Shown here piece by piece: positions 1 to 64,000 of a stretch of DNA of 64,000 bases. Position numbers and translations under genes: made by a program. The DNA is from an uncultured Ferrovum sp. GTDB lineage: Bacteria > Pseudomonadota > Gammaproteobacteria > Burkholderiales > Ferrovaceae. The stretch is from NCBI GenBank assembly GCA_903909215.1, contig CAIVUX010000028.1:1-64000 (forward strand), in the 5' to 3' direction. Below the pieces are notes generated by a model. It was not told where the DNA came from, did not search any database, and saw nothing but the letters and a program-made list of their open reading frames with translations. Each line of letters begins with the position of its first letter. Position 1 is the stretch's first letter.

Positions 1-2
1 CA

Positions 3-1001
3 CTCCTGCTCGTGAGTGCTGCAACCAGCAACTGGGCAGCTCCCGCCTCTCAGGTGAGCGAGCATTACACCCTACCGGGTGAAGGCGGATGGGACTATTT
101 AACCTACGACGACCCAGGTCAGCGCTTATTTATTGCGCGCTCAGATCGTGTACAGGTGATAAACCCTGCATCAGGAATTCTGATGGGGGAGATTAACAAT
201 ACCGCCGGCGTACATGGGGTGGCGTTGGCGCAGGACCTGAGCCTGGGGTTTACCAGCAATGGTCGCGCTAATACAGTAACCGTGTTTAATTTGAAAACCT
301 TACAGGTACAAACGGAAATTGCCATACAAGGAACCAACCCCGACGCCATTTTATACGTACCCGAAAACAAACGCGTGTACACCTTCAATGGCCGCAGCCA
401 CGACATCTCCGTTATTGATGCGCACAGCCTAAAACCCGTTAATTTAATATCCTTGAAAGGTCGGCCCGAATTTGCCGTGAGCGATGGACATAACCTGTAC
501 TTCAATTTAGAAGACACGGCACAGCTTGTGACTATGGATCTTAAAACCGAGCGCATTACCCGCACTGTGGATCTGGCTCCTTGCGAAGAGCCCACCGGGT
601 TGGCCCTTAATCCCAAATTGGGGCATTTGTTTTCGGTATGCTCAAACGGATTGATGGTGGTGGTGGAGGCCAAGACTGGGGAAATTCTCTCTCAGGTAGC
701 CATAGACAAAGAGCCTGATGCGGCGGTATTCGATTCTTCTGCGGGCAATATCTATAGCTCTAGCCGACAAGGCAGGCTATCCGTAGTGGCGCAAGATAAG
801 CCCAATCATTACAGCCTTGTAACCAACGTCGCCACCCATATGGGTGCACGCACCATGGCCTTAGATGTGGCGCATCACCGACTATTTTTAGTGGCCGCTG
901 ATTTCACGCCCGCCCCTGCCGCCACAACGGAACAACCCCACCCACGCCCCAAACAGGTTCAGGGCACCACCCAACTACTGGTGGTGCATACGACACCGTA
1001 A
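3..1001 (+). CDS. YncE-like beta-propeller protein, 5' end outside window
   Basis: Exported YVTN/NHL-type beta-propeller protein of unknown substrate. The reading frame is open to the left edge. The first in-window codons give LLLVSAATSNWAAPASQ, which looks like the hydrophobic core and cleavage region of a signal peptide, so the true start lies upstream and the GTG at position 12 is not a credible start. The body holds repeated blade-like units (for example RLFIARSDRVQVINPASG and HDISVIDAHSLKPVN) typical of the YncE/YVTN family, whose members are periplasmic. No catalytic motif is visible. A clean intrinsic terminator follows the stop. A TonB-dependent receptor gene lies downstream on the same strand, so a shared role in metal or ligand uptake is possible but is inference. 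Confidence 0.75.
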   Translation, partial: LLLVSAATSNWAAPASQVSEHYTLPGEGGWDYLTYDDPGQRLFIARSDRVQVINPASGILMGEINNTAGVHGVALAQDLSLGFTSNGRANTVTVFNLKTLQVQTEIAIQGTNPDAILYVPENKRVYTFNGRSHDISVIDAHSLKPVNLISLKGRPEFAVSDGHNLYFNLEDTAQLVTMDLKTERITRTVDLAPCEEPTGLALNPKLGHLFSVCSNGLMVVVEAKTGEILSQVAIDKEPDAAVFDSSAGNIYSSSRQGRLSVVAQDKPNHYSLVTNVATHMGARTMALDVAHHRLFLVAADFTPAPAATTEQPHPRPKQVQGTTQLLVVHTTP

Positions 1002-1037
1002 ACCTATGGCCCTGTAAACTCCATCCTGAAAAGGTTT

Positions 1038-1070
1038 GCCCAACAACCCCCCCTCGTTGGGCATTTTTTT
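1038..1070 (+). terminator. Rho-independent terminator after the beta-propeller gene
   Basis: A 7-bp stem GCCCAAC/GTTGGGC with a C-rich loop is followed by A and seven T residues, 37 bases after the beta-propeller stop codon. It overlaps the tail of the opposing cytochrome b561 remnant. Confidence 0.85.
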
Positions 1071-1332
1071 GCGCCACAGGAGGTGCGGGTACCACAACAG
1101 GGCTAGGCGTGACATATCGTTGCCATAAGCGCGGCCACACCAATATCAGAATAGACAATCCCAGTAAATAATGGCCATTGGCCATTAGGACGCGCTCGTC
1201 ACTGTCTTTTGCAAAAATGGATTTGAATTCCAGGGTGGCAAATGTCGCCACCATCAGCAGCACCATCCACCAACGCAACGTCTTATTGATGATGCCGTAG
1301 GCGCTTGCGCTGTTATTCCAATTTATTTTCAT
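1057..1332 (-). pseudogene. Cytochrome b561 (CybB/YodB family) 5' remnant
   Basis: The N-terminal 92 residues match the start of the cytochrome b561 family: a first membrane segment (about residues 19-35), the loop with ATLEFKSIF, then GHYLLGLSILILVWPRLW and a P-rich stretch ending PAPPVAQKNAQ. In intact members (about 175-190 aa, four membrane helices) a third helix with a heme histidine should follow. Here the frame instead runs into the convergent terminator and neighbouring gene, giving non-family residues up to an open-frame end at 904. The first expected heme histidine (family TLHW) is Arg20 (TLRW), while His54 is kept. Two of four helices and most heme ligands are missing, so I read this as a truncated, probably non-functional gene. 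Confidence 0.7.
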
Positions 1333-1468
1333 AATCTCTCAGTCAAAGACGCCTTTTGCCACAATCATGTTGCAATTCATTTATCGCAACAAAGGTTTCA
1401 TCAATGCGTCACTTAACAGTAATAAAACGAAAATGATGCGTTGTGAAAAAACAACATAGTAATGTTTA

Positions 1469-1496
1469 TTTACAGATAAATTAGAGTACCTATAAG
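1469..1496 (+). promoter_or_regulatory. Candidate sigma-70 promoter for the TonB receptor gene
   Basis: TTTACA (1469-1474) and TATAAG (1491-1496) are separated by 16 bases in the AT-rich 248-base gap before the receptor. No clear Fur box or riboswitch was recognised in that gap. Confidence 0.4.
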
Positions 1497-1580
1497 AATT
1501 AACAAAATCTTAATATTGGTTAACTAAGATCTTTACTGAATATTTTTGTTTACGCACTGTTACATAGGAGCTTTGCTAAG

Positions 1581-3878
1581 ATGAATTCACCGCATAAACG
1601 CAACCTGCTGCATTCGCTGGTCGTTCTATCCATTGGTGCAATGTGCACCCATGCAGCCGTTGCAGATGACACTGTTGATTTGGGTACTGTTGGTGCCGCC
1701 GGTGGCGCTGGAAAAACACTCAGTGTGTTGGTTCCTGAAGGGTCGGCTGCAGCTTTAGCCCCCAGCCAATCTAATTTGAAAATTGGCGAGCCTCAATCGG
1801 TCATTTCCCGTGCCTATATTGAAAATTCAATTGCCCCCAACGGCGATTACTTCGCCATTGTGGGCATTGCTCCTAGCGTAGTCACTATGCCGGCAGCCAA
1901 TGGCCCCGGCCTTACTGATGGCGCCAAAGCCTCCATGCGCGGTTTTCAAGATGGCTACTACAACATTACATTTGACGGAATCCCTTTTGGCGATGCCAAC
2001 GACCCTACCCACCATGCAACCGCCTACTTCCCAGCGCAAATGTTGGGCGGCGTGGTGATTGAGCGCGGGCCTGGAAACGCCAGCAACTTAGGCCAAGCCA
2101 CATTTGGCGGCAGCATTAACTTGCTCTCAAGAGCACCAAAAGCCGAACAAAATACCGAAGTATATGGTTCATTCGGTAGCTGGAACACCAAGTTTGAAGG
2201 CATCGCTTTCGATTCAGGCCGCCTCTCCAGCCTCTCCGATGGCACTTTGCAGATTAATGTGCAAAATATGGAATCCAACGGCTACCTCACCAACGCCAAT
2301 GTACGCGGTACCAATTACATGGTGAAGTTTCAAAAACCTGTGGGCGAATCCAACATCCTCACGGCCGTAGCCAGCTTCAACGATATGTTTAATAACTTAC
2401 CCGATCAAACCGGTTATTCCACGTTGGCACAACAGGCTTTATACGGTAAGAATTATTTGTTAAACAACGACCCCACCAGCCAAAGCTTCAAGGGTTACAA
2501 CACCGTACATAAACAAACTGATTTTGAGTATCTTCGCTTTCAAAGCGATTGGGGTCATGGCGTTGAAACAGACAATAACCTCTACACGTACGCTTACGAC
2601 AATATGACTTTTTCGGGTTGTGACACCACAGGCCCGGTAGCAGCTAACCCTGCCTATAAAACCGTTACCTCCACAACGACCAAGCCATGCGCCGCCAAAG
2701 GGGACGTGGTGCACATGACCGCGGGTGATATTCCGGGCTATGACAAACTCAATGACTACCGCGTTACGGGTGACATTTTTAAAACCACTCAACAAACCTC
2801 CGCAGGTTTGGCACGCGAAGGCATATGGTTAGAGCATGCAGCGGCAACCCGTCACGCCCTCACACGAGACATGACAACCGGCACCAATGTAACAAATCTG
2901 TTGGCAGAAATGACTGCCCCCGGCGGCGTTGCAAACGTGGGTAAGAACTTTGATGAGCAATCCGGTTGGAATATGTATCAGCCCTTTGTGGAGTATGAAT
3001 GGGCCGCAACCCCGGATCTAACCATTACCCCAGGCTTTAAGTACGTATTTATGAGACGACAAGTGTTCTCACCTATTGCTGCTAGCGGTAAAGGTGGCCC
3101 ACAAGCCTACTCAGAAACCGCAAGAGGTAGCCTACCATTCCTGACAGTCACTCAACTATTGGGTAAGAACGATTCTGTCTACGCGCAATACGCCAAGGGT
3201 ATTCATATGCCTATTTTAGGCACTATGGAAGTATCTACCGTTCCAAAGACGGGTGACTCCCCTGAAAAAACCACCAATTATCAGTTGGGCTTTGTACATA
3301 AATCAGACACCCTCTCTGCAGACGCAGATGTGTATCTCATTGATTTTAGCAACTCGCAAACCTACGATAACGTTTCAACCTCACCCACTTACCAAACCTA
3401 TGTGACCACCGGCGCGGTTATTTATAAGGGCGTTGAGGGAGAGGCGACCTATGCATTCGGTCATGGTGCGGCAGCCTTTATTAACGGTTCAATCAATCAA
3501 GCGGTCTACAAAGCAAACTCACCAACTTGGGGTCAAGTTATTAACGTTCCTAAGACCACTGCGGGCACTGGTTTGATTTACAATCAAGGCCCCATCAAAT
3601 CTTCGTTGATTGTGAAATACATTGGTCAGCAATATGCAGGCGCTAACCAAACCTTCCTGTTGGGCGGTTACGTGACTTCAGATTTCAACCTTTCTTACAC
3701 TGTAAAAGCACCTTTAACATACTTTAAGTCCATTACCACGGAACTAAGCGTCTTTAACGTAACAGATCGTCAATCCATTACCAGCTACGCTCCAGCAGGT
3801 GCAACACCTTCATCACAAGATGTGGTGAGCTATCAAGCACCACGCAGCTATATGTTAACGCTCAAAGCAAACTTCTAG
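1581..3878 (+). CDS. TonB-dependent outer-membrane receptor
   Basis: Outer-membrane gated channel that imports a scarce ligand using TonB-ExbBD energy; the ligand cannot be told from sequence. The 765-aa product has a signal peptide (cleavage near THAAVADD), a TonB-box-like N-terminal stretch, and a plug domain at about residues 65-190 containing SMRGFQDGYYNITFDGIPFG and VVIERGPGNASNLGQATFGG. A long beta-barrel follows, ending in an aromatic-rich strand with terminal Phe (LTLKANF). The start ATG has GGAG about 11 bases upstream. Two terminators follow the stop. The gene appears to be a single transcription unit. The large extracellular loop near residues 350-375 contains two cysteines. Confidence 0.9.
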   Translation: MNSPHKRNLLHSLVVLSIGAMCTHAAVADDTVDLGTVGAAGGAGKTLSVLVPEGSAAALAPSQSNLKIGEPQSVISRAYIENSIAPNGDYFAIVGIAPSVVTMPAANGPGLTDGAKASMRGFQDGYYNITFDGIPFGDANDPTHHATAYFPAQMLGGVVIERGPGNASNLGQATFGGSINLLSRAPKAEQNTEVYGSFGSWNTKFEGIAFDSGRLSSLSDGTLQINVQNMESNGYLTNANVRGTNYMVKFQKPVGESNILTAVASFNDMFNNLPDQTGYSTLAQQALYGKNYLLNNDPTSQSFKGYNTVHKQTDFEYLRFQSDWGHGVETDNNLYTYAYDNMTFSGCDTTGPVAANPAYKTVTSTTTKPCAAKGDVVHMTAGDIPGYDKLNDYRVTGDIFKTTQQTSAGLAREGIWLEHAAATRHALTRDMTTGTNVTNLLAEMTAPGGVANVGKNFDEQSGWNMYQPFVEYEWAATPDLTITPGFKYVFMRRQVFSPIAASGKGGPQAYSETARGSLPFLTVTQLLGKNDSVYAQYAKGIHMPILGTMEVSTVPKTGDSPEKTTNYQLGFVHKSDTLSADADVYLIDFSNSQTYDNVSTSPTYQTYVTTGAVIYKGVEGEATYAFGHGAAAFINGSINQAVYKANSPTWGQVINVPKTTAGTGLIYNQGPIKSSLIVKYIGQQYAGANQTFLLGGYVTSDFNLSYTVKAPLTYFKSITTELSVFNVTDRQSITSYAPAGATPSSQDVVSYQAPRSYMLTLKANF

Positions 3879-3890
3879 TTTGCCGGATAT

Positions 3891-3920
3891 CCCATCTGCC
3901 TTATGGGCAGATGGGCTTTT
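3891..3920 (+). terminator. Rho-independent terminator 1 after the TonB receptor
   Basis: A perfect 10-bp stem CCCATCTGCC/GGCAGATGGG with a 5-nt loop is followed by CTTTTC, 12 bases after the receptor stop codon. Confidence 0.8.
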
Positions 3921-3935
3921 CATTGTTTATGGTTT

Positions 3936-3967
3936 ACCCAACGGGCTTGCTCGTTGGGTATTTTTTG
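3936..3967 (+). terminator. Rho-independent terminator 2 (tandem)
   Basis: Stem ACCCAACG/CGTTGGGT with a short loop followed by ATTTTTTG. It backs up the terminator at 3891 and insulates the convergent minus-strand gene. Confidence 0.8.
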
Positions 3968-4027
3968 TTCTAAAGAAAGCAAGGGGAAAGCGCAAACCTC
4001 ATTCACGGAGGTTTTGCCGTAGTCGCG

Positions 4028-4798
4028 CTAGAAGCGAGCTTGCACACCCAGGTAGGATTGGAAGGTATCTTTCTCCGATAAAGTATTATGCAAGTCACGT
4101 CCCAATGCGGCCAAAATGGTATAGCGGTCTGATAAATCCCAGCGCGTGCCTAAGTTTAAGATGAGCTGATCGCGCGCCTGGTGCACAGCAAACTCATCAT
4201 GCAGCTCCAGCATAAGCTCAAAGCCTTTTCTCACTTCATGGGTGAGCACGGCCCCCATAATCCAGCTATCAATTTGTTCGGCAGGCCGAAACCAACGGCC
4301 CAATTCGAAGTTAATGTCATCGCCGCCCAACTGGCGCAAAAACTCAATGGGGGCTAAGTAAGCAACGCCAGAGCTGGCTATTCCATTTTGAGTGGAACGC
4401 GTGGATGGCGAAAACACCACTTGAGGATAGGTGGAAATGCGCCAGCCCTCCTCACCATCGTCACAGAAGCGCCATTTCACCCCGACCAGCGCATTACCAA
4501 AGCCCTTTAACTGTGGACCAGCCCCGTCTTGCAGCACCCAAGGCATTTCAACCTTTAATTGAATACGCTCGCCCAAGCCATAATTAACATCTAAGAGGGG
4601 TAGTTGAGTGGTACTGGTTGGCGATGTACGGTTCACGAGAGAGGCCATATTGATTTCCCAATGGCCGTCTCCTGGCGTTGCGGGGTCATCAGTGATCATG
4701 GGGGGTCCGCCTGAAGGCCAAGCGGGTAGCGCCATGAATAAGGCGATCAATAGTGCTGAGGGTGTTTTAATCACGGCCGGATAAGGGCTGCGCGGCAT
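4028..4798 (-). CDS. Outer-membrane MetA-pathway/transporter-like protein
   Basis: The 256-aa protein resembles the family annotated as putative MetA-pathway of phenol degradation (Phenol_MetA_deg), predicted outer-membrane beta-barrels of unclear substrate. Supporting features are a signal-peptide-like N terminus (TPSALLIALFMALPAWPSGG), the hallmark PPMITDDPATPGDGHWEIN soon after it, alternating beta-strand sequence, and a C-terminal aromatic residue (GVQARF). The ATG overlaps the end of pgi by 28 bases and has GAGG only one base upstream; a GTG eight codons later would also keep the signal peptide. Co-transcription with pgi, parC and parE is likely from the overlaps. Function is not established. 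Confidence 0.6.
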   Translation of the reverse strand: MPRSPYPAVIKTPSALLIALFMALPAWPSGGPPMITDDPATPGDGHWEINMASLVNRTSPTSTTQLPLLDVNYGLGERIQLKVEMPWVLQDGAGPQLKGFGNALVGVKWRFCDDGEEGWRISTYPQVVFSPSTRSTQNGIASSGVAYLAPIEFLRQLGGDDINFELGRWFRPAEQIDSWIMGAVLTHEVRKGFELMLELHDEFAVHQARDQLILNLGTRWDLSDRYTILAALGRDLHNTLSEKDTFQSYLGVQARF

Positions 4799-6411
4799 AC
4801 CTCAAGCAACGCTGATGTGGATGAATCATGCTGAGGGCTCGGGGGAGTGTCGCCTGCCCTGTCAGGGAGGGCCGCCGAGGCTTCAGAGCCTGCAGCCGTC
4901 AGCTGCGACAGAATGACCTGTGCCAATTCTTTTCCTAATTCAACACCCCACTGATCAAAAGCGTTGATGTTCCAAATCACACTTTGCACATAGGTTTTAT
5001 GCTCATATAAAGCCACCAAAGCACCCAAAGATCGTGGTGTAACCTTTTGAAATAAAATGGCATTCGAAGGACGGTTGCCAACAAAATGTTGATGGGCCGG
5101 CAAACCCTCTTCCACTCGCCCCATCATCAAGGCTTCCGGTTGCGCAATAAAATTAGCCAGCAACTGTGCGTGGTGCAGACCTGTGGGGTAATGGGTTTCT
5201 AAGGCCGCAATAAAGTCCGCAGGAATAAACGGTGAGCCTTGATGCAGCAATTGATAAAAGCTATGTTGACCGTTGGTCCCCGCTCCGCCCCAAATTACCG
5301 CCTCAGTGGCGTAGTCCACAGATTCGCCATCACGGCTGATGGATTTACCGCAGCTCTCCATGCTGACCTGCTGGATATGATCCGCGAACAAACGCAAGGA
5401 TTGATCGTAGGGCAATAAGGCAAAGCTCTGGGCATCAAAGAAGTTGATGTACCACACGCTGAGCAGCCCCAAAATGACGGGCATGTTTTGCGCTAAAGGC
5501 GTGTGACGAAAATGCTCATCCATTTCATAAGCGCCGTCGAGCATGGCCTCGAAATGATCCATTCCTATAGAAACGGCAATGGGTAAGCCAATGGCGGACC
5601 ATAGTGAATAACGCCCACCCACCCAATCCCAAAATTCAAAGCGGTTTTCAGCAGCAATGCCGAAATGGGCCACCGCTTGGGGATTGCACGACACCGCGAC
5701 AAAATGGCGCGCAATATGATCAGGATTCTTTGTGGTGGAGAGTAGCCAATCTCGTGCACTATGCGCGTTGGCCATGGTCTCTGCGGTGGTGAATGATTTA
5801 GATGAAACAATAAACAAAGTGGTTTCAGGGTTTAATGTTTTCAGCGTGGTGGCCAGATGGGCCCCATCCACGTTCGAGACAAAATGAACGCGTGGCTCAC
5901 TGGCATAGGGTTCTAAAGCCGCACAGACCATAGACGGGCCCATATGCGAGCCGCCGATACCAATGTTCACTACATCCGTAATTCTTTTCCCCGAATAGCC
6001 TCTCCACTCACCGCTGCGTAAGGCTGTGGTGAATTGGCGCATTTGAGCCAGCACGCGACGCACGTCGGGCATCACATCACGCCCAGCCACCATTACCGGG
6101 GCATCAGAACGGTTGCGTAAGGCGCTATGCAGCGCAGGGCGATTTTCAGAACTGTTGACAGGCTCCCCCACAAACATCTTTTCAATCCACGCGGGCAACT
6201 GTGCTTGCTGAGCCAAGGCCAACAATAAGGACATGGCGTCATGGTCTAGATGATTTTTAGAGTAATCGAGCAAGATGCCGCAAGCGCGCAAAGAGAATTT
6301 TGAGAAGCGTTCGGGGTCTGCGGCGAAACGTTGGGGCAAAGAGGTCTGAACCACATGTGCGTGGTGGCCTGCTAACGCTTGCCAAGCGGTTGTGCGGGTA
6401 AGACTGCTCAT
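4771..6411 (-). CDS. pgi: Glucose-6-phosphate isomerase
   Basis: Interconverts glucose-6-phosphate and fructose-6-phosphate in the cytosol. The 546-aa length matches the long bacterial PGI type. Visible motifs are [14 protein letters not shown] (phosphate-binding SIS loop), [17 protein letters not shown], signature 1 [17 protein letters not shown], and signature 2 around [19 protein letters not shown]. The start ATG overlaps the parC stop (ATGA), so translation is probably coupled to the topoisomerase genes. The C-terminal 30 residues, rich in Ala, Ser and Pro, are a low-complexity extension beyond the usual fold. Confidence 0.95.
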
Positions 6412-8822
6412 TGGGCCTCCGTTACAGAATCTAGTGCGTAAGGCTTCATGCGGTAATCCAGCGCGGCACCTTTACGCGCACGCCCATGCACATAACTCTT
6501 AACCTCTTTGGCAGTTAGCGCTGCCGTCACCTCTGTATTAGAACGGTTATGCCCATGGATGGTAAGTCCTTGCAACGTGATTAGCGCCACCGCTTGCAGC
6601 TTCTCGGCCCGATCCAACCCCATTAGAATAACACCACGCCCACGCGGCATGATTTTCACTTCATCCAATGAAAACACCAGCAAGCGACCCTTAGCGGACA
6701 GAGTCGCCACATGGGTGGCACGGGATGCCAGCAACGCTGGGCGAATGGGTTCCTCATTTTCTTCTAATGTCATAAAGGTCTTGCCTGCCTTCACGCGGGA
6801 GAGTAAGTCCTCTGTGGTCACCAAGAAACCAGCGCCTCCAGAGCCCGCCACCAAATAGCGAAGGCCGGGCATGGCGGATATGAGTTGAGACACCCGTACA
6901 CCGGGCTGCATATCCACCAAGGTGGTAATGGGCACACCATCCCCGCGTCCACCGGGCAATTCGGATGCACGAATGGTATAAGCGCGCCCGCGGGTATCCA
7001 ACATCACCAACGAATGAATGGTGCGCGTTTCAATCACCGCCAAGGCAGAATCGCCGGCCTTGAAATTGAGTTGTGTGGCCTCCAAGCCATGGCCCTGGCG
7101 GGAGCGAATCCAACCATTGCGCGACAGTGTCACGGTAATCGGTTCGTCCAGTACGGTAGGCGCCACCACAGCCTCATCCACCGCTTCAATCAAGGTGCGC
7201 CGGGCATCCCCATACAGCTTCATGTCTGCTTCTACTTCGGCAATGATAAGTTCGGTGCGCGCCACTTGGTCGGTTAAAATATGTTGTAGCGACTTTCTCT
7301 CAACCCGTAAGGCCTTCAAGTCTTTTTCTATTTTAATGCCTTCCAAACGCGCCAACTGACGCAAGCGTATTTCTAAAATATCTTCCGCTTGAATCTCGCT
7401 TAAACCAAACTTGGCCATCAAGTCTGTTTTGGGTTCATCAGACTCACGAATCACGCGGATCACTTTGTCGATACTCAGTAACGCCAATTCACGGCCTTCC
7501 AAGATATGAATACGGTGATCCACTTCATTTAAGCGGTGGCGCGTCCGGCGCACCACGGTCTCAAAACGGAAATCAATCCATTCACTCACAACATCTTTGA
7601 GATTTTTTTGGCGTGGACGTCCATCACGACCCAACATCACCAAGTTAATAGATAAGCTCGACTCTAGGCGCGTGTTCGCCAACAGCAGATTCATGAATTC
7701 TTGTGGATCTTGGCGGCTGGATTTGGGCTCGAACACCAAACGCACGGGCGCATCTTTATCCGATTCATCGCGCACCAAATCCAAAGCTCCCAACAACAAG
7801 GCTTTGAGATTAGATTGCTCAGGCGTAAGTGCTTTCTTCCCTTCGCGCGCTTTGGGGTTAGTCGCCTTCTCCACATCTTCCAGTACTTCACGGGTGGATA
7901 CACCGTGCGGCAATTCAGTGACCACGATGCGCCATTGACCACGGGCTTGGTCTTCCACAATCCATCGGGCGCGAGTTTTGAGAGTGCCTCGACCGGTGGT
8001 GTAGGCATTGGTAATCTCGGCCGCGGAAGAAGTAATCTGACCGCCCCCGGGAAGGTCTGGGCCCTTAATAATCTTAAGGAGTTGCGTAAGACCAAGCTCG
8101 GGGTTACGCATCAGCGCAATCACAGCTTTGCTCACTTCCGTTAAATTGTGGGACGGAATTTCTGTGGCCATGCCCACACCAATCCCAGAAGCGCCATTGA
8201 GTAACACCAAGGGTAGGCGTGCGGGCAATAAGCGCGGCTCATTAAAAGAACCGTCGTAATTGGGGCCAAAGTCAACGGTATCCCGATCAATTTCAGCCAG
8301 CAGCAATTCCGCTAAGGGTGTTAAACGACATTCCGTGTAACGCATGGCTGCCGCCCCATCTCCATCTCGACTGCCAAAGTTACCTTGACCATCAATTAGT
8401 GGGTAGCGCAATGTGAAGTCCTGCGCTTGACGTACCAGTGCGTCATAGGCCGCGGTATCGCCATGCGGATGATACTTACCAATCACGTCCCCCACCACAC
8501 GGGCAGACTTCACATGGCGCGCGGGGCGATACAGCCCCAATTCATGCATAGCAAATAAAATGCGGCGCTGCACAGGCTTTTGCCCATCCGACACATCGGG
8601 CAGCGCGCGGCCCATGACCACACTCATGGCGTACTCAAGATAGCTGCGTTCTACAAATACAGATAAATTGTGATGGTCTTCTTCGCCGTTATTATTTTTA
8701 GTACTTTTAGCGCGCGGAATTTTGGCTGTCGCGCTCTCACCCTCCGGCGAAAATAAATCACCGGTTAGTTCATCCGGGGTATCCGGTATAGCCTTACTGC
8801 TGGGGTTTTTGCGGGTAGTCAT
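6408..8822 (-). CDS. parC: DNA topoisomerase IV subunit A
   Basis: DNA-cleaving subunit of topoisomerase IV, which decatenates daughter chromosomes. The 804-aa protein starts with an unusual polar tail of about 50 residues. The breakage-reunion domain follows, with catalytic Tyr162 in AAMRYTE and the [11 protein letters not shown] quinolone-interaction segment. A coiled-coil tower region lies near residues 400-500, and a C-terminal beta-pinwheel contains degenerate blades. Lack of the GyrA box and adjacency to parE argue for ParC over GyrA. At the positions equivalent to E. coli ParC Ser80 and Glu84 the protein has Thr123 and Asp127, both conservative. ATG overlaps the parE stop (TAATG). Confidence 0.93.
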
Positions 8823-10798
8823 TAAATATCCACCTCAACGTCCGAGCCATGTTGCTCCATCCATTCCCGGCGCGCACTGGCTTCCCCTTTGCCCATTAAG
8901 CGAGAAAACACCAAGCTCGCTTCGGCGCGTTCGGTCTCTATCACGCGCACCGGCAATACGCGGCGCGTTTCAGGGTTCATGGTGGTTTCCCACAACTGCT
9001 CGGGGTTCATTTCACCCAAACCTTTAAATCGGCCCACGGACCAACTGCCCGCGCGCACCCCTTCTTTGGTAAGACGCTCATCAATGGCCGCCAACTCCGT
9101 GTCATCCAAGGCGTAGAGTTTGCGCATGGGACGCTTGCCGTGCGGAGGAACATCAATACGATACAACGGGGGGCTTGCCACACACACATGACCCCCTTCG
9201 ATAAGCTTGGGAAAATGCATAAAGAAAAGGGTCAGCAACAACACCTTGATATGGCTGCCATCCACATCGGCATCGGACATAATAATAATGCGTTGGTAAC
9301 GCAGTCCCGTCATATCCGGACTGTCATTGGGGCCGTGAGGGTCCACACCCACAGCCACCGCGATGTCGTGAATTTCTGTATTGGCAAATAAGCGGTCGCG
9401 GTCCACCTCAAAGGTGTTGAGCACCTTACCGCGCAACGGCAAAATGGCTTGCGTTTGTTTGTTGCGTGCCAACTTGGCGGAGCCTCCAGCAGAATCTCCT
9501 TCCACCAGAAAAATTTCTCGCTCTTGTATATTGTCTGATTCGCAATCAGTAAGCTTACCAGGCAACACGGCCACACCACTGCCCTTGCGCTTTTCCACCT
9601 TTTGCCCAGACTTCATGCGTGCCATGGCTTGGCGCACCACCACATCGGCAATTTTCTTGGCCCATTCCACATGGCCATTCAGCCACACTTCTAGAGGGTC
9701 ACGCACCATACTGGCCACCAGCTTTAAAGCATCACGACTGGTGAGTTTTTCTTTGGTTTGCCCTTGAAATTGTGGGTCCAGGATGCGTGCGGAGAGCACA
9801 TAGTGCAGCCTTGAGGAAACATCTTCCATTTGAAGGCGCACACCACGTGGCAACAATCCATGATGCTCAATGAATGATTTCACCGCCTCAAACACCCCGG
9901 TGCGCAGGCCCGCTTCATGAGTGCCGCCCGCGGCGGTGGGGATAAGGTTGACATACGATTCGCTCAAGCCTCCCGTATTATCAAACCAGGCAAACGCCCA
10001 AGCAGCTCCCTCTCCTTCGGCAAAGGTATCTTGATCGGCATTCTTCTCAATCACGCGCGAACCGGTAAAGATGGGGGCCACAGGCTCTTCATCTCCGGCC
10101 AGCTCTTCCAAATAGCCTTTCAAGCCCTCAGGGTATTGCCAGGTGCGTGTGGGGTTGGCCAAATCACGCTCCACATTCAGCACCACATGCACACCCGGCA
10201 GTAACACCGCCTTGGCGCGCAACACGCGTTCCAGCTCGGGCAGGGACACATGAGGGGAATCGAAATAGCGTGGGTCGGGTGTAGAGCGCACCACAGTGCC
10301 GGTATCCGCCACGTCGCAACTGCCTATGGTTTTAAGCTTTTCCAAAACAAAGCCATCGGCAAACACAATGTGATGAATTTTGCCGTCACGCTTTACGGTA
10401 ACCTCTAAACGTTTGGAGAGTGCGTTGGTCACCGACACCCCCACTCCATGCAAGCCACCTGAAAAGGCATAAGCCCCCTCGCCGTCACGCTTATCAAACT
10501 TTCCCCCCGCATGTAGGCGGGTAAACACCAACTGCACCGTGGGTTCTTTTTCTTCAGGATGCATGCCCACCGGGATGCCGCGGCCATTATCCTCTACACT
10601 CACCGAACCATCGTTGTGCAAAGATACCTCAATGCGCGTGGCATAGCCCCCTAAGGCCTCATCTGCGGCGTTATCGATGATTTCTTGCATGATATGGGTG
10701 GGATCCTGAGTACGTGTGTACATACCCGGGCGTTCCTTAACAGGTTCTAACCCTTTCAGGACACGAATACTGGATTCCACATAACGGGCTTTGCTCAA
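8822..10798 (-). CDS. parE: DNA topoisomerase IV subunit B
   Basis: ATPase subunit of topoisomerase IV. The 658-aa product has the GHKL ATP-binding site ([36 protein letters not shown]), a transducer domain, the TOPRIM signature [12 protein letters not shown] with the acidic DADVDGSHI block, and the C-terminal gyrase-B domain ending near [20 protein letters not shown]. The best start is TTG at 10796-10798, preceded by AAGGA about 10 bases upstream; no earlier ATG fits the family N terminus. It heads the parE-parC-pgi unit and is divergent from the monooxygenase operon. Confidence 0.93.
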
Positions 10799-10851
10799 AA
10801 GACGATATCCTTACAGTGAACCAGAGGGCTACTGCCCAATTTATAAATATG

Positions 10852-10869
10852 GATGCGAATGATCGCATC
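10852..10869. promoter_or_regulatory. Perfect inverted repeat in the parE/monooxygenase divergent gap
   Basis: GATGCGA and TCGCATC form a perfect 7-bp inverted repeat with a 4-base spacer. It lies 32 bases before the monooxygenase ATG and just after a TATAAA element at 10842-10847. It could be an operator or a leader hairpin. No matching regulator gene is adjacent. Confidence 0.3.
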
Positions 10870-10901
10870 ATTGGCGCTAATCGCCAAGTTTTGGACCAAT
10901 T

Positions 10902-12395
10902 ATGACCCCAGAATGGGATGTTCTGATTATCGGCAGCGGTTTTTCTGGGCTGGCCATGGGGCGCCAGCTGCAACGCCAGGGGCGGCTGCGTTTCCAAATT
11001 TTGGAGCAAGCAGAGCGCCTGGGTGGCACTTGGCGCGATAACCGCTATCCCGGCTGCGGCTGCGATGTGCCCTCCCACCTCTACTCCCTCTCTTTTGCCC
11101 CTAAAATTCAATGGCAGCGACATTACGCCGATCATGGCGAGATTTGGCAGTATTTGGAAGAAGTGAGTCAACCGCTGCAGCCTCACATTCGTCTTGGGGC
11201 GTGCATGACCGAAGCGCACTACGATGCCCGTGAAAATATGTGGACAATCACCTTGCAATCAGGCGAGATGCTCACCACCCGCATTTTGGTGGCGGGATTG
11301 GGTCCGCTAACGCGCCCCTTTATTCCCTCTATTCCCGGGCTGGAACTCTTTAAGGGCTCCACTTTCCATTCCGCGCAATGGCCCGCCCAGGCGGACCTTC
11401 AATGCAAACGGGTGGCCGTGGTGGGAACCGGTGCCTCCGCTATTCAAATAGTGCCGGCGATTGCTGCACAGGTGGCGCAACTCACGGTATTTCAGCGCAC
11501 CGCCCCATGGGTGGTCTCTAAGAGCGATCATGCTTACGGCCCTTGGGCGCAATGGTGTTTCCGCTCTTTACCAGGTTGGCGTTGGCTGTATCGTGCCGGA
11601 CTTTACGCCAACCGCGAGTTGGTGGGGCTGTCTTTTATTTTTCCACGGCTCATGGGTATAGCTGAGGGTATGGCGCGCCGTTCGCTTAAACGCGAGGTTA
11701 CTGATCCGCTACTGCACGATCAACTGACACCCCATACCCCCATGGGATGCAAACGCATCATGCTCTCCGATGACTATTACACCGCGCTACAACGCCCCAA
11801 CGTCACGCTCGTCACGTCCGCCATCCACAGGGTCACTACCGACGCTGTGGTCACCGCGGACGGGGTTACCCATCCCGTGGAGGCCATTATTTGGGCTACA
11901 GGGTTTTTTCACACGCAAACACCAGAGCACCCGATCATTACCAGTAATTGGGGTCAGACCCCCGCTTCTACAACTGCTTGGGGTCTGACCCCAATTGCCC
12001 CAATTACCCTGAAAGAGATGTGGAAAACACGACGCGCTGCTTATAATGGCTCTGTGGTAGCCGGGTTCCCTAATTTATTTTTACTGACAGGTCCTAACAG
12101 CGGCCTAGGGCATAACTCCATCGTATTCATGATTGAGGCTCAGGTGCATTGGGTAATGCAAGCCCTGCGCGTGATGAAGCGTGAAGGCGCACAATCCGTG
12201 GCGTTACGCCCTGAGGTTTATGATCGCCATGTGTTGGAAATGGAGCAACGCTCTCGCACAACAGTGTGGAAATCCGGTTGCAAAAGCTGGTATCTGGATG
12301 AGCACGGTTACAACAGCGCCTTATGGCCTGGGTTATCCTTGGAGTTTTGGTGGCGTACACGGCGCTTTAGAGAACAAGATTTTATTTTAAGTTAA
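10902..12395 (+). CDS. Flavin-containing (Baeyer-Villiger-type) monooxygenase carrying an in-frame palindrome doublet
   Basis: NADPH- and FAD-dependent oxygenase of the FMO/BVMO superfamily; substrate unknown. The 497-aa protein has the FAD Rossmann motif GSGFSG (11-16), GGTWRDNRYPGCGCDVPSHLY, the BVMO fingerprint F-x-G-x-x-x-H-x-x-x-W at 150-160 (FKGSTFHSAQW), the NADPH motif GTGASA (175-180) and a late ATGF. Residues 348-364 (WGQTP...WGLTP) are encoded by an inverted pair of the GGGGTC(A/T)GACCCC palindrome. Compared with my recollection of the family, this looks like an insertion of about 16 residues between ATGF and LKEMW. It heads an operon: the amidase starts 6 bases after its stop. Confidence 0.85.
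   Translation: MTPEWDVLIIGSGFSGLAMGRQLQRQGRLRFQILEQAERLGGTWRDNRYPGCGCDVPSHLYSLSFAPKIQWQRHYADHGEIWQYLEEVSQPLQPHIRLGACMTEAHYDARENMWTITLQSGEMLTTRILVAGLGPLTRPFIPSIPGLELFKGSTFHSAQWPAQADLQCKRVAVVGTGASAIQIVPAIAAQVAQLTVFQRTAPWVVSKSDHAYGPWAQWCFRSLPGWRWLYRAGLYANRELVGLSFIFPRLMGIAEGMARRSLKREVTDPLLHDQLTPHTPMGCKRIMLSDDYYTALQRPNVTLVTSAIHRVTTDAVVTADGVTHPVEAIIWATGFFHTQTPEHPIITSNWGQTPASTTAWGLTPIAPITLKEMWKTRRAAYNGSVVAGFPNLFLLTGPNSGLGHNSIVFMIEAQVHWVMQALRVMKREGAQSVALRPEVYDRHVLEMEQRSRTTVWKSGCKSWYLDEHGYNSALWPGLSLEFWWRTRRFREQDFILS
11946..11996. repeat. Inverted palindrome doublet (REPIN-like) inside a coding region
   Basis: A 17-bp arm AATTGGGGTCAGACCCC (11946-11962) is repeated as its exact reverse complement at 11980-11996, with 17 bases between. 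Each arm contains the 13-bp palindrome found elsewhere in the window. The 51-bp unit keeps the monooxygenase frame open. Two inverted palindromic units around a short spacer is the layout of REP doublets/REPINs; the assignment to that class is inference. Confidence 0.85.
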
Positions 12396-12401
12396 AAACC
12401 T

Positions 12402-13718
12402 ATGAGCAAATCGTTAAACACATTAAGCGCCAGCGTATTGGTACGCCGATTGCAGCTTCGCGACATTAGCGCAGAAGCACTGCTGCGAGATTGCTTAGAA
12501 CGCATTGATGCGCGCGAGAACGTGGTGCGGGCTTGGGCGTTTTTAAACCGCACGGCAGCATTAGAACGCGCGCGCGCGCTGGACCGTGGTGCCGTGACTG
12601 GTTTGCTGCACGGCTTGCCCGTGGGTGTAAAAGATATTATGGATACCGTGGATATGCCCACGGCTTATGGGTCACCCATTTACGCCGACCATCAAAGCGT
12701 TTGGGATGCAGCATCTGTGGCGCTGACGCGACGTGCTGGCGCGGTTTTATTGGGTAAAACCGTTACCACAGAATTTGCGGTGTTTCACCCAGGTCCTACC
12801 ACCAACCCTCATAACCCACTGCATACGCCCGGCGGTTCCTCCAGTGGCTCGGCTGCGGCCGTGGCAGACCATATGGTGTCCTTGGCCTTTGCCACACAAA
12901 CCGGTGGGTCTATTATTCGCCCCGCCGCCTATTGCGGCATTGTGGGCTATAAACCCAGCTTCAATACCCTGCCCCGTGCCGGTGTAAAACCTTTGGCTGA
13001 TTCACTGGATACCGTGGGTACGTTTTCGCGCAGCGTGGAAGATGCAGCCCTCTTGGCCGCTGCCGCCAGCGGGTTACAACACTTATTATTAACCCCCGCT
13101 TCCAACGAGCGCCCACGCGTGGGCTTATGCCGCACATGGGAATGGGATGAATGCGACGATTCACAAAAAAACGCATGGCTATCCGCCGGTGCGCTGCTCA
13201 CGCAGCAAGGGTTTATGGTGAGGGAAATTTCATTGCCTGAGCACTTTAAAGGATTGGCACACGCGCAATACCAAGTGATGCTGCGCCAACAGGTGCAATC
13301 CTTGGCGTTTGAGCGCATTCATCACGCTGCGCAACTAAGCCCCAATTTACAATCCATTTTGCAACAAGGTGAGGCGGTGAGCGATACAGATTATATGCAA
13401 GCGCACGTTCTTATTCGCCAATGTCAGCAGGCCTTCCCTGATGTATTTAAGTCTGTGGATGTGTTGTTGGTTCCCAGCGTAACCGGTGAAGCACCACTGG
13501 GCCTTAAGAGTACCGGCAACCCCATTATGAATCGCATTTGGACAGCCCTGCACGGCCCCGCTATTACCTTGCCTTGGGGGATAGGCCCCGCAGGACTGCC
13601 CACCGCCGTGGCGCTAGTGGGTTTGGTGGGAAGTGATCGCCAAACGCTGTTGGCCGCACAAGCTGTGGAACGGGCATTGGCACAACAATACCCCTACCCT
13701 AAGCCCATCATTTCATGA
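12402..13718 (+). CDS. Amidase-signature family hydrolase
   Basis: Hydrolyses a carboxamide through the Ser-cisSer-Lys triad; substrate not known. The 438-aa protein has Lys77 in LPVGVKDIMDT, the Ser-rich loop TPGGSSSGSAAAV with cis-Ser at Ser146, and the nucleophile Ser170 in QTGGSIIRPA. Spacing between the two serines is 24 residues, as in malonamidase and FAAH. It is too short and lacks GatB/GatC neighbours, so it is not the tRNA amidotransferase GatA. It lies between the monooxygenase and the NAPE-PLD-like gene, whose ATG overlaps its stop, so it is translationally coupled to that gene. Confidence 0.85.
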   Translation: MSKSLNTLSASVLVRRLQLRDISAEALLRDCLERIDARENVVRAWAFLNRTAALERARALDRGAVTGLLHGLPVGVKDIMDTVDMPTAYGSPIYADHQSVWDAASVALTRRAGAVLLGKTVTTEFAVFHPGPTTNPHNPLHTPGGSSSGSAAAVADHMVSLAFATQTGGSIIRPAAYCGIVGYKPSFNTLPRAGVKPLADSLDTVGTFSRSVEDAALLAAAASGLQHLLLTPASNERPRVGLCRTWEWDECDDSQKNAWLSAGALLTQQGFMVREISLPEHFKGLAHAQYQVMLRQQVQSLAFERIHHAAQLSPNLQSILQQGEAVSDTDYMQAHVLIRQCQQAFPDVFKSVDVLLVPSVTGEAPLGLKSTGNPIMNRIWTALHGPAITLPWGIGPAGLPTAVALVGLVGSDRQTLLAAQAVERALAQQYPYPKPIIS

Positions 13719-14800
13719 GGCGCGACACCCTTCTCATCACATTGGCCGTGGGGGTCACGCTGGCCGTGGCCATAACGGTTATGGCCGATAACAACGCCAC
13801 CCAACCCAGCCCTCACGATGCCAATGGGTTTCACAATCGGTACATCGATTCTGCACCTCATAGCAGTTTTATTCGTTGGCAATGGGACCGTTTGTGGAAT
13901 GGCACTCCCAAACCACCACAGGAAGCACTGGCGCCTGTAACGCCGGATCTGGATTTCATTACCCATAACCAAAACGTGACCGCGGTCACTTGGGTGGGGC
14001 ATGCCACCATGCTGTTGCAAGTGGATGGGCTTAACATTCTTACGGACCCCATGTTCTCCGACTACGCCAGCCCACTCCCCCCCTTCGGCCCGAAGCGTTA
14101 TCAGAAGCCGGGTTTGGCACTTACCGAGTTGCCGCATATTGACGTGGTGGTGATTTCTCACAATCATTATGACCATATGGACTTACCCAGCCTGCGTGCA
14201 TTGGCCACCCAAGCCGGCGGGGCGCCGCAGTTTTTTATTCCCTTAGGCAATGGGCCTTGGTTTAAAGACAATATTCCCGGCAGCGTTTTAGAGGGCCCTG
14301 CGCGCAACGTGCATGCCTTCAATTGGGGTGACCATGGCGTTGTGCAAGGCCATACAGCAAATCTAGAACTTTATTTTTCGGCGGTTCAACATTGGTCTGC
14401 CCGTACCCTCTGGGATCGCAACCAAACTTTATGGGGCAGTTGGGCGTTGCTCCATCCGCGTTTTCGTTTTTGGTTTTCAGGGGATTTAGGGTACTCTAAA
14501 GACGTGGTGGATATTGGTGCGCAATTTGGTCATTTTGATTTGGCCGCCATTGCCATTGGGTCCTACGAACCCCGTTGGTTTATGAGTCGCTCTCATGTAA
14601 ACCCAAGTGAAGCCATACAAGTTATGGAAGACATTCACGCCAGTCAGGCCATTGGTATTCATTGGGGCACCTTTCAAATGAGCGATGAACCCCTGGATCA
14701 ACCACCGCACGATTTGCAAACCGCATTGCAAGAGCATGGAATACCCGCGCAACGTTTTACAGTACTGCGCCAAGGCGAAACGCGTCAATACCCCAACTAA
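13715..14800 (+). CDS. NAPE-PLD-like zinc hydrolase (metallo-beta-lactamase fold)
   Basis: Resembles N-acylphosphatidylethanolamine-hydrolysing phospholipase D, which releases N-acylethanolamine from membrane NAPE. The 361-aa protein has an N-terminal hydrophobic anchor or signal (residues 5-23), then VTWVGHATMLLQVDG, LTDPMFSDYASP, FGPKRY, and SHNHYDHMD with His149, His151, Asp153 and His154. The remaining predicted metal ligands are His226 (QHW), Asp257 (SGDLGY) and His316 (IHWGTF). The family motif IGSYEPRWFM is present. The match along the full catalytic domain is much closer to NAPE-PLD than to generic UlaG-type lactonases. The start overlaps the amidase stop by 4 bases (ATGA). Confidence 0.88.
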   Translation: MRRDTLLITLAVGVTLAVAITVMADNNATQPSPHDANGFHNRYIDSAPHSSFIRWQWDRLWNGTPKPPQEALAPVTPDLDFITHNQNVTAVTWVGHATMLLQVDGLNILTDPMFSDYASPLPPFGPKRYQKPGLALTELPHIDVVVISHNHYDHMDLPSLRALATQAGGAPQFFIPLGNGPWFKDNIPGSVLEGPARNVHAFNWGDHGVVQGHTANLELYFSAVQHWSARTLWDRNQTLWGSWALLHPRFRFWFSGDLGYSKDVVDIGAQFGHFDLAAIAIGSYEPRWFMSRSHVNPSEAIQVMEDIHASQAIGIHWGTFQMSDEPLDQPPHDLQTALQEHGIPAQRFTVLRQGETRQYPN

Positions 14801-14838
14801 CATGCTAGCGCCCATAACAAGACAACGACAAACAAATC

Positions 14839-15603
14839 ATGACTTCATTGCACTTTGATAGCGCAGCATTGGCACAACAACTAGGCGTTGCATTTTCCGA
14901 TCACCAACAAATTGCGCTACCCGAGGCGTTAATCCCTAAAACACGCAGCGCAGCGTATGCCGCGCAAGAAGCGTTGGTTGCCCAGTTAGGGGGTAACGTG
15001 CAAGCCTGGAAGGTAGGAACCGCGATGACGGCAGGCGATGTGCAAGGCTCACCCATTCCCGCATTGTGCGTTCATGAATCACCCGCTGAAGCAACGCTTG
15101 ATCATTACCCCGTATGCGGATTGGAATTGGAAGTCGCCTTTCAGTTTTCGCAATCATTTCCTGCTCGCGCCGCCCTCTACAGTGAAACAGAAGTGTTGTC
15201 CGCCCTGTCCATGATGGCAGCCAGTATTGAGATTGTGGCCAGTCGCTTGCAAGGGTGGCCCGATCAAGAAGCTCTTTTAAAACTGGCCGATCTACAAAAC
15301 CATGGCTTACTGGTATTGGGGCAAGCGGTACCTTATCGCGCCAATTTTCCATACCTACAGCCTGCGTTATCTTTTATATTTAACGGCCACAGCATTGCTA
15401 TTCATCCTGCCGCCAACCCTGCAGGTGATCCGCGCGGGTTACTGACGCCTTTCATCAATCAATGCATGCAGCGCGGCTTGCCCGTGCAAGCCAGACAATG
15501 GGTTAGCACAGGGAGCTACTCGGGAATTTATTTTGCCCGGCAAGCGGGCACAGCCCTAGGTGCAATTGAGGGTTTGCCTGAAGTGGTTTTGAGATTGGCC
15601 TAG
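14839..15603 (+). CDS. 2-keto-4-pentenoate hydratase/fumarylacetoacetase-fold protein (MhpD-like)
   Basis: The 254-aa protein fits the MhpD/2-oxopent-4-enoate hydratase and 4-oxalocrotonate decarboxylase family. Visible marks are KTRSAAYAAQEAL, WKVGTA, the metal-site acidic cluster GLELEVAF, SIEIVASR, and GSYSGIYFARQAG near the C terminus. These enzymes add water to, or decarboxylate, 2-hydroxydienoates in aromatic degradation, but no other meta-cleavage gene is nearby, so the actual substrate is unclear. It is the last gene of the monooxygenase-amidase-NAPE-PLD-like run (38-base gap) and is convergent with the next gene at 20 bases. Confidence 0.75.
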   Translation: MTSLHFDSAALAQQLGVAFSDHQQIALPEALIPKTRSAAYAAQEALVAQLGGNVQAWKVGTAMTAGDVQGSPIPALCVHESPAEATLDHYPVCGLELEVAFQFSQSFPARAALYSETEVLSALSMMAASIEIVASRLQGWPDQEALLKLADLQNHGLLVLGQAVPYRANFPYLQPALSFIFNGHSIAIHPAANPAGDPRGLLTPFINQCMQRGLPVQARQWVSTGSYSGIYFARQAGTALGAIEGLPEVVLRLA

Positions 15604-15622
15604 ACCAAAATTCGGTGCTTAG

Positions 15623-16384
15623 TTAATGCCCAGAACCTTTTGCCGCTTTCTGTGGGAAAAGAAAAATGATGCTGACGATGATTATCAATAATGCCGCAGA
15701 TGCAGAATAGCGGCTGAGTGCAAGGCCGCCTTGGTTTAATGGCTTATCCAGAAAGTCGCCTACTACAGCGCCCAGTGGCCTGGTGAGTATGAAAGCGGCC
15801 CAGAAAAGAGTGGTTTTAGAAATTTTTGTCCATAAGTAAGCCGCCAGCACAACCAGCAATAAACCACTAAAAACAACTGCACCGCCACCATACCCAAGCC
15901 CTGCCGTGTCAGCCGTCCAATCTCCCAATGCTGTACCCAAGGTTTGAGAAAACATAATGGTTACCCAATAAAACATTTCTTCTTTCGCAGAGCTTATGGT
16001 GTTTGTTGAAACAGATCCAAAGATTTTATACCAGATGACCAAAGATAAGATGAGAAGCGTAAACAACAGAGTGGTTCCACCGGTATACCCAATCCCGAGA
16101 GATCGGTCTGCATAATCAGCAAGGGTTGTTCCTACTGTTGTGGTGGCAATAATGGTGGCCCAGTAGAGGAGTGGGTGAAAGCGCTTGGCTTTAATTTGAG
16201 TAATGACTGCAACAAGAAACACAGATGCAAAAATAACGGTCCCGACCAGATAGCCGAAATTCATGGACATGGACACGGCATCCCCACCGGTTTCACCTAA
16301 GGTGGTGGCAAAAATCTTTATGATCCAAAAAACAAGGGTAACTTGTGGAACTTTGCTCAATGCCTGATGGGTGGTGTGGCTCAT
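15623..16384 (-). CDS. Membrane protein with four internal repeats (COG4705-like)
   Basis: The 253-aa integral membrane protein resembles uncharacterised COG4705 proteins. I see four repeats of about 60 residues, each opening with an aromatic helix and a TLGxxxGD-like core: KIFATTLGETGGD, TTTVGTTLADYAD, MFSQTLGTALGDW and LTRPLGAVVGDF. The first three continue with a G(Y)-x-x-G-G/T-x-x-x-F helix. The regular acidic residues at equivalent depths suggest a pseudo-symmetric channel or transporter with a polar or metal site; that is inference. It stands alone, convergent with the hydratase gene. Function unknown. Confidence 0.7.
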   Translation of the reverse strand: MSHTTHQALSKVPQVTLVFWIIKIFATTLGETGGDAVSMSMNFGYLVGTVIFASVFLVAVITQIKAKRFHPLLYWATIIATTTVGTTLADYADRSLGIGYTGGTTLLFTLLILSLVIWYKIFGSVSTNTISSAKEEMFYWVTIMFSQTLGTALGDWTADTAGLGYGGGAVVFSGLLLVVLAAYLWTKISKTTLFWAAFILTRPLGAVVGDFLDKPLNQGGLALSRYSASAALLIIIVSIIFLFPQKAAKGSGH

Positions 16385-16443
16385 TACAGAATGATTCGCC
16401 TTATTTTAACCAATGAGTGTTTGGATAATACTGTGATGCGGCG

Positions 16444-16887
16444 TTACCAATCCCCACCTAAGGCGCGCACTAAGCCTACGTCAGCTTGCATGCGTTGTAC
16501 CACAATACCCAATTGTGCTTGCTCGGTGCGCAGCTTAGCATTCTCGGCATCAATCACTTCCAAGTAGCTAACCGCGCCCTCTCGATAGCGATTCATAGCC
16601 AAATTATAGGTATGACGAGCGGCCTCAGTGGCGCGCGATTGAGATTCGTTTTCTTCCCCAAGGTAATGCAGTAACGAGAGGTTGTCCTCCACCTCTTTAA
16701 AGGCATTCAGCACCGTCAACCGGTATTGTGCTGTCGCCTCTTGGGTTCTGGCACTGGCCTGCTGAACCACAGCCTCACGGCGGCCGGCATCAAAAATACT
16801 AAAAAATGCCAAAGGGCCTAGAGACCAAAAGCTATTGGGCGTGGATTTTAAGGGTCGGCGCAGTGCTAGCTTGACCAACTCCAACAT
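16444..16887 (-). pseudogene. Deletion remnant: RND permease start fused to outer-membrane efflux (NodT/OprM) C terminus
   Basis: The 147-aa frame is the C-terminal third of a NodT/OprM-type outer-membrane efflux factor, from about NSFWSLGPLAFFSIFDAGRR through a long coiled-coil helix (FKEVEDNLSLLHYL, YREGAVSYLEVIDAENAKL) to the end. Intact members are about 460-500 aa. Its first dozen residues, MLELVKLALRRP, do not belong to that family but look like the N terminus of an HAE1-type RND permease (usually M-W-x-V-R-L-A-L-R-R-P). The simplest reading is a deletion joining the start of the permease gene to the middle of the following outer-membrane gene. It lacks a signal peptide and is unlikely to function. 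Confidence 0.7.
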
Positions 16888-17002
16888 TCGAATGTATTTC
16901 CTTGGCGATATTCTAAGGTTGCAGAATTATGCATTAATTTAGCGTGTAGGTCAGGCGTCTGTTTGTTATTTACACTTTGTTACGCGATGGGGTTTGGGTA
17001 TT

Positions 17003-17076
17003 TGGAGGCGGGGGTCGGAATCGAACCGGCGTAGACGGCTTTGCAGGCCGCTGCATGACCACTCTGCCACCCCGCC
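17003..17076 (-). tRNA. cysT: tRNA-Cys(GCA)
   Basis: The minus strand folds as a full cloverleaf: acceptor GGCGGGG/CCCCGCC, discriminator T with encoded CCA, D-loop GCAGAGTGGTCATGC, anticodon GCA in CCTGCAAA, and T-loop GGTTCGATTCC. It lies downstream of tRNA-Gly and pgsA, as in many proteobacteria. Confidence 0.95.
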
Positions 17077-17093
17077 AAATAAAGGGTGTTTGT

Positions 17094-17132
17094 AAAAAAC
17101 GAAAAGGGGAAACGGCTAACGCCTTTTCCCCT
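17094..17132 (-). terminator. Terminator-like hairpin between tRNA-Gly and tRNA-Cys
   Basis: On the minus strand AGGGGAAA pairs with TTTCCCCT around an inner GGC/GCC stem and is followed by TTTTCGTTTTTT. It has the form of an intrinsic terminator for the pgsA-tRNA-Gly transcript; it could equally be a processing structure, since tRNA-Cys follows at once. Confidence 0.6.
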
Positions 17133-17139
17133 AATACGA

Positions 17140-17215
17140 TGGAGCGGGAGACGAGGCTCGAACTCGCGACCTCAACCTTGGCAAGGTTGCGCTCTACCAA
17201 CTGAGCTACTCCCGC
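17140..17215 (-). tRNA. glyW: tRNA-Gly(GCC)
   Basis: Cloverleaf on the minus strand: acceptor GCGGGAG/CTCCCGC, D-loop TAGCTCAGTTGGTAGAGC, anticodon GCC in TTGCCAA, T-loop GTTCGAGCC, discriminator T and encoded CCA. Located 42 bases beyond the pgsA stop. Confidence 0.95.
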
Positions 17216-17257
17216 ACGAAGTCAAACATTTTAACGGTTCTATTCAAAGCCGTCAAT

Positions 17258-17842
17258 TCAGTGAAGATCATCCCCATCAGTCACTCCCGCATCTATGGCC
17301 ACGCGCAGGTAATAGGCCATGGAAACGAGGGTTAATAATGCAGCAATCCACAGGGCAATAGAGCCAATCATATGGCAATCAACCACCTCAAAGAGCAGCT
17401 TATCGTAGAGCAAAAAGGGGATGGCAATCATCTGGGCAATGGTTTTAACCTTACCTAGGGTAGAAACAGCCACATTGGCACTTTTGCCAATTTGCGCCAT
17501 CCACTCGCGCAAGGCAGAAATAGTAATTTCGCGGCCAATGATCACCAGCGCCAACACAGATGGGGCGCGCTGCAAGTCTACCAACACAATTAAGGCGGCC
17601 ATGACCATGAGCTTATCGGCCACAGGGTCTAAAAAGGCGCCAAAAGCAGTGGTTTGGTTCCATTTACGGGCCAAATATCCGTCAAATGCGTCGGTAATGG
17701 CCGCCGCCACAAAAATACCCGCCGCAGTAAGGCCTGCAGTAGGCATAGATAGCCAACGGTCTGGAAAATACATCACCCACACAAAAAGCGGGATCAGCGC
17801 CAAGCGAATGAGGGTAAGAATGATGGGGATATTGAACACCAT
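17258..17842 (-). CDS. pgsA: CDP-diacylglycerol--glycerol-3-phosphate 3-phosphatidyltransferase
   Basis: Makes phosphatidylglycerophosphate, the committed step to phosphatidylglycerol and cardiolipin, in the inner membrane. The 194-aa protein carries the CDP-alcohol phosphotransferase signature D-x2-D-G-x2-A-R-x8-G-x3-D-x3-D, seen as DAFDGYLARKWNQTT then FGAFLDPVADK (about residues 51-77), and several membrane helices. It sits between uvrC (17 bases away) and tRNA-Gly, an arrangement conserved in E. coli and many proteobacteria, which strengthens the call. Confidence 0.93.
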   Translation of the reverse strand: MVFNIPIILTLIRLALIPLFVWVMYFPDRWLSMPTAGLTAAGIFVAAAITDAFDGYLARKWNQTTAFGAFLDPVADKLMVMAALIVLVDLQRAPSVLALVIIGREITISALREWMAQIGKSANVAVSTLGKVKTIAQMIAIPFLLYDKLLFEVVDCHMIGSIALWIAALLTLVSMAYYLRVAIDAGVTDGDDLH

Positions 17843-17859
17843 GAGGCGATTCTACCTGT

Positions 17860-19665
17860 TCAATGCAGCTGCTGATAGATCTTGAGGGCTAACGCAGGGC
17901 CGATACCGCTTATGGCCGCCAAATCCTCCACGCTGGCGTTCTGTACGCCCCGCAGGCCACCAAACTGCGCCAACAGCTTCTGCCTACGCTTAGCCCCCAC
18001 GCCCTCCACTGCCTCAAGGCTGGATTGAGTACGTGTCTTAGCCCGTCTGGCGCGATGCCCGGTAATGGCAAACCGGTGCGCCTCATCCCGGATGGCCTGA
18101 ATGAGATGAAAACCGGGGTTATTCTCTGCCAAATGCAGCTCTTTGCCAGCCTCAGGGAAGATGATGGTCTCAAGTCCAGACTTACGTCCCTCCCCTTTTG
18201 CCACCCCCACCATGGGAATATCTTGCGCGCCCAATTCTGTCAGGATGGAAACAGCTTGGTTTAATTGCCCGCGCCCGCCATCAATGAGAATTAAATCCGG
18301 TTGCTTGCCATCGCCTGCCATAATCTTTTTATAACGCCGCTCCAGGACATCACGTAGGGCGGCGTAATCGTCTCCTGGTGTAATGCCGGTGATATTGTAG
18401 CGACGGTAATCCTCTTTAAAAGGCTGGCCATTTTCAAACACCACGCATGAACCCACCGTGGCTTCACCTTGGGTGTGACTAATATCAAAGCATTCCATGC
18501 GCTGCGGCAACGTGCCAAGACCCAAGGCTTCTTGCAAAGCCGTGACGCGCGCACCTTGGGCGCTCTGTTGTGAGCGACGCTGTTCAAAAGCAAACTGGGC
18601 ATTTTTATGCGCGCCCATCAGCCAGGCCCGACGCTCTCCATTAGGGCGACACACCACCTGAACCACATGACCACAGCGCTCGCTTAGCAATGTTGCGGTA
18701 GTGACTTGGTCTTGTACGTCACTCACAATCAATAATCGTGGAATAACGTCATCAAAGTAATGCTGTGCGATAAAAGCCTCACAAATAGTGGCCGCATCAG
18801 CGCCCTGTGCATTGTTTGGAAAAAATGTTTTGTCACCCAAATGCTGACCACCGCGAATCATCACCAGGTTAAGCGCAGCCCCTTCCTCGCTGACGTAAAC
18901 TGCAATCACATCCACATCGCGCACTTGGGTGGAAGAAACGGCTTGTTTAGACAGCACCTGTTGCATAAGTGCAATACGATCACGCAGATCGGCCGCGGCT
19001 TCAAACTCTTGAGCCGTGGAATATTCATTCATTTGACGGCGCAATTCATCTAGAACCTCACTTTCTTTGCCAGACAAAAAACGTTGGGCATTGCGCAAGT
19101 CTGCAGCATAATCTTCAGCCGTAATGGCCTTCACACAAGGAGCAGAGCAGCGTTCTATTTGGTGCAGCAAGCAAGCGCGTGAGCGGTTTTTAAAAACCGT
19201 GTCCTCACAAGTGCGCAATTTAAACAGTCGCTGCAAGTGATTAATGACTTCGCGCGCTGCCCACACGTTGGGATAGGGTCCAAAATGTTGATGCTGAGCA
19301 TCAAGCGCCCCCCGATAGAGCCTAATTTGCGGGTAAGGGTGGCGGCTAAGTTGAATGTAGGGATAGCTTTTATCATCTTTAAACACCACGTTAAAGCGCG
19401 GATCGAAGCGCTTAATAAGATTGCCTTCCAACAGCAGCGCCTCCGCTTCAGAGGCCGTTAGCGTGACTTCAATCCCATTCACTTGCGACACCATCAGTTG
19501 TGTGCGCGAGCTGCTATGGGTTTTCTGGAAATAAGAAGACACGCGGCGCTTCAGGTCGCGCGCCTTACCCACATAAATCACCTCCCCCGCCGCATTTAAC
19601 ATACGGTATACGCCCGGGGTATTAGGTAATGTTTGTATGATCGCGCGATGATCGAAAGCGGTCAT
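17860..19665 (-). CDS. uvrC: UvrABC excinuclease subunit C
   Basis: Makes the dual incisions in nucleotide excision repair. The 601-aa protein has an N-terminal GIY-YIG nuclease (PGVYRMLNAAGEVIYVGKA, residues 17-35), a UVR/UvrB-binding segment near residues 205-240 (EFEAAADLRDRIALMQQV), and the RNase H-like C-terminal nuclease (CFDISHTQGEATVGSCVVF, LILIDGGRGQLNQA). Tandem helix-hairpin-helix motifs end it (LEAVEGVGAKRRQKLLAQFG, LAAISGIGPALA). Its ATG overlaps the uracil-DNA glycosylase stop. Confidence 0.95.
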   Translation of the reverse strand: MTAFDHRAIIQTLPNTPGVYRMLNAAGEVIYVGKARDLKRRVSSYFQKTHSSSRTQLMVSQVNGIEVTLTASEAEALLLEGNLIKRFDPRFNVVFKDDKSYPYIQLSRHPYPQIRLYRGALDAQHQHFGPYPNVWAAREVINHLQRLFKLRTCEDTVFKNRSRACLLHQIERCSAPCVKAITAEDYAADLRNAQRFLSGKESEVLDELRRQMNEYSTAQEFEAAADLRDRIALMQQVLSKQAVSSTQVRDVDVIAVYVSEEGAALNLVMIRGGQHLGDKTFFPNNAQGADAATICEAFIAQHYFDDVIPRLLIVSDVQDQVTTATLLSERCGHVVQVVCRPNGERRAWLMGAHKNAQFAFEQRRSQQSAQGARVTALQEALGLGTLPQRMECFDISHTQGEATVGSCVVFENGQPFKEDYRRYNITGITPGDDYAALRDVLERRYKKIMAGDGKQPDLILIDGGRGQLNQAVSILTELGAQDIPMVGVAKGEGRKSGLETIIFPEAGKELHLAENNPGFHLIQAIRDEAHRFAITGHRARRAKTRTQSSLEAVEGVGAKRRQKLLAQFGGLRGVQNASVEDLAAISGIGPALALKIYQQLH

Positions 19666-20288
19666 GAGGTGTACCCAATTTCTTGTTGTGCTTGATCAAA
19701 CACCGCATGGAACATCTGTGCGGTAAGGCGCTTTGTTTGGGTGTTGTAGCGACTGCAATGATAACTAGTCAACAGAACATGCCCGCTCGGTAACGTGTAA
19801 CGTAGGCCGTGGCCAAAGGGGTAATCGCGCAACTTCAATGAAAGCGCTTTTAGAATGGCTTGATGGGAGACCTGCCCCAAGGCGACCACTACGCGCGGGG
19901 GCGGTGCAGTGGTGAGCTCCTGTTGCAAATAGGGGTTACAGCGCGCCACTTCTTCGGGTAATGGTTTATTCTGCGGCGGCAAGCAACGCACCGCATTGGT
20001 AATGCGGCAATTGGTAAGGGTTAGGCCATCCTGGGGGTCAGCGCCCTGCGGTTGATTGCTAAAGCCCGTGCGGTATAGGGTTTCAAAAAGCAAGATACCT
20101 GCATGGTCCCCCGTAAAAGGGCGCCCGGTACGGTTAGCCCCATGCATTCCAGGGGCCAAACCCACCACCAAAAGAGCGGCCTTGGAGTCGCCAAATGACG
20201 GTACGGGGGCAGTAAAATAGTCAGGGTGTTGACAAGATACCTCGTCTAAAAAAGAGGCCAAGCGCAGGCACAGACGGCATTCCACCAT
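19662..20288 (-). CDS. Uracil-DNA glycosylase, family 5 (UdgB-type)
   Basis: Base-excision repair glycosylase. The 208-aa protein has the family 5 motif A VGLAPGMHGANRTGRPFTGD (no polar Asp/Asn in the GLAPG loop, as is usual for UDGb) and a motif B-like block SYHCSRYNTQTKRLT corresponding to the HPSRxNT...RLT of the family. Cys4 and Cys7 (ECRLC), Cys120 (VRCLPP) and Cys135 (ARCNP) can bind a 4Fe-4S cluster. Family 5 enzymes act on uracil, and often on hypoxanthine and xanthine, in double-stranded DNA. Overlaps with uvrC and the CDF gene suggest one transcript of repair and metal-export genes. Confidence 0.85.
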   Translation of the reverse strand: MVECRLCLRLASFLDEVSCQHPDYFTAPVPSFGDSKAALLVVGLAPGMHGANRTGRPFTGDHAGILLFETLYRTGFSNQPQGADPQDGLTLTNCRITNAVRCLPPQNKPLPEEVARCNPYLQQELTTAPPPRVVVALGQVSHQAILKALSLKLRDYPFGHGLRYTLPSGHVLLTSYHCSRYNTQTKRLTAQMFHAVFDQAQQEIGYTS

Positions 20289-21238
20289 TAACCCCTTTCA
20301 TGCACCTCAGGTTGCAAGGTGACATGCTCAATATCATGTTCATCCAACAGCATTTTAAGCGTGCGCTCTAACACCTGCGACCAATTATCCAAACTCGAAA
20401 TTTCCAAATGGGCGGAAAGCGCCAGCATGCCTGACGCCAAAGTCCAGATATGCAAATCATGCACCGATTGCACCCCTTCTATGGCCAATAGTTTGTCACC
20501 CACTTCTTGTAAGGATACGGAGTCAGGAACCCCCTCCATCAGCACATGCACCGCTTCGTTTAAAATACGCAAGGTGGTGTAGAGCATAAGCGATGCCACC
20601 ACTAACGAGAGGATAGGATCGATGGGCATCCAACCTGTAAACCACACCACCAAACCCGCCACTAAAGCCGCCACAGACCCTAAAAAATCACCCGCCACGT
20701 GAATCATGGCCGCACGGGTATTGAGCCCCTTTTCCATTCGGGACAACATTAATCCATTTACGCCATTTAAAATCATACCCAAAATAGCCACGCCAATCAC
20801 AGGTAACGCATTCACAGCGTGTGGTGATTGGATGCGCGAAATAGCCTCGTACACAATGGCGGCAATCACCGCCAACAACAGCATCCCGTTAAGTAAAGCC
20901 GCAATCACTTCAGCGCGTTGCAATCCATAGCTGTGACGCTGGCTGGGCGGACGGTTACCGATCCATACAGCAAAAGAGCCTAACCCCAAGGACAGTGCAT
21001 CAGACACCATATGCCCAGAATCAGAAATCAGCGCTAAGGAATTGGCCCAAAACCCAACCACCGCTTCAGTTACAGCGAAGATCACTGTAAAGAGTAAGGC
21101 CCATAACATTAAACGCGTGGTGGAGGATCGCTGGCGATGGTGCATGTGTCCGGCAGGATCATGATGATTGTGAATATTGCCTCGGACAGTCTGAACCGAC
21201 CCACGTGGGCGTTGATGGGAATGAGAATGCAGACTCAT
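20288..21238 (-). CDS. Cation diffusion facilitator (Zn2+/Co2+/Cd2+ exporter)
   Basis: Inner-membrane proton/divalent metal antiporter of the CzcD/ZitB branch. The 316-aa protein opens with a His-rich cytoplasmic tail (His about every third residue in 4-34), has six predicted helices with paired H-x3-D metal-site motifs (DSGHMVSDA in helix 2 and HVAGDFLGS in helix 5), a variable loop, and a C-terminal ferredoxin-like domain with VHDLHIWTLASG and HLEI, as in zinc transporters. Exact metal preference cannot be fixed. Ends by overlapping the glycosylase start. Confidence 0.9.
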   Translation of the reverse strand: MSLHSHSHQRPRGSVQTVRGNIHNHHDPAGHMHHRQRSSTTRLMLWALLFTVIFAVTEAVVGFWANSLALISDSGHMVSDALSLGLGSFAVWIGNRPPSQRHSYGLQRAEVIAALLNGMLLLAVIAAIVYEAISRIQSPHAVNALPVIGVAILGMILNGVNGLMLSRMEKGLNTRAAMIHVAGDFLGSVAALVAGLVVWFTGWMPIDPILSLVVASLMLYTTLRILNEAVHVLMEGVPDSVSLQEVGDKLLAIEGVQSVHDLHIWTLASGMLALSAHLEISSLDNWSQVLERTLKMLLDEHDIEHVTLQPEVHERG

Positions 21239-21245
21239 AAAATAT

Positions 21246-22265
21246 TTAACTCAAAGAATTAATAAAAGGGCGCAAGCACTCTTGTGCCAACTCATATTGC
21301 GCCTGACCCACAGCCCTGCTGGGTGCTGGTAAGCTCATCATGCGTGTTAAGCGCTGCGCGCTGGCGGCGTTCCAGTGAAAGCCATCCAACCCTTCCACCA
21401 ATTCTTGCGCTGCAACAGGGTCGTTACACAACAACACCATATCGCAACCCGCCGTCATGGCCGCTTGTGCACGCTGCGCAGGGCCACCCTCACCCAAAGC
21501 CCCTTTCATAGACAGGTCATCGCTAAAAATAACTCCATCAAACCCTAACTGAACGCGCAACACCTGCTGCAACCAGAAGGGTGAAAAACCAGCAGGCTTA
21601 TCATCCACGGCAGCATAACGAATATGCGCCGGCATAATCGCCTCTAGACCTGAACCCATAAGACGGCGGAAGGGCTCAATATCTTCATGGTCGATTTCTG
21701 TAAAGCTGCGCTGGTCCACCGGCAGGTCATGATGGGAATCTGCTTCCACAAAGCCATGCCCCGGAAAATGTTTTCCTACAGCTGGAAAACCGGCTTGATG
21801 CAACCCCAAGCAATGGGCTGCTGCCAATTGCGCCACCACATCAGCGTTGCGATGAAAAGCGCGGTTGCCAATCACTGTGCTGCGTCCGAAATCCAAATCC
21901 AATACCGGAGTAAATGACAGATCGACGCCGTGCAGGTGCAGTTCCCAAGCCAACACAAACCCAGCAGCCTTGGCCCATGTCAGAGCCTCTTGGGGGCTTG
22001 TATTAAAGCGCTCGCCCAAGGCAGCCATGGGAGGCAGCACTGTAAAGCCTGATTTAAAACGCTGCACCCGACCGCCTTCGTGGTCCACCGCAATAATGAG
22101 ATCGTCCTTAACCGCATGTAATTCTGCAGTTAAAGCTTTGAGCTGTTCTGTGGATGCAAAATTTCGGCTGAATAAAATCACGCCGCCCACACGCGGGTGT
22201 GCAACCCACTGCACCTCGTCAGGGGCGAGGGTCAGACCCCGAATGTCCAACATCACCGGACCCAT
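21246..22265 (-). CDS. nagZ: Beta-N-acetylhexosaminidase
   Basis: Cytosolic GH3 enzyme that removes GlcNAc from muropeptides during peptidoglycan recycling. The 339-aa protein has [11 protein letters not shown] at the start, the catalytic-loop motif KHFPGHGFVEADSHHDLP, and the nucleophile Asp in FDGVIFSDDLSMKGAL. A palindrome copy (12 of the 13 bases) lies at 22229-22240 and encodes part of RGLTLA, without changing the expected length. Its ATG overlaps the acpS stop, making it the distal gene of the lepA-to-nagZ run. Confidence 0.93.
   Translation of the reverse strand: MGPVMLDIRGLTLAPDEVQWVAHPRVGGVILFSRNFASTEQLKALTAELHAVKDDLIIAVDHEGGRVQRFKSGFTVLPPMAALGERFNTSPQEALTWAKAAGFVLAWELHLHGVDLSFTPVLDLDFGRSTVIGNRAFHRNADVVAQLAAAHCLGLHQAGFPAVGKHFPGHGFVEADSHHDLPVDQRSFTEIDHEDIEPFRRLMGSGLEAIMPAHIRYAAVDDKPAGFSPFWLQQVLRVQLGFDGVIFSDDLSMKGALGEGGPAQRAQAAMTAGCDMVLLCNDPVAAQELVEGLDGFHWNAASAQRLTRMMSLPAPSRAVGQAQYELAQECLRPFINSLS
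22229..22240. repeat. Palindrome copy in nagZ coding sequence
   Basis: GGGTCAGACCCC, one outer G short of the 13-bp consensus. It is read as Arg-Gly-Leu-Thr-Leu on the nagZ strand. Flanks (GCGA and GAAT) do not match the AATT arms of the monooxygenase doublet. Confidence 0.6.
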
Positions 22266-22648
22266 TAGGAATTATTCTCCAACACCACAAAAGCCACCGC
22301 CAACTGCTCTTCATCGGTCACACTAACATGGGTGTGGGTAATGCCTTTGGTTTTTGCAAAAGCCTCCAAATCGGCATGCATAGCAATGGTGGGAGCGCCA
22401 GCCTCGTTGTGAGCCGTGCCAATTTTGCGCCAGGTTACCGGTGAACGAATGCCCGTACCCATGGCTTTTGAAAAAGCCTCTTTCACAGCAAAGCGTTTGG
22501 CCAAATAGCGTGCCGGTTGAGCATGCGCATCAAATCGAAGTAACTCTTGCGGAGTGAGGATTTTTTCAGCGAAGCGGTGGCCGTGTCGCGCAAGAGCATC
22601 GCGAATGCGACGCACTTGAACCGTATCCACGCCAATGCCCACAATCAT
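22265..22648 (-). CDS. acpS: Holo-[acyl-carrier-protein] synthase
   Basis: Transfers 4'-phosphopantetheine from CoA to acyl carrier protein. The 127-aa protein has the signature [15 protein letters not shown] and the helix [20 protein letters not shown] with the metal-binding Glu, followed by [18 protein letters not shown]. Length matches the family. ATGA overlap with pdxJ is the usual neighbour arrangement in proteobacteria. Confidence 0.95.
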
Positions 22649-23376
22649 GAAACGGATACGGCGCTGTTAATGAGGGTTTTCATTTCGCGCACGGCGGACT
22701 CCCAACCCACAAATAGGGCCTGCGCCACAATGGCGTGGCCGATGTTAAGTTCGCATAAATTGGGCAATGCTGCCACCGATCGGGTATTGTGGTAATTCAA
22801 ACCGTGCCCCGCGTTTACGCGCAGACCCAGTTGTGTGCCTAAATTCACCGCCTCGCGCAAGCGTTGTAGCTCAACTTTTTGTTCGGATTCAATTTCAAGT
22901 TCCGCGTAATGACCGGTATGTAACTCAATCACCGGCGCTCCTGCGGCATGAGCTGCTTCAATCTGCGCTTTATCCGCATTAATAAATAACGACACCCGAA
23001 TGCCCGCCTCACCCAAACGGTGACAGGCTTTTTTAACACGCTCAAAATGTGTCAGCACATCTAAGCCACCTTCTGTGGTCAGCTCTTGACGGCGCTCGGG
23101 CACCAAACAGGCGTCATGGGGTTTTGTTTTAATGGCGATGGCCAGCATTTCATCGGTAACAGCGGTTTCTAGATTCATACGCGTGGTCAGCACTTCGCGT
23201 AAAATTTCTAAATCACGGTCTTGAATGTGGCGTCGGTCTTCACGCAGATGCAACGTGATGGCATCAGCCCCCGCGTACTCGGCCAGCAACGCAGCCTGTA
23301 CCGGGCTTGGGTAGCGCGTGCCGCGTGCTTGGCGCAAGGTGGCAATATGGTCGATGTTAACGCCTAGTTGAATCAC
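22645..23376 (-). CDS. pdxJ: Pyridoxine 5'-phosphate synthase
   Basis: Joins 1-deoxyxylulose 5-phosphate and 3-amino-1-hydroxyacetone phosphate to form pyridoxine phosphate (vitamin B6). The 243-aa TIM-barrel protein has [17 protein letters not shown] at the start, [17 protein letters not shown], a region equivalent to VCLVPE ([16 protein letters not shown]), and GHGLNYHN near the end. The start is a GTG overlapping the recO stop (GTGA), so it depends on coupled translation. Confidence 0.95.
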
Positions 23377-24134
23377 AGTAGAGGGAGCTCCTGAATAATG
23401 CGTCGCGAATGTAAATCTTGTCCACCCAAGTAATGCCCCAACAAAACCCTCATTAATTGCTTACTCTGGTTTAAAGTACTGATATTTTCATAATGACCGC
23501 GCGCCATATCAAGCAAGGTTTTGCCAATAAATTGTACTGTATTACTCGATTGGGCAACCTGTTGGGTAAGACGTACGGGACCTAATTCCACCGCATAGGT
23601 GTAATGCGCCTCGGGATCGATAGGACACCGCCCATCCGCCTCATGTGTTAATTGTAAGGCATAACCCAATTCACGCAGCAAATTCACTTCAAAAGCACGC
23701 AATACAGGCTCGAAGGGTGCATGGGTGGCCAGTTGCACCAAGGCCTGCTGATACAGTTCAAACAGGTTTTGATGGGGATCGTCGCGTACTAAAAGACGCA
23801 ACAACAGCTCATTGAGATAAAAACCACAGAATAGTGCAGACCCTTTTAACAACGGAACCCCGCCCTGCCATTCTGCTTGTTTTAGAGTGCGCAATTCACC
23901 AGCACCAAACCAGGTGACGCGAAGAGGTTGAAAGGGTTGCAGTAATCCTCGCAGGGCTGAACGCGGGCGCCTGGCTCCTTTGGCCACCAATGGAATACGT
24001 CCATGCTCCGCACTGAACAGCTCCACAATCTGGCTGGTTTCACGCCAGGGAATACTGTGCAGCACAAAAGCCGTGCTGGCGGAATGGCGACGCTCAGAGA
24101 CCATGACCCAACTGTTTAAGAGCGCGTTCATCAT
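23373..24134 (-). CDS. recO: DNA repair protein RecO
   Basis: RecFOR-pathway mediator that loads RecA on SSB-coated DNA. The 253-aa frame has the OB-fold N terminus ([36 protein letters not shown]) and a helical C-terminal domain ([18 protein letters not shown]). The family zinc cysteines are poorly represented, as in other beta/gamma RecO proteins. The first ATG would overlap era by 41 bases; an internal ATG at 24102-24104 (MVSERRH) gives an 11-base overlap and a more typical length, but neither start has a clear ribosome site. Confidence 0.88.
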
Positions 24135-25011
24135 CAGACCAACCGCCCTTCACCTTAACCCATAACTCCAGAAACACTTTACCCTCAATCAAGCGCTCAA
24201 TATCTTGACGAGCGCGGGTCCCGATTTGTTTCAGTTTTTCACCATTGTGACCAATCACGATTGCCTTTTGATTGTCATTTTCCACCAAAATAGTGGCATA
24301 AATACGGCGCAGATTGCCTTCCTCTTGGTACTGATCAATCATTACCGTGGTGGCATAGGGCAATTCCTCGCCCAACAGGCGAAACAACTGTTCGCGAATA
24401 AACTCGGCCGCTAAGAAGCGTTCACTGCTGTCGGTGACTTCGTCAACACCATATAAAGGGGGTGCTACAGGTAGGCGCGAACGAATTTCAGAGAGCAGTC
24501 CACCAAAATTATCGTCATGGCCAGCGCTTAAAGGGATAACAGCTGCAAAACGAGGCTCTTCGCCACATTTTTTAAGGAACGGCAGTAATAAGGAGCGTGG
24601 TTTCACCTTATCTATTTTATTAATGACCAATAGGGGTCTGACCCCAACGGGGATGCGGTTCAACACCCATTGATCATCAGTGTTCCAACGCAAGGCCTCA
24701 ATCACCAATAACACCACATCCACATCGTTTAAAGTGGTGATGATAGAACGGTTCATGGCACGATTCAGGGCATTGCTGAAACGATTTTGGTAACCTGGGG
24801 TGTCCACAAAGACAAACTGTACATCAGGTTGTGTAACGAAACCCTTAATCCGGCTGCGCGTGGTTTGGGGCTTATGTGAAGTGATGCTGAGTTTTTGCCC
24901 TACCAAATGATTCAGTAACGTGGATTTACCCACGTTAGGGCGCCCTACAATAGCAATGGTACCGCAGCGAAAATCTGGGTTCATGGGGCCCGTGTCAATG
25001 GGTTCGCTCAT
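24094..25011 (-). CDS. era: GTPase Era
   Basis: Ribosome-assembly GTPase that binds the 3' end of 16S rRNA. The 305-aa protein has G1 GRPNVGKS (23-30), switch region KPQTTRSRIKG, G3 DTPG, G4 NKID, and a C-terminal KH domain with the GHNGEKLKQIGTRARQDIERL loop. A complete palindrome copy (24633-24645) encodes part of PVGVRPLL just before the G4 strand, in the variable loop before the NKxD motif. ATG overlaps the rnc stop, as in many proteobacteria. Confidence 0.96.
   Translation of the reverse strand: MSEPIDTGPMNPDFRCGTIAIVGRPNVGKSTLLNHLVGQKLSITSHKPQTTRSRIKGFVTQPDVQFVFVDTPGYQNRFSNALNRAMNRSIITTLNDVDVVLLVIEALRWNTDDQWVLNRIPVGVRPLLVINKIDKVKPRSLLLPFLKKCGEEPRFAAVIPLSAGHDDNFGGLLSEIRSRLPVAPPLYGVDEVTDSSERFLAAEFIREQLFRLLGEELPYATTVMIDQYQEEGNLRRIYATILVENDNQKAIVIGHNGEKLKQIGTRARQDIERLIEGKVFLELWVKVKGGWSDDERALKQLGHGL
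24633..24645. repeat. Palindrome copy in era coding sequence
   Basis: A perfect GGGGTCTGACCCC on the plus strand; on the era strand it reads in the frame GGG-GTC-AGA-CCC (Gly-Val-Arg-Pro). Flanks on the era strand are GTT and TATT. Confidence 0.75.
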
Positions 25012-25703
25012 AAAGAAGTGGCCGGTAAGGCATCATAGGCGGCACGTGCGGCCAACTGCTCTGCTACACGACGGCTCTTGCCCTCTCCTTCTGTATGGAT
25101 TTTAAGCTCATCCACAATACAGGCAATACGAAAGGTCTTATCGTGTGCTTCACCGCGGCTTTCCAACAATTTATAGCGCGGCAAGCTATGGCGCCGCGCC
25201 TGAAGCCACTCTTGCAATTGTGTTTTAGAATCCTTTTGCGCCACAGTAGGATTCACTTCTTCTAGCAAAGGTGCCACTAATTGTGTAATAACCACTTCCG
25301 CTTTTTCAAAACCACCATCGCGATACACGGCACCCATTATGGCCTCAACGGCATCAGCTAAAATAGATGGGCGCCCTACTCCGCCGCTTTTAAGCTCACC
25401 TTCGCCTAAGCGCAACAATTCTCCAATACGTAAATTTTGCGCAATGCGCAACAACGCTTCGCGGTTGACGAGCGCTGCTCGAATGCGACTGAGCTCCCCC
25501 TCAGGGTGTTGGGGAAAACGATTAAACACCAATTGCGAGACAGCCAGGTTTAATACGCTGTCGCCTAAGAATTCTAAACGTTCATTGTTGCTCAATCCGC
25601 GGCTGCGATGCGTAACCGCTTCCACGGCCAGAGCGCAAGAGTGAAAGGTGTAGCCAATACGCCGCCCCAATTCTTCAGTCAATGTTTGATCCGTGCGTGT
25701 CAT
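25008..25703 (-). CDS. rnc: Ribonuclease III
   Basis: Double-strand-specific endoribonuclease for rRNA and mRNA processing. The catalytic domain shows THRSRGLSNNERLEFLGDSV with the metal-binding acidic residues, and DAVEAIMGAVYRDGG. The C-terminal dsRNA-binding domain contains SKTQLQEWLQARR and GEGKSRRVAEQLAARAAYDAL. I chose the ATG at 25701-25703 (231 aa); a TTG three codons earlier overlaps the lepB stop. Neither has a clear ribosome site, so coupling to lepB is likely. Confidence 0.94.
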   Translation of the reverse strand: MTRTDQTLTEELGRRIGYTFHSCALAVEAVTHRSRGLSNNERLEFLGDSVLNLAVSQLVFNRFPQHPEGELSRIRAALVNREALLRIAQNLRIGELLRLGEGELKSGGVGRPSILADAVEAIMGAVYRDGGFEKAEVVITQLVAPLLEEVNPTVAQKDSKTQLQEWLQARRHSLPRYKLLESRGEAHDKTFRIACIVDELKIHTEGEGKSRRVAEQLAARAAYDALPATSL

Positions 25704-25708
25704 GATAA

Positions 25709-26680
25709 TCAATAAACCAAAGTACCAATGCGGGTAAAGTCGTTAAAGTTCATCCACACCAACACAGCCTTGCCCACAATATTATCTTCCGGTACAAAAC
25801 CCCAGTAGCGGCTATCTGAACTGCGATCGCGATTATCACCCATCATAAAATAATGGCCGGCCGGAACGGTGCAAGTGAAGCCATCGGCGGTAACGTCACA
25901 TCGATCCCGCCCAGGATAATTTTGTACTTGTGAGGGGAATATAGCAGGCTGGTACGGCGCGACGATAATGGCGTGCTTATGAGTTCCCAGCTGTTCTTGA
26001 AACTGATCAAACTGAGCCGTATTAAGCGATTCTACCAATTCGCTATAGCTGCCATCAGAAACAGTACTTAGGGTTTGCCCATTGATCGACAAACGTTTGC
26101 CTTGATAACTCACAACGTCACCGGGCAGCCCCACCACACGTTTGATGTAATTGGTGGAGGGGTCCGGGGGGTAATGAAACACCATCACTTCACCGCGCTG
26201 GGGGTGGCTTAATTCTACAAAAGAATGATTGGTGATGGGCATGCGCAATCCATAAGTGTATTTATTCACCAGAATAAAGTCGCCAATACGCAATGTGGGA
26301 ATCATTGAACCGGAGGGAATCTTAAACGGTTCGAATAAAAACGAGCGCACCAGAAAAACCGCCAATATCACCGGAAAGAAGCTGCGTGAAATCTCTACCC
26401 AAGGGGCTTCAACGGGCGACGTGGCAGTACGATTGCGTAAGCGGAAGGTATTCCACAACACCACCAAACCAGTAAGGGTGCTGGCGGCAAGTAAGATTTC
26501 AGAAAAACCGGTCACTTTTAACAACAAACCAAAACCACACACAAAGAGGACCAGCCATGCTGTTTGCACCAAACTGGCCATACGATCGTCAACCCCGCGC
26601 GGACGCTTTGAAAAAAGGTCCCAGACCACCACCGGCAAAGCAACCAATAAGCCCAGAACCCCTAGCTTAAACAAATCCAT
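25709..26680 (-). CDS. lepB: Signal peptidase I
   Basis: Cleaves signal peptides at the outer face of the inner membrane. The 323-aa protein has two N-terminal membrane segments plus a third near residues 105-125. The catalytic Ser is in PSGSMIPTL, the catalytic Lys in YIKRVVGLPGD, and box E reads GDNRDRSSDSR (family usually GDNRDNSxDSR). A 40-residue stretch after SDGSYSELVESLN is a betaproteobacterial-style insertion. ATG overlaps the lepA stop (TAATG). Confidence 0.94.
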   Translation of the reverse strand: MDLFKLGVLGLLVALPVVVWDLFSKRPRGVDDRMASLVQTAWLVLFVCGFGLLLKVTGFSEILLAASTLTGLVVLWNTFRLRNRTATSPVEAPWVEISRSFFPVILAVFLVRSFLFEPFKIPSGSMIPTLRIGDFILVNKYTYGLRMPITNHSFVELSHPQRGEVMVFHYPPDPSTNYIKRVVGLPGDVVSYQGKRLSINGQTLSTVSDGSYSELVESLNTAQFDQFQEQLGTHKHAIIVAPYQPAIFPSQVQNYPGRDRCDVTADGFTCTVPAGHYFMMGDNRDRSSDSRYWGFVPEDNIVGKAVLVWMNFNDFTRIGTLVY

Positions 26681-28473
26681 TATTTACTCTCCACTTGCAA
26701 GATGGCGAGGAATGCCTCTTGCGGAATTTCTACATTACCCACTTGCTTCATTCTTTTTTTACCTGCCTTCTGTTTTTCTAACAACTTGCGTTTGCGAGAA
26801 ATATCACCGCCATAGCATTTGGCCAGCACATTTTTGCGTAATGCCTTAATGCTTTCACGAGCAATAATATGGGCGCCGATAGCCGCTTGAATAGCCACAT
26901 CAAACATTTGCCGGGGAATAAGCCCGCGCATCTTCGATGCCAATTCACGGCCGCGATACAGACTGTTAGAGCGATGCACCACCAAGGATAACGCATCAAT
27001 TTTTTCAGAATTAATAAGAATATCCAGCTTAACCAAATCGGAAGCTCTGAATTCTTTAAACTCATAATCCAACGACGCGTAGCCACGGCTAACTGATTTT
27101 AAACGATCAAAGAAATCCATCACTACTTCGTTAAGTGGCATTTCATAGGTCAGCACCACTTGACGTCCAGAATACTGCATATCCACTTGTACGCCGCGTT
27201 TCTGGTTACACAATGTAATCACGGCCCCCACATAATCTTGTGGCAATAACATAGTAGCCGTAATAATGGGCTCGCGAATCTCTTCAATTTTAGAGGGGTC
27301 TGGCATGCGTGAGGGGTTTTCAATTTCTTCCACAGTGCCATCGCCCATTAACAATTGATACACCACAGTAGGCGCTGTGGTGATCAGGTCCATATCGTAT
27401 TCACGTTCTAGACGTTCCTGCACAATCTCCATGTGCAGCAAGCCCAAGAAGCCGCAACGAAAACCAAACCCCAGGGCTTGCGAGGTTTCGGGTTCGTAAT
27501 GCAGGGAAGAATCGTTAAGCTTTAATTTCTCTAGAGCGTCGCGCAGCGCATCATATTGATTAGATTCAATGGGGTATAAGCCGGCAAACACCTGCGGTTT
27601 AATTTCTTTAAATCCCGGTAAAGCTACCAAAGCGGGACGTTGCGCCAAGGTCAGCGTATCGCCCACACGCGCCGAATCCAATTCACGAATCCCCGCAATC
27701 ACAAAACCCACTTGGCCTGCAGAGAGGCTATCGCGCGCCATAGATTTTGGAGTGAACACACCCACCTGCTCACACAGGTATGAGGCGTGGCTGGACATCA
27801 ATAAAATCTTATCCTTGGGACGCAATGTGCCATCCACAACACGCACCAACATCACCACACCCACGTAGTTATCAAACCAAGAATCAATGATTAGGGCTTT
27901 AAGCGGGGCTGTACGATCTCCCTTGGGCGCTGGAATACGGGCAATGACAGCCTCTAACACTTCACGCACACCCAAACCCGTTTTGGCACTGACGCGCAAG
28001 GCATCTTTTGCATCAATGCCAATAATGTCTTCAATTTCAGTAATCACACGCTCGGGTTCGGCGGAAGGTAAATCAATTTTATTCAACACGGGAAATACTT
28101 CCACGCCCTGCTCAATGGCGGTGTAACAATTGGCCACGGTCTGGGCTTCAACCCCTTGGGATGCATCTACTACCAGTACAGCCCCTTCGCAGGCCGCTAA
28201 AGAGCGCGATACTTCGTAAGAAAAATCCACGTGCCCCGGGGTGTCGATGAGGTTTAAATTATAAACCTGGCCATCAAGGGCGGGATATTGCAAAGCTGCT
28301 GTTTGGGCCTTAATAGTAATGCCGCGTTCCCGCTCCAAATCCATGCTGTCCAACACTTGGGCTTCCATTTCGCGATCAGACAGGCCACCGCATAATTGAA
28401 TGATGCGATCGGCCAGGGTAGATTTACCGTGGTCAATATGGGCAATAATGGAAAAGTTGCGAATTAAGTTCAT
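26680..28473 (-). CDS. lepA: Elongation factor 4
   Basis: Ribosome-back-translocating GTPase. It shows [13 protein letters not shown] (P loop), [23 protein letters not shown], the EF-G-like domains and the LepA-specific C terminus ending [21 protein letters not shown] place the start at the ATG encoding [16 protein letters not shown] (597 aa, the family length), with AAGG just upstream. The frame stays open for 14 more codons, but these lie in a terminator hairpin and are not conserved in the family. It heads lepA-lepB-rnc-era-recO-pdxJ-acpS-nagZ. Confidence 0.95.
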
Positions 28474-28483
28474 ACCTTGATGG

Positions 28484-28511
28484 AAAAAAGGGCATCCTGC
28501 GATGCCCTTTT
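28484..28511 (-). terminator. Terminator/attenuator immediately upstream of lepA
   Basis: On the minus strand AAAAGGGCATC and GATGCCCTTTT form a perfect 11-bp stem with a 4-base loop, followed by a run of six T. It ends only 10 bases before the lepA ATG, leaving no room for a promoter between them. Confidence 0.85.
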
Positions 28512-28606
28512 GCAAAGTGGTTTGGGCAATTAAGCCCTTAAAACCAGTATTCTAGACTATTTGACGCAGCCGTGCAGGAGGATTCAAGGCGGCTATGGGG
28601 TCCTTT

Positions 28607-28619
28607 GGGGTCTGACCCC
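28607..28619. repeat. Palindrome copy downstream of degP
   Basis: A perfect GGGGTCTGACCCC 4 bases past the degP stop codon (minus-strand direction), with an extra half copy GGGGTC at 28597-28602. It lies between degP and the lepA leader. Confidence 0.75.
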
Positions 28620-28623
28620 AGTC

Positions 28624-30027
28624 CTAATCGGGCTTAACACTGACAAACTCAGCGCTGCCGCCACGCCGTATTAAGAGTGCCACGGCCTTTTTGGGGTCTA
28701 GGTGGGATAGGGCCTGGGTAAATCCATCCGTGGATTTAATTTCAACATTATTCACCGATAAAATCACATCCCCTTTTTGCAAGCCTGCTTTGGCTGCCGG
28801 ACCGTGGGCCTCATCCACCAAAACGCCACCAGCTACCTCCAGCTCTTTACGCTGATCCGGGCTGAGATCCAACATGCTCAAACCCAGCCTCTCGGCAGCC
28901 ACGGTTTTAACGCGTTTCGCTGTACTAGGCTCTGCTGCTGCGGTTTTCTCACCGGGCATTTCACCCACTAATAAAGATAATTCCACAGCGGCCCCTTTGC
29001 GCCACACCTGCACGGATACGCGCGAGCCGCTCTTAACCGCACTCACCAAGCGCGGCAGATCCTCGCGGGCTTTAATGGGTTTATTATCAAAACGTAAAAT
29101 AATATCGCTGGTCAAGATGCCACCCTTTTCAGCGGGTGAACCTTTTTCTACGGAAGACACCAACGCCCCTTGGGGTTTGCTAAGACCAAAAGAGTCGGCC
29201 AGTTCTTTGGTGACATCTTGAATGACCACACCCAGCCAACCACGTGTGACATGACCTGTAGAGCGCAATTGATCGGACACTTGCAAAGCCACATCGATGG
29301 GGATTGCAAAAGATAGGCCCATAAAACCACCGGTACGACTGTAAATTTGTGAGTTAATACCAATCACTTCACCCTTCATATTGAATAACGGTCCGCCCGA
29401 GTTGCCCGGGTTAATGGGCACATCGGTTTGAATGAATGGGACTAAAGTTTCCTCTGGCAAAGATCGTCCCTTGGCGCTGACAATTCCTTTGGTGACTGTG
29501 CTCTCAAAACCGAAAGGCGACCCAATGGCCACCACCCATTCTCCTACCCGCACCTTGGCGGGGTCACCCGTTTTTACGAAAGGTAGGCCTGAGATGTCAA
29601 TTTTAATCAGCGCCACATCAGATTTTTTATCAACACCAATCACTTTGGCTTTAAATTCTCGCTTATCTTGCAAGGCCACCATCACCTCATCGGCCCCTTG
29701 CACCACATGAGCGTTGGTCAGAATGTAACCATCTTGACTAATCAGGAATCCTGAACCCATGGAGTGCGATTCACCAATAGGACCTTGCTGACCTGGCATC
29801 ATGGGGATACCAAAACGTTTGAAAAACTCAAACATGGGGTCGTTCTCATTCATGCCGGGCATCATGGGTTGAGCGCCACTGGGCGGTTGTTTGGCATTGG
29901 TGGTGGTGCTGATATTCACCACGGTTCCCACTTGTTTTTCCACCAAGTCGGTGAAATCAGGCAACGCTTCGGCGTGCAAAAAAGGAGATGAAAGGCCTAT
30001 TAAAAAGACCAGTAACAGGTGTTTCAT
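28624..30027 (-). CDS. degP: Periplasmic serine protease DegP/MucD
   Basis: HtrA-type protease-chaperone that degrades misfolded envelope proteins. The 467-aa protein has a signal peptide (first 20 residues), the trypsin-like triad His107 (TNAHVV), Asp137 (KSDVALIKID) and Ser210 (NPGNSGGPLF), and two PDZ domains (GWLGVVIQDVTKELADSFGL and a C-terminal one with GPAAKAGLQKGDVILSVNN). Its place after rpoE-rseA-rseB matches MucD of the sigma-E regulon. ATG overlaps the rseB stop. Confidence 0.94.
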   Translation of the reverse strand: MKHLLLVFLIGLSSPFLHAEALPDFTDLVEKQVGTVVNISTTTNAKQPPSGAQPMMPGMNENDPMFEFFKRFGIPMMPGQQGPIGESHSMGSGFLISQDGYILTNAHVVQGADEVMVALQDKREFKAKVIGVDKKSDVALIKIDISGLPFVKTGDPAKVRVGEWVVAIGSPFGFESTVTKGIVSAKGRSLPEETLVPFIQTDVPINPGNSGGPLFNMKGEVIGINSQIYSRTGGFMGLSFAIPIDVALQVSDQLRSTGHVTRGWLGVVIQDVTKELADSFGLSKPQGALVSSVEKGSPAEKGGILTSDIILRFDNKPIKAREDLPRLVSAVKSGSRVSVQVWRKGAAVELSLLVGEMPGEKTAAAEPSTAKRVKTVAAERLGLSMLDLSPDQRKELEVAGGVLVDEAHGPAAKAGLQKGDVILSVNNVEIKSTDGFTQALSHLDPKKAVALLIRRGGSAEFVSVKPD

Positions 30028-30998
30028 GGATGACTGCTCCGCAGGTTAGTAATGGATTGGCCAATTTGCATCACAGCGGCCAGGGGCACCGCACCCACCA
30101 CCGTGACATGCTGCTCTGGTGTGCGCACTGAATAAAAGCTTAATGAGCTGGGCAAGGTTTCCGCCGAAGGCGCGCGCGGCGGCCCATCGGATGGCTCGAT
30201 GAAAATAGAAACCGACGCCAACCCATCAGAATAAACCAGTTGCGTCATATTGCCCATATGTCCATGTGGTCCACGCCGCACTTCTCCAATCTTGCGAAAT
30301 CCGGGGGGTGGGTTGGCCACAACCCAACCGCTATTGGCAGCATTCGCCTCACTGGAGGGTATATTTTCAACATGCCAATTGGGTGTATCGGCGTAACCGG
30401 GCCTAAAGCGTGCGGGGTCAAATACGCCGCCAATCACCACCTCTGTAAAGGAGGCTACTTGCACGGGCTCATCTAAGGCGTTTAAAGTAATGGCGCGCAG
30501 CAGTAGCCCAGTGCTGTTATCCGCACAGAATTGATAAGCAAAACGGAAATTATCGCGCGGACGAAATTGCACCACCTGGCAATCGTGTCCAGCCACACGG
30601 TCTTTTCCCATTACATGGATATCGTAATTATCGCGATAGGTTTGATAAGGAGGTGCGATTAACGCAGGGAAAAAACGCGAACCATTTCTATGTTCCAAAC
30701 GCACCGAATGAATTTCTGGAAAGTAACAGCGCATTTCTTCGTTAACACGAATAATTTCTCGCGGCAATCCATCGAGTGTCACTATTTTGGTGTGTTCAAC
30801 GCCGTTTTCTACAGCATGAGACACGCGTGACGATTCCATTTTTCCATCGTGCTGAAAAACAAACACACCACTGTAGGAAAGCTGCTGGGCAGCAGTCCCC
30901 ATCGTTTTAAGCAAGTCGGACACGTCCGCTTTTCCCGAATCTGCCAAAACAACATTGGAGAGCGCCAACAAGAGTGCAATAAAAAAAACTGCTTTCAT
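30024..30998 (-). CDS. rseB: Sigma-E factor regulatory protein RseB/MucB
   Basis: Periplasmic protein that binds RseA and protects it from proteolysis until envelope lipids or lipopolysaccharide signals release it. It has a signal peptide (MKAVFFIALLLALSNVVLADS), a MucB N-terminal lipid-binding domain (QQLSYSGVFVFQHDGKMESSRVSH) and a smaller C-terminal domain. I start it at the ATG that overlaps the rseA stop (ATGA) because the signal peptide begins exactly there; the frame is open for 19 codons further up, but those would precede the signal peptide. Confidence 0.92.
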   Translation of the reverse strand: MKAVFFIALLLALSNVVLADSGKADVSDLLKTMGTAAQQLSYSGVFVFQHDGKMESSRVSHAVENGVEHTKIVTLDGLPREIIRVNEEMRCYFPEIHSVRLEHRNGSRFFPALIAPPYQTYRDNYDIHVMGKDRVAGHDCQVVQFRPRDNFRFAYQFCADNSTGLLLRAITLNALDEPVQVASFTEVVIGGVFDPARFRPGYADTPNWHVENIPSSEANAANSGWVVANPPPGFRKIGEVRRGPHGHMGNMTQLVYSDGLASVSIFIEPSDGPPRAPSAETLPSSLSFYSVRTPEQHVTVVGAVPLAAVMQIGQSITNLRSSHP

Positions 30999-31528
30999 CG
31001 TGCTGCGCCCGCCTCCACATAATCCACAGCTTGGAAACCGGACAACGGAGACCATTGGTGATGCATCGCCACATAGGCCCCGGCCTCAGAGCTGTTACCA
31101 GCCTGCGCCAATTGAGCAGGCGGATTTAAAACAGGATTGGCTTGCACCACTTGAGTCGGCAGAGCTGATGCGGTGGTCTGCGCGATTGGGGCAACGCTGC
31201 CTGATAAGGTATTCCACTGCAACAGACGTGTGGACAATGCCACCACTGCAACTGCTGCGGCCACAGCCAACCAACGCGCTGGGGTAGACGCTTGCAAGCG
31301 CCGAACCTTTGGCACCAAGGGTGTGGGTTCGCGGATTAAGGCTTGCGCCACACGCCCTGCCACATCCATATGCAGGACGCGCTTCTCGCGCAGCACTTCA
31401 CCAATCATGTGGTACGTGTTCCATGTTTGAACGGCATCAACGTCGTTACGCAGCTCAGCCAATATGACACGTTGCTGGGGTTCATCCAACTCCCCATCCA
31501 CATGTGCGGATAAATGTTCACCATTCAT
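30995..31528 (-). CDS. rseA: Anti-sigma-E factor RseA/MucA
   Basis: Single-pass inner-membrane protein that sequesters RpoE. The N-terminal anti-sigma domain begins MNGEHLSAHVDGELDEPQQ and includes WNTYHMIGEVLR. A membrane segment lies near residues 85-102 (RWLAVAAAVAVVALSTRL), and a Gln/Ala/Pro-rich periplasmic tail follows that would contact RseB. Of two nearby ATGs I prefer the second (31526-31528), which sits six bases after AGGAG and overlaps the rpoE stop (TAATG). Confidence 0.9.
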   Translation of the reverse strand: MNGEHLSAHVDGELDEPQQRVILAELRNDVDAVQTWNTYHMIGEVLREKRVLHMDVAGRVAQALIREPTPLVPKVRRLQASTPARWLAVAAAVAVVALSTRLLQWNTLSGSVAPIAQTTASALPTQVVQANPVLNPPAQLAQAGNSSEAGAYVAMHHQWSPLSGFQAVDYVEAGAAR

Positions 31529-32127
31529 TACCATCTCCTGTCCTTCGAAATATCTAATTGTGGTCGCAGCCGTTCGGCAATCGCTTCACGTGCACGAAAT
31601 ATTCTTGAGCGGACTGTGCCAATCGGACAATTCATGAGTGATGCTATTTCGTCATAGCTTAACCCTTCAATCTCGCGCAAGCGAATGGCGGTACGCAATT
31701 CTTCTGGCAACGCCTCCATGCTGGCATTAACGGTTTCGGCAATTTGACGGCTCATAAGTTCCGCTTCAGGGGTATTGAAGTCATGAAGACGCTCGGCATC
31801 TTCAAAGTTTTCAGCCTCCTCATTATCCATAGCAGTAGTGGTGGGCGCGCGCCGGCCCTGTGCCACCAAATAGTTTTTAGCCGTATTAATGCCGATGCGA
31901 TATAGCCAAGTATAAAAAGCACTCTCGCCCCGAAACGCTCCCAGCGCCCGATAGGCCTTAATAAAGGCTTCTTGAGTGACATCTTCCGCTTCAGCACTAT
32001 TGCGCACTAAGCGGCTTACAAGGCGACCTAATTTACGCTGATACTTAACCACCAACAGTTCGAAGGCGTGCTTATCACCTGCTTGGGCACGCACCACCAA
32101 CTGTTGATCCAATTCACGATCTGTCAT
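31528..32127 (-). CDS. rpoE: RNA polymerase sigma-E factor
   Basis: ECF sigma factor for envelope stress. From the ATG at 32125-32127 the protein is 199 aa, the family length, with region 2 (AFELLVVKYQRKLGRLVSRL, DVTQEAFIKAYRAL, STFYTWLYRIGINTAKNYL-like) and region 4 (LPEELRTAIRLREIEGLSYDEIA, CPIGTVRSRIFRAREAI). GGGAG five bases before this ATG decides the start, although the frame is open for 74 codons more. It leads the rpoE-rseA-rseB-degP operon. Confidence 0.95.
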   Translation of the reverse strand: MTDRELDQQLVVRAQAGDKHAFELLVVKYQRKLGRLVSRLVRNSAEAEDVTQEAFIKAYRALGAFRGESAFYTWLYRIGINTAKNYLVAQGRRAPTTTAMDNEEAENFEDAERLHDFNTPEAELMSRQIAETVNASMEALPEELRTAIRLREIEGLSYDEIASLMNCPIGTVRSRIFRAREAIAERLRPQLDISKDRRW

Positions 32128-32262
32128 GCGACTCCCAACCTTTAAAGGGGTTACCGATTGCGCTGTAAGCCGCGCATTCCAACGCACACCATCATCCGCC
32201 GTATCTCGAGGTGTAGTATAAGGCAGTAGGTTCTCGGCAATGCTTGTAGTCGTCATGTTGTG

Positions 32263-32290
32263 CTTGACCGCTATTGTTGAGAATGGTTCC
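32263..32290 (-). promoter_or_regulatory. Candidate sigma-E-type promoter of rpoE
   Basis: On the minus strand GGAACCA, 15 bases, then GTCAAG resembles the sigma-E consensus GGAACTT-N15-GTCTAA. It lies about 135 bases before the rpoE ATG, in the divergent gap with nnrD. Autoregulation of rpoE is known in E. coli; here it is inference. Confidence 0.4.
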
Positions 32291-32351
32291 GCCTTAACCT
32301 GTTGATCTTGGATACAGTTTAGACTTAATTCAAATAGTACCCCATCCACTG

Positions 32352-33215
32352 ATGATTCCCTATATGCCCGCCATCCTCATCCCCAACCCAGAAAGCCGTG
32401 GTGATGCCATACAAGGCCTAGCACTGCGTCGCCATTGGCCTTTGCGTGCCCGCAACAGCCATAAGGGTCTGTTTGGTGCTGTGGGGGTGTTGGGAGGGGC
32501 CGCAGGCATGACAGGGGCCGCATTATTGGCGGCCGTAGCCGCCCTTAAAAGCGGTGCGGGTCGAGTATGGCTGGCCTGCTTAGACGAATCATCAGCCATT
32601 CAACGCATACCCGAGATTATGACTGCCACCCCAGAGGGGCTGTTGCACAACATCACCCTCACGGCATTGGTGGTGGGCCCGGGTATGGGCACTACCAGCA
32701 AAGCGGCCACACTTTTAGACCTCGCGCTGATGGCGCCTTGTCCGTTGATATTGGATGCAGACGCCCTAAACCTCCTCAGCGAAGACCCTGCTGCGCCAGA
32801 ACGCCTGCGTCTTCGTTCGGCGCCCACGCTATTAACCCCTCACTCAAGAGAAGCGCAACGCTTGCTGGGTGAACCCGTCATAGATCGTGTTCGTGCCGCC
32901 TTGACGTTGGCGCAACGCTACAACGCATTGGTCGACCTCAAAGGCAGTGACAGCGTAATTGCCACATCACAAGGGTTTTGGTGGATAAATCCTACGGGCA
33001 ACGCCGCTTTGTCAGCAGCGGGTATGGGAGATGTGTTAAGTGGTGTAATTGGCGCTTTATTGGGGCAAGGATTATCGCCCTTAGCGGCCCTACAATTGGC
33101 GGTCTATGCCCACGGAGCCGCCGCAGAACAATGCGTGGCACGTGGATTAGGCCCGGTGGGTGTAACCGCCTCAGAAATAACAGATGAAATTCGTGATTTT
33201 TTAAACGGGCGTTAA
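32352..33215 (+). CDS. nnrD: ADP-dependent NAD(P)H-hydrate dehydratase
   Basis: Repairs hydrated NADH and NADPH. The 287-aa ribokinase-like protein shows GLFGAVGVLGGAAGMTGAALLAA, VVGPGMG, the DADALNLL motif, LTPHSREAQRLLG, and the nucleotide site TGNAALSAAGMGDVLSGVIGA. Only the dehydratase domain is present; the epimerase half (NnrE) seen in YjeF fusions is absent. Divergent from rpoE; its stop overlaps the stop of crcB on the other strand. Confidence 0.9.
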   Translation: MIPYMPAILIPNPESRGDAIQGLALRRHWPLRARNSHKGLFGAVGVLGGAAGMTGAALLAAVAALKSGAGRVWLACLDESSAIQRIPEIMTATPEGLLHNITLTALVVGPGMGTTSKAATLLDLALMAPCPLILDADALNLLSEDPAAPERLRLRSAPTLLTPHSREAQRLLGEPVIDRVRAALTLAQRYNALVDLKGSDSVIATSQGFWWINPTGNAALSAAGMGDVLSGVIGALLGQGLSPLAALQLAVYAHGAAAEQCVARGLGPVGVTASEITDEIRDFLNGR

Positions 33216-33637
33216 GAGGCAGCGCGGCGACTGTCCAGCCAGCGTGTGGTCATCCAAATACCCAAAGCCGTGAGGAGTAGGCTGACACTCAAATGAAACA
33301 AGACCACCCATAAGCCATCAAGAGGCCAGTCGCTCAACAATCCCGCCACCGCTTCTCCGGAGAATGTTGAGAAGGTAGTTAAGCCACCCAGAAAACCGGT
33401 AATGCAAAACAGGCGAACCGCGGGTGGAGAATCGTCGTGGTGTTCGAACAACGATATGGCTATTCCCACCAAAAAACCACCCAAGCCATTGGCCATTAAA
33501 GTGCCCAAAGGTAGCGTGGCGTCAGGGGCATTGAATTGCAGGGCGAGTAGCCAGCGGAACAGAGAGCCTAGGGCGGCGCCCAGGCCCACGGCTATAAACT
33601 GATGACGTAGGGAATATCCAGAGTTCATAGAAGCCAT
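33212..33637 (-). CDS. crcB: Fluoride channel CrcB/Fluc
   Basis: Dimeric inner-membrane channel that exports fluoride. The 141-aa protein has four predicted helices and the family motifs GAALGSLFRW, GTLMANGLGGFLVG and GFLGGLTTFSTFSGE (Phe-box and Na+ site region). A second ATG three codons in is possible; a TATAAT directly abuts the first ATG on this strand, which would favour the later start. No fluoride riboswitch was recognised in the 39-base gap upstream. Confidence 0.92.
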   Translation of the reverse strand: MASMNSGYSLRHQFIAVGLGAALGSLFRWLLALQFNAPDATLPLGTLMANGLGGFLVGIAISLFEHHDDSPPAVRLFCITGFLGGLTTFSTFSGEAVAGLLSDWPLDGLWVVLFHLSVSLLLTALGIWMTTRWLDSRRAAS

Positions 33638-33676
33638 TATAATTCCATATTAATCTGGCTTAAAAGGAAATACGCA

Positions 33677-35311
33677 GTGCAACAACGGGAATATATGGAA
33701 TATGACGTGGTTATCGTGGGGGCCGGCCCCTCAGGGTTAGGCTGCGCCATTCGCTTAAAACAACTGGCAGCAGCGCGCGGTCACGAACTTTCCGTCTGCG
33801 TATTGGAGAAAGGGTCTGAAGTCGGTGCGCATATTCTCTCCGGTGCAGTGATGGAAACCCGTGCCTTAGATGAACTGCTTCCGGATTGGCAAAAACAAGG
33901 CGCCCCATTGCATAACGCCGTTAAAGAAGATCAATTTCTTTTTCTGACCGCAAGTGGTGCGTGGCGTTTGCCCATTCCTTCTGCCATGCGCAATGACGGC
34001 AACTACATCGCAAGCCTAGGGCTGTATTGCAAATGGTTGGCCGCACAAGCGGAAGGTTTGGGGGTGGATATTTTTCCAGGATTTGCCGCTGCTGAAATTT
34101 TATACGGTGAAGGCGGCCAAGTGAATGGTGTTGCCACAGGCGATCGTGGCCTTGGTAAAGACGGTATTCCCACCAGCCGCTTTCAACAAGGCGTTGAAAT
34201 TCACGCGCAACAAACCGTCTTCGCTGAAGGCTGCCGGGGCTCACTGACGCAACTGCTTATGGCTCGCTACGGCCTAAACCAAGATTGCAGTCCACAAACT
34301 TATGGATTGGGGATTAAAGAATTGTGGGAAATTGATCCTTCTCAACATGCTCCCGGGCGTGTGGTACACAGCGTGGGCTGGCCCTTAGACGGGAGCACTT
34401 ATGGTGGATCCTGGTTATATCATTTGGATGACAACCAAGTATCCGTGGGGTTTGTGGTGGGTCTGGATTACCAAAATCCTTACCTCAGCCCCTTTGAGGA
34501 GTTTCAACGCTTTAAAACGCATCCGGCCATTCGCCCTATTTTTACGGGAGGCCGCCGCATTGCTTACGGCGCACGCGCGCTTTCTGAGGGCGGTTGGCAA
34601 TCCATACCACGCCTCACTTTTCCCGGTGGTTTGTTGGTGGGCGACACCGCAGGATTCCTTAACGTGGCCAAAATTAAAGGCAGCCACACAGCTTTAAAAT
34701 CGGGCATGGTGGCAGCAGAGGCCCTCATAGATCATCTGGCGGGCCCCAACCCGCAAGCTGAAGCCACGGCTTACACCGCCCTACTGAAAGCCAGTTGGGT
34801 GGGTGAAGAACTTAAAGCCGTACGCAACATTCGCCCCAGTTTCCATTGGGGTTTGTGGGCCGGGTTGCTGTTAACCGCTATTGACACCTGGGTATTGCGT
34901 GGTCGAGCACCCTGGACCTTTAATCATCGCAACGATCATACGCAATTAAAAAAAGCCGCCGATTGTGTGCCCATTCACTACCCCAAGCCCGATGGGCTTG
35001 TGAGTTTCGATCGCTTGTCTTCAGTATTTTTGTCCAATACCGCGCACGAAGAAAACCAACCTTCGCATTTGCGCTTAACCGACCCCAGTGTAGCCATCAA
35101 AACCAATCTACGTCTGTATGATTTCCCCGAAGGACGTTATTGCCCAGCGGGTGTGTATGAATTAATACGCCAACCCAATCAGGGGCCTCAGCTGCAGATC
35201 AATGCGCAAAATTGTGTGCATTGTAAAACTTGCGACATCAAAGACCCCACACAGAACATACGCTGGACTGTTCCTGAAGGCGGAGACGGGCCCAATTACC
35301 CCAACTTATAA
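33677..35311 (+). CDS. Electron transfer flavoprotein-ubiquinone oxidoreductase
   Basis: Membrane-associated enzyme that passes electrons from ETF (fed by acyl-CoA and other dehydrogenases) to ubiquinone. The 544-aa protein has an FAD motif GAGPSG (15-20), HILSGAVMETRALDEL, GDTAGFLNVAKIKGSHTALKSG, and a C-terminal ferredoxin-like part in which Cys residues of RYCPAGVYE and NCVHCKTCDIKDPTQNI bind a 4Fe-4S cluster. The frame starts with GTG after AAGGA; an ATG six codons in is an alternative. ETF subunits are not in this window; an acyl-CoA dehydrogenase is at 38480. Confidence 0.95.
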   Translation: MQQREYMEYDVVIVGAGPSGLGCAIRLKQLAAARGHELSVCVLEKGSEVGAHILSGAVMETRALDELLPDWQKQGAPLHNAVKEDQFLFLTASGAWRLPIPSAMRNDGNYIASLGLYCKWLAAQAEGLGVDIFPGFAAAEILYGEGGQVNGVATGDRGLGKDGIPTSRFQQGVEIHAQQTVFAEGCRGSLTQLLMARYGLNQDCSPQTYGLGIKELWEIDPSQHAPGRVVHSVGWPLDGSTYGGSWLYHLDDNQVSVGFVVGLDYQNPYLSPFEEFQRFKTHPAIRPIFTGGRRIAYGARALSEGGWQSIPRLTFPGGLLVGDTAGFLNVAKIKGSHTALKSGMVAAEALIDHLAGPNPQAEATAYTALLKASWVGEELKAVRNIRPSFHWGLWAGLLLTAIDTWVLRGRAPWTFNHRNDHTQLKKAADCVPIHYPKPDGLVSFDRLSSVFLSNTAHEENQPSHLRLTDPSVAIKTNLRLYDFPEGRYCPAGVYELIRQPNQGPQLQINAQNCVHCKTCDIKDPTQNIRWTVPEGGDGPNYPNL

Positions 35312-35404
35312 AAGAAAATATTCTGTGATAAAGTAACATTAAGTGACAAAACCTCTCCGATGATTAACTTCTGGAGAGCACTAAAAAAAGCCAATGGAGA
35401 CATT

Positions 35405-35791
35405 ATGAGTGCATCAAACACCACCAACGCCAATCCCGACACTTGCTGCGGCCTAGTGCCTTACTTTGAAGTGGCGGAAGGAAAGCTAGAAGAATTCAAA
35501 GCGTTTGGCTCTAAATTTGTTGAAATAACCAGCAATGAGCCTGGGTGCCTGTATTACGGGTTTTCATTCAGCGGTCAAGCCGCCCATTGCCGCGAAGGCT
35601 ATGACAGTGCGGCCTCGTTATTGGCCCATCTGGACAATGTGGGAGCCACCTTGGGTGAAGCGCTTAAAATTTCTAAATTAACGCGTCTCGAAGTGCATGG
35701 TCCGGCAGCGGAAATTGAAAAGCTGCGCGCCCCCATGGCTGGATTGAATCCACAATTTTTTGTTTTGGCTGAGGGCAGTTTTCGGCGCTAA
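35405..35791 (+). CDS. Small ABM-like (dimeric alpha/beta barrel) protein
   Basis: The 128-aa product resembles the antibiotic-biosynthesis-monooxygenase/dimeric alpha-beta-barrel superfamily: VPYFEVAEGKLEEFKAFGSKFVEITSNEPGC-type strand-helix layout followed by YYGFSFSGQAAHCREGYDSAASLLAHLDNVG. Such proteins range from true monooxygenases to ligand-binding subunits, so no reaction is assigned. GGAG five bases before the ATG at 35405 fixes the start over an in-frame ATG 15 codons earlier. It contains a Cys-Cys pair at the first strand. Follows ETF-QO by 93 bases. Confidence 0.7.
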   Translation: MSASNTTNANPDTCCGLVPYFEVAEGKLEEFKAFGSKFVEITSNEPGCLYYGFSFSGQAAHCREGYDSAASLLAHLDNVGATLGEALKISKLTRLEVHGPAAEIEKLRAPMAGLNPQFFVLAEGSFRR

Positions 35792-35825
35792 AGCAATATT
35801 TCTACCATATGCAGACAACGCGCTG

Positions 35826-35848
35826 GGCTGGGTTGTACTAGCCCAGCC
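35826..35848. terminator. Hairpin between convergent ABM-like and fchA genes
   Basis: GGCTGGG and CCCAGCC form a 7-bp stem with a 9-base loop. It overlaps the fchA stop and is followed on the plus strand by TTCCCTT, a weak T-run. It may serve as a terminator for the plus-strand gene. Confidence 0.35.
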
Positions 35849-36461
35849 TTCCCTTAACGGTTTTGTGCACCGCCTCAGACAGAGGGATGCATTCTGCCAA
35901 TACAGCCTCTAATTCTGCGCTTGCCACATCGACAAAGGTGCGGTCTTTTATGGCGGGTGCATTGATGTACACATTCAACGCCGCACTGCGCAACGCGGCT
36001 TGCAATGACAATGCAGCCGCACCCGTATCACTGATCACCGCTTTGTTGCCATGCTCCGCTGAACGCTGAGACAATCGAATGGCTTCGCCACATAGTCGCA
36101 CGCAGGACAAGGGCACGCGCGTGGCTTGTTTAAGACCTTCTTGAATGGCGGCGCTGCGTACGGACTTTTGCTCATCCGTATCTTTAGCTAAGCGATAGCC
36201 GTCCATGAGTTGATTAAAAGCCGCCACATCATCGGCGATCATGGCCGTGAATTGAGCGCGCATCGCTTCAGATTCAGCCCGCTGGCTTTTCATTTCAACT
36301 TCTACTGCCTCATAACCCTTCTTACCAACGGTAAGGTTGGCCACCATAGAAATTAGGGCCACACCCATGGCGCCCATAATAGCCGCTGCCCCACCGCCAC
36401 CCGGTGTAGGCGCGGCACTGGCCAACGCATCCAAAAATTCTTCTAGCGGCATTTTATGCAT
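35838..36461 (-). CDS. fchA: Methenyl-tetrahydrofolate cyclohydrolase (FchA/FTCD family)
   Basis: Interconverts 5,10-methenyl-THF and 10-formyl-THF. The 207-aa all-helical protein matches the formiminotransferase-cyclodeaminase/FchA family: LASAAPTPGGGGAAAIMGAMGVALISMVANLT at the folate site, a second helix block with MIADDVAAFNQLMDGYRLAK, and VYINAPAIKDRTF. Adjacency to mtdA (13-base gap, same strand) is the classic methylotroph arrangement and favours cyclohydrolase over histidine-catabolic cyclodeaminase activity. The final codons lie in the hairpin at 35826. Confidence 0.85.
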   Translation of the reverse strand: MHKMPLEEFLDALASAAPTPGGGGAAAIMGAMGVALISMVANLTVGKKGYEAVEVEMKSQRAESEAMRAQFTAMIADDVAAFNQLMDGYRLAKDTDEQKSVRSAAIQEGLKQATRVPLSCVRLCGEAIRLSQRSAEHGNKAVISDTGAAALSLQAALRSAALNVYINAPAIKDRTFVDVASAELEAVLAECIPLSEAVHKTVKGRLG

Positions 36462-36474
36462 GTCTTAGACTCCC

Positions 36475-37332
36475 TTAAACCATGGTTTTTGCAATGGCGT
36501 AAATTTCATCCGCATCCAGCAACAAATCATTTTGTTCGAACAGTTTGGCCACACAAGCGCGATGCACAGCAATTTTAAGAGCGCCAAATCCAATCGCCCC
36601 AAAGGCGGTTTTACCATGACGCATGGCTTCTTTGTCCATTACGTCGATGCCTTCAAGGCCCATGGGCGGCGTGGCGTTGGCATCGGCCAAAAATTCTATG
36701 GAGGGACTGTCTTTCCAGTCTTTTTCTTCCAACAATACAATTCCTGCGGCACCCGTGGCAATGACAATATGCGCGCCTTCTACCGCACTGGCCCGTGTGA
36801 CGTTATCAGGAGCCGCGATGGCGTGAACTTTGACACCAAAACGTTGTTCAATGGCGTCGCACGTGGCTTGCGTCTTGTCTAATTGACGACCGGTAATAGA
36901 AACCGTCACCCCCTCGCGGGACAGCATCACCGCTGCACGTTGGCCTACAGGGCCGGTACCTGCCAAAATGACGGCCCTCTTTCCCGCCAAGGAGCGCCCT
37001 TTTGACAACCAGGCCACGCAAGCGGCGGCTGTGGTATTGGATCCATTGCTGTCCAACATGACAGACACGCGGAAATTGGCAAAAAATTTCTTTTGTACGG
37101 CCTTAAAGACCGCTTCGCCTTCCAGCATATTGCTGCCACCCACAAAAATGGCAGTGAGCTTCTTATCTTTAGGGGCGCGCGTAAAAATAGCGCCGTCTAC
37201 CAGAGCGCCAACGTTTTGTGGCGTAATTCCACCGTAGGGAATCACTTGATCGGTACCGCCATCATGGGCCACCACGTTATCAAACACGGAAGGCAAGGCG
37301 TCAGTATCTAATTGGTAGAGCAACTTCTTCAT
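36475..37332 (-). CDS. mtdA: NADP-dependent methylene-tetrahydrofolate/methanopterin dehydrogenase (MtdA-like)
   Basis: Oxidises methylene-H4F (and in MtdA also methylene-H4MPT) to the methenyl form. The 285-aa protein aligns closely in memory with Methylorubrum MtdA: MKKLLYQLDTDALPSVFDN, GGITPQNVGALVDGAIFTR, TAIFVGGSNM, VSVMLDSNGSNTTAAA, the nucleotide-binding loop LAGTGPVGQRAAVML, and IEFLADANATPPMG(L). MtdB is the closest alternative. With fchA it supplies 10-formyl-THF or formate from formaldehyde-level C1 units. The pair sits on its own between unrelated neighbours. Confidence 0.88.
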   Translation of the reverse strand: MKKLLYQLDTDALPSVFDNVVAHDGGTDQVIPYGGITPQNVGALVDGAIFTRAPKDKKLTAIFVGGSNMLEGEAVFKAVQKKFFANFRVSVMLDSNGSNTTAAACVAWLSKGRSLAGKRAVILAGTGPVGQRAAVMLSREGVTVSITGRQLDKTQATCDAIEQRFGVKVHAIAAPDNVTRASAVEGAHIVIATGAAGIVLLEEKDWKDSPSIEFLADANATPPMGLEGIDVMDKEAMRHGKTAFGAIGFGALKIAVHRACVAKLFEQNDLLLDADEIYAIAKTMV

Positions 37333-37359
37333 GTGTTTCTCCTCGTTTTTTATAATTGA

Positions 37360-38457
37360 CTACGATTTATCCGGCAACTGGGACAAAAATTCAGCGGCGG
37401 CAGGCCCCCAAAGTTTACCCTGACTTAAATTTTGATGCCCCAAGGATTGCGCGCCGCCCGATAAAATTATGAATTTTCCATAGCGCACACGCGGCATTTC
37501 TTGTTCCAAAACGCCGAGTTCCGCAGGATTTAACATGTCATCTTGGAAATTAATAGCCAAGAACGGGACGATGATTTTTTCTAAATCAGGTTGCGGATTA
37601 TAATCTGCTGAGGCCTCAAAGCGATACAGCATGTCATTGGCATCTAAAGGGCGAGCATTAGATACAAGGATGTCGTATTGCGCAATGGCTTTATCTCGAG
37701 TAGGTACAATAGCCTGCAAATGGGCTGCGCCATCGGTCATGATGCCAAATAACGGCCATACCCGTTGAAACTCTTCTGGCGATTCAATGTATTCTCCACC
37801 TTGCCAATCAGGGGCAGCGCGAATGGAATGGATCAGCAATTGACGCCACATCATATTGCGCCCACTCACAGCCATGGGTGTACTGGCTACCGCAATGGCG
37901 CCATCCATAAAATCCGGATAGCGTTCTGCAAACAGCCATGTTTGCATGCCACCCATGGATGTGCCTACCACTGCTTTTAAATGATTAACGTGCAGACCAT
38001 CCTTAACCAAGTGCACAGCGGCATCCACCATGTCGTTGTAGCCATAACGCGGAAACTTGGCACGCAGACCATCGCTGGGTTTGGATGAGCGCCCCAAACC
38101 AATGCCGTCGGGAATAATTAAATAGTAACGTTGAGCATTAAAAGGCTGGCCGGCGCCATACAGGGCGTTGGATAAGGAGGGCAGAAACCAACTATTGGCG
38201 GTACCTGAAGTGCCATGCAACAGCAAAATGGCATTGGTAATTTCACCTCTATGGTTTTTTTGGGGCTGTCCAATGGTGGTGTAACCTATGGTCAGTTGGG
38301 GAAGGGTTTCGCCAGAGCGAAATGTGAAATCATGAATAACAAAACGTCCTTCCTGAAAATTGGGAAAATCTGCAGGACCAGCTGCCGCCTGTGCTTGACC
38401 CATAGTCATCATCCATACCCCCCATAAACACATCATGCACATTTTTAGCGACTTCAT
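37360..38457 (-). CDS. Exported alpha/beta hydrolase of the homoserine acetyltransferase-like family
   Basis: The protein (365 aa from the chosen start) has a signal peptide with many Met residues (SLKMCMMCLWGVWMMTMGQA, cleavage near AQAAAGP), the MetX-like core with oxyanion segment LLLHGTSGTANSW, nucleophile elbow VGTSMGGMQ, acidic residue in NFQDDMLNP and His in SLGHQN. MetX itself is cytosolic, so an exported copy is more likely an esterase or acylase. GGGAG six bases before the ATG at 38455-38457 fixes the start; a 14-codon upstream extension would overlap the next gene. Confidence 0.75.
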   Translation of the reverse strand: MKSLKMCMMCLWGVWMMTMGQAQAAAGPADFPNFQEGRFVIHDFTFRSGETLPQLTIGYTTIGQPQKNHRGEITNAILLLHGTSGTANSWFLPSLSNALYGAGQPFNAQRYYLIIPDGIGLGRSSKPSDGLRAKFPRYGYNDMVDAAVHLVKDGLHVNHLKAVVGTSMGGMQTWLFAERYPDFMDGAIAVASTPMAVSGRNMMWRQLLIHSIRAAPDWQGGEYIESPEEFQRVWPLFGIMTDGAAHLQAIVPTRDKAIAQYDILVSNARPLDANDMLYRFEASADYNPQPDLEKIIVPFLAINFQDDMLNPAELGVLEQEMPRVRYGKFIILSGGAQSLGHQNLSQGKLWGPAAAEFLSQLPDKS

Positions 38458-38479
38458 ACTTCGCTCCCAAGTGAAAAGG

Positions 38480-40264
38480 CTAACATGGGGCCACCTCAAT
38501 ATCTTGTAAGGGGTCTGACCCCTGGGTAATCACGCGCTGTAAATGGTTGCAGATACTCAACTCATGCAAAGCAAAGAAACGGGCATGAGCCAACTTAGTA
38601 CGGTAAAAATTACTGTCCGGCCCACTGGATCGCAAGGCAGCCTCTGCAAGAGTGGCGCTGCGCGCCCATAACCAACCGCTCACCAACCACCCCATAAGGG
38701 TGAGATACGGCACCGCAGCGCCAAATGCGGTAGCGCTTTGTGTGGGTCCTATTTTCAACAGATAGGCTGTAGCTGATTCCGCAGCAGAAAGCGCTTCAGA
38801 CAATGCATTATAAACCGGCTGTACAGCAGCACTTTGCGTGGCAGTGGCACAGACCGTAGTGCGAATATCGCTCAATAACGCATTCATCATGACACCGTTG
38901 TCACGTAACAATTTGCGGCCCAATAAATCATTGGCCTGAATGCCCGTAGTGCCTTCGTAAATAGTGCTAATGCGAGCATCGCGCAAATATTGCGCGGCCC
39001 CCATCTCCTCCACATAACCCATTCCACCAAACACCTGCAGCGCTTCATTGGCCGCCCACACACCGGTTTCGGTACAAAACCCTTTCACAATGGGGGTTAA
39101 TACATCGGCGCGGGCTTGAGCGCTTGTTCGACGCGCAACATCGGTTTCAGCGCGTGCCTGATCAAGCAGCATCCCTGTATAGTAGGCCATGGCGCGACAA
39201 CCCTCCAAGCGGGTTTGGACAGTTACCAATATGCGTTTTACATCGGGATGGTGGGCGATAGGCGCTGGTTCCTTATGCCCAATGGGAATGCCTTGAATGC
39301 GTTGCAGCGCATAATTCACGGCCGCTTGATAGGCGCGCTCGCCAATAGCCAAACCTTGCACACCCACAGAAAAGCGCGCGGCATTCATCATCACAAACAT
39401 GGTTTCCAAGCCGCAGTGAGGCTTTCCCACTAAGTAGCCAATCGCCCCTTGTTTGTCCCCAAAAGCCAATACGCAGGTGGGGCTGGCGTGAATGCCCAGT
39501 TTATGTTCTAACGACACCGTTTGAATGTCATTGCGCTCACCCAAAGAGCCATCCTGATGAACCAAAAACTTGGGCACTAAAAACAATGAAATACCTTTTA
39601 CACCCGCAGGGGCGTCCGGTAGGCGCGCCAACACCAAATGAATAATATTCTCGGTGAGGTCGTGATCGCCGTAGGTGATAAAAACTTTTTGGCCACGAAT
39701 GCGGTAATAATCATTTTCTGGACTGGCTTGCGAACGCAGTGCCGCAAGATCAGAACCCGCTTGGGGTTCGGTTAAATTCATGGTGCCTGCCCAGCGACCT
39801 TCCACCATGGCCGGCAGATAGCGTTCACGCATAGCAGTAGAGCCTGCGTAGTGAATAGCCTCAATGGCGCCGCGCGTAAGGAGCGGACAGAGAGTGAAAG
39901 ACATGTTGGCGGAATGCCACATTTCCTCAACGGAGGCGGCCAGTAAATGCGGCAAACCTTGTCCGCCATAATCGGGGGAGGATGTTAGACCACCCCACCC
40001 ACTGTCGATAAATTGCGCATAGGCTTCCTTGAATCCTGCTGCGGTGTGCACTTCCCCGCCCACCAATCGGGCACCTTCTAAATCTCCCGAGCGATTGAGG
40101 GGGGCCAATTCTTGTTGGGAAAAACGCGCAGACTCATCCAAAATGGCATCAAATAAATCATCTGTGGCATCCTCAAACCCGGGTAAAGTATTTACCGACG
40201 ACAGCTGCAAGAGTTCTTTCACCACAAATTTCATGTCGCGCGTGGGCGCTGCATAAAGAGTCAT
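38480..40264 (-). CDS. Acyl-CoA dehydrogenase, DmdC-like (about 600 aa type)
   Basis: FAD enzyme that desaturates an acyl-CoA and hands electrons to ETF. The 594-aa size, the N terminus (MKFVVKELLQL), the middle domain LTEPQAGSDLAALRS and KVFITYGDHD, and the catalytic Glu in IYEGTTGIQANDLLG place it with DmdC/long acyl-CoA dehydrogenases that carry an extra C-terminal domain. Substrate could be a fatty acyl-CoA or 3-methylmercaptopropionyl-CoA. A palindrome copy at 38510-38522 encodes Gly-Ser-Asp-Pro in the last residues (VITQGSDPLQDIEVAPC), so the tail is atypical. Confidence 0.88.
   Translation of the reverse strand: MTLYAAPTRDMKFVVKELLQLSSVNTLPGFEDATDDLFDAILDESARFSQQELAPLNRSGDLEGARLVGGEVHTAAGFKEAYAQFIDSGWGGLTSSPDYGGQGLPHLLAASVEEMWHSANMSFTLCPLLTRGAIEAIHYAGSTAMRERYLPAMVEGRWAGTMNLTEPQAGSDLAALRSQASPENDYYRIRGQKVFITYGDHDLTENIIHLVLARLPDAPAGVKGISLFLVPKFLVHQDGSLGERNDIQTVSLEHKLGIHASPTCVLAFGDKQGAIGYLVGKPHCGLETMFVMMNAARFSVGVQGLAIGERAYQAAVNYALQRIQGIPIGHKEPAPIAHHPDVKRILVTVQTRLEGCRAMAYYTGMLLDQARAETDVARRTSAQARADVLTPIVKGFCTETGVWAANEALQVFGGMGYVEEMGAAQYLRDARISTIYEGTTGIQANDLLGRKLLRDNGVMMNALLSDIRTTVCATATQSAAVQPVYNALSEALSAAESATAYLLKIGPTQSATAFGAAVPYLTLMGWLVSGWLWARSATLAEAALRSSGPDSNFYRTKLAHARFFALHELSICNHLQRVITQGSDPLQDIEVAPC
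38510..38522. repeat. Palindrome copy in the acyl-CoA dehydrogenase C terminus
   Basis: A perfect GGGGTCTGACCCC about 10 codons before the stop. On the gene strand it reads in the third possible frame (Gln-Gly-Ser-Asp-Pro). Confidence 0.75.
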
Positions 40265-40285
40265 CGAAAAAAATCCTTAAAAGAG

Positions 40286-41026
40286 TTACTCAAAGCGCTC
40301 ACCGGGCGCGAGGTAGCGCCATTGGCCCATGGGAAGGTTGCCCAAAGGCACAGAACCAATGCGCACACGTTTAAGGCCGGTTACCTTCAACCCTACCAAT
40401 TCACACATGCGTCTGATTTGGCGTTTTTTTCCTTCACGCAACACAAAGCGCAACTGATCTTCGTTCTCCCAGCTCACTTGGGCACGCTTTAATGGTTTCT
40501 CATCTAAGGATAAGCCAAAATTAAGTCGTGCCAAATCGGCTTCGGATAAGCGTCCTTCTACACGTACCAAATATTCCTTATCCACAGTAGAATGCTCGCC
40601 GATGAGAATTTTGGCTACGCGACCGTCTTGGGTAAAGACCAATAACCCAGTGGAATCTATATCCAAACGTCCAGCGGGCGCAATACCGCGCAATTGATGC
40701 GGGGAAAAGGTGCGGTTTACTATATCTTCCTGCCAACGCGACTCCGCATTAATCAGCGTCATAGCCGGTGTATAACCGGGCTCTGGTTGTCCGGAGACAA
40801 AACCAATGGGCTTGTTTAACAAGATTGTCACCAACGTTTGTTGCTGTGCTCGTGCCGAATCGTTAATGGTGATCTTTTGCTCTGGGTCGATACGCACCCC
40901 CAGTTGATTCATGCACACACCATCCACAAACACCCAACCTTTTTCAATCCACTCATCGGCCTCACGACGGGAACAGAGTCCGCGCATGGCCATCACTTTG
41001 GAAAGTCGAACTTTTTCAATGGTCAT
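40286..41026 (-). CDS. RsuA-family 23S rRNA pseudouridine synthase (RluF-like)
   Basis: Isomerises uridine in rRNA. An N-terminal S4 domain (VRLSKVMAMRGLCSRREADEWIEKGWVFVDG) is followed by the pseudouridine synthase domain with LLNKPIGFVSG, catalytic Asp in AGRLDIDSTGLLVFTQDG, and EGKKRQIRRMCELVGLKV. RluF seems nearest by length and C terminus, but RluB/RsuA cannot be excluded. I start at MTIEKVRLSK (246 aa); 12 codons upstream would be needed for the first ATG, with no better ribosome site. Confidence 0.85.
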   Translation of the reverse strand: MTIEKVRLSKVMAMRGLCSRREADEWIEKGWVFVDGVCMNQLGVRIDPEQKITINDSARAQQQTLVTILLNKPIGFVSGQPEPGYTPAMTLINAESRWQEDIVNRTFSPHQLRGIAPAGRLDIDSTGLLVFTQDGRVAKILIGEHSTVDKEYLVRVEGRLSEADLARLNFGLSLDEKPLKRAQVSWENEDQLRFVLREGKKRQIRRMCELVGLKVTGLKRVRIGSVPLGNLPMGQWRYLAPGERFE

Positions 41027-41873
41027 ACAGAAAATCACGAATAACGTTAATTTGTATGGCATCCATTAAAGCGGGCGCATGTCCACATCCGGCAGCCTCG
41101 AAGATCCGCAAAGCGGGGTGCCCAAATTTCATCAACTGTAATGTTTGCACCGGCAATAAGTCGGACTGATCTCCACGTATAACCAAGGTCGGGCATTGCA
41201 CTCCGTTCCAAATCATACTCATGTCTATATCCATAATGGGTGCGCCGCTAAAGGTTTGGGCGATGCCCGGGTCATACACCAAACGATACTGCCCATCAGA
41301 ACCCTTGCTAACCCCGTGCAACGCCAGGTGGCGCCACTGCGCATCGGTTAGTGGGCCAAAGGTTGAATGCGTTTTACGGAAATATTTTTCGGCATCTTCT
41401 AGCGACGCAAAAGCCACAGGCTTACCCACATAGGCGGCCAATCGTTGCAAAGCAGCGCCGGTAACAATACTCCCCACATCATTCATTACAAGCTTCCGAA
41501 TGGGTGTTTGCGCTTGAGCCGCCAGCATCATGCCGATAATCCCCCCCATAGACGTGCCTACCCAGTCCACGGTCTCAACGCCGGCACGAGCAATCAGAGC
41601 TGCCATATCAGCCAAATAGAGAGGGTAGCCGTAATCGCTTTTATGTGACAACCATTCGCTGGTGCCGCGCCCCACTACATCTGGACAGATGACGCGATAA
41701 TGCTCGCTTAGCGCCTCTGCTAAAAAATCAAAATCGCGGCTGTTGCGCGTGAGTCCGTGCACGCAAATAAGAACACGGGGGTTATTGGGATTGCCCCATT
41801 CACTGTAATCGACGCGATGAAAACCATGTAACCATAAGGATTTGAAGTGCTTTCTTTGCATGGGATGGTTCAT
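41016..41873 (-). CDS. Alpha/beta hydrolase
   Basis: Cytosolic 285-aa alpha/beta hydrolase of unknown substrate. It shows the oxyanion segment LICVHGLTRNSRDFDFLAEAL, CPDVVGRGTSEW, the nucleophile elbow VGTSMGGIIGM, an acidic residue in IRGDQSDLLP and the catalytic His in GCGHAPALM. The C-C hydrolase/haloperoxidase-like fold is clear, and there is no signal peptide. It overlaps the start of the pseudouridine synthase gene by 11 bases and follows the cyclo-ligase by 18 bases. Confidence 0.8.
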   Translation of the reverse strand: MNHPMQRKHFKSLWLHGFHRVDYSEWGNPNNPRVLICVHGLTRNSRDFDFLAEALSEHYRVICPDVVGRGTSEWLSHKSDYGYPLYLADMAALIARAGVETVDWVGTSMGGIIGMMLAAQAQTPIRKLVMNDVGSIVTGAALQRLAAYVGKPVAFASLEDAEKYFRKTHSTFGPLTDAQWRHLALHGVSKGSDGQYRLVYDPGIAQTFSGAPIMDIDMSMIWNGVQCPTLVIRGDQSDLLPVQTLQLMKFGHPALRIFEAAGCGHAPALMDAIQINVIRDFLYDH

Positions 41874-41891
41874 GGGCCGCTCCGTGCACGC

Positions 41892-42467
41892 TTAACGAGT
41901 AATACCATCATCAGTGATCACAACATCCACCGGCCGATCGTGATCGTCCATGGGAATATGCGGCACCATTTGTTCACGAAATACCGCAGACACTGTAATG
42001 GCATGACGATCAGGCAATGCCAACAGACGGTCATAAAATCCACCACCGTAACCAATGCGGTTGCGCGCATTATCAAATGCCGCGCCGGGCACTAGAATAA
42101 AATCAATTTGTGAAATAGCCACTGTGGCGCAACGCTCTGCACTGGGTTCGCGGATACCCCATACACCGGGCACCAGATCTTGCGACAAATCATTAACGGC
42201 ATACAGATGTAATTGGCGCATCACACGATCTACGCGCGGCAGAACCAGCTGAGCACCCTGAGCGCTAATGGCCTCAATAATAAAACGGGTGTCAAACTCT
42301 GCGCCAATGGACATATAGGCCATTATGACCCGAGCACGCTTAAATTCGGGCAAGTTTACCAATTGCTGCGAAAGGGTCTGGCTGCGCGTGCGGCGCAAGG
42401 CCTCAGGCAGAGCATCCCGGCGCGCCAAGGCCTGGGCGCGCAATAAGCGTTTTTCTGTGGTTTTCAT
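41892..42467 (-). CDS. 5-formyltetrahydrofolate cyclo-ligase
   Basis: Returns 5-formyl-THF to 5,10-methenyl-THF at the cost of ATP. The protein from MKTTEKRLLRAQALARRDAL is 191 aa, the family length, with FDTRFIIEAI, LVLPRV, the DFILVPGAAFDNARNRIGYGGGFYDR signature region and a C-terminal PHIPMDDHDRPVDVVITDDG. The frame is open for 34 more codons upstream, but those run across the divergent ridA promoter region. It adds to the folate C1 theme of fchA and mtdA about 5 kb away. Confidence 0.9.
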   Translation of the reverse strand: MKTTEKRLLRAQALARRDALPEALRRTRSQTLSQQLVNLPEFKRARVIMAYMSIGAEFDTRFIIEAISAQGAQLVLPRVDRVMRQLHLYAVNDLSQDLVPGVWGIREPSAERCATVAISQIDFILVPGAAFDNARNRIGYGGGFYDRLLALPDRHAITVSAVFREQMVPHIPMDDHDRPVDVVITDDGITR

Positions 42468-42525
42468 AGGTGTACAGTATAATGCCCGATGCGCCGCCCC
42501 CCAACACTTGAGAGAAGGTTTTTTT

Positions 42526-42918
42526 ATGAAACGAGAAAATATTTCCAGCGGTTCCACGTGGGAACCCATTATTGGTTACTCACGGGCAGTTAAGGTAGGC
42601 AACCAAGTATTCGTATCCGGCACCACCGGAACAGGCCCAGATGGTCAATTGGTAGGCCCCAATGACCCCGAGGCGCAAACCACCCAAGCCCTACTCAACC
42701 TTGAAAACGCCCTACAACGTGCCGGCGCTGGATTAAAAGACGTGGTGCGCACGCGCCTTTTCGTTACCCAAATTGATCAGTGGGAAAAAATTGCCCGCGC
42801 GCACGGCAAGGTATTTGGCAGCATCCGCCCCGCCACCACCTTGGTGGAAGTAAAGCGCCTCATTGACCCCGCCATGTTGGTGGAGATTGAAGCGGACGCC
42901 CTCATCACTGAAAGCTAA
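42526..42918 (+). CDS. RidA/YjgF-family enamine-imine deaminase
   Basis: The 130-aa protein begins MKRENISSGSTWEPIIGYSRAVKVG and has VFVSGTTGTGPDGQLVG, QTTQALLNLENALQRAGAGLKDVVRTRLFVT and the active-site-type RPATTLVEVKRL segment with the Arg and Glu positions of the Rid family. Members hydrolyse reactive enamines from amino-acid metabolism. AGAAGG upstream fixes the start. A TATAAT at 42478-42483 is a possible -10 but has no good -35. Convergent with prpE. Confidence 0.88.
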   Translation: MKRENISSGSTWEPIIGYSRAVKVGNQVFVSGTTGTGPDGQLVGPNDPEAQTTQALLNLENALQRAGAGLKDVVRTRLFVTQIDQWEKIARAHGKVFGSIRPATTLVEVKRLIDPAMLVEIEADALITES

Positions 42919-42933
42919 AGTCTTAACGCCCTC

Positions 42934-44844
42934 TTAACGCAAATCCTGCTCGAGGGCGGCGCGAATCTGTTGCAAGGAAGTGGCGTCATCTAAAGTGGTT
43001 AAGTCCCCAGGGTCACGCCCTTCCGCCAAAGCCTGGATGCTTCTGCGCAGCAACTTTCCAGAACGGGTTTTGGGCAGCAAGGTTACAAAATACACTCGCG
43101 CGGGTCGTGCAATGGCGCCCAGGATTTTGTCCACCGTATCCATCACTTCCTTTTCGAAGGCGCGATGCGCCGCGGCATCCACCAACAGGCTGGCATTTTT
43201 AGGGACCGCAAAGGCCACGGGCACTTGCCCCTTTAGCTTATCCTCAATCCCCACAACCGCTACTTCGGCAATGTTGGCATGGCCGCTAATGGCTTCTTCA
43301 ATTTCACGGGTACCCAAACGGTGGCCGGCCACATTAATCACATCATCGGTACGGCCTAAAATAAAGTAATAGCCATCGTGATCGCGAATGCCCCAATCAA
43401 AAGAAGAATACACTTTCCGGTCTTTCAATAAAGAAAAATAGGTGCTGACAAAGCGTGCATCATCCCCCCATACGGTGGATAAACAACCCGGAGGTAAGGG
43501 CGGCACAATACCCAGAACCCCTTTTTGATCAGCCTCCACTTCAAGTCCTGTGGATTCATCAAACAAGGCCACGTTAAAACCGTACACTGGAAAACTTGGG
43601 CTGCCGTACTTGCGTGGAGTATTTTCAACACCCAGCATAGCCGAGAGGATGGGCCAACCCGTTTCGGTTTGCCAGTAATTATCCACCACCGGTACACCCA
43701 GGGAATCTGAAATCCATTTTGCCGTGGGTTCGTCCAACGGTTCGCCCGCCAAGAATAAATAGCGTAAAGATTTTAGATTGTATTGAGACAAATATTTGGG
43801 GTCTTGCTTTTTCAAAACACGAACCGCTGTAGGCGAGCTAAACATAACGGATACTTTATGTTGCTCAACAATTTTCCACCAAATACCGGCATCCGGGCGA
43901 ATGGGCAAGCCTTCGTACAAAATAGTGGCCATGCCTGCCAAGAGTGGCGCGTAAATGATATAAGAATGCCCCACTACCCAACCGATATCGGAAGTGGTAA
44001 ACATGGCCTCCCCCGCATTCCCACAATAGATATGCTTCATGGAGGCTGCCAGCGCCACTGCATAGCCCCCCGTGTCGCGCTGCACGCCCTTGGGTTTTCC
44101 GGTAGTGCCAGAGGTATAGAGAATATATGAGGGGTCGGAAGACTCCAGCCATTCCACAGCGACCTGAGCTTCGCCAACTGCATTGCTTGCGGTTGCATAA
44201 TCCACGTCACGACCCGCCGTAATGGGCATACCAGCGTCCAAACCACGATTAATAATCAAGACGTTTTTGGGCGGCATTTGGGCTAGGCTGCAAGCCTCAT
44301 CCACCAAATGCTTATAGGGCACGCTTTTTCCACCGCGCATACCAGCATCGGCTGTCACCATGACTTTGGGCTTGGCATCATCGATGCGGGTGGCCAAACT
44401 TTGTGAAGCAAAACCACCAAACACAACGGAATGGATGGCGCCAATGCGGGCACAGGCGTACATGGCAAAGGCGGCTTCCGGAATCATGGGCATGTAAATA
44501 ATGACGCGATCGCCCTTGCCCACGCCTAATGATTTCAATACCGCAGCAAAACGATTCACTTCCGCGTGCAGTTCACGAAAGGTGTAATTTTTTTCGACGC
44601 CTGTTTCAGTAGAAATATAGATCAGTGCATTTTGATCAGGACGGTCTTTTAAATGTCGGTCAATGGCGTTATAACAAAGATTGGTTTTGCCCCCAACAAA
44701 CCACCGAGCAAAAGGGGGTTTTGAATAATCCAACACTTGCTCAAAATGTTTTTCCCAGTGAATAAGTTGGGCTTGCTCGCTCCAAAAAAAATCGGGATTA
44801 GAAATAGAGCGCTCGTGAAAGTGTTTAACCGTTTCTGCAGCCAT
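42934..44844 (-). CDS. prpE: Propionate--CoA ligase
   Basis: Activates propionate (and often acrylate or acetate) to the CoA ester through an acyl-adenylate. The 636-aa protein has AMP-binding motif YTSGTTGKPKGVQRDTGGY, with the VQRD that separates PrpE from acetyl-CoA synthetase. It also has SVVFGGFASQSLATRI, DNYWQTETGWPI, GRTDDVINVAGHRLGT, and the acetylatable Lys in PKTRSGKLLRRSI. It is followed upstream on the same strand by acuI, and propionyl-CoA disposal genes prpBCD are at 58.4 kb. Confidence 0.92.
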   Translation of the reverse strand: MAAETVKHFHERSISNPDFFWSEQAQLIHWEKHFEQVLDYSKPPFARWFVGGKTNLCYNAIDRHLKDRPDQNALIYISTETGVEKNYTFRELHAEVNRFAAVLKSLGVGKGDRVIIYMPMIPEAAFAMYACARIGAIHSVVFGGFASQSLATRIDDAKPKVMVTADAGMRGGKSVPYKHLVDEACSLAQMPPKNVLIINRGLDAGMPITAGRDVDYATASNAVGEAQVAVEWLESSDPSYILYTSGTTGKPKGVQRDTGGYAVALAASMKHIYCGNAGEAMFTTSDIGWVVGHSYIIYAPLLAGMATILYEGLPIRPDAGIWWKIVEQHKVSVMFSSPTAVRVLKKQDPKYLSQYNLKSLRYLFLAGEPLDEPTAKWISDSLGVPVVDNYWQTETGWPILSAMLGVENTPRKYGSPSFPVYGFNVALFDESTGLEVEADQKGVLGIVPPLPPGCLSTVWGDDARFVSTYFSLLKDRKVYSSFDWGIRDHDGYYFILGRTDDVINVAGHRLGTREIEEAISGHANIAEVAVVGIEDKLKGQVPVAFAVPKNASLLVDAAAHRAFEKEVMDTVDKILGAIARPARVYFVTLLPKTRSGKLLRRSIQALAEGRDPGDLTTLDDATSLQQIRAALEQDLR

Positions 44845-44884
44845 GGCTGATTCCTTCTATGAGTTGTCCATCCGTTTTAGGAGA

Positions 44885-45871
44885 TCAATCTGTCAGCTCC
44901 ACAATATGTCGGCCTGTAGCACCGCCTTTCATCAATTTTTCAAACACGCCATCTAATTGCTCTAAGGTTACCGCGTGGATTATGGAATCCCAATGTTTGG
45001 GGCGACAGTCGGTGGCCAATCTGCGCCACACTTCTATTCGCGTGGCCATGGGGCATAACACCGAATCAATCCCCAGCAAATTAACGCCTCGCAAAATAAA
45101 GGGCATAACAGTGGTGTTAAGCTCAACACCTCCCGTAAGGCCACAGCTGGCAATGGAGCCATGTTGCATCATGGTGCGTGTCAACCACGCCAAGGTAGCG
45201 CCACCCACAGGATCTACGGCCCCCGCCCAAAGTGTTTTTTCTAGGGGACGGGTACCCATTTCCACTTCGCTGCGCAGCAACACTTGTTTCGCGCCTAAGC
45301 CTTTTAAAAAATCCACTTGATCGGCTTTGCCGGTAATGGCCGTCACGTTGTAACCCAGGCCCCCTAAGAACTCTACGGCCAAACTGCCCACACCTCCCGT
45401 GGCACCGGTCACCACCACCGGACCATTTTCAGGCTTTAATCCATTTTGTTCTAAGCGCAGAACGGAAAGCGCTGCAGTAAATCCCGCGGTCCCCACGGCC
45501 ATGGCTTCGCGCGCGTCGATGCCCTCAGGACGACGCACCACCCAACCTGCAGGCACACGCACATAGCGTGAATAACCCCCATCGTGGGCCACACCCAAAT
45601 CATATCCCGTAACCAACACCGGGTCGCCAGCCTTAAAACGTCCATCCGTTGAAGACACCACAGAGCCCGCCACATCAATGCCGCCGGTCAGGGGCATGCT
45701 GCGCATAATTTTTCCCGCCCCCGTGGCCGCTAACGCGTCCTTATAATTAACACTGGAATATTCAGCCTTAATGAGGACGTCTCCGGGGGGCAGATCCTCT
45801 ATTTCACGAGAGACAATTTTTCCACATACGCGACCGTCTACCGAATCCACGCGATAGGCCTTAAACGACAT
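44885..45871 (-). CDS. acuI: Acrylyl-CoA reductase (AcuI/YhdH family)
   Basis: NADPH-dependent medium-chain reductase that turns acryloyl-CoA into propionyl-CoA. The protein has YSSVNYKDALAATGAGKI, MPLTGGIDVAGSVV, NAD(P) loop VVTGATGGVGSLAVEFL, and the AcuI/YhdH segments LTRTMMQHGSIASCGLTGG, LPFILRGVNLLGIDS-like and ERIEVWRRLATD-like. Of two ATGs two codons apart I prefer the second, eight bases from AGGAG. Pairing with prpE suggests a prpE-acuI acrylate/3-hydroxypropionate detoxification unit. Confidence 0.88.
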   Translation of the reverse strand: MSFKAYRVDSVDGRVCGKIVSREIEDLPPGDVLIKAEYSSVNYKDALAATGAGKIMRSMPLTGGIDVAGSVVSSTDGRFKAGDPVLVTGYDLGVAHDGGYSRYVRVPAGWVVRRPEGIDAREAMAVGTAGFTAALSVLRLEQNGLKPENGPVVVTGATGGVGSLAVEFLGGLGYNVTAITGKADQVDFLKGLGAKQVLLRSEVEMGTRPLEKTLWAGAVDPVGGATLAWLTRTMMQHGSIASCGLTGGVELNTTVMPFILRGVNLLGIDSVLCPMATRIEVWRRLATDCRPKHWDSIIHAVTLEQLDGVFEKLMKGGATGRHIVELTD

Positions 45872-45887
45872 AACCATTTCTCCTATG

Positions 45888-45908
45888 AGCCCCTTTTGGA
45901 CTGGGGCT
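45888..45908. other. Hairpin between zapE and acuI
   Basis: AGCCCC/GGGGCT forms a 6-bp stem with a 9-base loop. The T-rich side (GTTTTGAC) lies in plus-strand direction only, so it is a poor terminator for the minus-strand zapE transcript. Confidence 0.3.
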
Positions 45909-45928
45909 GTTTTGACTGAATCTAGATC

Positions 45929-47017
45929 CTAACGCTTAAACGTCGCTTGATAATCTGCGCTTTGCATTTCTTGTAAGCGACTTACTGTACGCTTAAATTC
46001 ACCACTAAGCACCCCTTCTGGATACAACATTTCCGGGGGCGCTGCAGCGGTTAACAACAACTTTACCCTTTGGTCATAGAAGATGTCTACCAACCAAGTA
46101 AAACGACGGGCCGCGTCTTTTTGCGCTGGGGTCATGATGGGTACTTGCGAGAGCAGCACCACATAAAACTGAGCACCTAATTCCAGATAATCACGCTGTG
46201 ACCGCGCCGCGCCGCAAAGGGTTTGAAAATCAAACCACACCACACCCTCGCCCATGCCCAGCACGGGTAAAAAACGGCCCTGTATCTCAATGCCCTCCGC
46301 TGGGGTGGGGATTGGGGAGTAAGAGCGAAACGCATCAGTAAGCGCGGTTTCATTCATCTCGTTGAGCGGATAAAAGTATGAGGCGAGCTGCTCTTGCTCG
46401 CGCAGTCGATGATCCATATCACCGGTTACATGCAACACATCCAAATGGGCTTTGAGTAATTCAATGGCAGGTAAAAAGCGTTCGCGTTGTAGACCGTTGG
46501 GATATAAATCATCCGGTGCGTAATTGGAGGTAATGACCAACACCACGCCTTCAGTGATGAGATGATCAAACAGGCGTTGCAAAATCATGGCATCGGCAAT
46601 ATCGCTGACATGAAATTCGTCGAAACACAGTACACGGGTTTGTAAACTTATTTTGGAAGCAATGGCTTTAAGCGGGTCTTCTTGATTATGGATCAAGCGT
46701 AAATGTTCGTGAATGCTGGCCATGAATTCATGAAAATGTACCCGTCGCTTACGGCGGTAGGGCAAGGTGTCAAAAAACCCATCCATCAACGCGCTTTTAC
46801 CCCGCCCAACGCCGCCGTGCAGATAAACGCCGCGTGGCGGTGGCCTATGTCCAAAGGTACGTGCCAAGAGGGTTAAGCGGTAACGCTTAAAGGCCATTAA
46901 TTCATCGTGCAACAGCTGCAACCGCTCCACCACCCGCAATTGCTCGGAATCGGGTTGGAAATCAGGTTTTTGGCTAAAGGCGCGGTACCAATGCAGGGGT
47001 CCGGTGGGTTCGGTCAT
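45929..47017 (-). CDS. zapE: Cell division protein ZapE (AFG1-like ATPase)
   Basis: AAA-type P-loop ATPase related to yeast AFG1, which modulates the Z ring in E. coli. It shows Walker A LHGGVGRGKSALMD, HFHEFMASIHEHL, Walker B VLCFDEFHVSDIADAMIL, SNYAPDDLYPNGLQR and YFYPLNE. The ATG at 47015-47017 (MTEPTGPLHWY, 362 aa) is preferred, with AAGG eight bases upstream, over one 12 codons earlier. Position right after lpdA is typical in betaproteobacteria. Confidence 0.92.
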   Translation of the reverse strand: MTEPTGPLHWYRAFSQKPDFQPDSEQLRVVERLQLLHDELMAFKRYRLTLLARTFGHRPPPRGVYLHGGVGRGKSALMDGFFDTLPYRRKRRVHFHEFMASIHEHLRLIHNQEDPLKAIASKISLQTRVLCFDEFHVSDIADAMILQRLFDHLITEGVVLVITSNYAPDDLYPNGLQRERFLPAIELLKAHLDVLHVTGDMDHRLREQEQLASYFYPLNEMNETALTDAFRSYSPIPTPAEGIEIQGRFLPVLGMGEGVVWFDFQTLCGAARSQRDYLELGAQFYVVLLSQVPIMTPAQKDAARRFTWLVDIFYDQRVKLLLTAAAPPEMLYPEGVLSGEFKRTVSRLQEMQSADYQATFKR

Positions 47018-47067
47018 GGGGTAGACCTTATCAACTCTGCCCAATGGGCGCAACCGCCACCACGGCT

Positions 47068-48498
47068 TTACAGGTTTAGCGCGCGGCCATCCACGGCCAA
47101 GGCGGCCTCATGAAACACCTCAGAGAGCGAGGGGTGGGCATGAACAATGCGGGCGATGTCCTCGCTAGAGGCCTTAAATTCTAAGGCCACCACGGCTTCG
47201 GTAATCAGTTCTGAAGCGAAGGGGCCCAAGATATGGACGCCCAATATGCGATCGGTACGGGCACAGGCCAGCATTTTAACCAGCCCACGAGTTTCTCCCA
47301 ACCCTTTTGCACGCCCATTGGCCGCAAAAGGGAAAGTGCCCACGCGGTAGTCCACCCCCTCCGACTTGAGTTCTTGTTCTGTCTTACCGACCCAAGCCAG
47401 TTCGGGTGAGGTGTAAATCACCCAGGGGATGGTGCCAAAGTCCACATGACTGCTTTGGCCCGCGATTTGTTCAGCTACAGCGACTCCCTCCTCCTCCGCT
47501 TTATGGGCCAACATCGGCCCACGCACCACATCCCCCACCGCCCAAATATTGGGAGCTGTGGTCTTGCAGCGGTCATCCACTTCTACAAAACCTTTTTCGT
47601 TTGCGTCCACACCCACGGCCACCAAATTAAGCCCTTGGGTATTGGGTACACGTCCCACGGCCACAATGAGTTTATCGACTTCAAGTAACTGATCACCCGC
47701 ATCGTTACTGTAATGTACGGTGATTGACTGTGCGTTCTTTTCCACTTGGCTTACGGTGGCACCCAGTTCGATTTTTAAACCATGATCTTTGGTGTAAATT
47801 TTAAACGCTTCGTTGGCCAATTGACGGTCCACGGGTGGCAGGAACTCGGGCATGGCCTCCAACAAGGTAACCTCACTGCCCAGACGCTTCCACACGCTGC
47901 CCATTTCAAGACCGATCACGCCGGCACCAATCACGCCCAAGCGCTTGGGCACTGCGGTTAGCGCCAGTGCGCCTTCATTATCCAGAATCAGTTTATTGTC
48001 CACGGTGGCGGCCTTTATGGCGCGCACCACAGAGCCCGTAGCAATAATCACATGACGCCCGCGTACAGTTTCTTCCTTGCCATCGGCGCTGATCGCAACC
48101 GTAATCCCCTCTCCATCGCGGCTGACAAAATGACCATGGCCGTGCAAGGAGGTGACTTTGTTTTTCTTAAACAAATACGCCACGCCACCGGTGAGTTGAT
48201 CAACAATTTTATCTTTGCGCGCCAACATCTGAGGCAAGTCGAGCTCAATTTTTCCAAGTTTGATACCATGTTCTGCGAACTGATGCGTGGCGCGTTCAAA
48301 GTTTTCTGAGGATTCCAATAGGGCTTTAGAGGGTATGCAACCCACATTCAAGCAAGTACCCCCCAAACTGGGTTTGTTCTTAGCATTTTTCCAGTTGTCG
48401 ATACAGGCCACTGAAAGGCCCAATTGCGCAGCACGGACCGCAGCAATATACCCCCCCGGACCACCACCAATCACCACCACATCAAATTGTTGCGTCAT
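47068..48498 (-). CDS. lpdA: Dihydrolipoamide dehydrogenase (E3)
   Basis: Reoxidises the lipoyl group of 2-oxoglutarate dehydrogenase with NAD+. The 476-aa flavoprotein has FAD motif VVIGGGPGGYIAAVRAAQLG, the redox disulphide GGTCLNVGCIPSKALL, NAD motif LGVIGAGVIGLEMGSVW, the AVGDVVRGPMLAHKAEEEG segment, and catalytic His-Glu in HAHPSLSEVFHEAAL. Third gene of sucA-sucB-lpdA; no lipoyl domain is fused to it. Confidence 0.95.
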   Translation of the reverse strand: MTQQFDVVVIGGGPGGYIAAVRAAQLGLSVACIDNWKNAKNKPSLGGTCLNVGCIPSKALLESSENFERATHQFAEHGIKLGKIELDLPQMLARKDKIVDQLTGGVAYLFKKNKVTSLHGHGHFVSRDGEGITVAISADGKEETVRGRHVIIATGSVVRAIKAATVDNKLILDNEGALALTAVPKRLGVIGAGVIGLEMGSVWKRLGSEVTLLEAMPEFLPPVDRQLANEAFKIYTKDHGLKIELGATVSQVEKNAQSITVHYSNDAGDQLLEVDKLIVAVGRVPNTQGLNLVAVGVDANEKGFVEVDDRCKTTAPNIWAVGDVVRGPMLAHKAEEEGVAVAEQIAGQSSHVDFGTIPWVIYTSPELAWVGKTEQELKSEGVDYRVGTFPFAANGRAKGLGETRGLVKMLACARTDRILGVHILGPFASELITEAVVALEFKASSEDIARIVHAHPSLSEVFHEAALAVDGRALNL

Positions 48499-48519
48499 AA
48501 ACTCTTTTACCTAATAAAA

Positions 48520-49740
48520 TTATACGTCCAACAGCAAACGTGCCGGGTCCTCAAGAGCCTCTTTCATGGCCACCAGTGAGAGCACCGCTTCACGACCGTC
48601 AATAATGCGATGGTCGTATGACAGTGCTAAGTAGTTCATGGGGCGAATCACCATTTGGCCATTTTCCACCACCACGCGCTCTTTGGTGGCATGCACACCC
48701 AAAATAGCTGATTGTGGCGGGTTAATAATGGGAGTTGAAAGCAAGGAGCCGAACACACCGCCATTTGAAATAGAGAAAGTGCCGCCAGTAAGCTCTTCCA
48801 AGGTCAGCTTTCCGTCGCGCGCGCGATTGCCGAAATCAGCAATTTCTTGCTCAATTTCTACAATAGATTTTTGATCGGCATCACGCAAGATGGGCACTAC
48901 CAAACCCCGCGGACTGCCCACCGCAATACCGATATCAAAGTAGCCGTGGTACACCACATCAGCGCCATCAATGGAGGCATTCACCACGGGGTATTTTTTG
49001 AGGGCCGCCACAGCAGCTTTCACAAAAAACGACATAAAGCCTAGTTTTACGCCATGGGTTTTCTCAAACTTTTCTTTGTATTCGTTACGCAGTGACATCA
49101 CCGGTTGCATGTTCACTTCATTGAAGGTGGTCAAAATAGCGGCCGTGGACTGTGATTGCACCAAACGCTCGGCCACACGTGCGCGCAGACGCGACATGGG
49201 CACCCGTTGCTCAGGGCGGGTTTCAGTAGAACGTTTAATACGGGGTTGATCCAGCGCGGCTTTGGCTGCAACACCAGCGGCAGAACCACTTGGGGTTACG
49301 GGTTTGCTGAGGTGATTCAACACATCTTCTTTGGTGACACGACCACCGCGACCAGAACCGGTCAACGCCTCAGCACTGATGGCGTTATCTGCCAGCATTT
49401 TGCGCGCTGCGGGCATGGCCACGCTTGAGGCAGTTGTAGAGGGTGCAACTTGTGGCGCTGCAGCGGGCGCGGCGCTCTTGGCCGCAGGACTGGTTGCTTT
49501 GGCCTGGGGATCTAGAATAGCAATCACTTCACCACTCACCACCAATGAGCCTTCGGCTTTACGAATCTCCACTAACACCCCTGCAGCCGGTGCAGGCAAT
49601 TCCATCACCACTTTGTCGGTTTCAACATCAATTAGATTTTCGTCACGGGCTACAGCCTGGCCCACTTGCTTATGCCAAGCCAGTAAAGTAGCTTCGGCAA
49701 CGGATTCTGATAACTGGGGGACCTTCACCTCAATCAACAT
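48520..49740 (-). CDS. sucB: Dihydrolipoyl succinyltransferase (E2 of 2-oxoglutarate dehydrogenase)
   Basis: Forms the multimeric core of the complex and transfers succinyl to CoA. The 406-aa protein has an N-terminal lipoyl domain with the modified Lys in [14 protein letters not shown], an Ala/Pro-rich linker, a small E3-binding domain ([21 protein letters not shown]), and the catalytic domain with [27 protein letters not shown]. One lipoyl domain is the usual number for SucB. Confidence 0.95.
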
Positions 49741-49770
49741 GCGTCTGTACTCCCTTAAATAAAGCCAATA

Positions 49771-52584
49771 TTAGGATGCAATGGTAAGTGCTGCATCAAT
49801 CAATGCTTTTTGTTGTTCATTATGTTTGGATAAATAACCAACCGCAGGCGAGGCCGATGAAGGGCGCAAAGCATACGATAAGGTTTGATCTGCACGAAGA
49901 TTACGGGTGATGTAATGCTGAATACGGTGCCACGCCCCTTGGTTGCCAGGCTCTTCTTGTGCCCATAGCACGGATTTGGCTTGAGCATACGGTTTAAGCT
50001 CTGCGGCAAATTCACTATGCGGGAACGGGTACAGTTGCTCTAGTCTAATAATGGCAATATCAGTAATACCACGCACACGGCGCTCGGCCAGGATGTCGTA
50101 GTACACTTTTCCACTACACACCACCACACGTCGCACAGCTTGAGAGTCCAGACTTTCTACTTCAGAAATAACCGTTTTAAAAGTGCCGGTGGACAATTCC
50201 TTAAGCTCAGAAGTGGCCTCTTTACGACGCAATAAACTTTTCGGCGTAATGACTACCAAGGGCTTGCGCATGGGTCGTATCATCTGCCGACGCAGCAGGT
50301 GAAAAATTTGTGCCGGGGTGCTGGGCACGCACACCTGTATATTATATTCAGCACACAACTGTAAATAGCGTTCCAGACGAGCTGATGAATGTTCAGGGCC
50401 CTGGCCTTCGTAGCCATGTGGCAACAATAAGGTAAGGCCACATAGACGACCCCATTTGGCTTCACCAGAACTAATAAATTGATCAATAACCACCTGCGCA
50501 CCATTGGCGAAATCTCCAAATTGGCCTTCCCAAATAACCAATTGTTGAGGTGCTGCGGTGGCGTAACCATACTCAAATCCCAACACCGCCTCTTCCGATA
50601 AAATGGAATCAATCACAGTAAATGTTGGTTGGTTTGGTGTAATATGCTGCAACGGTGTGTATTGACCAGAATCCCAGCGATCACGGTTTTGATCGTGAAT
50701 CACAGCGTGACGATGTGAAAATGTTCCACGACCGCAATCCTGACCCGATAGACGAATACCATACCCCTCTTCAAGCAAGGAAGCGTAGGCCAAATTTTCA
50801 CCCATCCCCCAATCCAATGGCAGTTCACCTTTGCCCATTAAGCGGCGATTATCAATGACGCGCTGTACTGTGGAATGCAATTTATATTCAGCGGGAATGG
50901 TGGTTAGGCGTTCCGTTAAACGTTTTAGGCTTTTTAATGGCACGGCTGTTTTGGCAGCGGCACGCCAGTCTTTGGCTTGATACAGATCCCAATTGATAGC
51001 CTGTTTGCTTTGATGGTTATGTAATACCGTCTGGCCATGTAAGGTGCCAGAATCCAGTGCGTCGCGGTAATCCTGCACCATCTTGTCCCCGCCCCCCGCC
51101 GGCAACACTCCTTCACGCTCCAGCTGATCGGCATACAGTTTGCGCGTAGTGGGACGTGCATTAATAATTTTGTACATCCAAGGCTGCGTCACCAGTGGTT
51201 CGTCTTGTTCGTTATGACCCAAACGACGGTAACACACCAAATCAATGACCACGTCACGTTGGAAGGTGTTGCGATATTCCAAGGCAACCTGTGTAACCAA
51301 CAGCACGCTTTCCGGGTCGTCGCCATTGACGTGAAATACCGGAGCTTCCACCATTTTAGAAATGTCAGAGCAATAGGTAGTAGAACGCGTGTCGCGTGGA
51401 TCGGAGGTAGTAAAGCCAATTTGGTTGTTGACCACAATATGAATGGTGCCACCAGTGTAATAGCCACGGGTTTGCGACAGCGCCAAGGTTTCCATCACCA
51501 CGCCCTGGCCGGCAAAGGCCGAATCGCCATGAATGAGAATGGGTAATACTTCGCGACCAGCTTCATCGTGACGGCGATCTTGTCGCGCACGCACCGACCC
51601 CTCTACAACGGGATTAACAATTTCTAGATGGGACGGATTAAAGGCCAAGGTTAAATGTACGGCGCCACCAGTGGTGCTGATGTCCGATGAAAAACCTTGA
51701 TGATATTTTACATCGCCTGAGGTAAGGTGATCACTGTGCTTTCCCTCAAATTCAGAGAACAGGTCTTTAGGCATCTTGCCCAGGCAATTCACCAACACAT
51801 TCAAACGTCCGCGATGAGACATGCCAATCACAATTTCCTTAGCACCCACAGCGCCCGCCCGTTGGATGGTTTCATTCATGATAGGAATTAAGCATTCCCC
51901 ACCTTCCAATGAGAAACGCTTTTGGCCCACATAACGGGTATGTAAGTAGCGCTCCAATGTTTCGGCAGCGGTTACATGCTGCAGCAATTTTACTTTATCA
52001 TCTGGTGCCAGAGATGCTGTTGAGTGCGAACCTTCAAAACGGCTTTGAATCCAGCGTTTTTGCTCAGTACTGGTGATGTACATATACTCCACACCAATAT
52101 TGCCGCAATAGGTGGTGCGCACAGCATGTAAAATGACACGCAAGGTGGCGCGCGGTGGCCCCACCAACGAACCGGTTTCAAATTCGGTATCCAGGTCGCT
52201 TTCATGCAATCCGTAATGAGCGGGATCGAGCTCAGGAACCACAGGCAGCGGGTGGCGCTCAAGTGGATCAAGCTTCGCATTGCGGTTACCCAAAAAACGA
52301 TGCGCGTTAATTAGTTGCAATACCGCCACCTGTTTGTGGTGCACCTCCCCCGGGGCTGAAGAAAACAGCCGGGGTTGGCGTGAACGTGCGGCAAAAGCTT
52401 CAATAATGGGGGTATGAGACACATCACGCGTTAATGCGCCTGCGGTTTTTTGCAAGGCGTCAAAGTACGCTCGCCAATCAGGCGACACTTGGCCGGGGTC
52501 GTTTAAATAAAGATCATATTGCTCCTCAATGAACGGTGCGTTGGCGCCGAACAGGTAAGAGGTTGCGAAATCGTCCTTCATCAT
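49771..52584 (-). CDS. sucA: 2-Oxoglutarate dehydrogenase E1
   Basis: Thiamine-diphosphate enzyme that decarboxylates 2-oxoglutarate. The 937-aa protein has the N-terminal E2-binding segment (SYLFGANAPFIEEQYDLYLNDPG-like), RFSLEGGECLIPIMNETIQRAG, VIGMSHRGRLNVLVNCLGK, the ThDP motif HGDSAFAGQGVVMETLALS, VNNQIGFTTS, and QDCGRGTFSHRHAVIHDQ in the pyrimidine-binding half. Length and motif order are normal. Confidence 0.96.
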   Translation of the reverse strand: MMKDDFATSYLFGANAPFIEEQYDLYLNDPGQVSPDWRAYFDALQKTAGALTRDVSHTPIIEAFAARSRQPRLFSSAPGEVHHKQVAVLQLINAHRFLGNRNAKLDPLERHPLPVVPELDPAHYGLHESDLDTEFETGSLVGPPRATLRVILHAVRTTYCGNIGVEYMYITSTEQKRWIQSRFEGSHSTASLAPDDKVKLLQHVTAAETLERYLHTRYVGQKRFSLEGGECLIPIMNETIQRAGAVGAKEIVIGMSHRGRLNVLVNCLGKMPKDLFSEFEGKHSDHLTSGDVKYHQGFSSDISTTGGAVHLTLAFNPSHLEIVNPVVEGSVRARQDRRHDEAGREVLPILIHGDSAFAGQGVVMETLALSQTRGYYTGGTIHIVVNNQIGFTTSDPRDTRSTTYCSDISKMVEAPVFHVNGDDPESVLLVTQVALEYRNTFQRDVVIDLVCYRRLGHNEQDEPLVTQPWMYKIINARPTTRKLYADQLEREGVLPAGGGDKMVQDYRDALDSGTLHGQTVLHNHQSKQAINWDLYQAKDWRAAAKTAVPLKSLKRLTERLTTIPAEYKLHSTVQRVIDNRRLMGKGELPLDWGMGENLAYASLLEEGYGIRLSGQDCGRGTFSHRHAVIHDQNRDRWDSGQYTPLQHITPNQPTFTVIDSILSEEAVLGFEYGYATAAPQQLVIWEGQFGDFANGAQVVIDQFISSGEAKWGRLCGLTLLLPHGYEGQGPEHSSARLERYLQLCAEYNIQVCVPSTPAQIFHLLRRQMIRPMRKPLVVITPKSLLRRKEATSELKELSTGTFKTVISEVESLDSQAVRRVVVCSGKVYYDILAERRVRGITDIAIIRLEQLYPFPHSEFAAELKPYAQAKSVLWAQEEPGNQGAWHRIQHYITRNLRADQTLSYALRPSSASPAVGYLSKHNEQQKALIDAALTIAS

Positions 52585-52620
52585 GATACGGTTCCCATGG
52601 ATTGATTAATACGTTAAACA

Positions 52621-53916
52621 TTAACCCCGTTTGGCAATTGGCACCAAATCACGACGCGGTTCACCCACATACAGCTGACGGGGGCGACCAATTTTTTGCT
52701 CAGGATCGCTGATCATTTCATTCCACTGAGTGATCCAGCCCACGGTGCGCCCTAGGGCAAACACGGCGGTAAACATACTCACCGGGATACCCAGCGCTTT
52801 TAGTACGATGCCTGAGTAAAAATCAACATTCGGGTAGAGTTTTTTGGAGATAAAGTATTCGTCTTCTAGGGCGATGCGTTCCAGCTCTAGGGCCAACTTA
52901 AAGGTGGGGTCATCATGCAAGCCCAATTCATTCAATACTTCATGACAGGTTTTGCGCATCACACCGGCGCGTGGATCCATATTCTTATAAACGCGGTGAC
53001 CGAAACCCATTAAGCGGAAGCTGTCATCCTTATCTTTGGCGCGTGCAATATATTTACCCACTTGCGACACATCGCCCATCTCGGCCAATTGCTTGAGCAC
53101 CGCTTCATTGGCACCACCGTGAGCGGGGCCCCATAGGGCTGCGATGCCAGCTGCAATACAGGCAAAAGGATTGGCGCCGCTAGAACCTGCCAAACGAACT
53201 GTGGATGTGGAAGCATTTTGCTCGTGATCCGCATGCAAGGTTAAAATGCGGTCGAAGGCTTTTACCAATACTGGGTTGGGTACATATTCTTCACAGGGAG
53301 TAGCGAACATCATATGCAAGAAGTTGGCGGCGTAACTTAAATCATTGCGCGGGTACATGAATGGCAGCCCCATGTTGTAGCGATAGCACATGGCTGCAAT
53401 GGTGGGCACTTTGGCCAACAGACGCGTGGCAGACACGGCACGGTGTTCAGCATTAGTGATATTAAGCGAGTCATGATAGAAAGCCGACAACGCACCGACT
53501 ACCCCCACCATAACCGCCATGGGATGCGCGTCACGACGGAAGCCTTTAAAAAAGTTGGTCAGTTGGTCATGCACCATGGTATGGCTGCGGATGTTGGTTT
53601 CGAACGTATCGCGCTGCGCTTTGGTGGGCAATTCACCATTCATAAGCAAGTAACACACTTCCATAAAGTCGGCATGTTCTGCCAATTGTTCAATGGGGTA
53701 GCCACGGTAATACAGCAAGCCCACATCGCCATCAATGTAGGTTATGGCCGATTGGCAACTGGCAGTAGCCAAGAAGCCTGGGTCATAGGTAAACATGCCG
53801 GTCTGGCCCAAATTACGGATATCGATGACGTCCGGTCCGATATTGCCCGAGTAAATCGGCAGGTCTAATGTTTTGCCATCACCATAATTTAATGTGGCCT
53901 TACCGTTACTTTTCAT
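52621..53916 (-). CDS. gltA: Citrate synthase
   Basis: Condenses oxaloacetate with acetyl-CoA. The 431-aa type II (NADH-sensitive, hexameric) form has the N-terminal beta domain [25 protein letters not shown], the catalytic His in [36 protein letters not shown], and [16 protein letters not shown] with a late Asp in [12 protein letters not shown] lies eight bases before the ATG. A cluster of three palindromes separates it from sdhE. Confidence 0.96.
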
Positions 53917-53949
53917 ACTTCATTCTCCATAACAATGTTTTGGGTATTA

Positions 53950-53995
53950 GGGTCAGACCCCACTAGGGGTCAGACCCCTAAAGGGGTCTGACCCC
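53950..53995. repeat. Cluster of three palindrome copies between sdhE and gltA
   Basis: Copies at 53950-53961 (one outer G missing), 53966-53978 and 53983-53995 of GGGGTC(A/T)GACCCC fill most of the 84-base gap. The second and third face each other around TAAA, so they can form either small hairpins or one long one. No ribosome site or T-run is part of the array. Confidence 0.85.
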
Positions 53996-54000
53996 CTTAT

Positions 54001-54246
54001 TTACGATTTGCGTATCTTTTCAAGCAAAGCCGCCAGACCCACGTCTTCAGGTTCTTTGCGCGCCATGGCCAAATCCAGTAAATCGTTATCAGGTAGCCGC
54101 AACAGCGCATCAAAACTTTTAATTTCACCCTCAGTGAGATGCGTTAAGTGCTGCTCTAAAAAACGATTCAAAATAATATCCATTTCCAGCAAGCCACGGC
54201 GACTGCGCCAGCGAATACGTTCCTGTTCACGGGTTAGTAGTGACAT
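54001..54246 (-). CDS. sdhE: Succinate dehydrogenase assembly factor SdhE
   Basis: Small FAD-assembly factor that promotes covalent flavinylation of SdhA. The 81-aa helical protein has the signature RSRRGLLEMDIIL (RGxxE motif) and FLEQHLTHLTEGEIKSFDALLRLPDNDLLDL. The start is the ATG that overlaps the sdhB stop (TGATG), one codon inside an in-frame GTG. Confidence 0.93.
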   Translation of the reverse strand: MSLLTREQERIRWRSRRGLLEMDIILNRFLEQHLTHLTEGEIKSFDALLRLPDNDLLDLAMARKEPEDVGLAALLEKIRKS

Positions 54247-54941
54247 CACACCATCCGCTTAATCATCTGCTCTTTAATTTTGCCAATGGCTTCTGTAGGG
54301 TTTAATCCCTTCGGGCAGGCTGCGACACAATTCATAATGCTGTGACAACGGAACAATCGGTACGGATCTTCCAAGTTGTCCAAACGCTCACTAATGGCTT
54401 CATCGCGTGTGTCGGCAATAAAACGATAGGCCTGCAGCAATGCAGCGGGCCCAACAAATTTATCCGGGTTCCACCAAAAGGATGGGCAAGAGGTGCTGCA
54501 GCATGCGCATAACACGCATTCGTACAGGCCGTTGAGTTCTTCACGATCTTCAGGCGATTGCAGACGCTCTTTCTGGGGCGCTGGTGTGTCGTTTATTAAA
54601 TACGGTTTAACAGAATTGTATTGCTTAAAGAATTGCGTCATGTCCACGATTAAATCGCGAATCACCGGCAAACCTGGTAACGGACGTAATACCACAGGCT
54701 CTTTAAGGTCTTTAATGGGGGTAATACAGGCCAAGCCATTGCGCCCATTAATATTCATGCCATCCGAGCCGCACACGCCTTCACGGCAGGATTTGCGTAG
54801 CCCCAGGGAGTCGTCTGTTTCTTTAATGCGGATAATGGCGTCAAGCAGCATACGATCACTGGGCTGCAGCTCCACATCGTAATCTTGCATGTAGGGCTTT
54901 TCATCTTTTTCAGGGTTGTAGCGGTAGATGCTAAATTTCAT
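54246..54941 (-). CDS. sdhB: Succinate dehydrogenase iron-sulphur subunit
   Basis: Carries electrons from SdhA flavin to quinone. The 231-aa protein has the plant-type 2Fe-2S cysteines in SCREGVCGSDGMNINGRNGLAC, and 4Fe-4S/3Fe-4S cysteines in CVLCACCSTSCPSFWW and CHSIMNCVAACPKGLNP. All cluster ligands appear present. Confidence 0.96.
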   Translation of the reverse strand: MKFSIYRYNPEKDEKPYMQDYDVELQPSDRMLLDAIIRIKETDDSLGLRKSCREGVCGSDGMNINGRNGLACITPIKDLKEPVVLRPLPGLPVIRDLIVDMTQFFKQYNSVKPYLINDTPAPQKERLQSPEDREELNGLYECVLCACCSTSCPSFWWNPDKFVGPAALLQAYRFIADTRDEAISERLDNLEDPYRLFRCHSIMNCVAACPKGLNPTEAIGKIKEQMIKRMV

Positions 54942-54958
54942 GGCCGATGGGCTCCGGA

Positions 54959-56722
<1,764 letters not shown>

Positions 56723-57070
56723 TTAAAAACTCCAAAGAATAGTAATGGCCCATAGGCCATAGACCAACAGGGCAAGGATCACGCCTATTTGCAATGTGAG
56801 GCGAACGCCCATGGGTTTGATGTAATCCATGAAAATGTCGCGTACCCCAATCCAGGCATGCACCAAGAGTGCCGCAATAAACAGCAGCGCAGCAATTTTG
56901 GACCAAGCAGGGGCAAATAAAGCGCGCCAACTGTCAAAACCATAGGGCATGCGCGGCAATACACAAACAGCAAAGCCCACCGAATAGACCGCCATGACGA
57001 TGGCGCTAACCCGTTGCACCAGCCAATCTTTAAGCCCGTAATGGGCGCCCACCGCAATACGATTTACCAC
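56723..57070 (-). CDS. sdhD: Succinate dehydrogenase membrane anchor subunit D
   Basis: Quinone/heme anchor with three membrane helices. From GTG at 57068-57070 the protein is 115 aa, the usual SdhD length, starting VVNRIAVGAHYGLKDWLVQRVSA; the heme-side motif is LLVHAWIGVRDIFMDY. An ATG 17 codons earlier lies well inside sdhC and gives residues not found in the family, while the GTG overlaps the sdhC stop and has GGGGGTG upstream. I therefore prefer the GTG start. Confidence 0.92.
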   Translation of the reverse strand: MVNRIAVGAHYGLKDWLVQRVSAIVMAVYSVGFAVCVLPRMPYGFDSWRALFAPAWSKIAALLFIAALLVHAWIGVRDIFMDYIKPMGVRLTLQIGVILALLVYGLWAITILWSF

Positions 57071-57453
57071 AGCATCACCCCCGCTACCAGCGTTAGGAAT
57101 AGGCTTACCACTATGACCCATAAGCTGCTTTTTCGTGCGGCATCAATTTTTACACCCACATGAATATCCAACAGCAAAAAGCGGATGCCGGCACAAAAAT
57201 GATGTATAAAAGACCACAGCAAGACAAATAAGACGAGCTTGACTAAGGGGGCCGTTAGCAGCGCGCCCCAATGGGAAAAACTCTCAGCGTTAGCAAGCGA
57301 GCCTTGCAGCATGGCCAACAGAAAAGGGATACCCAAAAGAAACAACAAGGCTCCGCTGATACGATGAAAAATAGAGACAATGCCCGGCAACGGCAACCGA
57401 ATAGTGAGGAGGTTGAGGTTTTTGGGTCTGCTTTTAACTACCGGAGTGGCCAT
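57064..57453 (-). CDS. sdhC: Succinate dehydrogenase cytochrome b556 subunit
   Basis: Heme-b/quinone anchor. The 129-aa protein has RPKNLNLLTIRLPLPGIVSIFHRISGALLF (quinone-site Ser and Arg in SIxHRISG) and heme His in FIHHFCAGIRFLLLD, with three membrane helices. First gene of the sdhCDAB-sdhE-gltA-sucAB-lpdA block, 13 bases from the GntR stop. Confidence 0.95.
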   Translation of the reverse strand: MATPVVKSRPKNLNLLTIRLPLPGIVSIFHRISGALLFLLGIPFLLAMLQGSLANAESFSHWGALLTAPLVKLVLFVLLWSFIHHFCAGIRFLLLDIHVGVKIDAARKSSLWVIVVSLFLTLVAGVMLW

Positions 57454-57466
57454 GACATTAATTTCC

Positions 57467-58198
57467 TTAACTCATTTCGGTAACATAAGAGAATTGGTTG
57501 GTGTGGCATAACCCGCGACGCCATTCCACCGGACGGTCTCCATAAGTGAACGCCACGCGATCAATACGCAACAGGGGAATCCCTTCTGCAATTTTAAGAT
57601 GGGTTGCTTCATCAGGGCCGGCGAGAACGGCCTTGATATGCTCTTCGGCACGAATCATGGCAATGCCAAAATGAGATTCAAAAAAGCTGTACAACGAGCC
57701 GGTGTAAGCACGAATCACATGCTCATCCAAACCCTTAAAGCTGGCAGCGGGCACATGAATTTCATCTAATATTTGCGCTTTGCCTTCAAAGGATAACAGT
57801 CGCTTGATGCAAAAGATGCTGGCCCCATTGCGCAACTCTAATAAGGCGGCGGTATTTTCAGGGGCGCGCTCACGAGTCACAGATAAAAGGTCGCTTTGCG
57901 GATATTCAGCCAGGCCATCATCGCGAGAAATGCGCAGAAAACGGGTGGATGAGCGTTCGCCTGAGTGGCTGGCCACAAAAGTGCCCTTGCCTTGGCGGCG
58001 AATCACGATGTTTTCGGCGGCCAGTTCGTCAATGGCTTTGCGCACCGTGCCTTGGCTTACTTTAAACCGTGTGGCCAGATCAATTTCACTGGGGATAGCA
58101 TCGCCTGGGCCCCATTCACCGGCAATAAGGCTCTGCGTGATCAGGATCTTAATCTGATCATAGAGGGGTCTGAAGCTGGGCGAGGATGGAATATTCAT
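57467..58198 (-). CDS. GntR-family regulator (HutC/UTRA subfamily)
   Basis: The 243-aa protein has an N-terminal winged helix (PLYDQIKILITQSLIAGEWGPGDAIPSEIDLA, VSQGTVRKAIDELAAENIVIRRQGKGTFV) and a C-terminal UTRA ligand domain (TGSLYSFFESHFGIAM through GDRPVEWRRGLCHTNQFSY). GGAG five bases before the ATG at 58196-58198 fixes the start over one ten codons up. It lies between the TCA block (same strand) and the divergent prp operon, and a palindrome at 58255 is its likely operator. Probable effector: a TCA or methylcitrate-cycle acid; not proven. Confidence 0.88.
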   Translation of the reverse strand: MNIPSSPSFRPLYDQIKILITQSLIAGEWGPGDAIPSEIDLATRFKVSQGTVRKAIDELAAENIVIRRQGKGTFVASHSGERSSTRFLRISRDDGLAEYPQSDLLSVTRERAPENTAALLELRNGASIFCIKRLLSFEGKAQILDEIHVPAASFKGLDEHVIRAYTGSLYSFFESHFGIAMIRAEEHIKAVLAGPDEATHLKIAEGIPLLRIDRVAFTYGDRPVEWRRGLCHTNQFSYVTEMS

Positions 58199-58254
58199 AA
58201 ATTCTCCAAGATGGGTTGAGTCTATCATGGCGCCTAAGTCTCCGTCTACTGTGT

Positions 58255-58274
58255 TATATCTTATATAAGTTATA
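58255..58274. promoter_or_regulatory. Candidate GntR operator palindrome
   Basis: A 20-bp AT-rich palindrome centred on the perfect core CTTATATAAG (58260-58269), with TATA on each side and one mismatched pair. It sits in the 171-base gap between the GntR gene and prpB, just upstream of the prpB -35. Confidence 0.55.
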
Positions 58275-58280
58275 TGTTAC

Positions 58281-58309
58281 TTGACAGTGAGGGTCTTGAA
58301 CAGTAGCAT
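58281..58309 (+). promoter_or_regulatory. Candidate sigma-70 promoter of the prp operon
   Basis: A consensus TTGACA (58281-58286), a 17-base spacer and TAGCAT (58304-58309). It lies 61 bases before the prpB ATG, which has a strong AAGGAGG at 58359-58365. Confidence 0.6.
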
Positions 58310-58369
58310 TTGTCTCGTTAATACAAGAATCGTCTTGCCCGTTGCCCATCAGATTTTGAAGGAGGTTTC

Positions 58370-59260
58370 ATGCCCAATCCATCCTCACCCGGCTTGCGTT
58401 TGCGTGCAGCGGTTGCTGCTGAAAAACCACTGCAATTAGTGGGCACCGTTAATGCATACTCCGCTCGCATGGCAGAAGCAGTGGGATATCAAGCGATTTA
58501 TCTCTCAGGAGGAGGGCTGGCGGCCAATTCGCTCGGCATACCCGATCTGGGCATCAGCACATTAGAAGACGTCTTAATTGATGTGCGCCGAATAACCGAC
58601 ACCTGCGCCCTGCCCTTGTTGGTAGATGCCGATACCGGTTGGGGGGGTGCATTCAACATTGCCCGCACCGTACGCTCTCTGATGAAAGCCGGTGCAGCGG
58701 GCATGCATATTGAAGATCAGGTGGGCACCAAGCGCTGCGGTCATCGCCCGGGCAAAGCCATTGTCAGTCAGTCAGAAATGGTAGACCGCGTGAAGGCGGC
58801 TGTGGATGCGCGTGGTGGTGATGGGTTTGTGATTATGGCGCGCACCGATGCCTTGGCTGTGGAAGGTTTGCAATCGGCCATGGATCGGGCTTTGGCCTGC
58901 GTTGAGGCCGGTGCAGACATGATTTTTCCTGAAGCCATTAGCGAGCTGTCCATGTACCGCCAGTTTAAAACCGCGGTGGGCGTGCCTATTCTGGCCAACA
59001 TCACGGAATTTGGCGCCACACCACTCTACACCACAGCAGAGCTCTCGTCTGTGGGTGTGGATATTGTGCTGTATTGCTGTGGCGCCTATCGCGCCATGAA
59101 TGCAGCGGCACTTAAGGTGTATCGTGCCATTCGCGCAGACGGTACGCAAAAGAACGTGGTGGACACCATGCAAACCCGTGCCGAACTGTATGAATTTTTA
59201 AACTACCATTCCTACGAACAAAAACTAGACGCCTTATTTTCTCGCGAGGACAACATATGA
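58370..59260 (+). CDS. prpB: Methylisocitrate lyase
   Basis: Cleaves 2-methylisocitrate to pyruvate and succinate. The 296-aa TIM-barrel protein has [22 protein letters not shown], the metal-binding [25 protein letters not shown] with catalytic Cys123, and [12 protein letters not shown]. The KRCGH form identifies PrpB rather than oxaloacetate hydrolase-type relatives. First gene of prpB-prpC-prpD-acnA. Confidence 0.95.
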
Positions 59261-60411
59261 GCAACGAAACCCCTGGCATGATCGCCAAACCTAAAAAATC
59301 TGTAGCGCTCTCTGGTGTTACTGCCGGCAATACCGCCATCTGTACCGTAGGCCGCTCAGGCAACGATTTGCATTACCGTGGCTTCGATATTCTGGACTTG
59401 GCGCGCAATGCAACCTTTGAAGAGGTGGCGCATTTGTTGGTGCACGAGCATCTGCCCAACGCCGCTGAGCTGACCCATTACCGTAAAAAACTAAAAGCGT
59501 TGCGCGGACTGCCTGCCCCCGTCATGGCGGTATTGGAACAAATCCCCGCCAATGCGCATCCCATGGACGTACTGCGCACGGGTTGCTCCATTCTGGGCAC
59601 TGTGTTGCCAGAAAAGGAAGACCATAGCGACAGTGGTGCGCGTGATATCGCCGATCGCCTGATGGCTTCCTTTGGTTCCATGTTGCTGTATTGGTATCAC
59701 TACTCCCATTCTGGTGTGGCAATTGACGTGGAAACCGATGATGATTCCATTGCCGGCCATTTTCTTCATCTGTTACACGGCAAGCCGCCATCAAAGAGCC
59801 ATGAGAAGGCACTGGACACCTCATTGGTGTTGTACGCCGAGCATGAATTCAACGCCTCCACCTTTGCCGCGCGCGTCACATCGGGCACCTTATCCGATAT
59901 GTATTCCTGTATCACTTCCGGCATTGGTACCTTACGTGGACCTAAGCATGGTGGTGCTAATGAAGTGGCTATGGAAATTATTCGCCGCTATCACGATGCG
60001 GATGAAGCTGAAACCGATATTCGCGCTCGCATGGCTGCCAAAGAAATCGTCATTGGCTTTGGGCATCCCGTCTATACCATTGCCGACCCACGCAACCAGA
60101 TCATCAAAGAAATCTCACGCAGTTTGTGCAAGGAAGTGGGTTACATGGCCTTGTTCGATATTTCTGAGCGCATTGAAACGGTGATGTGGGATGAAAAGAA
60201 AATGTTCCCGAACTTGGATTGGTACAGCGCGTCCAGCTACCACATGATGGGCGTCCCTACGCTGATGTTTACCCCGTTGTTTGTTATATCGCGTACTAGC
60301 GGTTGGGCTGCTCATGCCATTGAGCAACGGCAAGACAATAAAATTATTCGCCCCAGCGCTAACTACGTAGGCCCTGAAAACAGAACCTTTGTGCCCATGG
60401 ACCTGCGTTAA
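59257..60411 (+). CDS. prpC: 2-Methylcitrate synthase
   Basis: Condenses propionyl-CoA with oxaloacetate. The 384-aa protein is a citrate-synthase-fold enzyme of the shorter PrpC type (no N-terminal beta domain). It has [47 protein letters not shown] (catalytic His), [14 protein letters not shown], and [18 protein letters not shown], the HPVYT being typical of PrpC. ATG overlaps the prpB stop. Confidence 0.95.
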
Positions 60412-60427
60412 TTTATAAGGAAGTTAT

Positions 60428-61870
60428 ATGTCCGCACCACTTTCGAATGTTCGCCCCGAGCCCGATCAAGTCCTCACGGACATCGTGCGCTATGTAGACG
60501 CCTTCACCATTGATTCCACTGATGCCCTCACCACGGCACGCAATTGCCTAATCGACACCTTGGGTTGCGGGCTAGAAGCCCTCTCCTACCCTGCATGTAC
60601 CAAGCTAATGGGGCCCATAGTGCCGGGCACTGTAGTCCCCCACGGTGCCAAAGTGCCCGGTACGCAATTTCAACTGGACCCCGTACATGCGGCCTTCAAC
60701 ATTGGTTGCATGATTCGTTGGTTGGACTTTAACGACACTTGGTTGGCTGCGGAATGGGGCCATCCCTCCGACAACTTGGGCGGCATTCTGGCCGTGGCCG
60801 ATTGGCTGTCGCGCACCCGTGTAGCCGCCGGAAAATCCCCCCTCACCATGCGCACGGTATTAGAAGGCATGATTAAAGCCCATGAAATTCAAGGCGTATT
60901 GGCTCTTGAAAACAGCTTTAACCGTGTGGGTCTGGACCATGTGGTATTGGTAAAAGTAGCCACCACAGCCGTGGTATCCAAAATGCTGGGCCTCACCTTT
61001 GATGAAACCATCAATGCCGTATCCTTGGCGTGGGTGGACGGACAAAGCCTGCGCACTTATCGCCATTCACCCAACACCGGCTCGCGCAAATCATGGGCTG
61101 CGGGAGACGCCACCAGTCGCGGTGTGCGCTTAGCCCTCATGGCACAGAAAGGTGAAATGGGTTACCCCTCAGTACTCACCGCAAAGGTTTGGGGGTTTTA
61201 CGACGTGCTGTTTAAAGGGCAGCCTTTCAAATTTCAACGCCCCTACGGTACCTATGTGATGGAAAACGTGTTGTTTAAAATTTCTTTCCCCGCAGAGTTT
61301 CACGCCCAAACCGCCGTGGAATGTGCGCTCATTCTTCACCCCTTGGTAAAAGACCGCTTAAACGACATTGAAAAAGTGGTCATCACCACTCATGAATCGG
61401 CCATTCGCATCATTGATAAGAAGGGCCCCCTAAACAATCCCGCTGATCGTGATCATTGTATTCAATACATGTCTGCGGTGGGCCTTATTACCGGCAATCT
61501 CACCGCTGCCGACTACGAAGATGTGGTGGCCCATGACCCGCGCATTGATGTGCTGCGCGATAAAATGGTGTGTGTTGAAAAAGAAGAATACAGTCGCGAT
61601 TATCACGATCCTGAAAAACGCTCCATTGCCAACGCCATTCAAATTTTCTTTAAGGATGGCTCGCACACACAGAATGTTGAAGTGGAATACCCCATCGGAC
61701 ATCGTCGTCGTCGCGCCGAGGGCATCCCTCATCTGGAACAAAAGTTTCGCACCAACCTGGCGCGCCGCTTCCCTGTTCGTCAGCAACAAGCCATCTTGGC
61801 TCTGGCCTTAGATCAAAAACGTTTGGAACAAACACCGGTCAACGAATTCGTTGACTTGTTCGTCATTTAA
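60428..61870 (+). CDS. prpD: 2-Methylcitrate dehydratase
   Basis: Iron-independent dehydration of 2-methylcitrate to 2-methylaconitate. The 480-aa MmgE/PrpD-family protein has [40 protein letters not shown], the [21 protein letters not shown] segment and [14 protein letters not shown]. Length and motifs are normal. It begins 16 bases after prpC. Confidence 0.95.
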
Positions 61871-61890
61871 TCGGCATTACGGAGAGTTTC

Positions 61891-64000
61891 ATGAGTCACA
61901 ATTTATTCAATTCTCGCCAAGAATTTTCCTTGCGCTCTGGAAAAGGCACCCTCTACTCCATCCCAGCCTTAGAGGCCGCGGGTGTGGCCCGTGTGTCGCG
62001 CTTACCTGTTTCCATTCGCATTGTGCTGGAATCGGTGTTGCGTAACTTTGACGGGAAAAGAATTACAGAAGCCCATATACGTGAATTGGCCAATTGGAAA
62101 CCACGTGCTGCGCGCACGGAAGAAATCCCTTTCGTGGTGGCGCGCGTGGTGCTGCAAGATTTTACCGGTGTGCCGTTGCTGGCGGATTTGGCCGCCATGC
62201 GCAATGTGGCGCAGAGTTTGGGCAAAGACCCCAAGCGCATTGAACCTTTGGTGCCTGTAAATCTGGTGGTGGACCATTCGGTACAGGTGGATTACTACAA
62301 TACACCCAGCGCCTTAAAAGACAATATGGCCTTGGAGTTTCAGCGCAACAACGAACGTTATAAGTTTATGAAATGGGGTATGCAGGCGTTTGATACATTC
62401 CGCGTGGTCCCTCCGGGCATCGGCATTGTGCATCAGGTTAACTTAGAATATTTGGCACGCGGCGTGTTGCAAAAAGATGGCGTGTATTACCCCGACACCT
62501 TAGTGGGCACCGATTCGCACACCACCATGATTAATGGCATTGGTGTGGTGGGTTGGGGGGTGGGCGGCATTGAAGCGGAAGCCGGCATGCTGGGTCAGCC
62601 GGTCTACTTCCTCACCCCCGATGTGGTGGGCGTGCATCTGAAGGGCAAGTTACCCGAAGGCGTTACCGCCACCGACTTGGTATTAACCGTCACCGAAATG
62701 CTGCGCAAAGCCAAAGTGGTGGGTAAGTTTGTGGAGTTCTTCGGCGAAGGAGCCTCCTCTTTGGCCCTGCCCGACCGCGCCACCATTGCCAACATGGCCC
62801 CTGAGTATGGGGCCACCATGGGTTTCTTTCCTGTGGACGATGAAACCGTGGCGTACTTTAAAGCCACCGGTCGCACGGATGAGGAAATTAATGCGTTTGT
62901 ATCGTATTGGAAAGCGCAGGGCATGTATGGCATTCCTAAAGCAGGCGATTGCGATTACAGTGACTCTCTGGAAATGGACCTCTCCACTATCAAGCCTTCG
63001 GTGGCAGGACCCAAACGCCCTCAAGACCGCATTGAACTGACCGCCCTCAAGCAACAAGTGGAGGCGTTGCTGACTCGCTCCGTAGCAGAAGGTGGCTACG
63101 GTAAAAAAGCCGGCAGCCCCGACCAACGTGTGGCCACAGCAAAACCTGGTATTGGCTTGGCCGATGCGGATGTATTGATTGCCGCCATCACCTCTTGTAC
63201 CAACACATCCAACCCTGGTGTGCTATTGGCCGCCGGTATTTTGGCCAAAAAGGCGGCGGCGCGCGGCTTGAAAGTCAACCCCTGGGTTAAAACATCCTTA
63301 GCCCCAGGCTCGCGCGTGGTGACTGAATACTTACGCAACGCCGGCCTACAAGATGCTCTCGACCAATTGGGCTTTCGTGTGGTGGGTTATGGTTGCACCA
63401 CCTGTATTGGCAATGCCGGCCCTCTGGATGCGGATTTGGAAGAGACGATTGTTAAGAATGATTTGGTAGGCTGTGCGGTGCTATCGGGAAACCGTAATTT
63501 TGAGGCGCGCATTCATCCCAACATTCGCGGCAACTTCTTAATGAGCCCTCCTCTGGTGGTGGCCTTTGCCATTGCTGGGCACGTGAACATCGATATGACC
63601 CATGAAGCCTTAGGCATCGGAAGCGATGGCCAACCCGTTTTCCTTAAAGACATTTGGCCCAGCCAAGCAGAAGTGGCCGCTGTGATGAAGCATGCCACCG
63701 ATCCGACCACCTATCGCCGTCTATATGCCGACTTCACCAAAGACAATCCCTTATGGAACGATATTCCAGCCACAAAAGGGATGGTCTACAACTGGGAAGC
63801 CTCTACCTATATTGCAGAGCCCCCATTCTTTAAAGACTTTTCTATGCAGCCCGGTAAAGTGAGCAGCATTAAAGGAGCCCGTGCATTGGGATTGTTTGGC
63901 GACTCCATTACCACGGATCACATCAGCCCGGCGGGTTCTATTAAACCCTCATCACCGGCCGGAAAATACCTGCAAGCCAACGGCGTGTCGGTGGCGGACT
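61891..64000 (+). CDS. acnA: Aconitate hydratase A, 3' end outside window
   Basis: 4Fe-4S isomerase of the TCA cycle that can also hydrate 2-methylaconitate to 2-methylisocitrate. 703 codons are present and the frame is open at the right edge (AcnA is about 890 aa). Cluster cysteines are Cys436 (TSCTNTSNP), Cys502 and Cys505 ([10 protein letters not shown]). The sequence follows AcnA ([74 protein letters not shown]), not the PrpF-dependent AcnD. The gene starts 20 bases after prpD with GGAG upstream, so it belongs to the prp operon. Confidence 0.94.

Follow-up and report, generated by a model that had tools for sequence, protein, structure and literature searches.

An inverted pair of palindromic cores in a flavin monooxygenase-like gene

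The window (the whole 64,000-nt stretch of DNA that was analyzed) carries, at 10902–12395 (+), an open reading frame for a 497-aa protein. Profile searches matched this protein to flavin monooxygenase and pyridine nucleotide oxidoreductase models (PF13738, 5.1e-15; PF00743, 2.1e-14), bearing out the flavin monooxygenase-like identity given to it in an earlier, sequence-only reading of this DNA. Inside the gene, at 11946–11996, lies an inverted pair of a palindromic core (features built on the palindrome are given here without a strand). As had been claimed, its two 17-nt arms (11946–11962 and 11980–11996) are 100% complementary across a 17-nt spacer (11963–11979), and they constitute the only inverted repeat detected within 11800–12150. 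A pattern search placed core 1 (GGGGTCAGACCCC, one of 329 genome-wide) at 11950–11962 and core 2 (GGGGTCTGACCCC) at 11980–11992. The 17 codons of the element read NWGQTPASTTAWGLTPI in the open frame, again as noted earlier, and the folding of its DNA was calculated at -21.4 kcal/mol, compared with -7.4 ± 1.9 kcal/mol for shuffles (z -7.5).

The sequence-only reading had also held that the pair was inserted in frame and lengthens the protein by about 16 residues: does this protein indeed exceed its relatives here? BLAST with the monooxygenase protein retrieved 19 loci from relatives. Eighteen of the homologues span the site (34–62% identical); the nineteenth, a partial match to residues 1–275, was excluded from the alignment. 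None of the 18 shares the loop length of the window protein, all being 16 residues shorter; the missing 48 nt were placed at 11955–12002 (+), a gap placement that is arbitrary by a few codons. Read off the sequence, this segment terminates in a short direct repeat (CCCCAATTG/CCCCAATTA). There was no genome of the same genus among the relatives searched, and hence a same-species empty site is absent from the comparison; the recent date that the sequence-only reading gave the insertion went unsupported. A structure model built from 14 sequences (the window protein and 13 homologues) has a mean pLDDT of 84.1 and values below 50 at residues 353–364, in keeping with the extra flexible loop that had been proposed; a second stretch, residues 399–401, is also below 50. 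The monooxygenase copy looks like an ordinary in-frame insertion of 16 residues, mostly of low model confidence, that is presumably tolerated.

Abundance of the core in this and other genomes

The family core, the 13-mer GGGGTCWGACCCC, occurs 329 times in the organism's own assembly (1,534,657 bases, 51 contigs), where a reversed control pattern has 0 copies. Within the window, a search for the 15-mer TTGGGGTCWGACCCC at ≤2 mismatches returned 17 matches (both strands counted) against 0.26 expected. On the strength of these two comparisons, a chance origin of the repeat was dismissed.

The 13-mer was present in 12 of 60 other genomes examined. The 31 other genomes of the same family have 0–8 cores each; one sister genus has 4–8 in four of five genomes, and counts in other families of the order reach 14, 19 and 75. 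The genome with 75 copies (G036) carries the 13-mer at several places in head-to-tail runs with no spacer (L327–L332), unlike the spaced pairs here. Our genome has 75 pairs with a 4–5 nt loop, and not one was found across 219 further genomes sampled from the order. When pairs with a 3–6 nt loop were sought in named genomes, at least 80 loci were obtained. Among the matches listed, 54 belong to Alcaligenaceae bacterium CAII-53, and the remainder to Rugamonas, Duganella, Massilia, Hyphomicrobium, Marinobacter, Cellvibrionaceae and MAGs labelled Gammaproteobacteria, Betaproteobacteria, Lachnospiraceae (two), Actinobacteria and Verrucomicrobia. The pairs on single contigs of the Lachnospiraceae, Actinobacteria and Verrucomicrobia MAGs could be binning errors. 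As far as the partial texts of the published literature searched extend, the 13-mer was not found, and shorter forms occurred only in apparently unrelated work.

Association of the core with RAYT genes

REPINs and RAYT-associated REPs are described, in the available portions of PMC3116915 and PMC8266576, as inverted pairs of a palindromic core that form a hairpin. Does the present core keep company with genes for REP-associated tyrosine transposases (RAYTs)? The Y1_Tnp model (PF01797) matched in 12 of the 14 genomes behind the listed pair loci. The 28 Y1_Tnp loci taken yielded 24 RAYT-type ORFs (one protein is contained twice, as rows L030 and L336), and an 11-mer core lies within 600 bp of nine of the 24, a proportion that is no test against background because the RAYT loci come mostly from genomes picked for holding the pair. 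The other 15, including those of the Lachnospiraceae, Actinobacteria and Verrucomicrobia MAGs, lack a nearby 11-mer core; a core beside a RAYT gene was found only in genomes labelled Proteobacteria or in this order. The NCBIfam model NF047646 (REP_Tyr_transpos) was tried on five core-associated RAYTs and hit each with an E-value no higher than 1.6e-17, all scores (63.8–79.2 bits) being under its 80-bit cut-off. A single origin of the motif-bearing RAYTs was considered and went unsupported, as they require six changes on the tree and do not form one clade; seven of the nine fall within one supported clade of 12.

CAII-53 is a good model REPIN system, having 1,752 cores in 4.4 Mb and a RAYT gene bracketed by inverted pairs. 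This gene (L250:1236–1990), the better of two relatives in that genome, has pairs on both sides with the loops GCAT and GTAC, both of which also occur here. Of 293 CAII-53 genes sampled, 12 are flanked on both sides by a core at ≤120 bp, putting chance flanking in that genome at about 4%. Because CAII-53 is so full of pairs, the RAYT link draws its weight from several genomes together (Marinobacter L248, Hyphomicrobium L256, Duganella L251 and L259) and not from a single one.

Our organism's own assembly (51 contigs; seven short contigs read N) gave no PF01797 match, and a search with the CAII-53 protein found nothing in it even at E 10. A RAYT locus, if flanked by repeats, may have been lost from this short-read assembly on a contig too short to bin; several contig ends lie at repeats. 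The same core flanks RAYT genes elsewhere, and for this reason we regard the inverted pairs as REPIN-like, which upholds the earlier suggestion.

Anatomy of the copies

We dissected the copies in a sample of 509,093 unmasked bases, about a third of the genome. It holds 102 exact cores in 63 clusters: 34 single, 21 double, 6 triple and 2 quadruple. The 63 may be 62, as the cores at L038:9 and L110:64 look like one locus; these two contig ends share a flank beside the core, and the assembly apparently broke at repeats. Neighboring cores at 17- or 18-nt spacing run CAG then CTG in 26 of 33 cases and have the same center in seven, with no instance of CTG then CAG. The loops of the pairs are mostly of 4 nt (GCAT, CCAT, GGGT, ATGC and others). 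The outer flanks of multi-core clusters are inverted-symmetric over a mean of 2.86 nt versus 0.80 nt when shuffled (largest shuffle 1.72); for single cores the values are 0.80 and 0.49 nt, which is inside the shuffle range. A GT[AG]G foot is present at 2 of 124 outer feet here and at 6 of 189 in CAII-53.

Besides the 102 exact cores, the sample has 29 copies with one mismatch, 23 of them mismatched at the outermost base, and 17 with two. Twenty-nine permuted-palindrome controls gave means of 0, 0.7 and 13.7 for zero, one and two mismatches (largest 0, 4 and 30). Internal near-matches to the core are almost absent here. The spectrum is broader at the 54 CAII-53 loci, which were selected by the presence of a pair: 269, 127 and 36 copies versus control means of 0, 1.1 and 16.7.

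In the window, lone cores at 24633–24645, in the gene for the GTPase Era (24094–25011, -), and at 38510–38522, near the 3' end of an acyl-CoA dehydrogenase gene (38480–40264, -), leave the length unchanged with respect to homologues. Another lone core is intergenic (28607–28619; pattern search and gene calls). Three intergenic cores, the first with a changed outermost base, occupy 53949–53995 (pattern search and folding), and a core with a changed outermost base was found by pattern search at 22228–22240, near the start of the ORF at 21246–22265 (-).

Location within genes

A home-made gene caller assigned 483,200 of the 509,093 sampled bases to coding sequence. By these calls, genes contain 31 of the 63 clusters (20 single, 11 multiple); a further 10 are at gene edges and 22 are intergenic. 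Five of the 31 fall among the first 30 codons as called, and the true start of those genes may lie further downstream. The density of lone cores outside genes and at edges (14 clusters in ~26 kb) is some 13 times that inside (20 clusters in ~483 kb). At the CAII-53 loci, 5 of 95 clusters are in genes, all of them multiple and four within 30 codons of the called start; lone cores in genes account for 0 of the 95. The core-bearing genes in our sample include those for Era, RatA, aldehyde dehydrogenase, Fmt, MnmE, an EnvC-like protein, the type II secretion M protein and EarP (NCBIfam/Pfam names, some scoring under curated cut-offs), and further for GlyS, RfbA, PmbA, NadC, BioF and tartrate dehydrogenase-like, FadB-like and Xaa-Pro aminopeptidase-like proteins. 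At L042:5792–5838, two called genes converge and overlap at their 3' ends, which are made up of three cores. The 40 spacings between sites have a CV of 0.72, a value biased by the 20-kb pieces.

Pairs and lone cores compared with homologues

Do pairs and lone cores arise in the same way? Sister-genus homologues were aligned at the in-gene sites, and relatives at 45–85% protein identity underlie the ancestral states. Three single-core clusters (L046:17, L110:9867 and L116:3793) and two multi-core clusters (L113:8126 and L114:106) were left out of the homologue search; three more multi-core clusters, at gene ends, aligned poorly. At the remaining six multi-core in-gene sites, which had informative homologues, length was changed in every case: monooxygenase +16, RatA +18, Fmt +11, tartrate dehydrogenase-like +6, BioF +4 and EarP about -11 residues. 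The net nucleotide gain at pairs varies accordingly (+54, +48, +33, +18 and +12 nt, plus one deletion; +48 nt in the monooxygenase), and the fixed 51-bp element that the sequence-only reading had envisaged did not hold up. The EarP gene (L042:19085–19999, -) has a triple element where homologues have some 11 more residues, and its called frame is shorter than the family profile.

Among the 20 single exact cores in genes, five have a degenerate second core within 30 nt. Three of these allowed a judgment, and in all three the length was changed: MnmE (relative to most but not every homologue), an Xaa-Pro aminopeptidase-like protein (+8) and a protein that we take to be ComF-like (about -19). Fifteen lone in-gene cores remain, 13 of which have homologues, and 12 of the 13 show no indel (the MFS site has one homologue, and the FadB-like site has a gap in 1 of 10 rows). 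The exception, L104 at 3624, is a lone core in an 8-residue insertion. Native residues nearly spell the motif at several sites, with the homologues' TASDPF corresponding to TGSDPF in PmbA, GQDP or GNDP to GSDP in RfbA, GEDP to GSDP in the EnvC-like protein, KDPKG to GSDPKG in GlyS and xVRPLL to GVRPLL in Era; in the aldehyde dehydrogenase, GGSDPF is the same in homologues.

At 13 sites, two of which (mnmE and the Xaa-Pro aminopeptidase-like gene) have a second near-core close by, the homologous DNA has a mean of 5.85 mismatches to the motif in 54 comparisons, versus 9.16 for 5,474 control windows. The comparisons are non-independent, since overlapping loci brought in certain homologous genes a second time. 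In one homologue of the aldehyde dehydrogenase gene, only one base departs from the motif, and the GACCCC half is often already intact in the relatives of GlyS, RfbA, PmbA and aldehyde dehydrogenase. Means at three sites (acyl-CoA dehydrogenase, MFS and NadC) are 7.0–8.2 mismatches, only slightly below the controls. Because 12 of 13 lone sites lack an insertion and homologues have near-matching codons at several of them, we infer that lone cores arose by substitution. Random 13-nt overwriting followed by selection was rejected, by argument only: the higher density of lone cores outside genes would imply only about 260 in-gene trials, which we judged too few to give near-native peptides such as TGSDPFAG.

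A lone exact core also lies within lspA (L321:174–803, -) of a sister-genus genome with eight cores (G023); the process may therefore be older than the lineage studied here.

Peptides encoded by the core

The peptides that the core encodes are overrepresented in the sample, pairs included. GSDP occurs 25 times, 20 of them as the exact motif (permuted peptides: mean 2.1, largest 6); GQTP 19 times, 14 exact (mean 1.4, largest 5); GLTP 21 times, 13 exact (mean 4.0, largest 10); and GVRP nine times, seven exact (mean 2.5, largest 7). Across 78,828 codons of sister genera, the respective counts are 0, 1, 2 and 1, with no exact motif. Given the codon usage, xGSDP would be written as the exact motif with a probability of 0.002.

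Origin of the pairs and lone cores

We think it likely that the pair in the monooxygenase gene is a REPIN-like member of the GGGGTCWGACCCC family and that the lone cores come from substitution under drive or selection, atop a REPIN invasion. A RAYT that has since disappeared, or that the assembly lacks, would have seeded the pairs here; RAYTs, which are HUH transposases, are believed to mobilize hairpins of this kind in single-stranded form. The pairs seem to have expanded or integrated by events of differing net length, accompanied by local duplications and changes to the target. A second process, in which the 13-mer itself is driven or selected for and arises by base substitution, would have produced the lone cores. 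The scarcity of internal near-matches implies that the burst is very recent or that the exact word exerts a strong pull, and we favor the pull, since homologues near-match at conserved sites. The driver of substitution is putative, with uptake-biased recombination as one candidate. A bolder version, which we offer tentatively and with more doubt than conviction, is that after loss of the transposase the host turns near-matches in ordinary genes into GGGGTCWGACCCC by point substitution, through uptake-biased recombination or a site-requiring protein, such that a REP core would have become a driven genomic word.

Could uptake do more of the work? A receptor would recognize the motif, and uptake with recombination would drive near-matches to exactness, REPINs having given the first copies. 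The exact word in conserved genes, without insertion and in tolerated frames, suits this proposal, as do the inverted pairs and the CTG on one strand of each core, which Neisseriaceae DUS need according to the accessible part of PMC3630211. A ComEC homologue is present in the organism's genome, which says little because E. coli has a match too. Against it, no 12-mer with at least six copies stood out in 60–120 kb of each of four relatives (G006, G007, G001 and G003), a result by which family-wide uptake dialects were also rejected, and uptake alone leaves the variable insertions unexplained. We regard this account as rather unlikely.

It is improbable that the 13-mer is a HIP1-like iterated palindrome maintained by a putative DNA methyltransferase, repair or chromosome-binding protein, as we know of no HIP1 in the form of paired hairpins with insertions. 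The word is nonetheless palindromic, exact and found in genes without insertion, and cyanobacterial HIP1 has been tied to orphan methyltransferases (PMC4390886, available in part).

Self-templated growth, in which half-sites such as GACCCC fold back, are copied, complete the palindrome and later add a second inverted core, strikes us as similarly improbable. The inverted symmetry of multi-core outer flanks, the short flank duplications readable at many sites and the GACCCC halves already intact in relatives are what it predicts, but it leaves unexplained why the enrichment is confined to this 13-mer and extends to none of the 29 permuted palindromes. Plain REPIN spread, with a RAYT inserting every copy and lone cores being broken pairs, fits the pairs and the RAYTs that flank the same core elsewhere, yet it is the least probable of these accounts, because a 13-nt insertion would shift the frame whereas 12 of 13 lone in-gene sites lack an indel, because lone cores in genes are absent from the CAII-53 loci (chosen by the pair), and because many lone cores here are exact.

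Comparison with known systems

REPINs are described as extragenic, the inserts of Rickettsia palindromic elements (RPE) are near-constant in length, and HIP1 is an 8-bp word that occurs in coding DNA more densely than the 13-mer does here. The present family shares with REPINs an inverted core pair that folds to a hairpin, hundreds of copies and a core beside RAYT genes in other genomes. It differs in that no RAYT was found in the assembly (51 contigs), the GT[AG]G foot is lacking and half of the sites are in called genes. In the available text of PMC3116915, REPIN singlets are held to be doublet remnants and more degenerate than doublets; many lone cores here are exact and apparently substitution-born. 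REPs are described in PMC6006769 as species-specific, their sequences not being conserved between species, whereas our core is identical in distant genomes.

In-frame REPs in genes, including RPE, are already known from the excerpted PMC3733652, and the likeness is that palindromic repeats add in-frame peptides to many unrelated proteins. In-frame insertions were found here in the monooxygenase, RatA, Fmt, tartrate dehydrogenase-like and BioF genes, with the difference from RPE that the core is of 13 nt, the net length varies and lone cores occur without insertion. The 13-mer resembles HIP1 in being a highly iterated palindrome, and departs from it in length (13 versus 8 bp), in its paired hairpins and in its lower density. 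Like DUS, it is a short, exact, overrepresented motif with a CTG core, in and between genes and in tolerated frames; DUS require that CTG core and form overlapping dyads in Simonsiella, as given in the portion of PMC3630211 seen. Unlike DUS, it is a 13-bp palindrome that is sparse in relatives and a REP core elsewhere, and its uptake role is putative.

In this small-genome bacterium, a 13-letter repeat is present hundreds of times, with about half of the sampled sites in genes. Several core genes, RatA, Fmt and BioF among them, have gained peptides from a REP core, well past the extragenic habit described for REPs. Many of the lone copies look as if they arose by letter change rather than by insertion, which would depart from the usual view of how such repeats spread. 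The family bears on where uptake sequences and iterated palindromes may come from. Because the 13-mer exists here both as REPIN-like pairs and as exact lone words in conserved genes, this genome is a place to test the passage from mobile repeat to host signal; if our reading is true, a selfish repeat would have become something like a DNA-uptake or HIP1-type signal.
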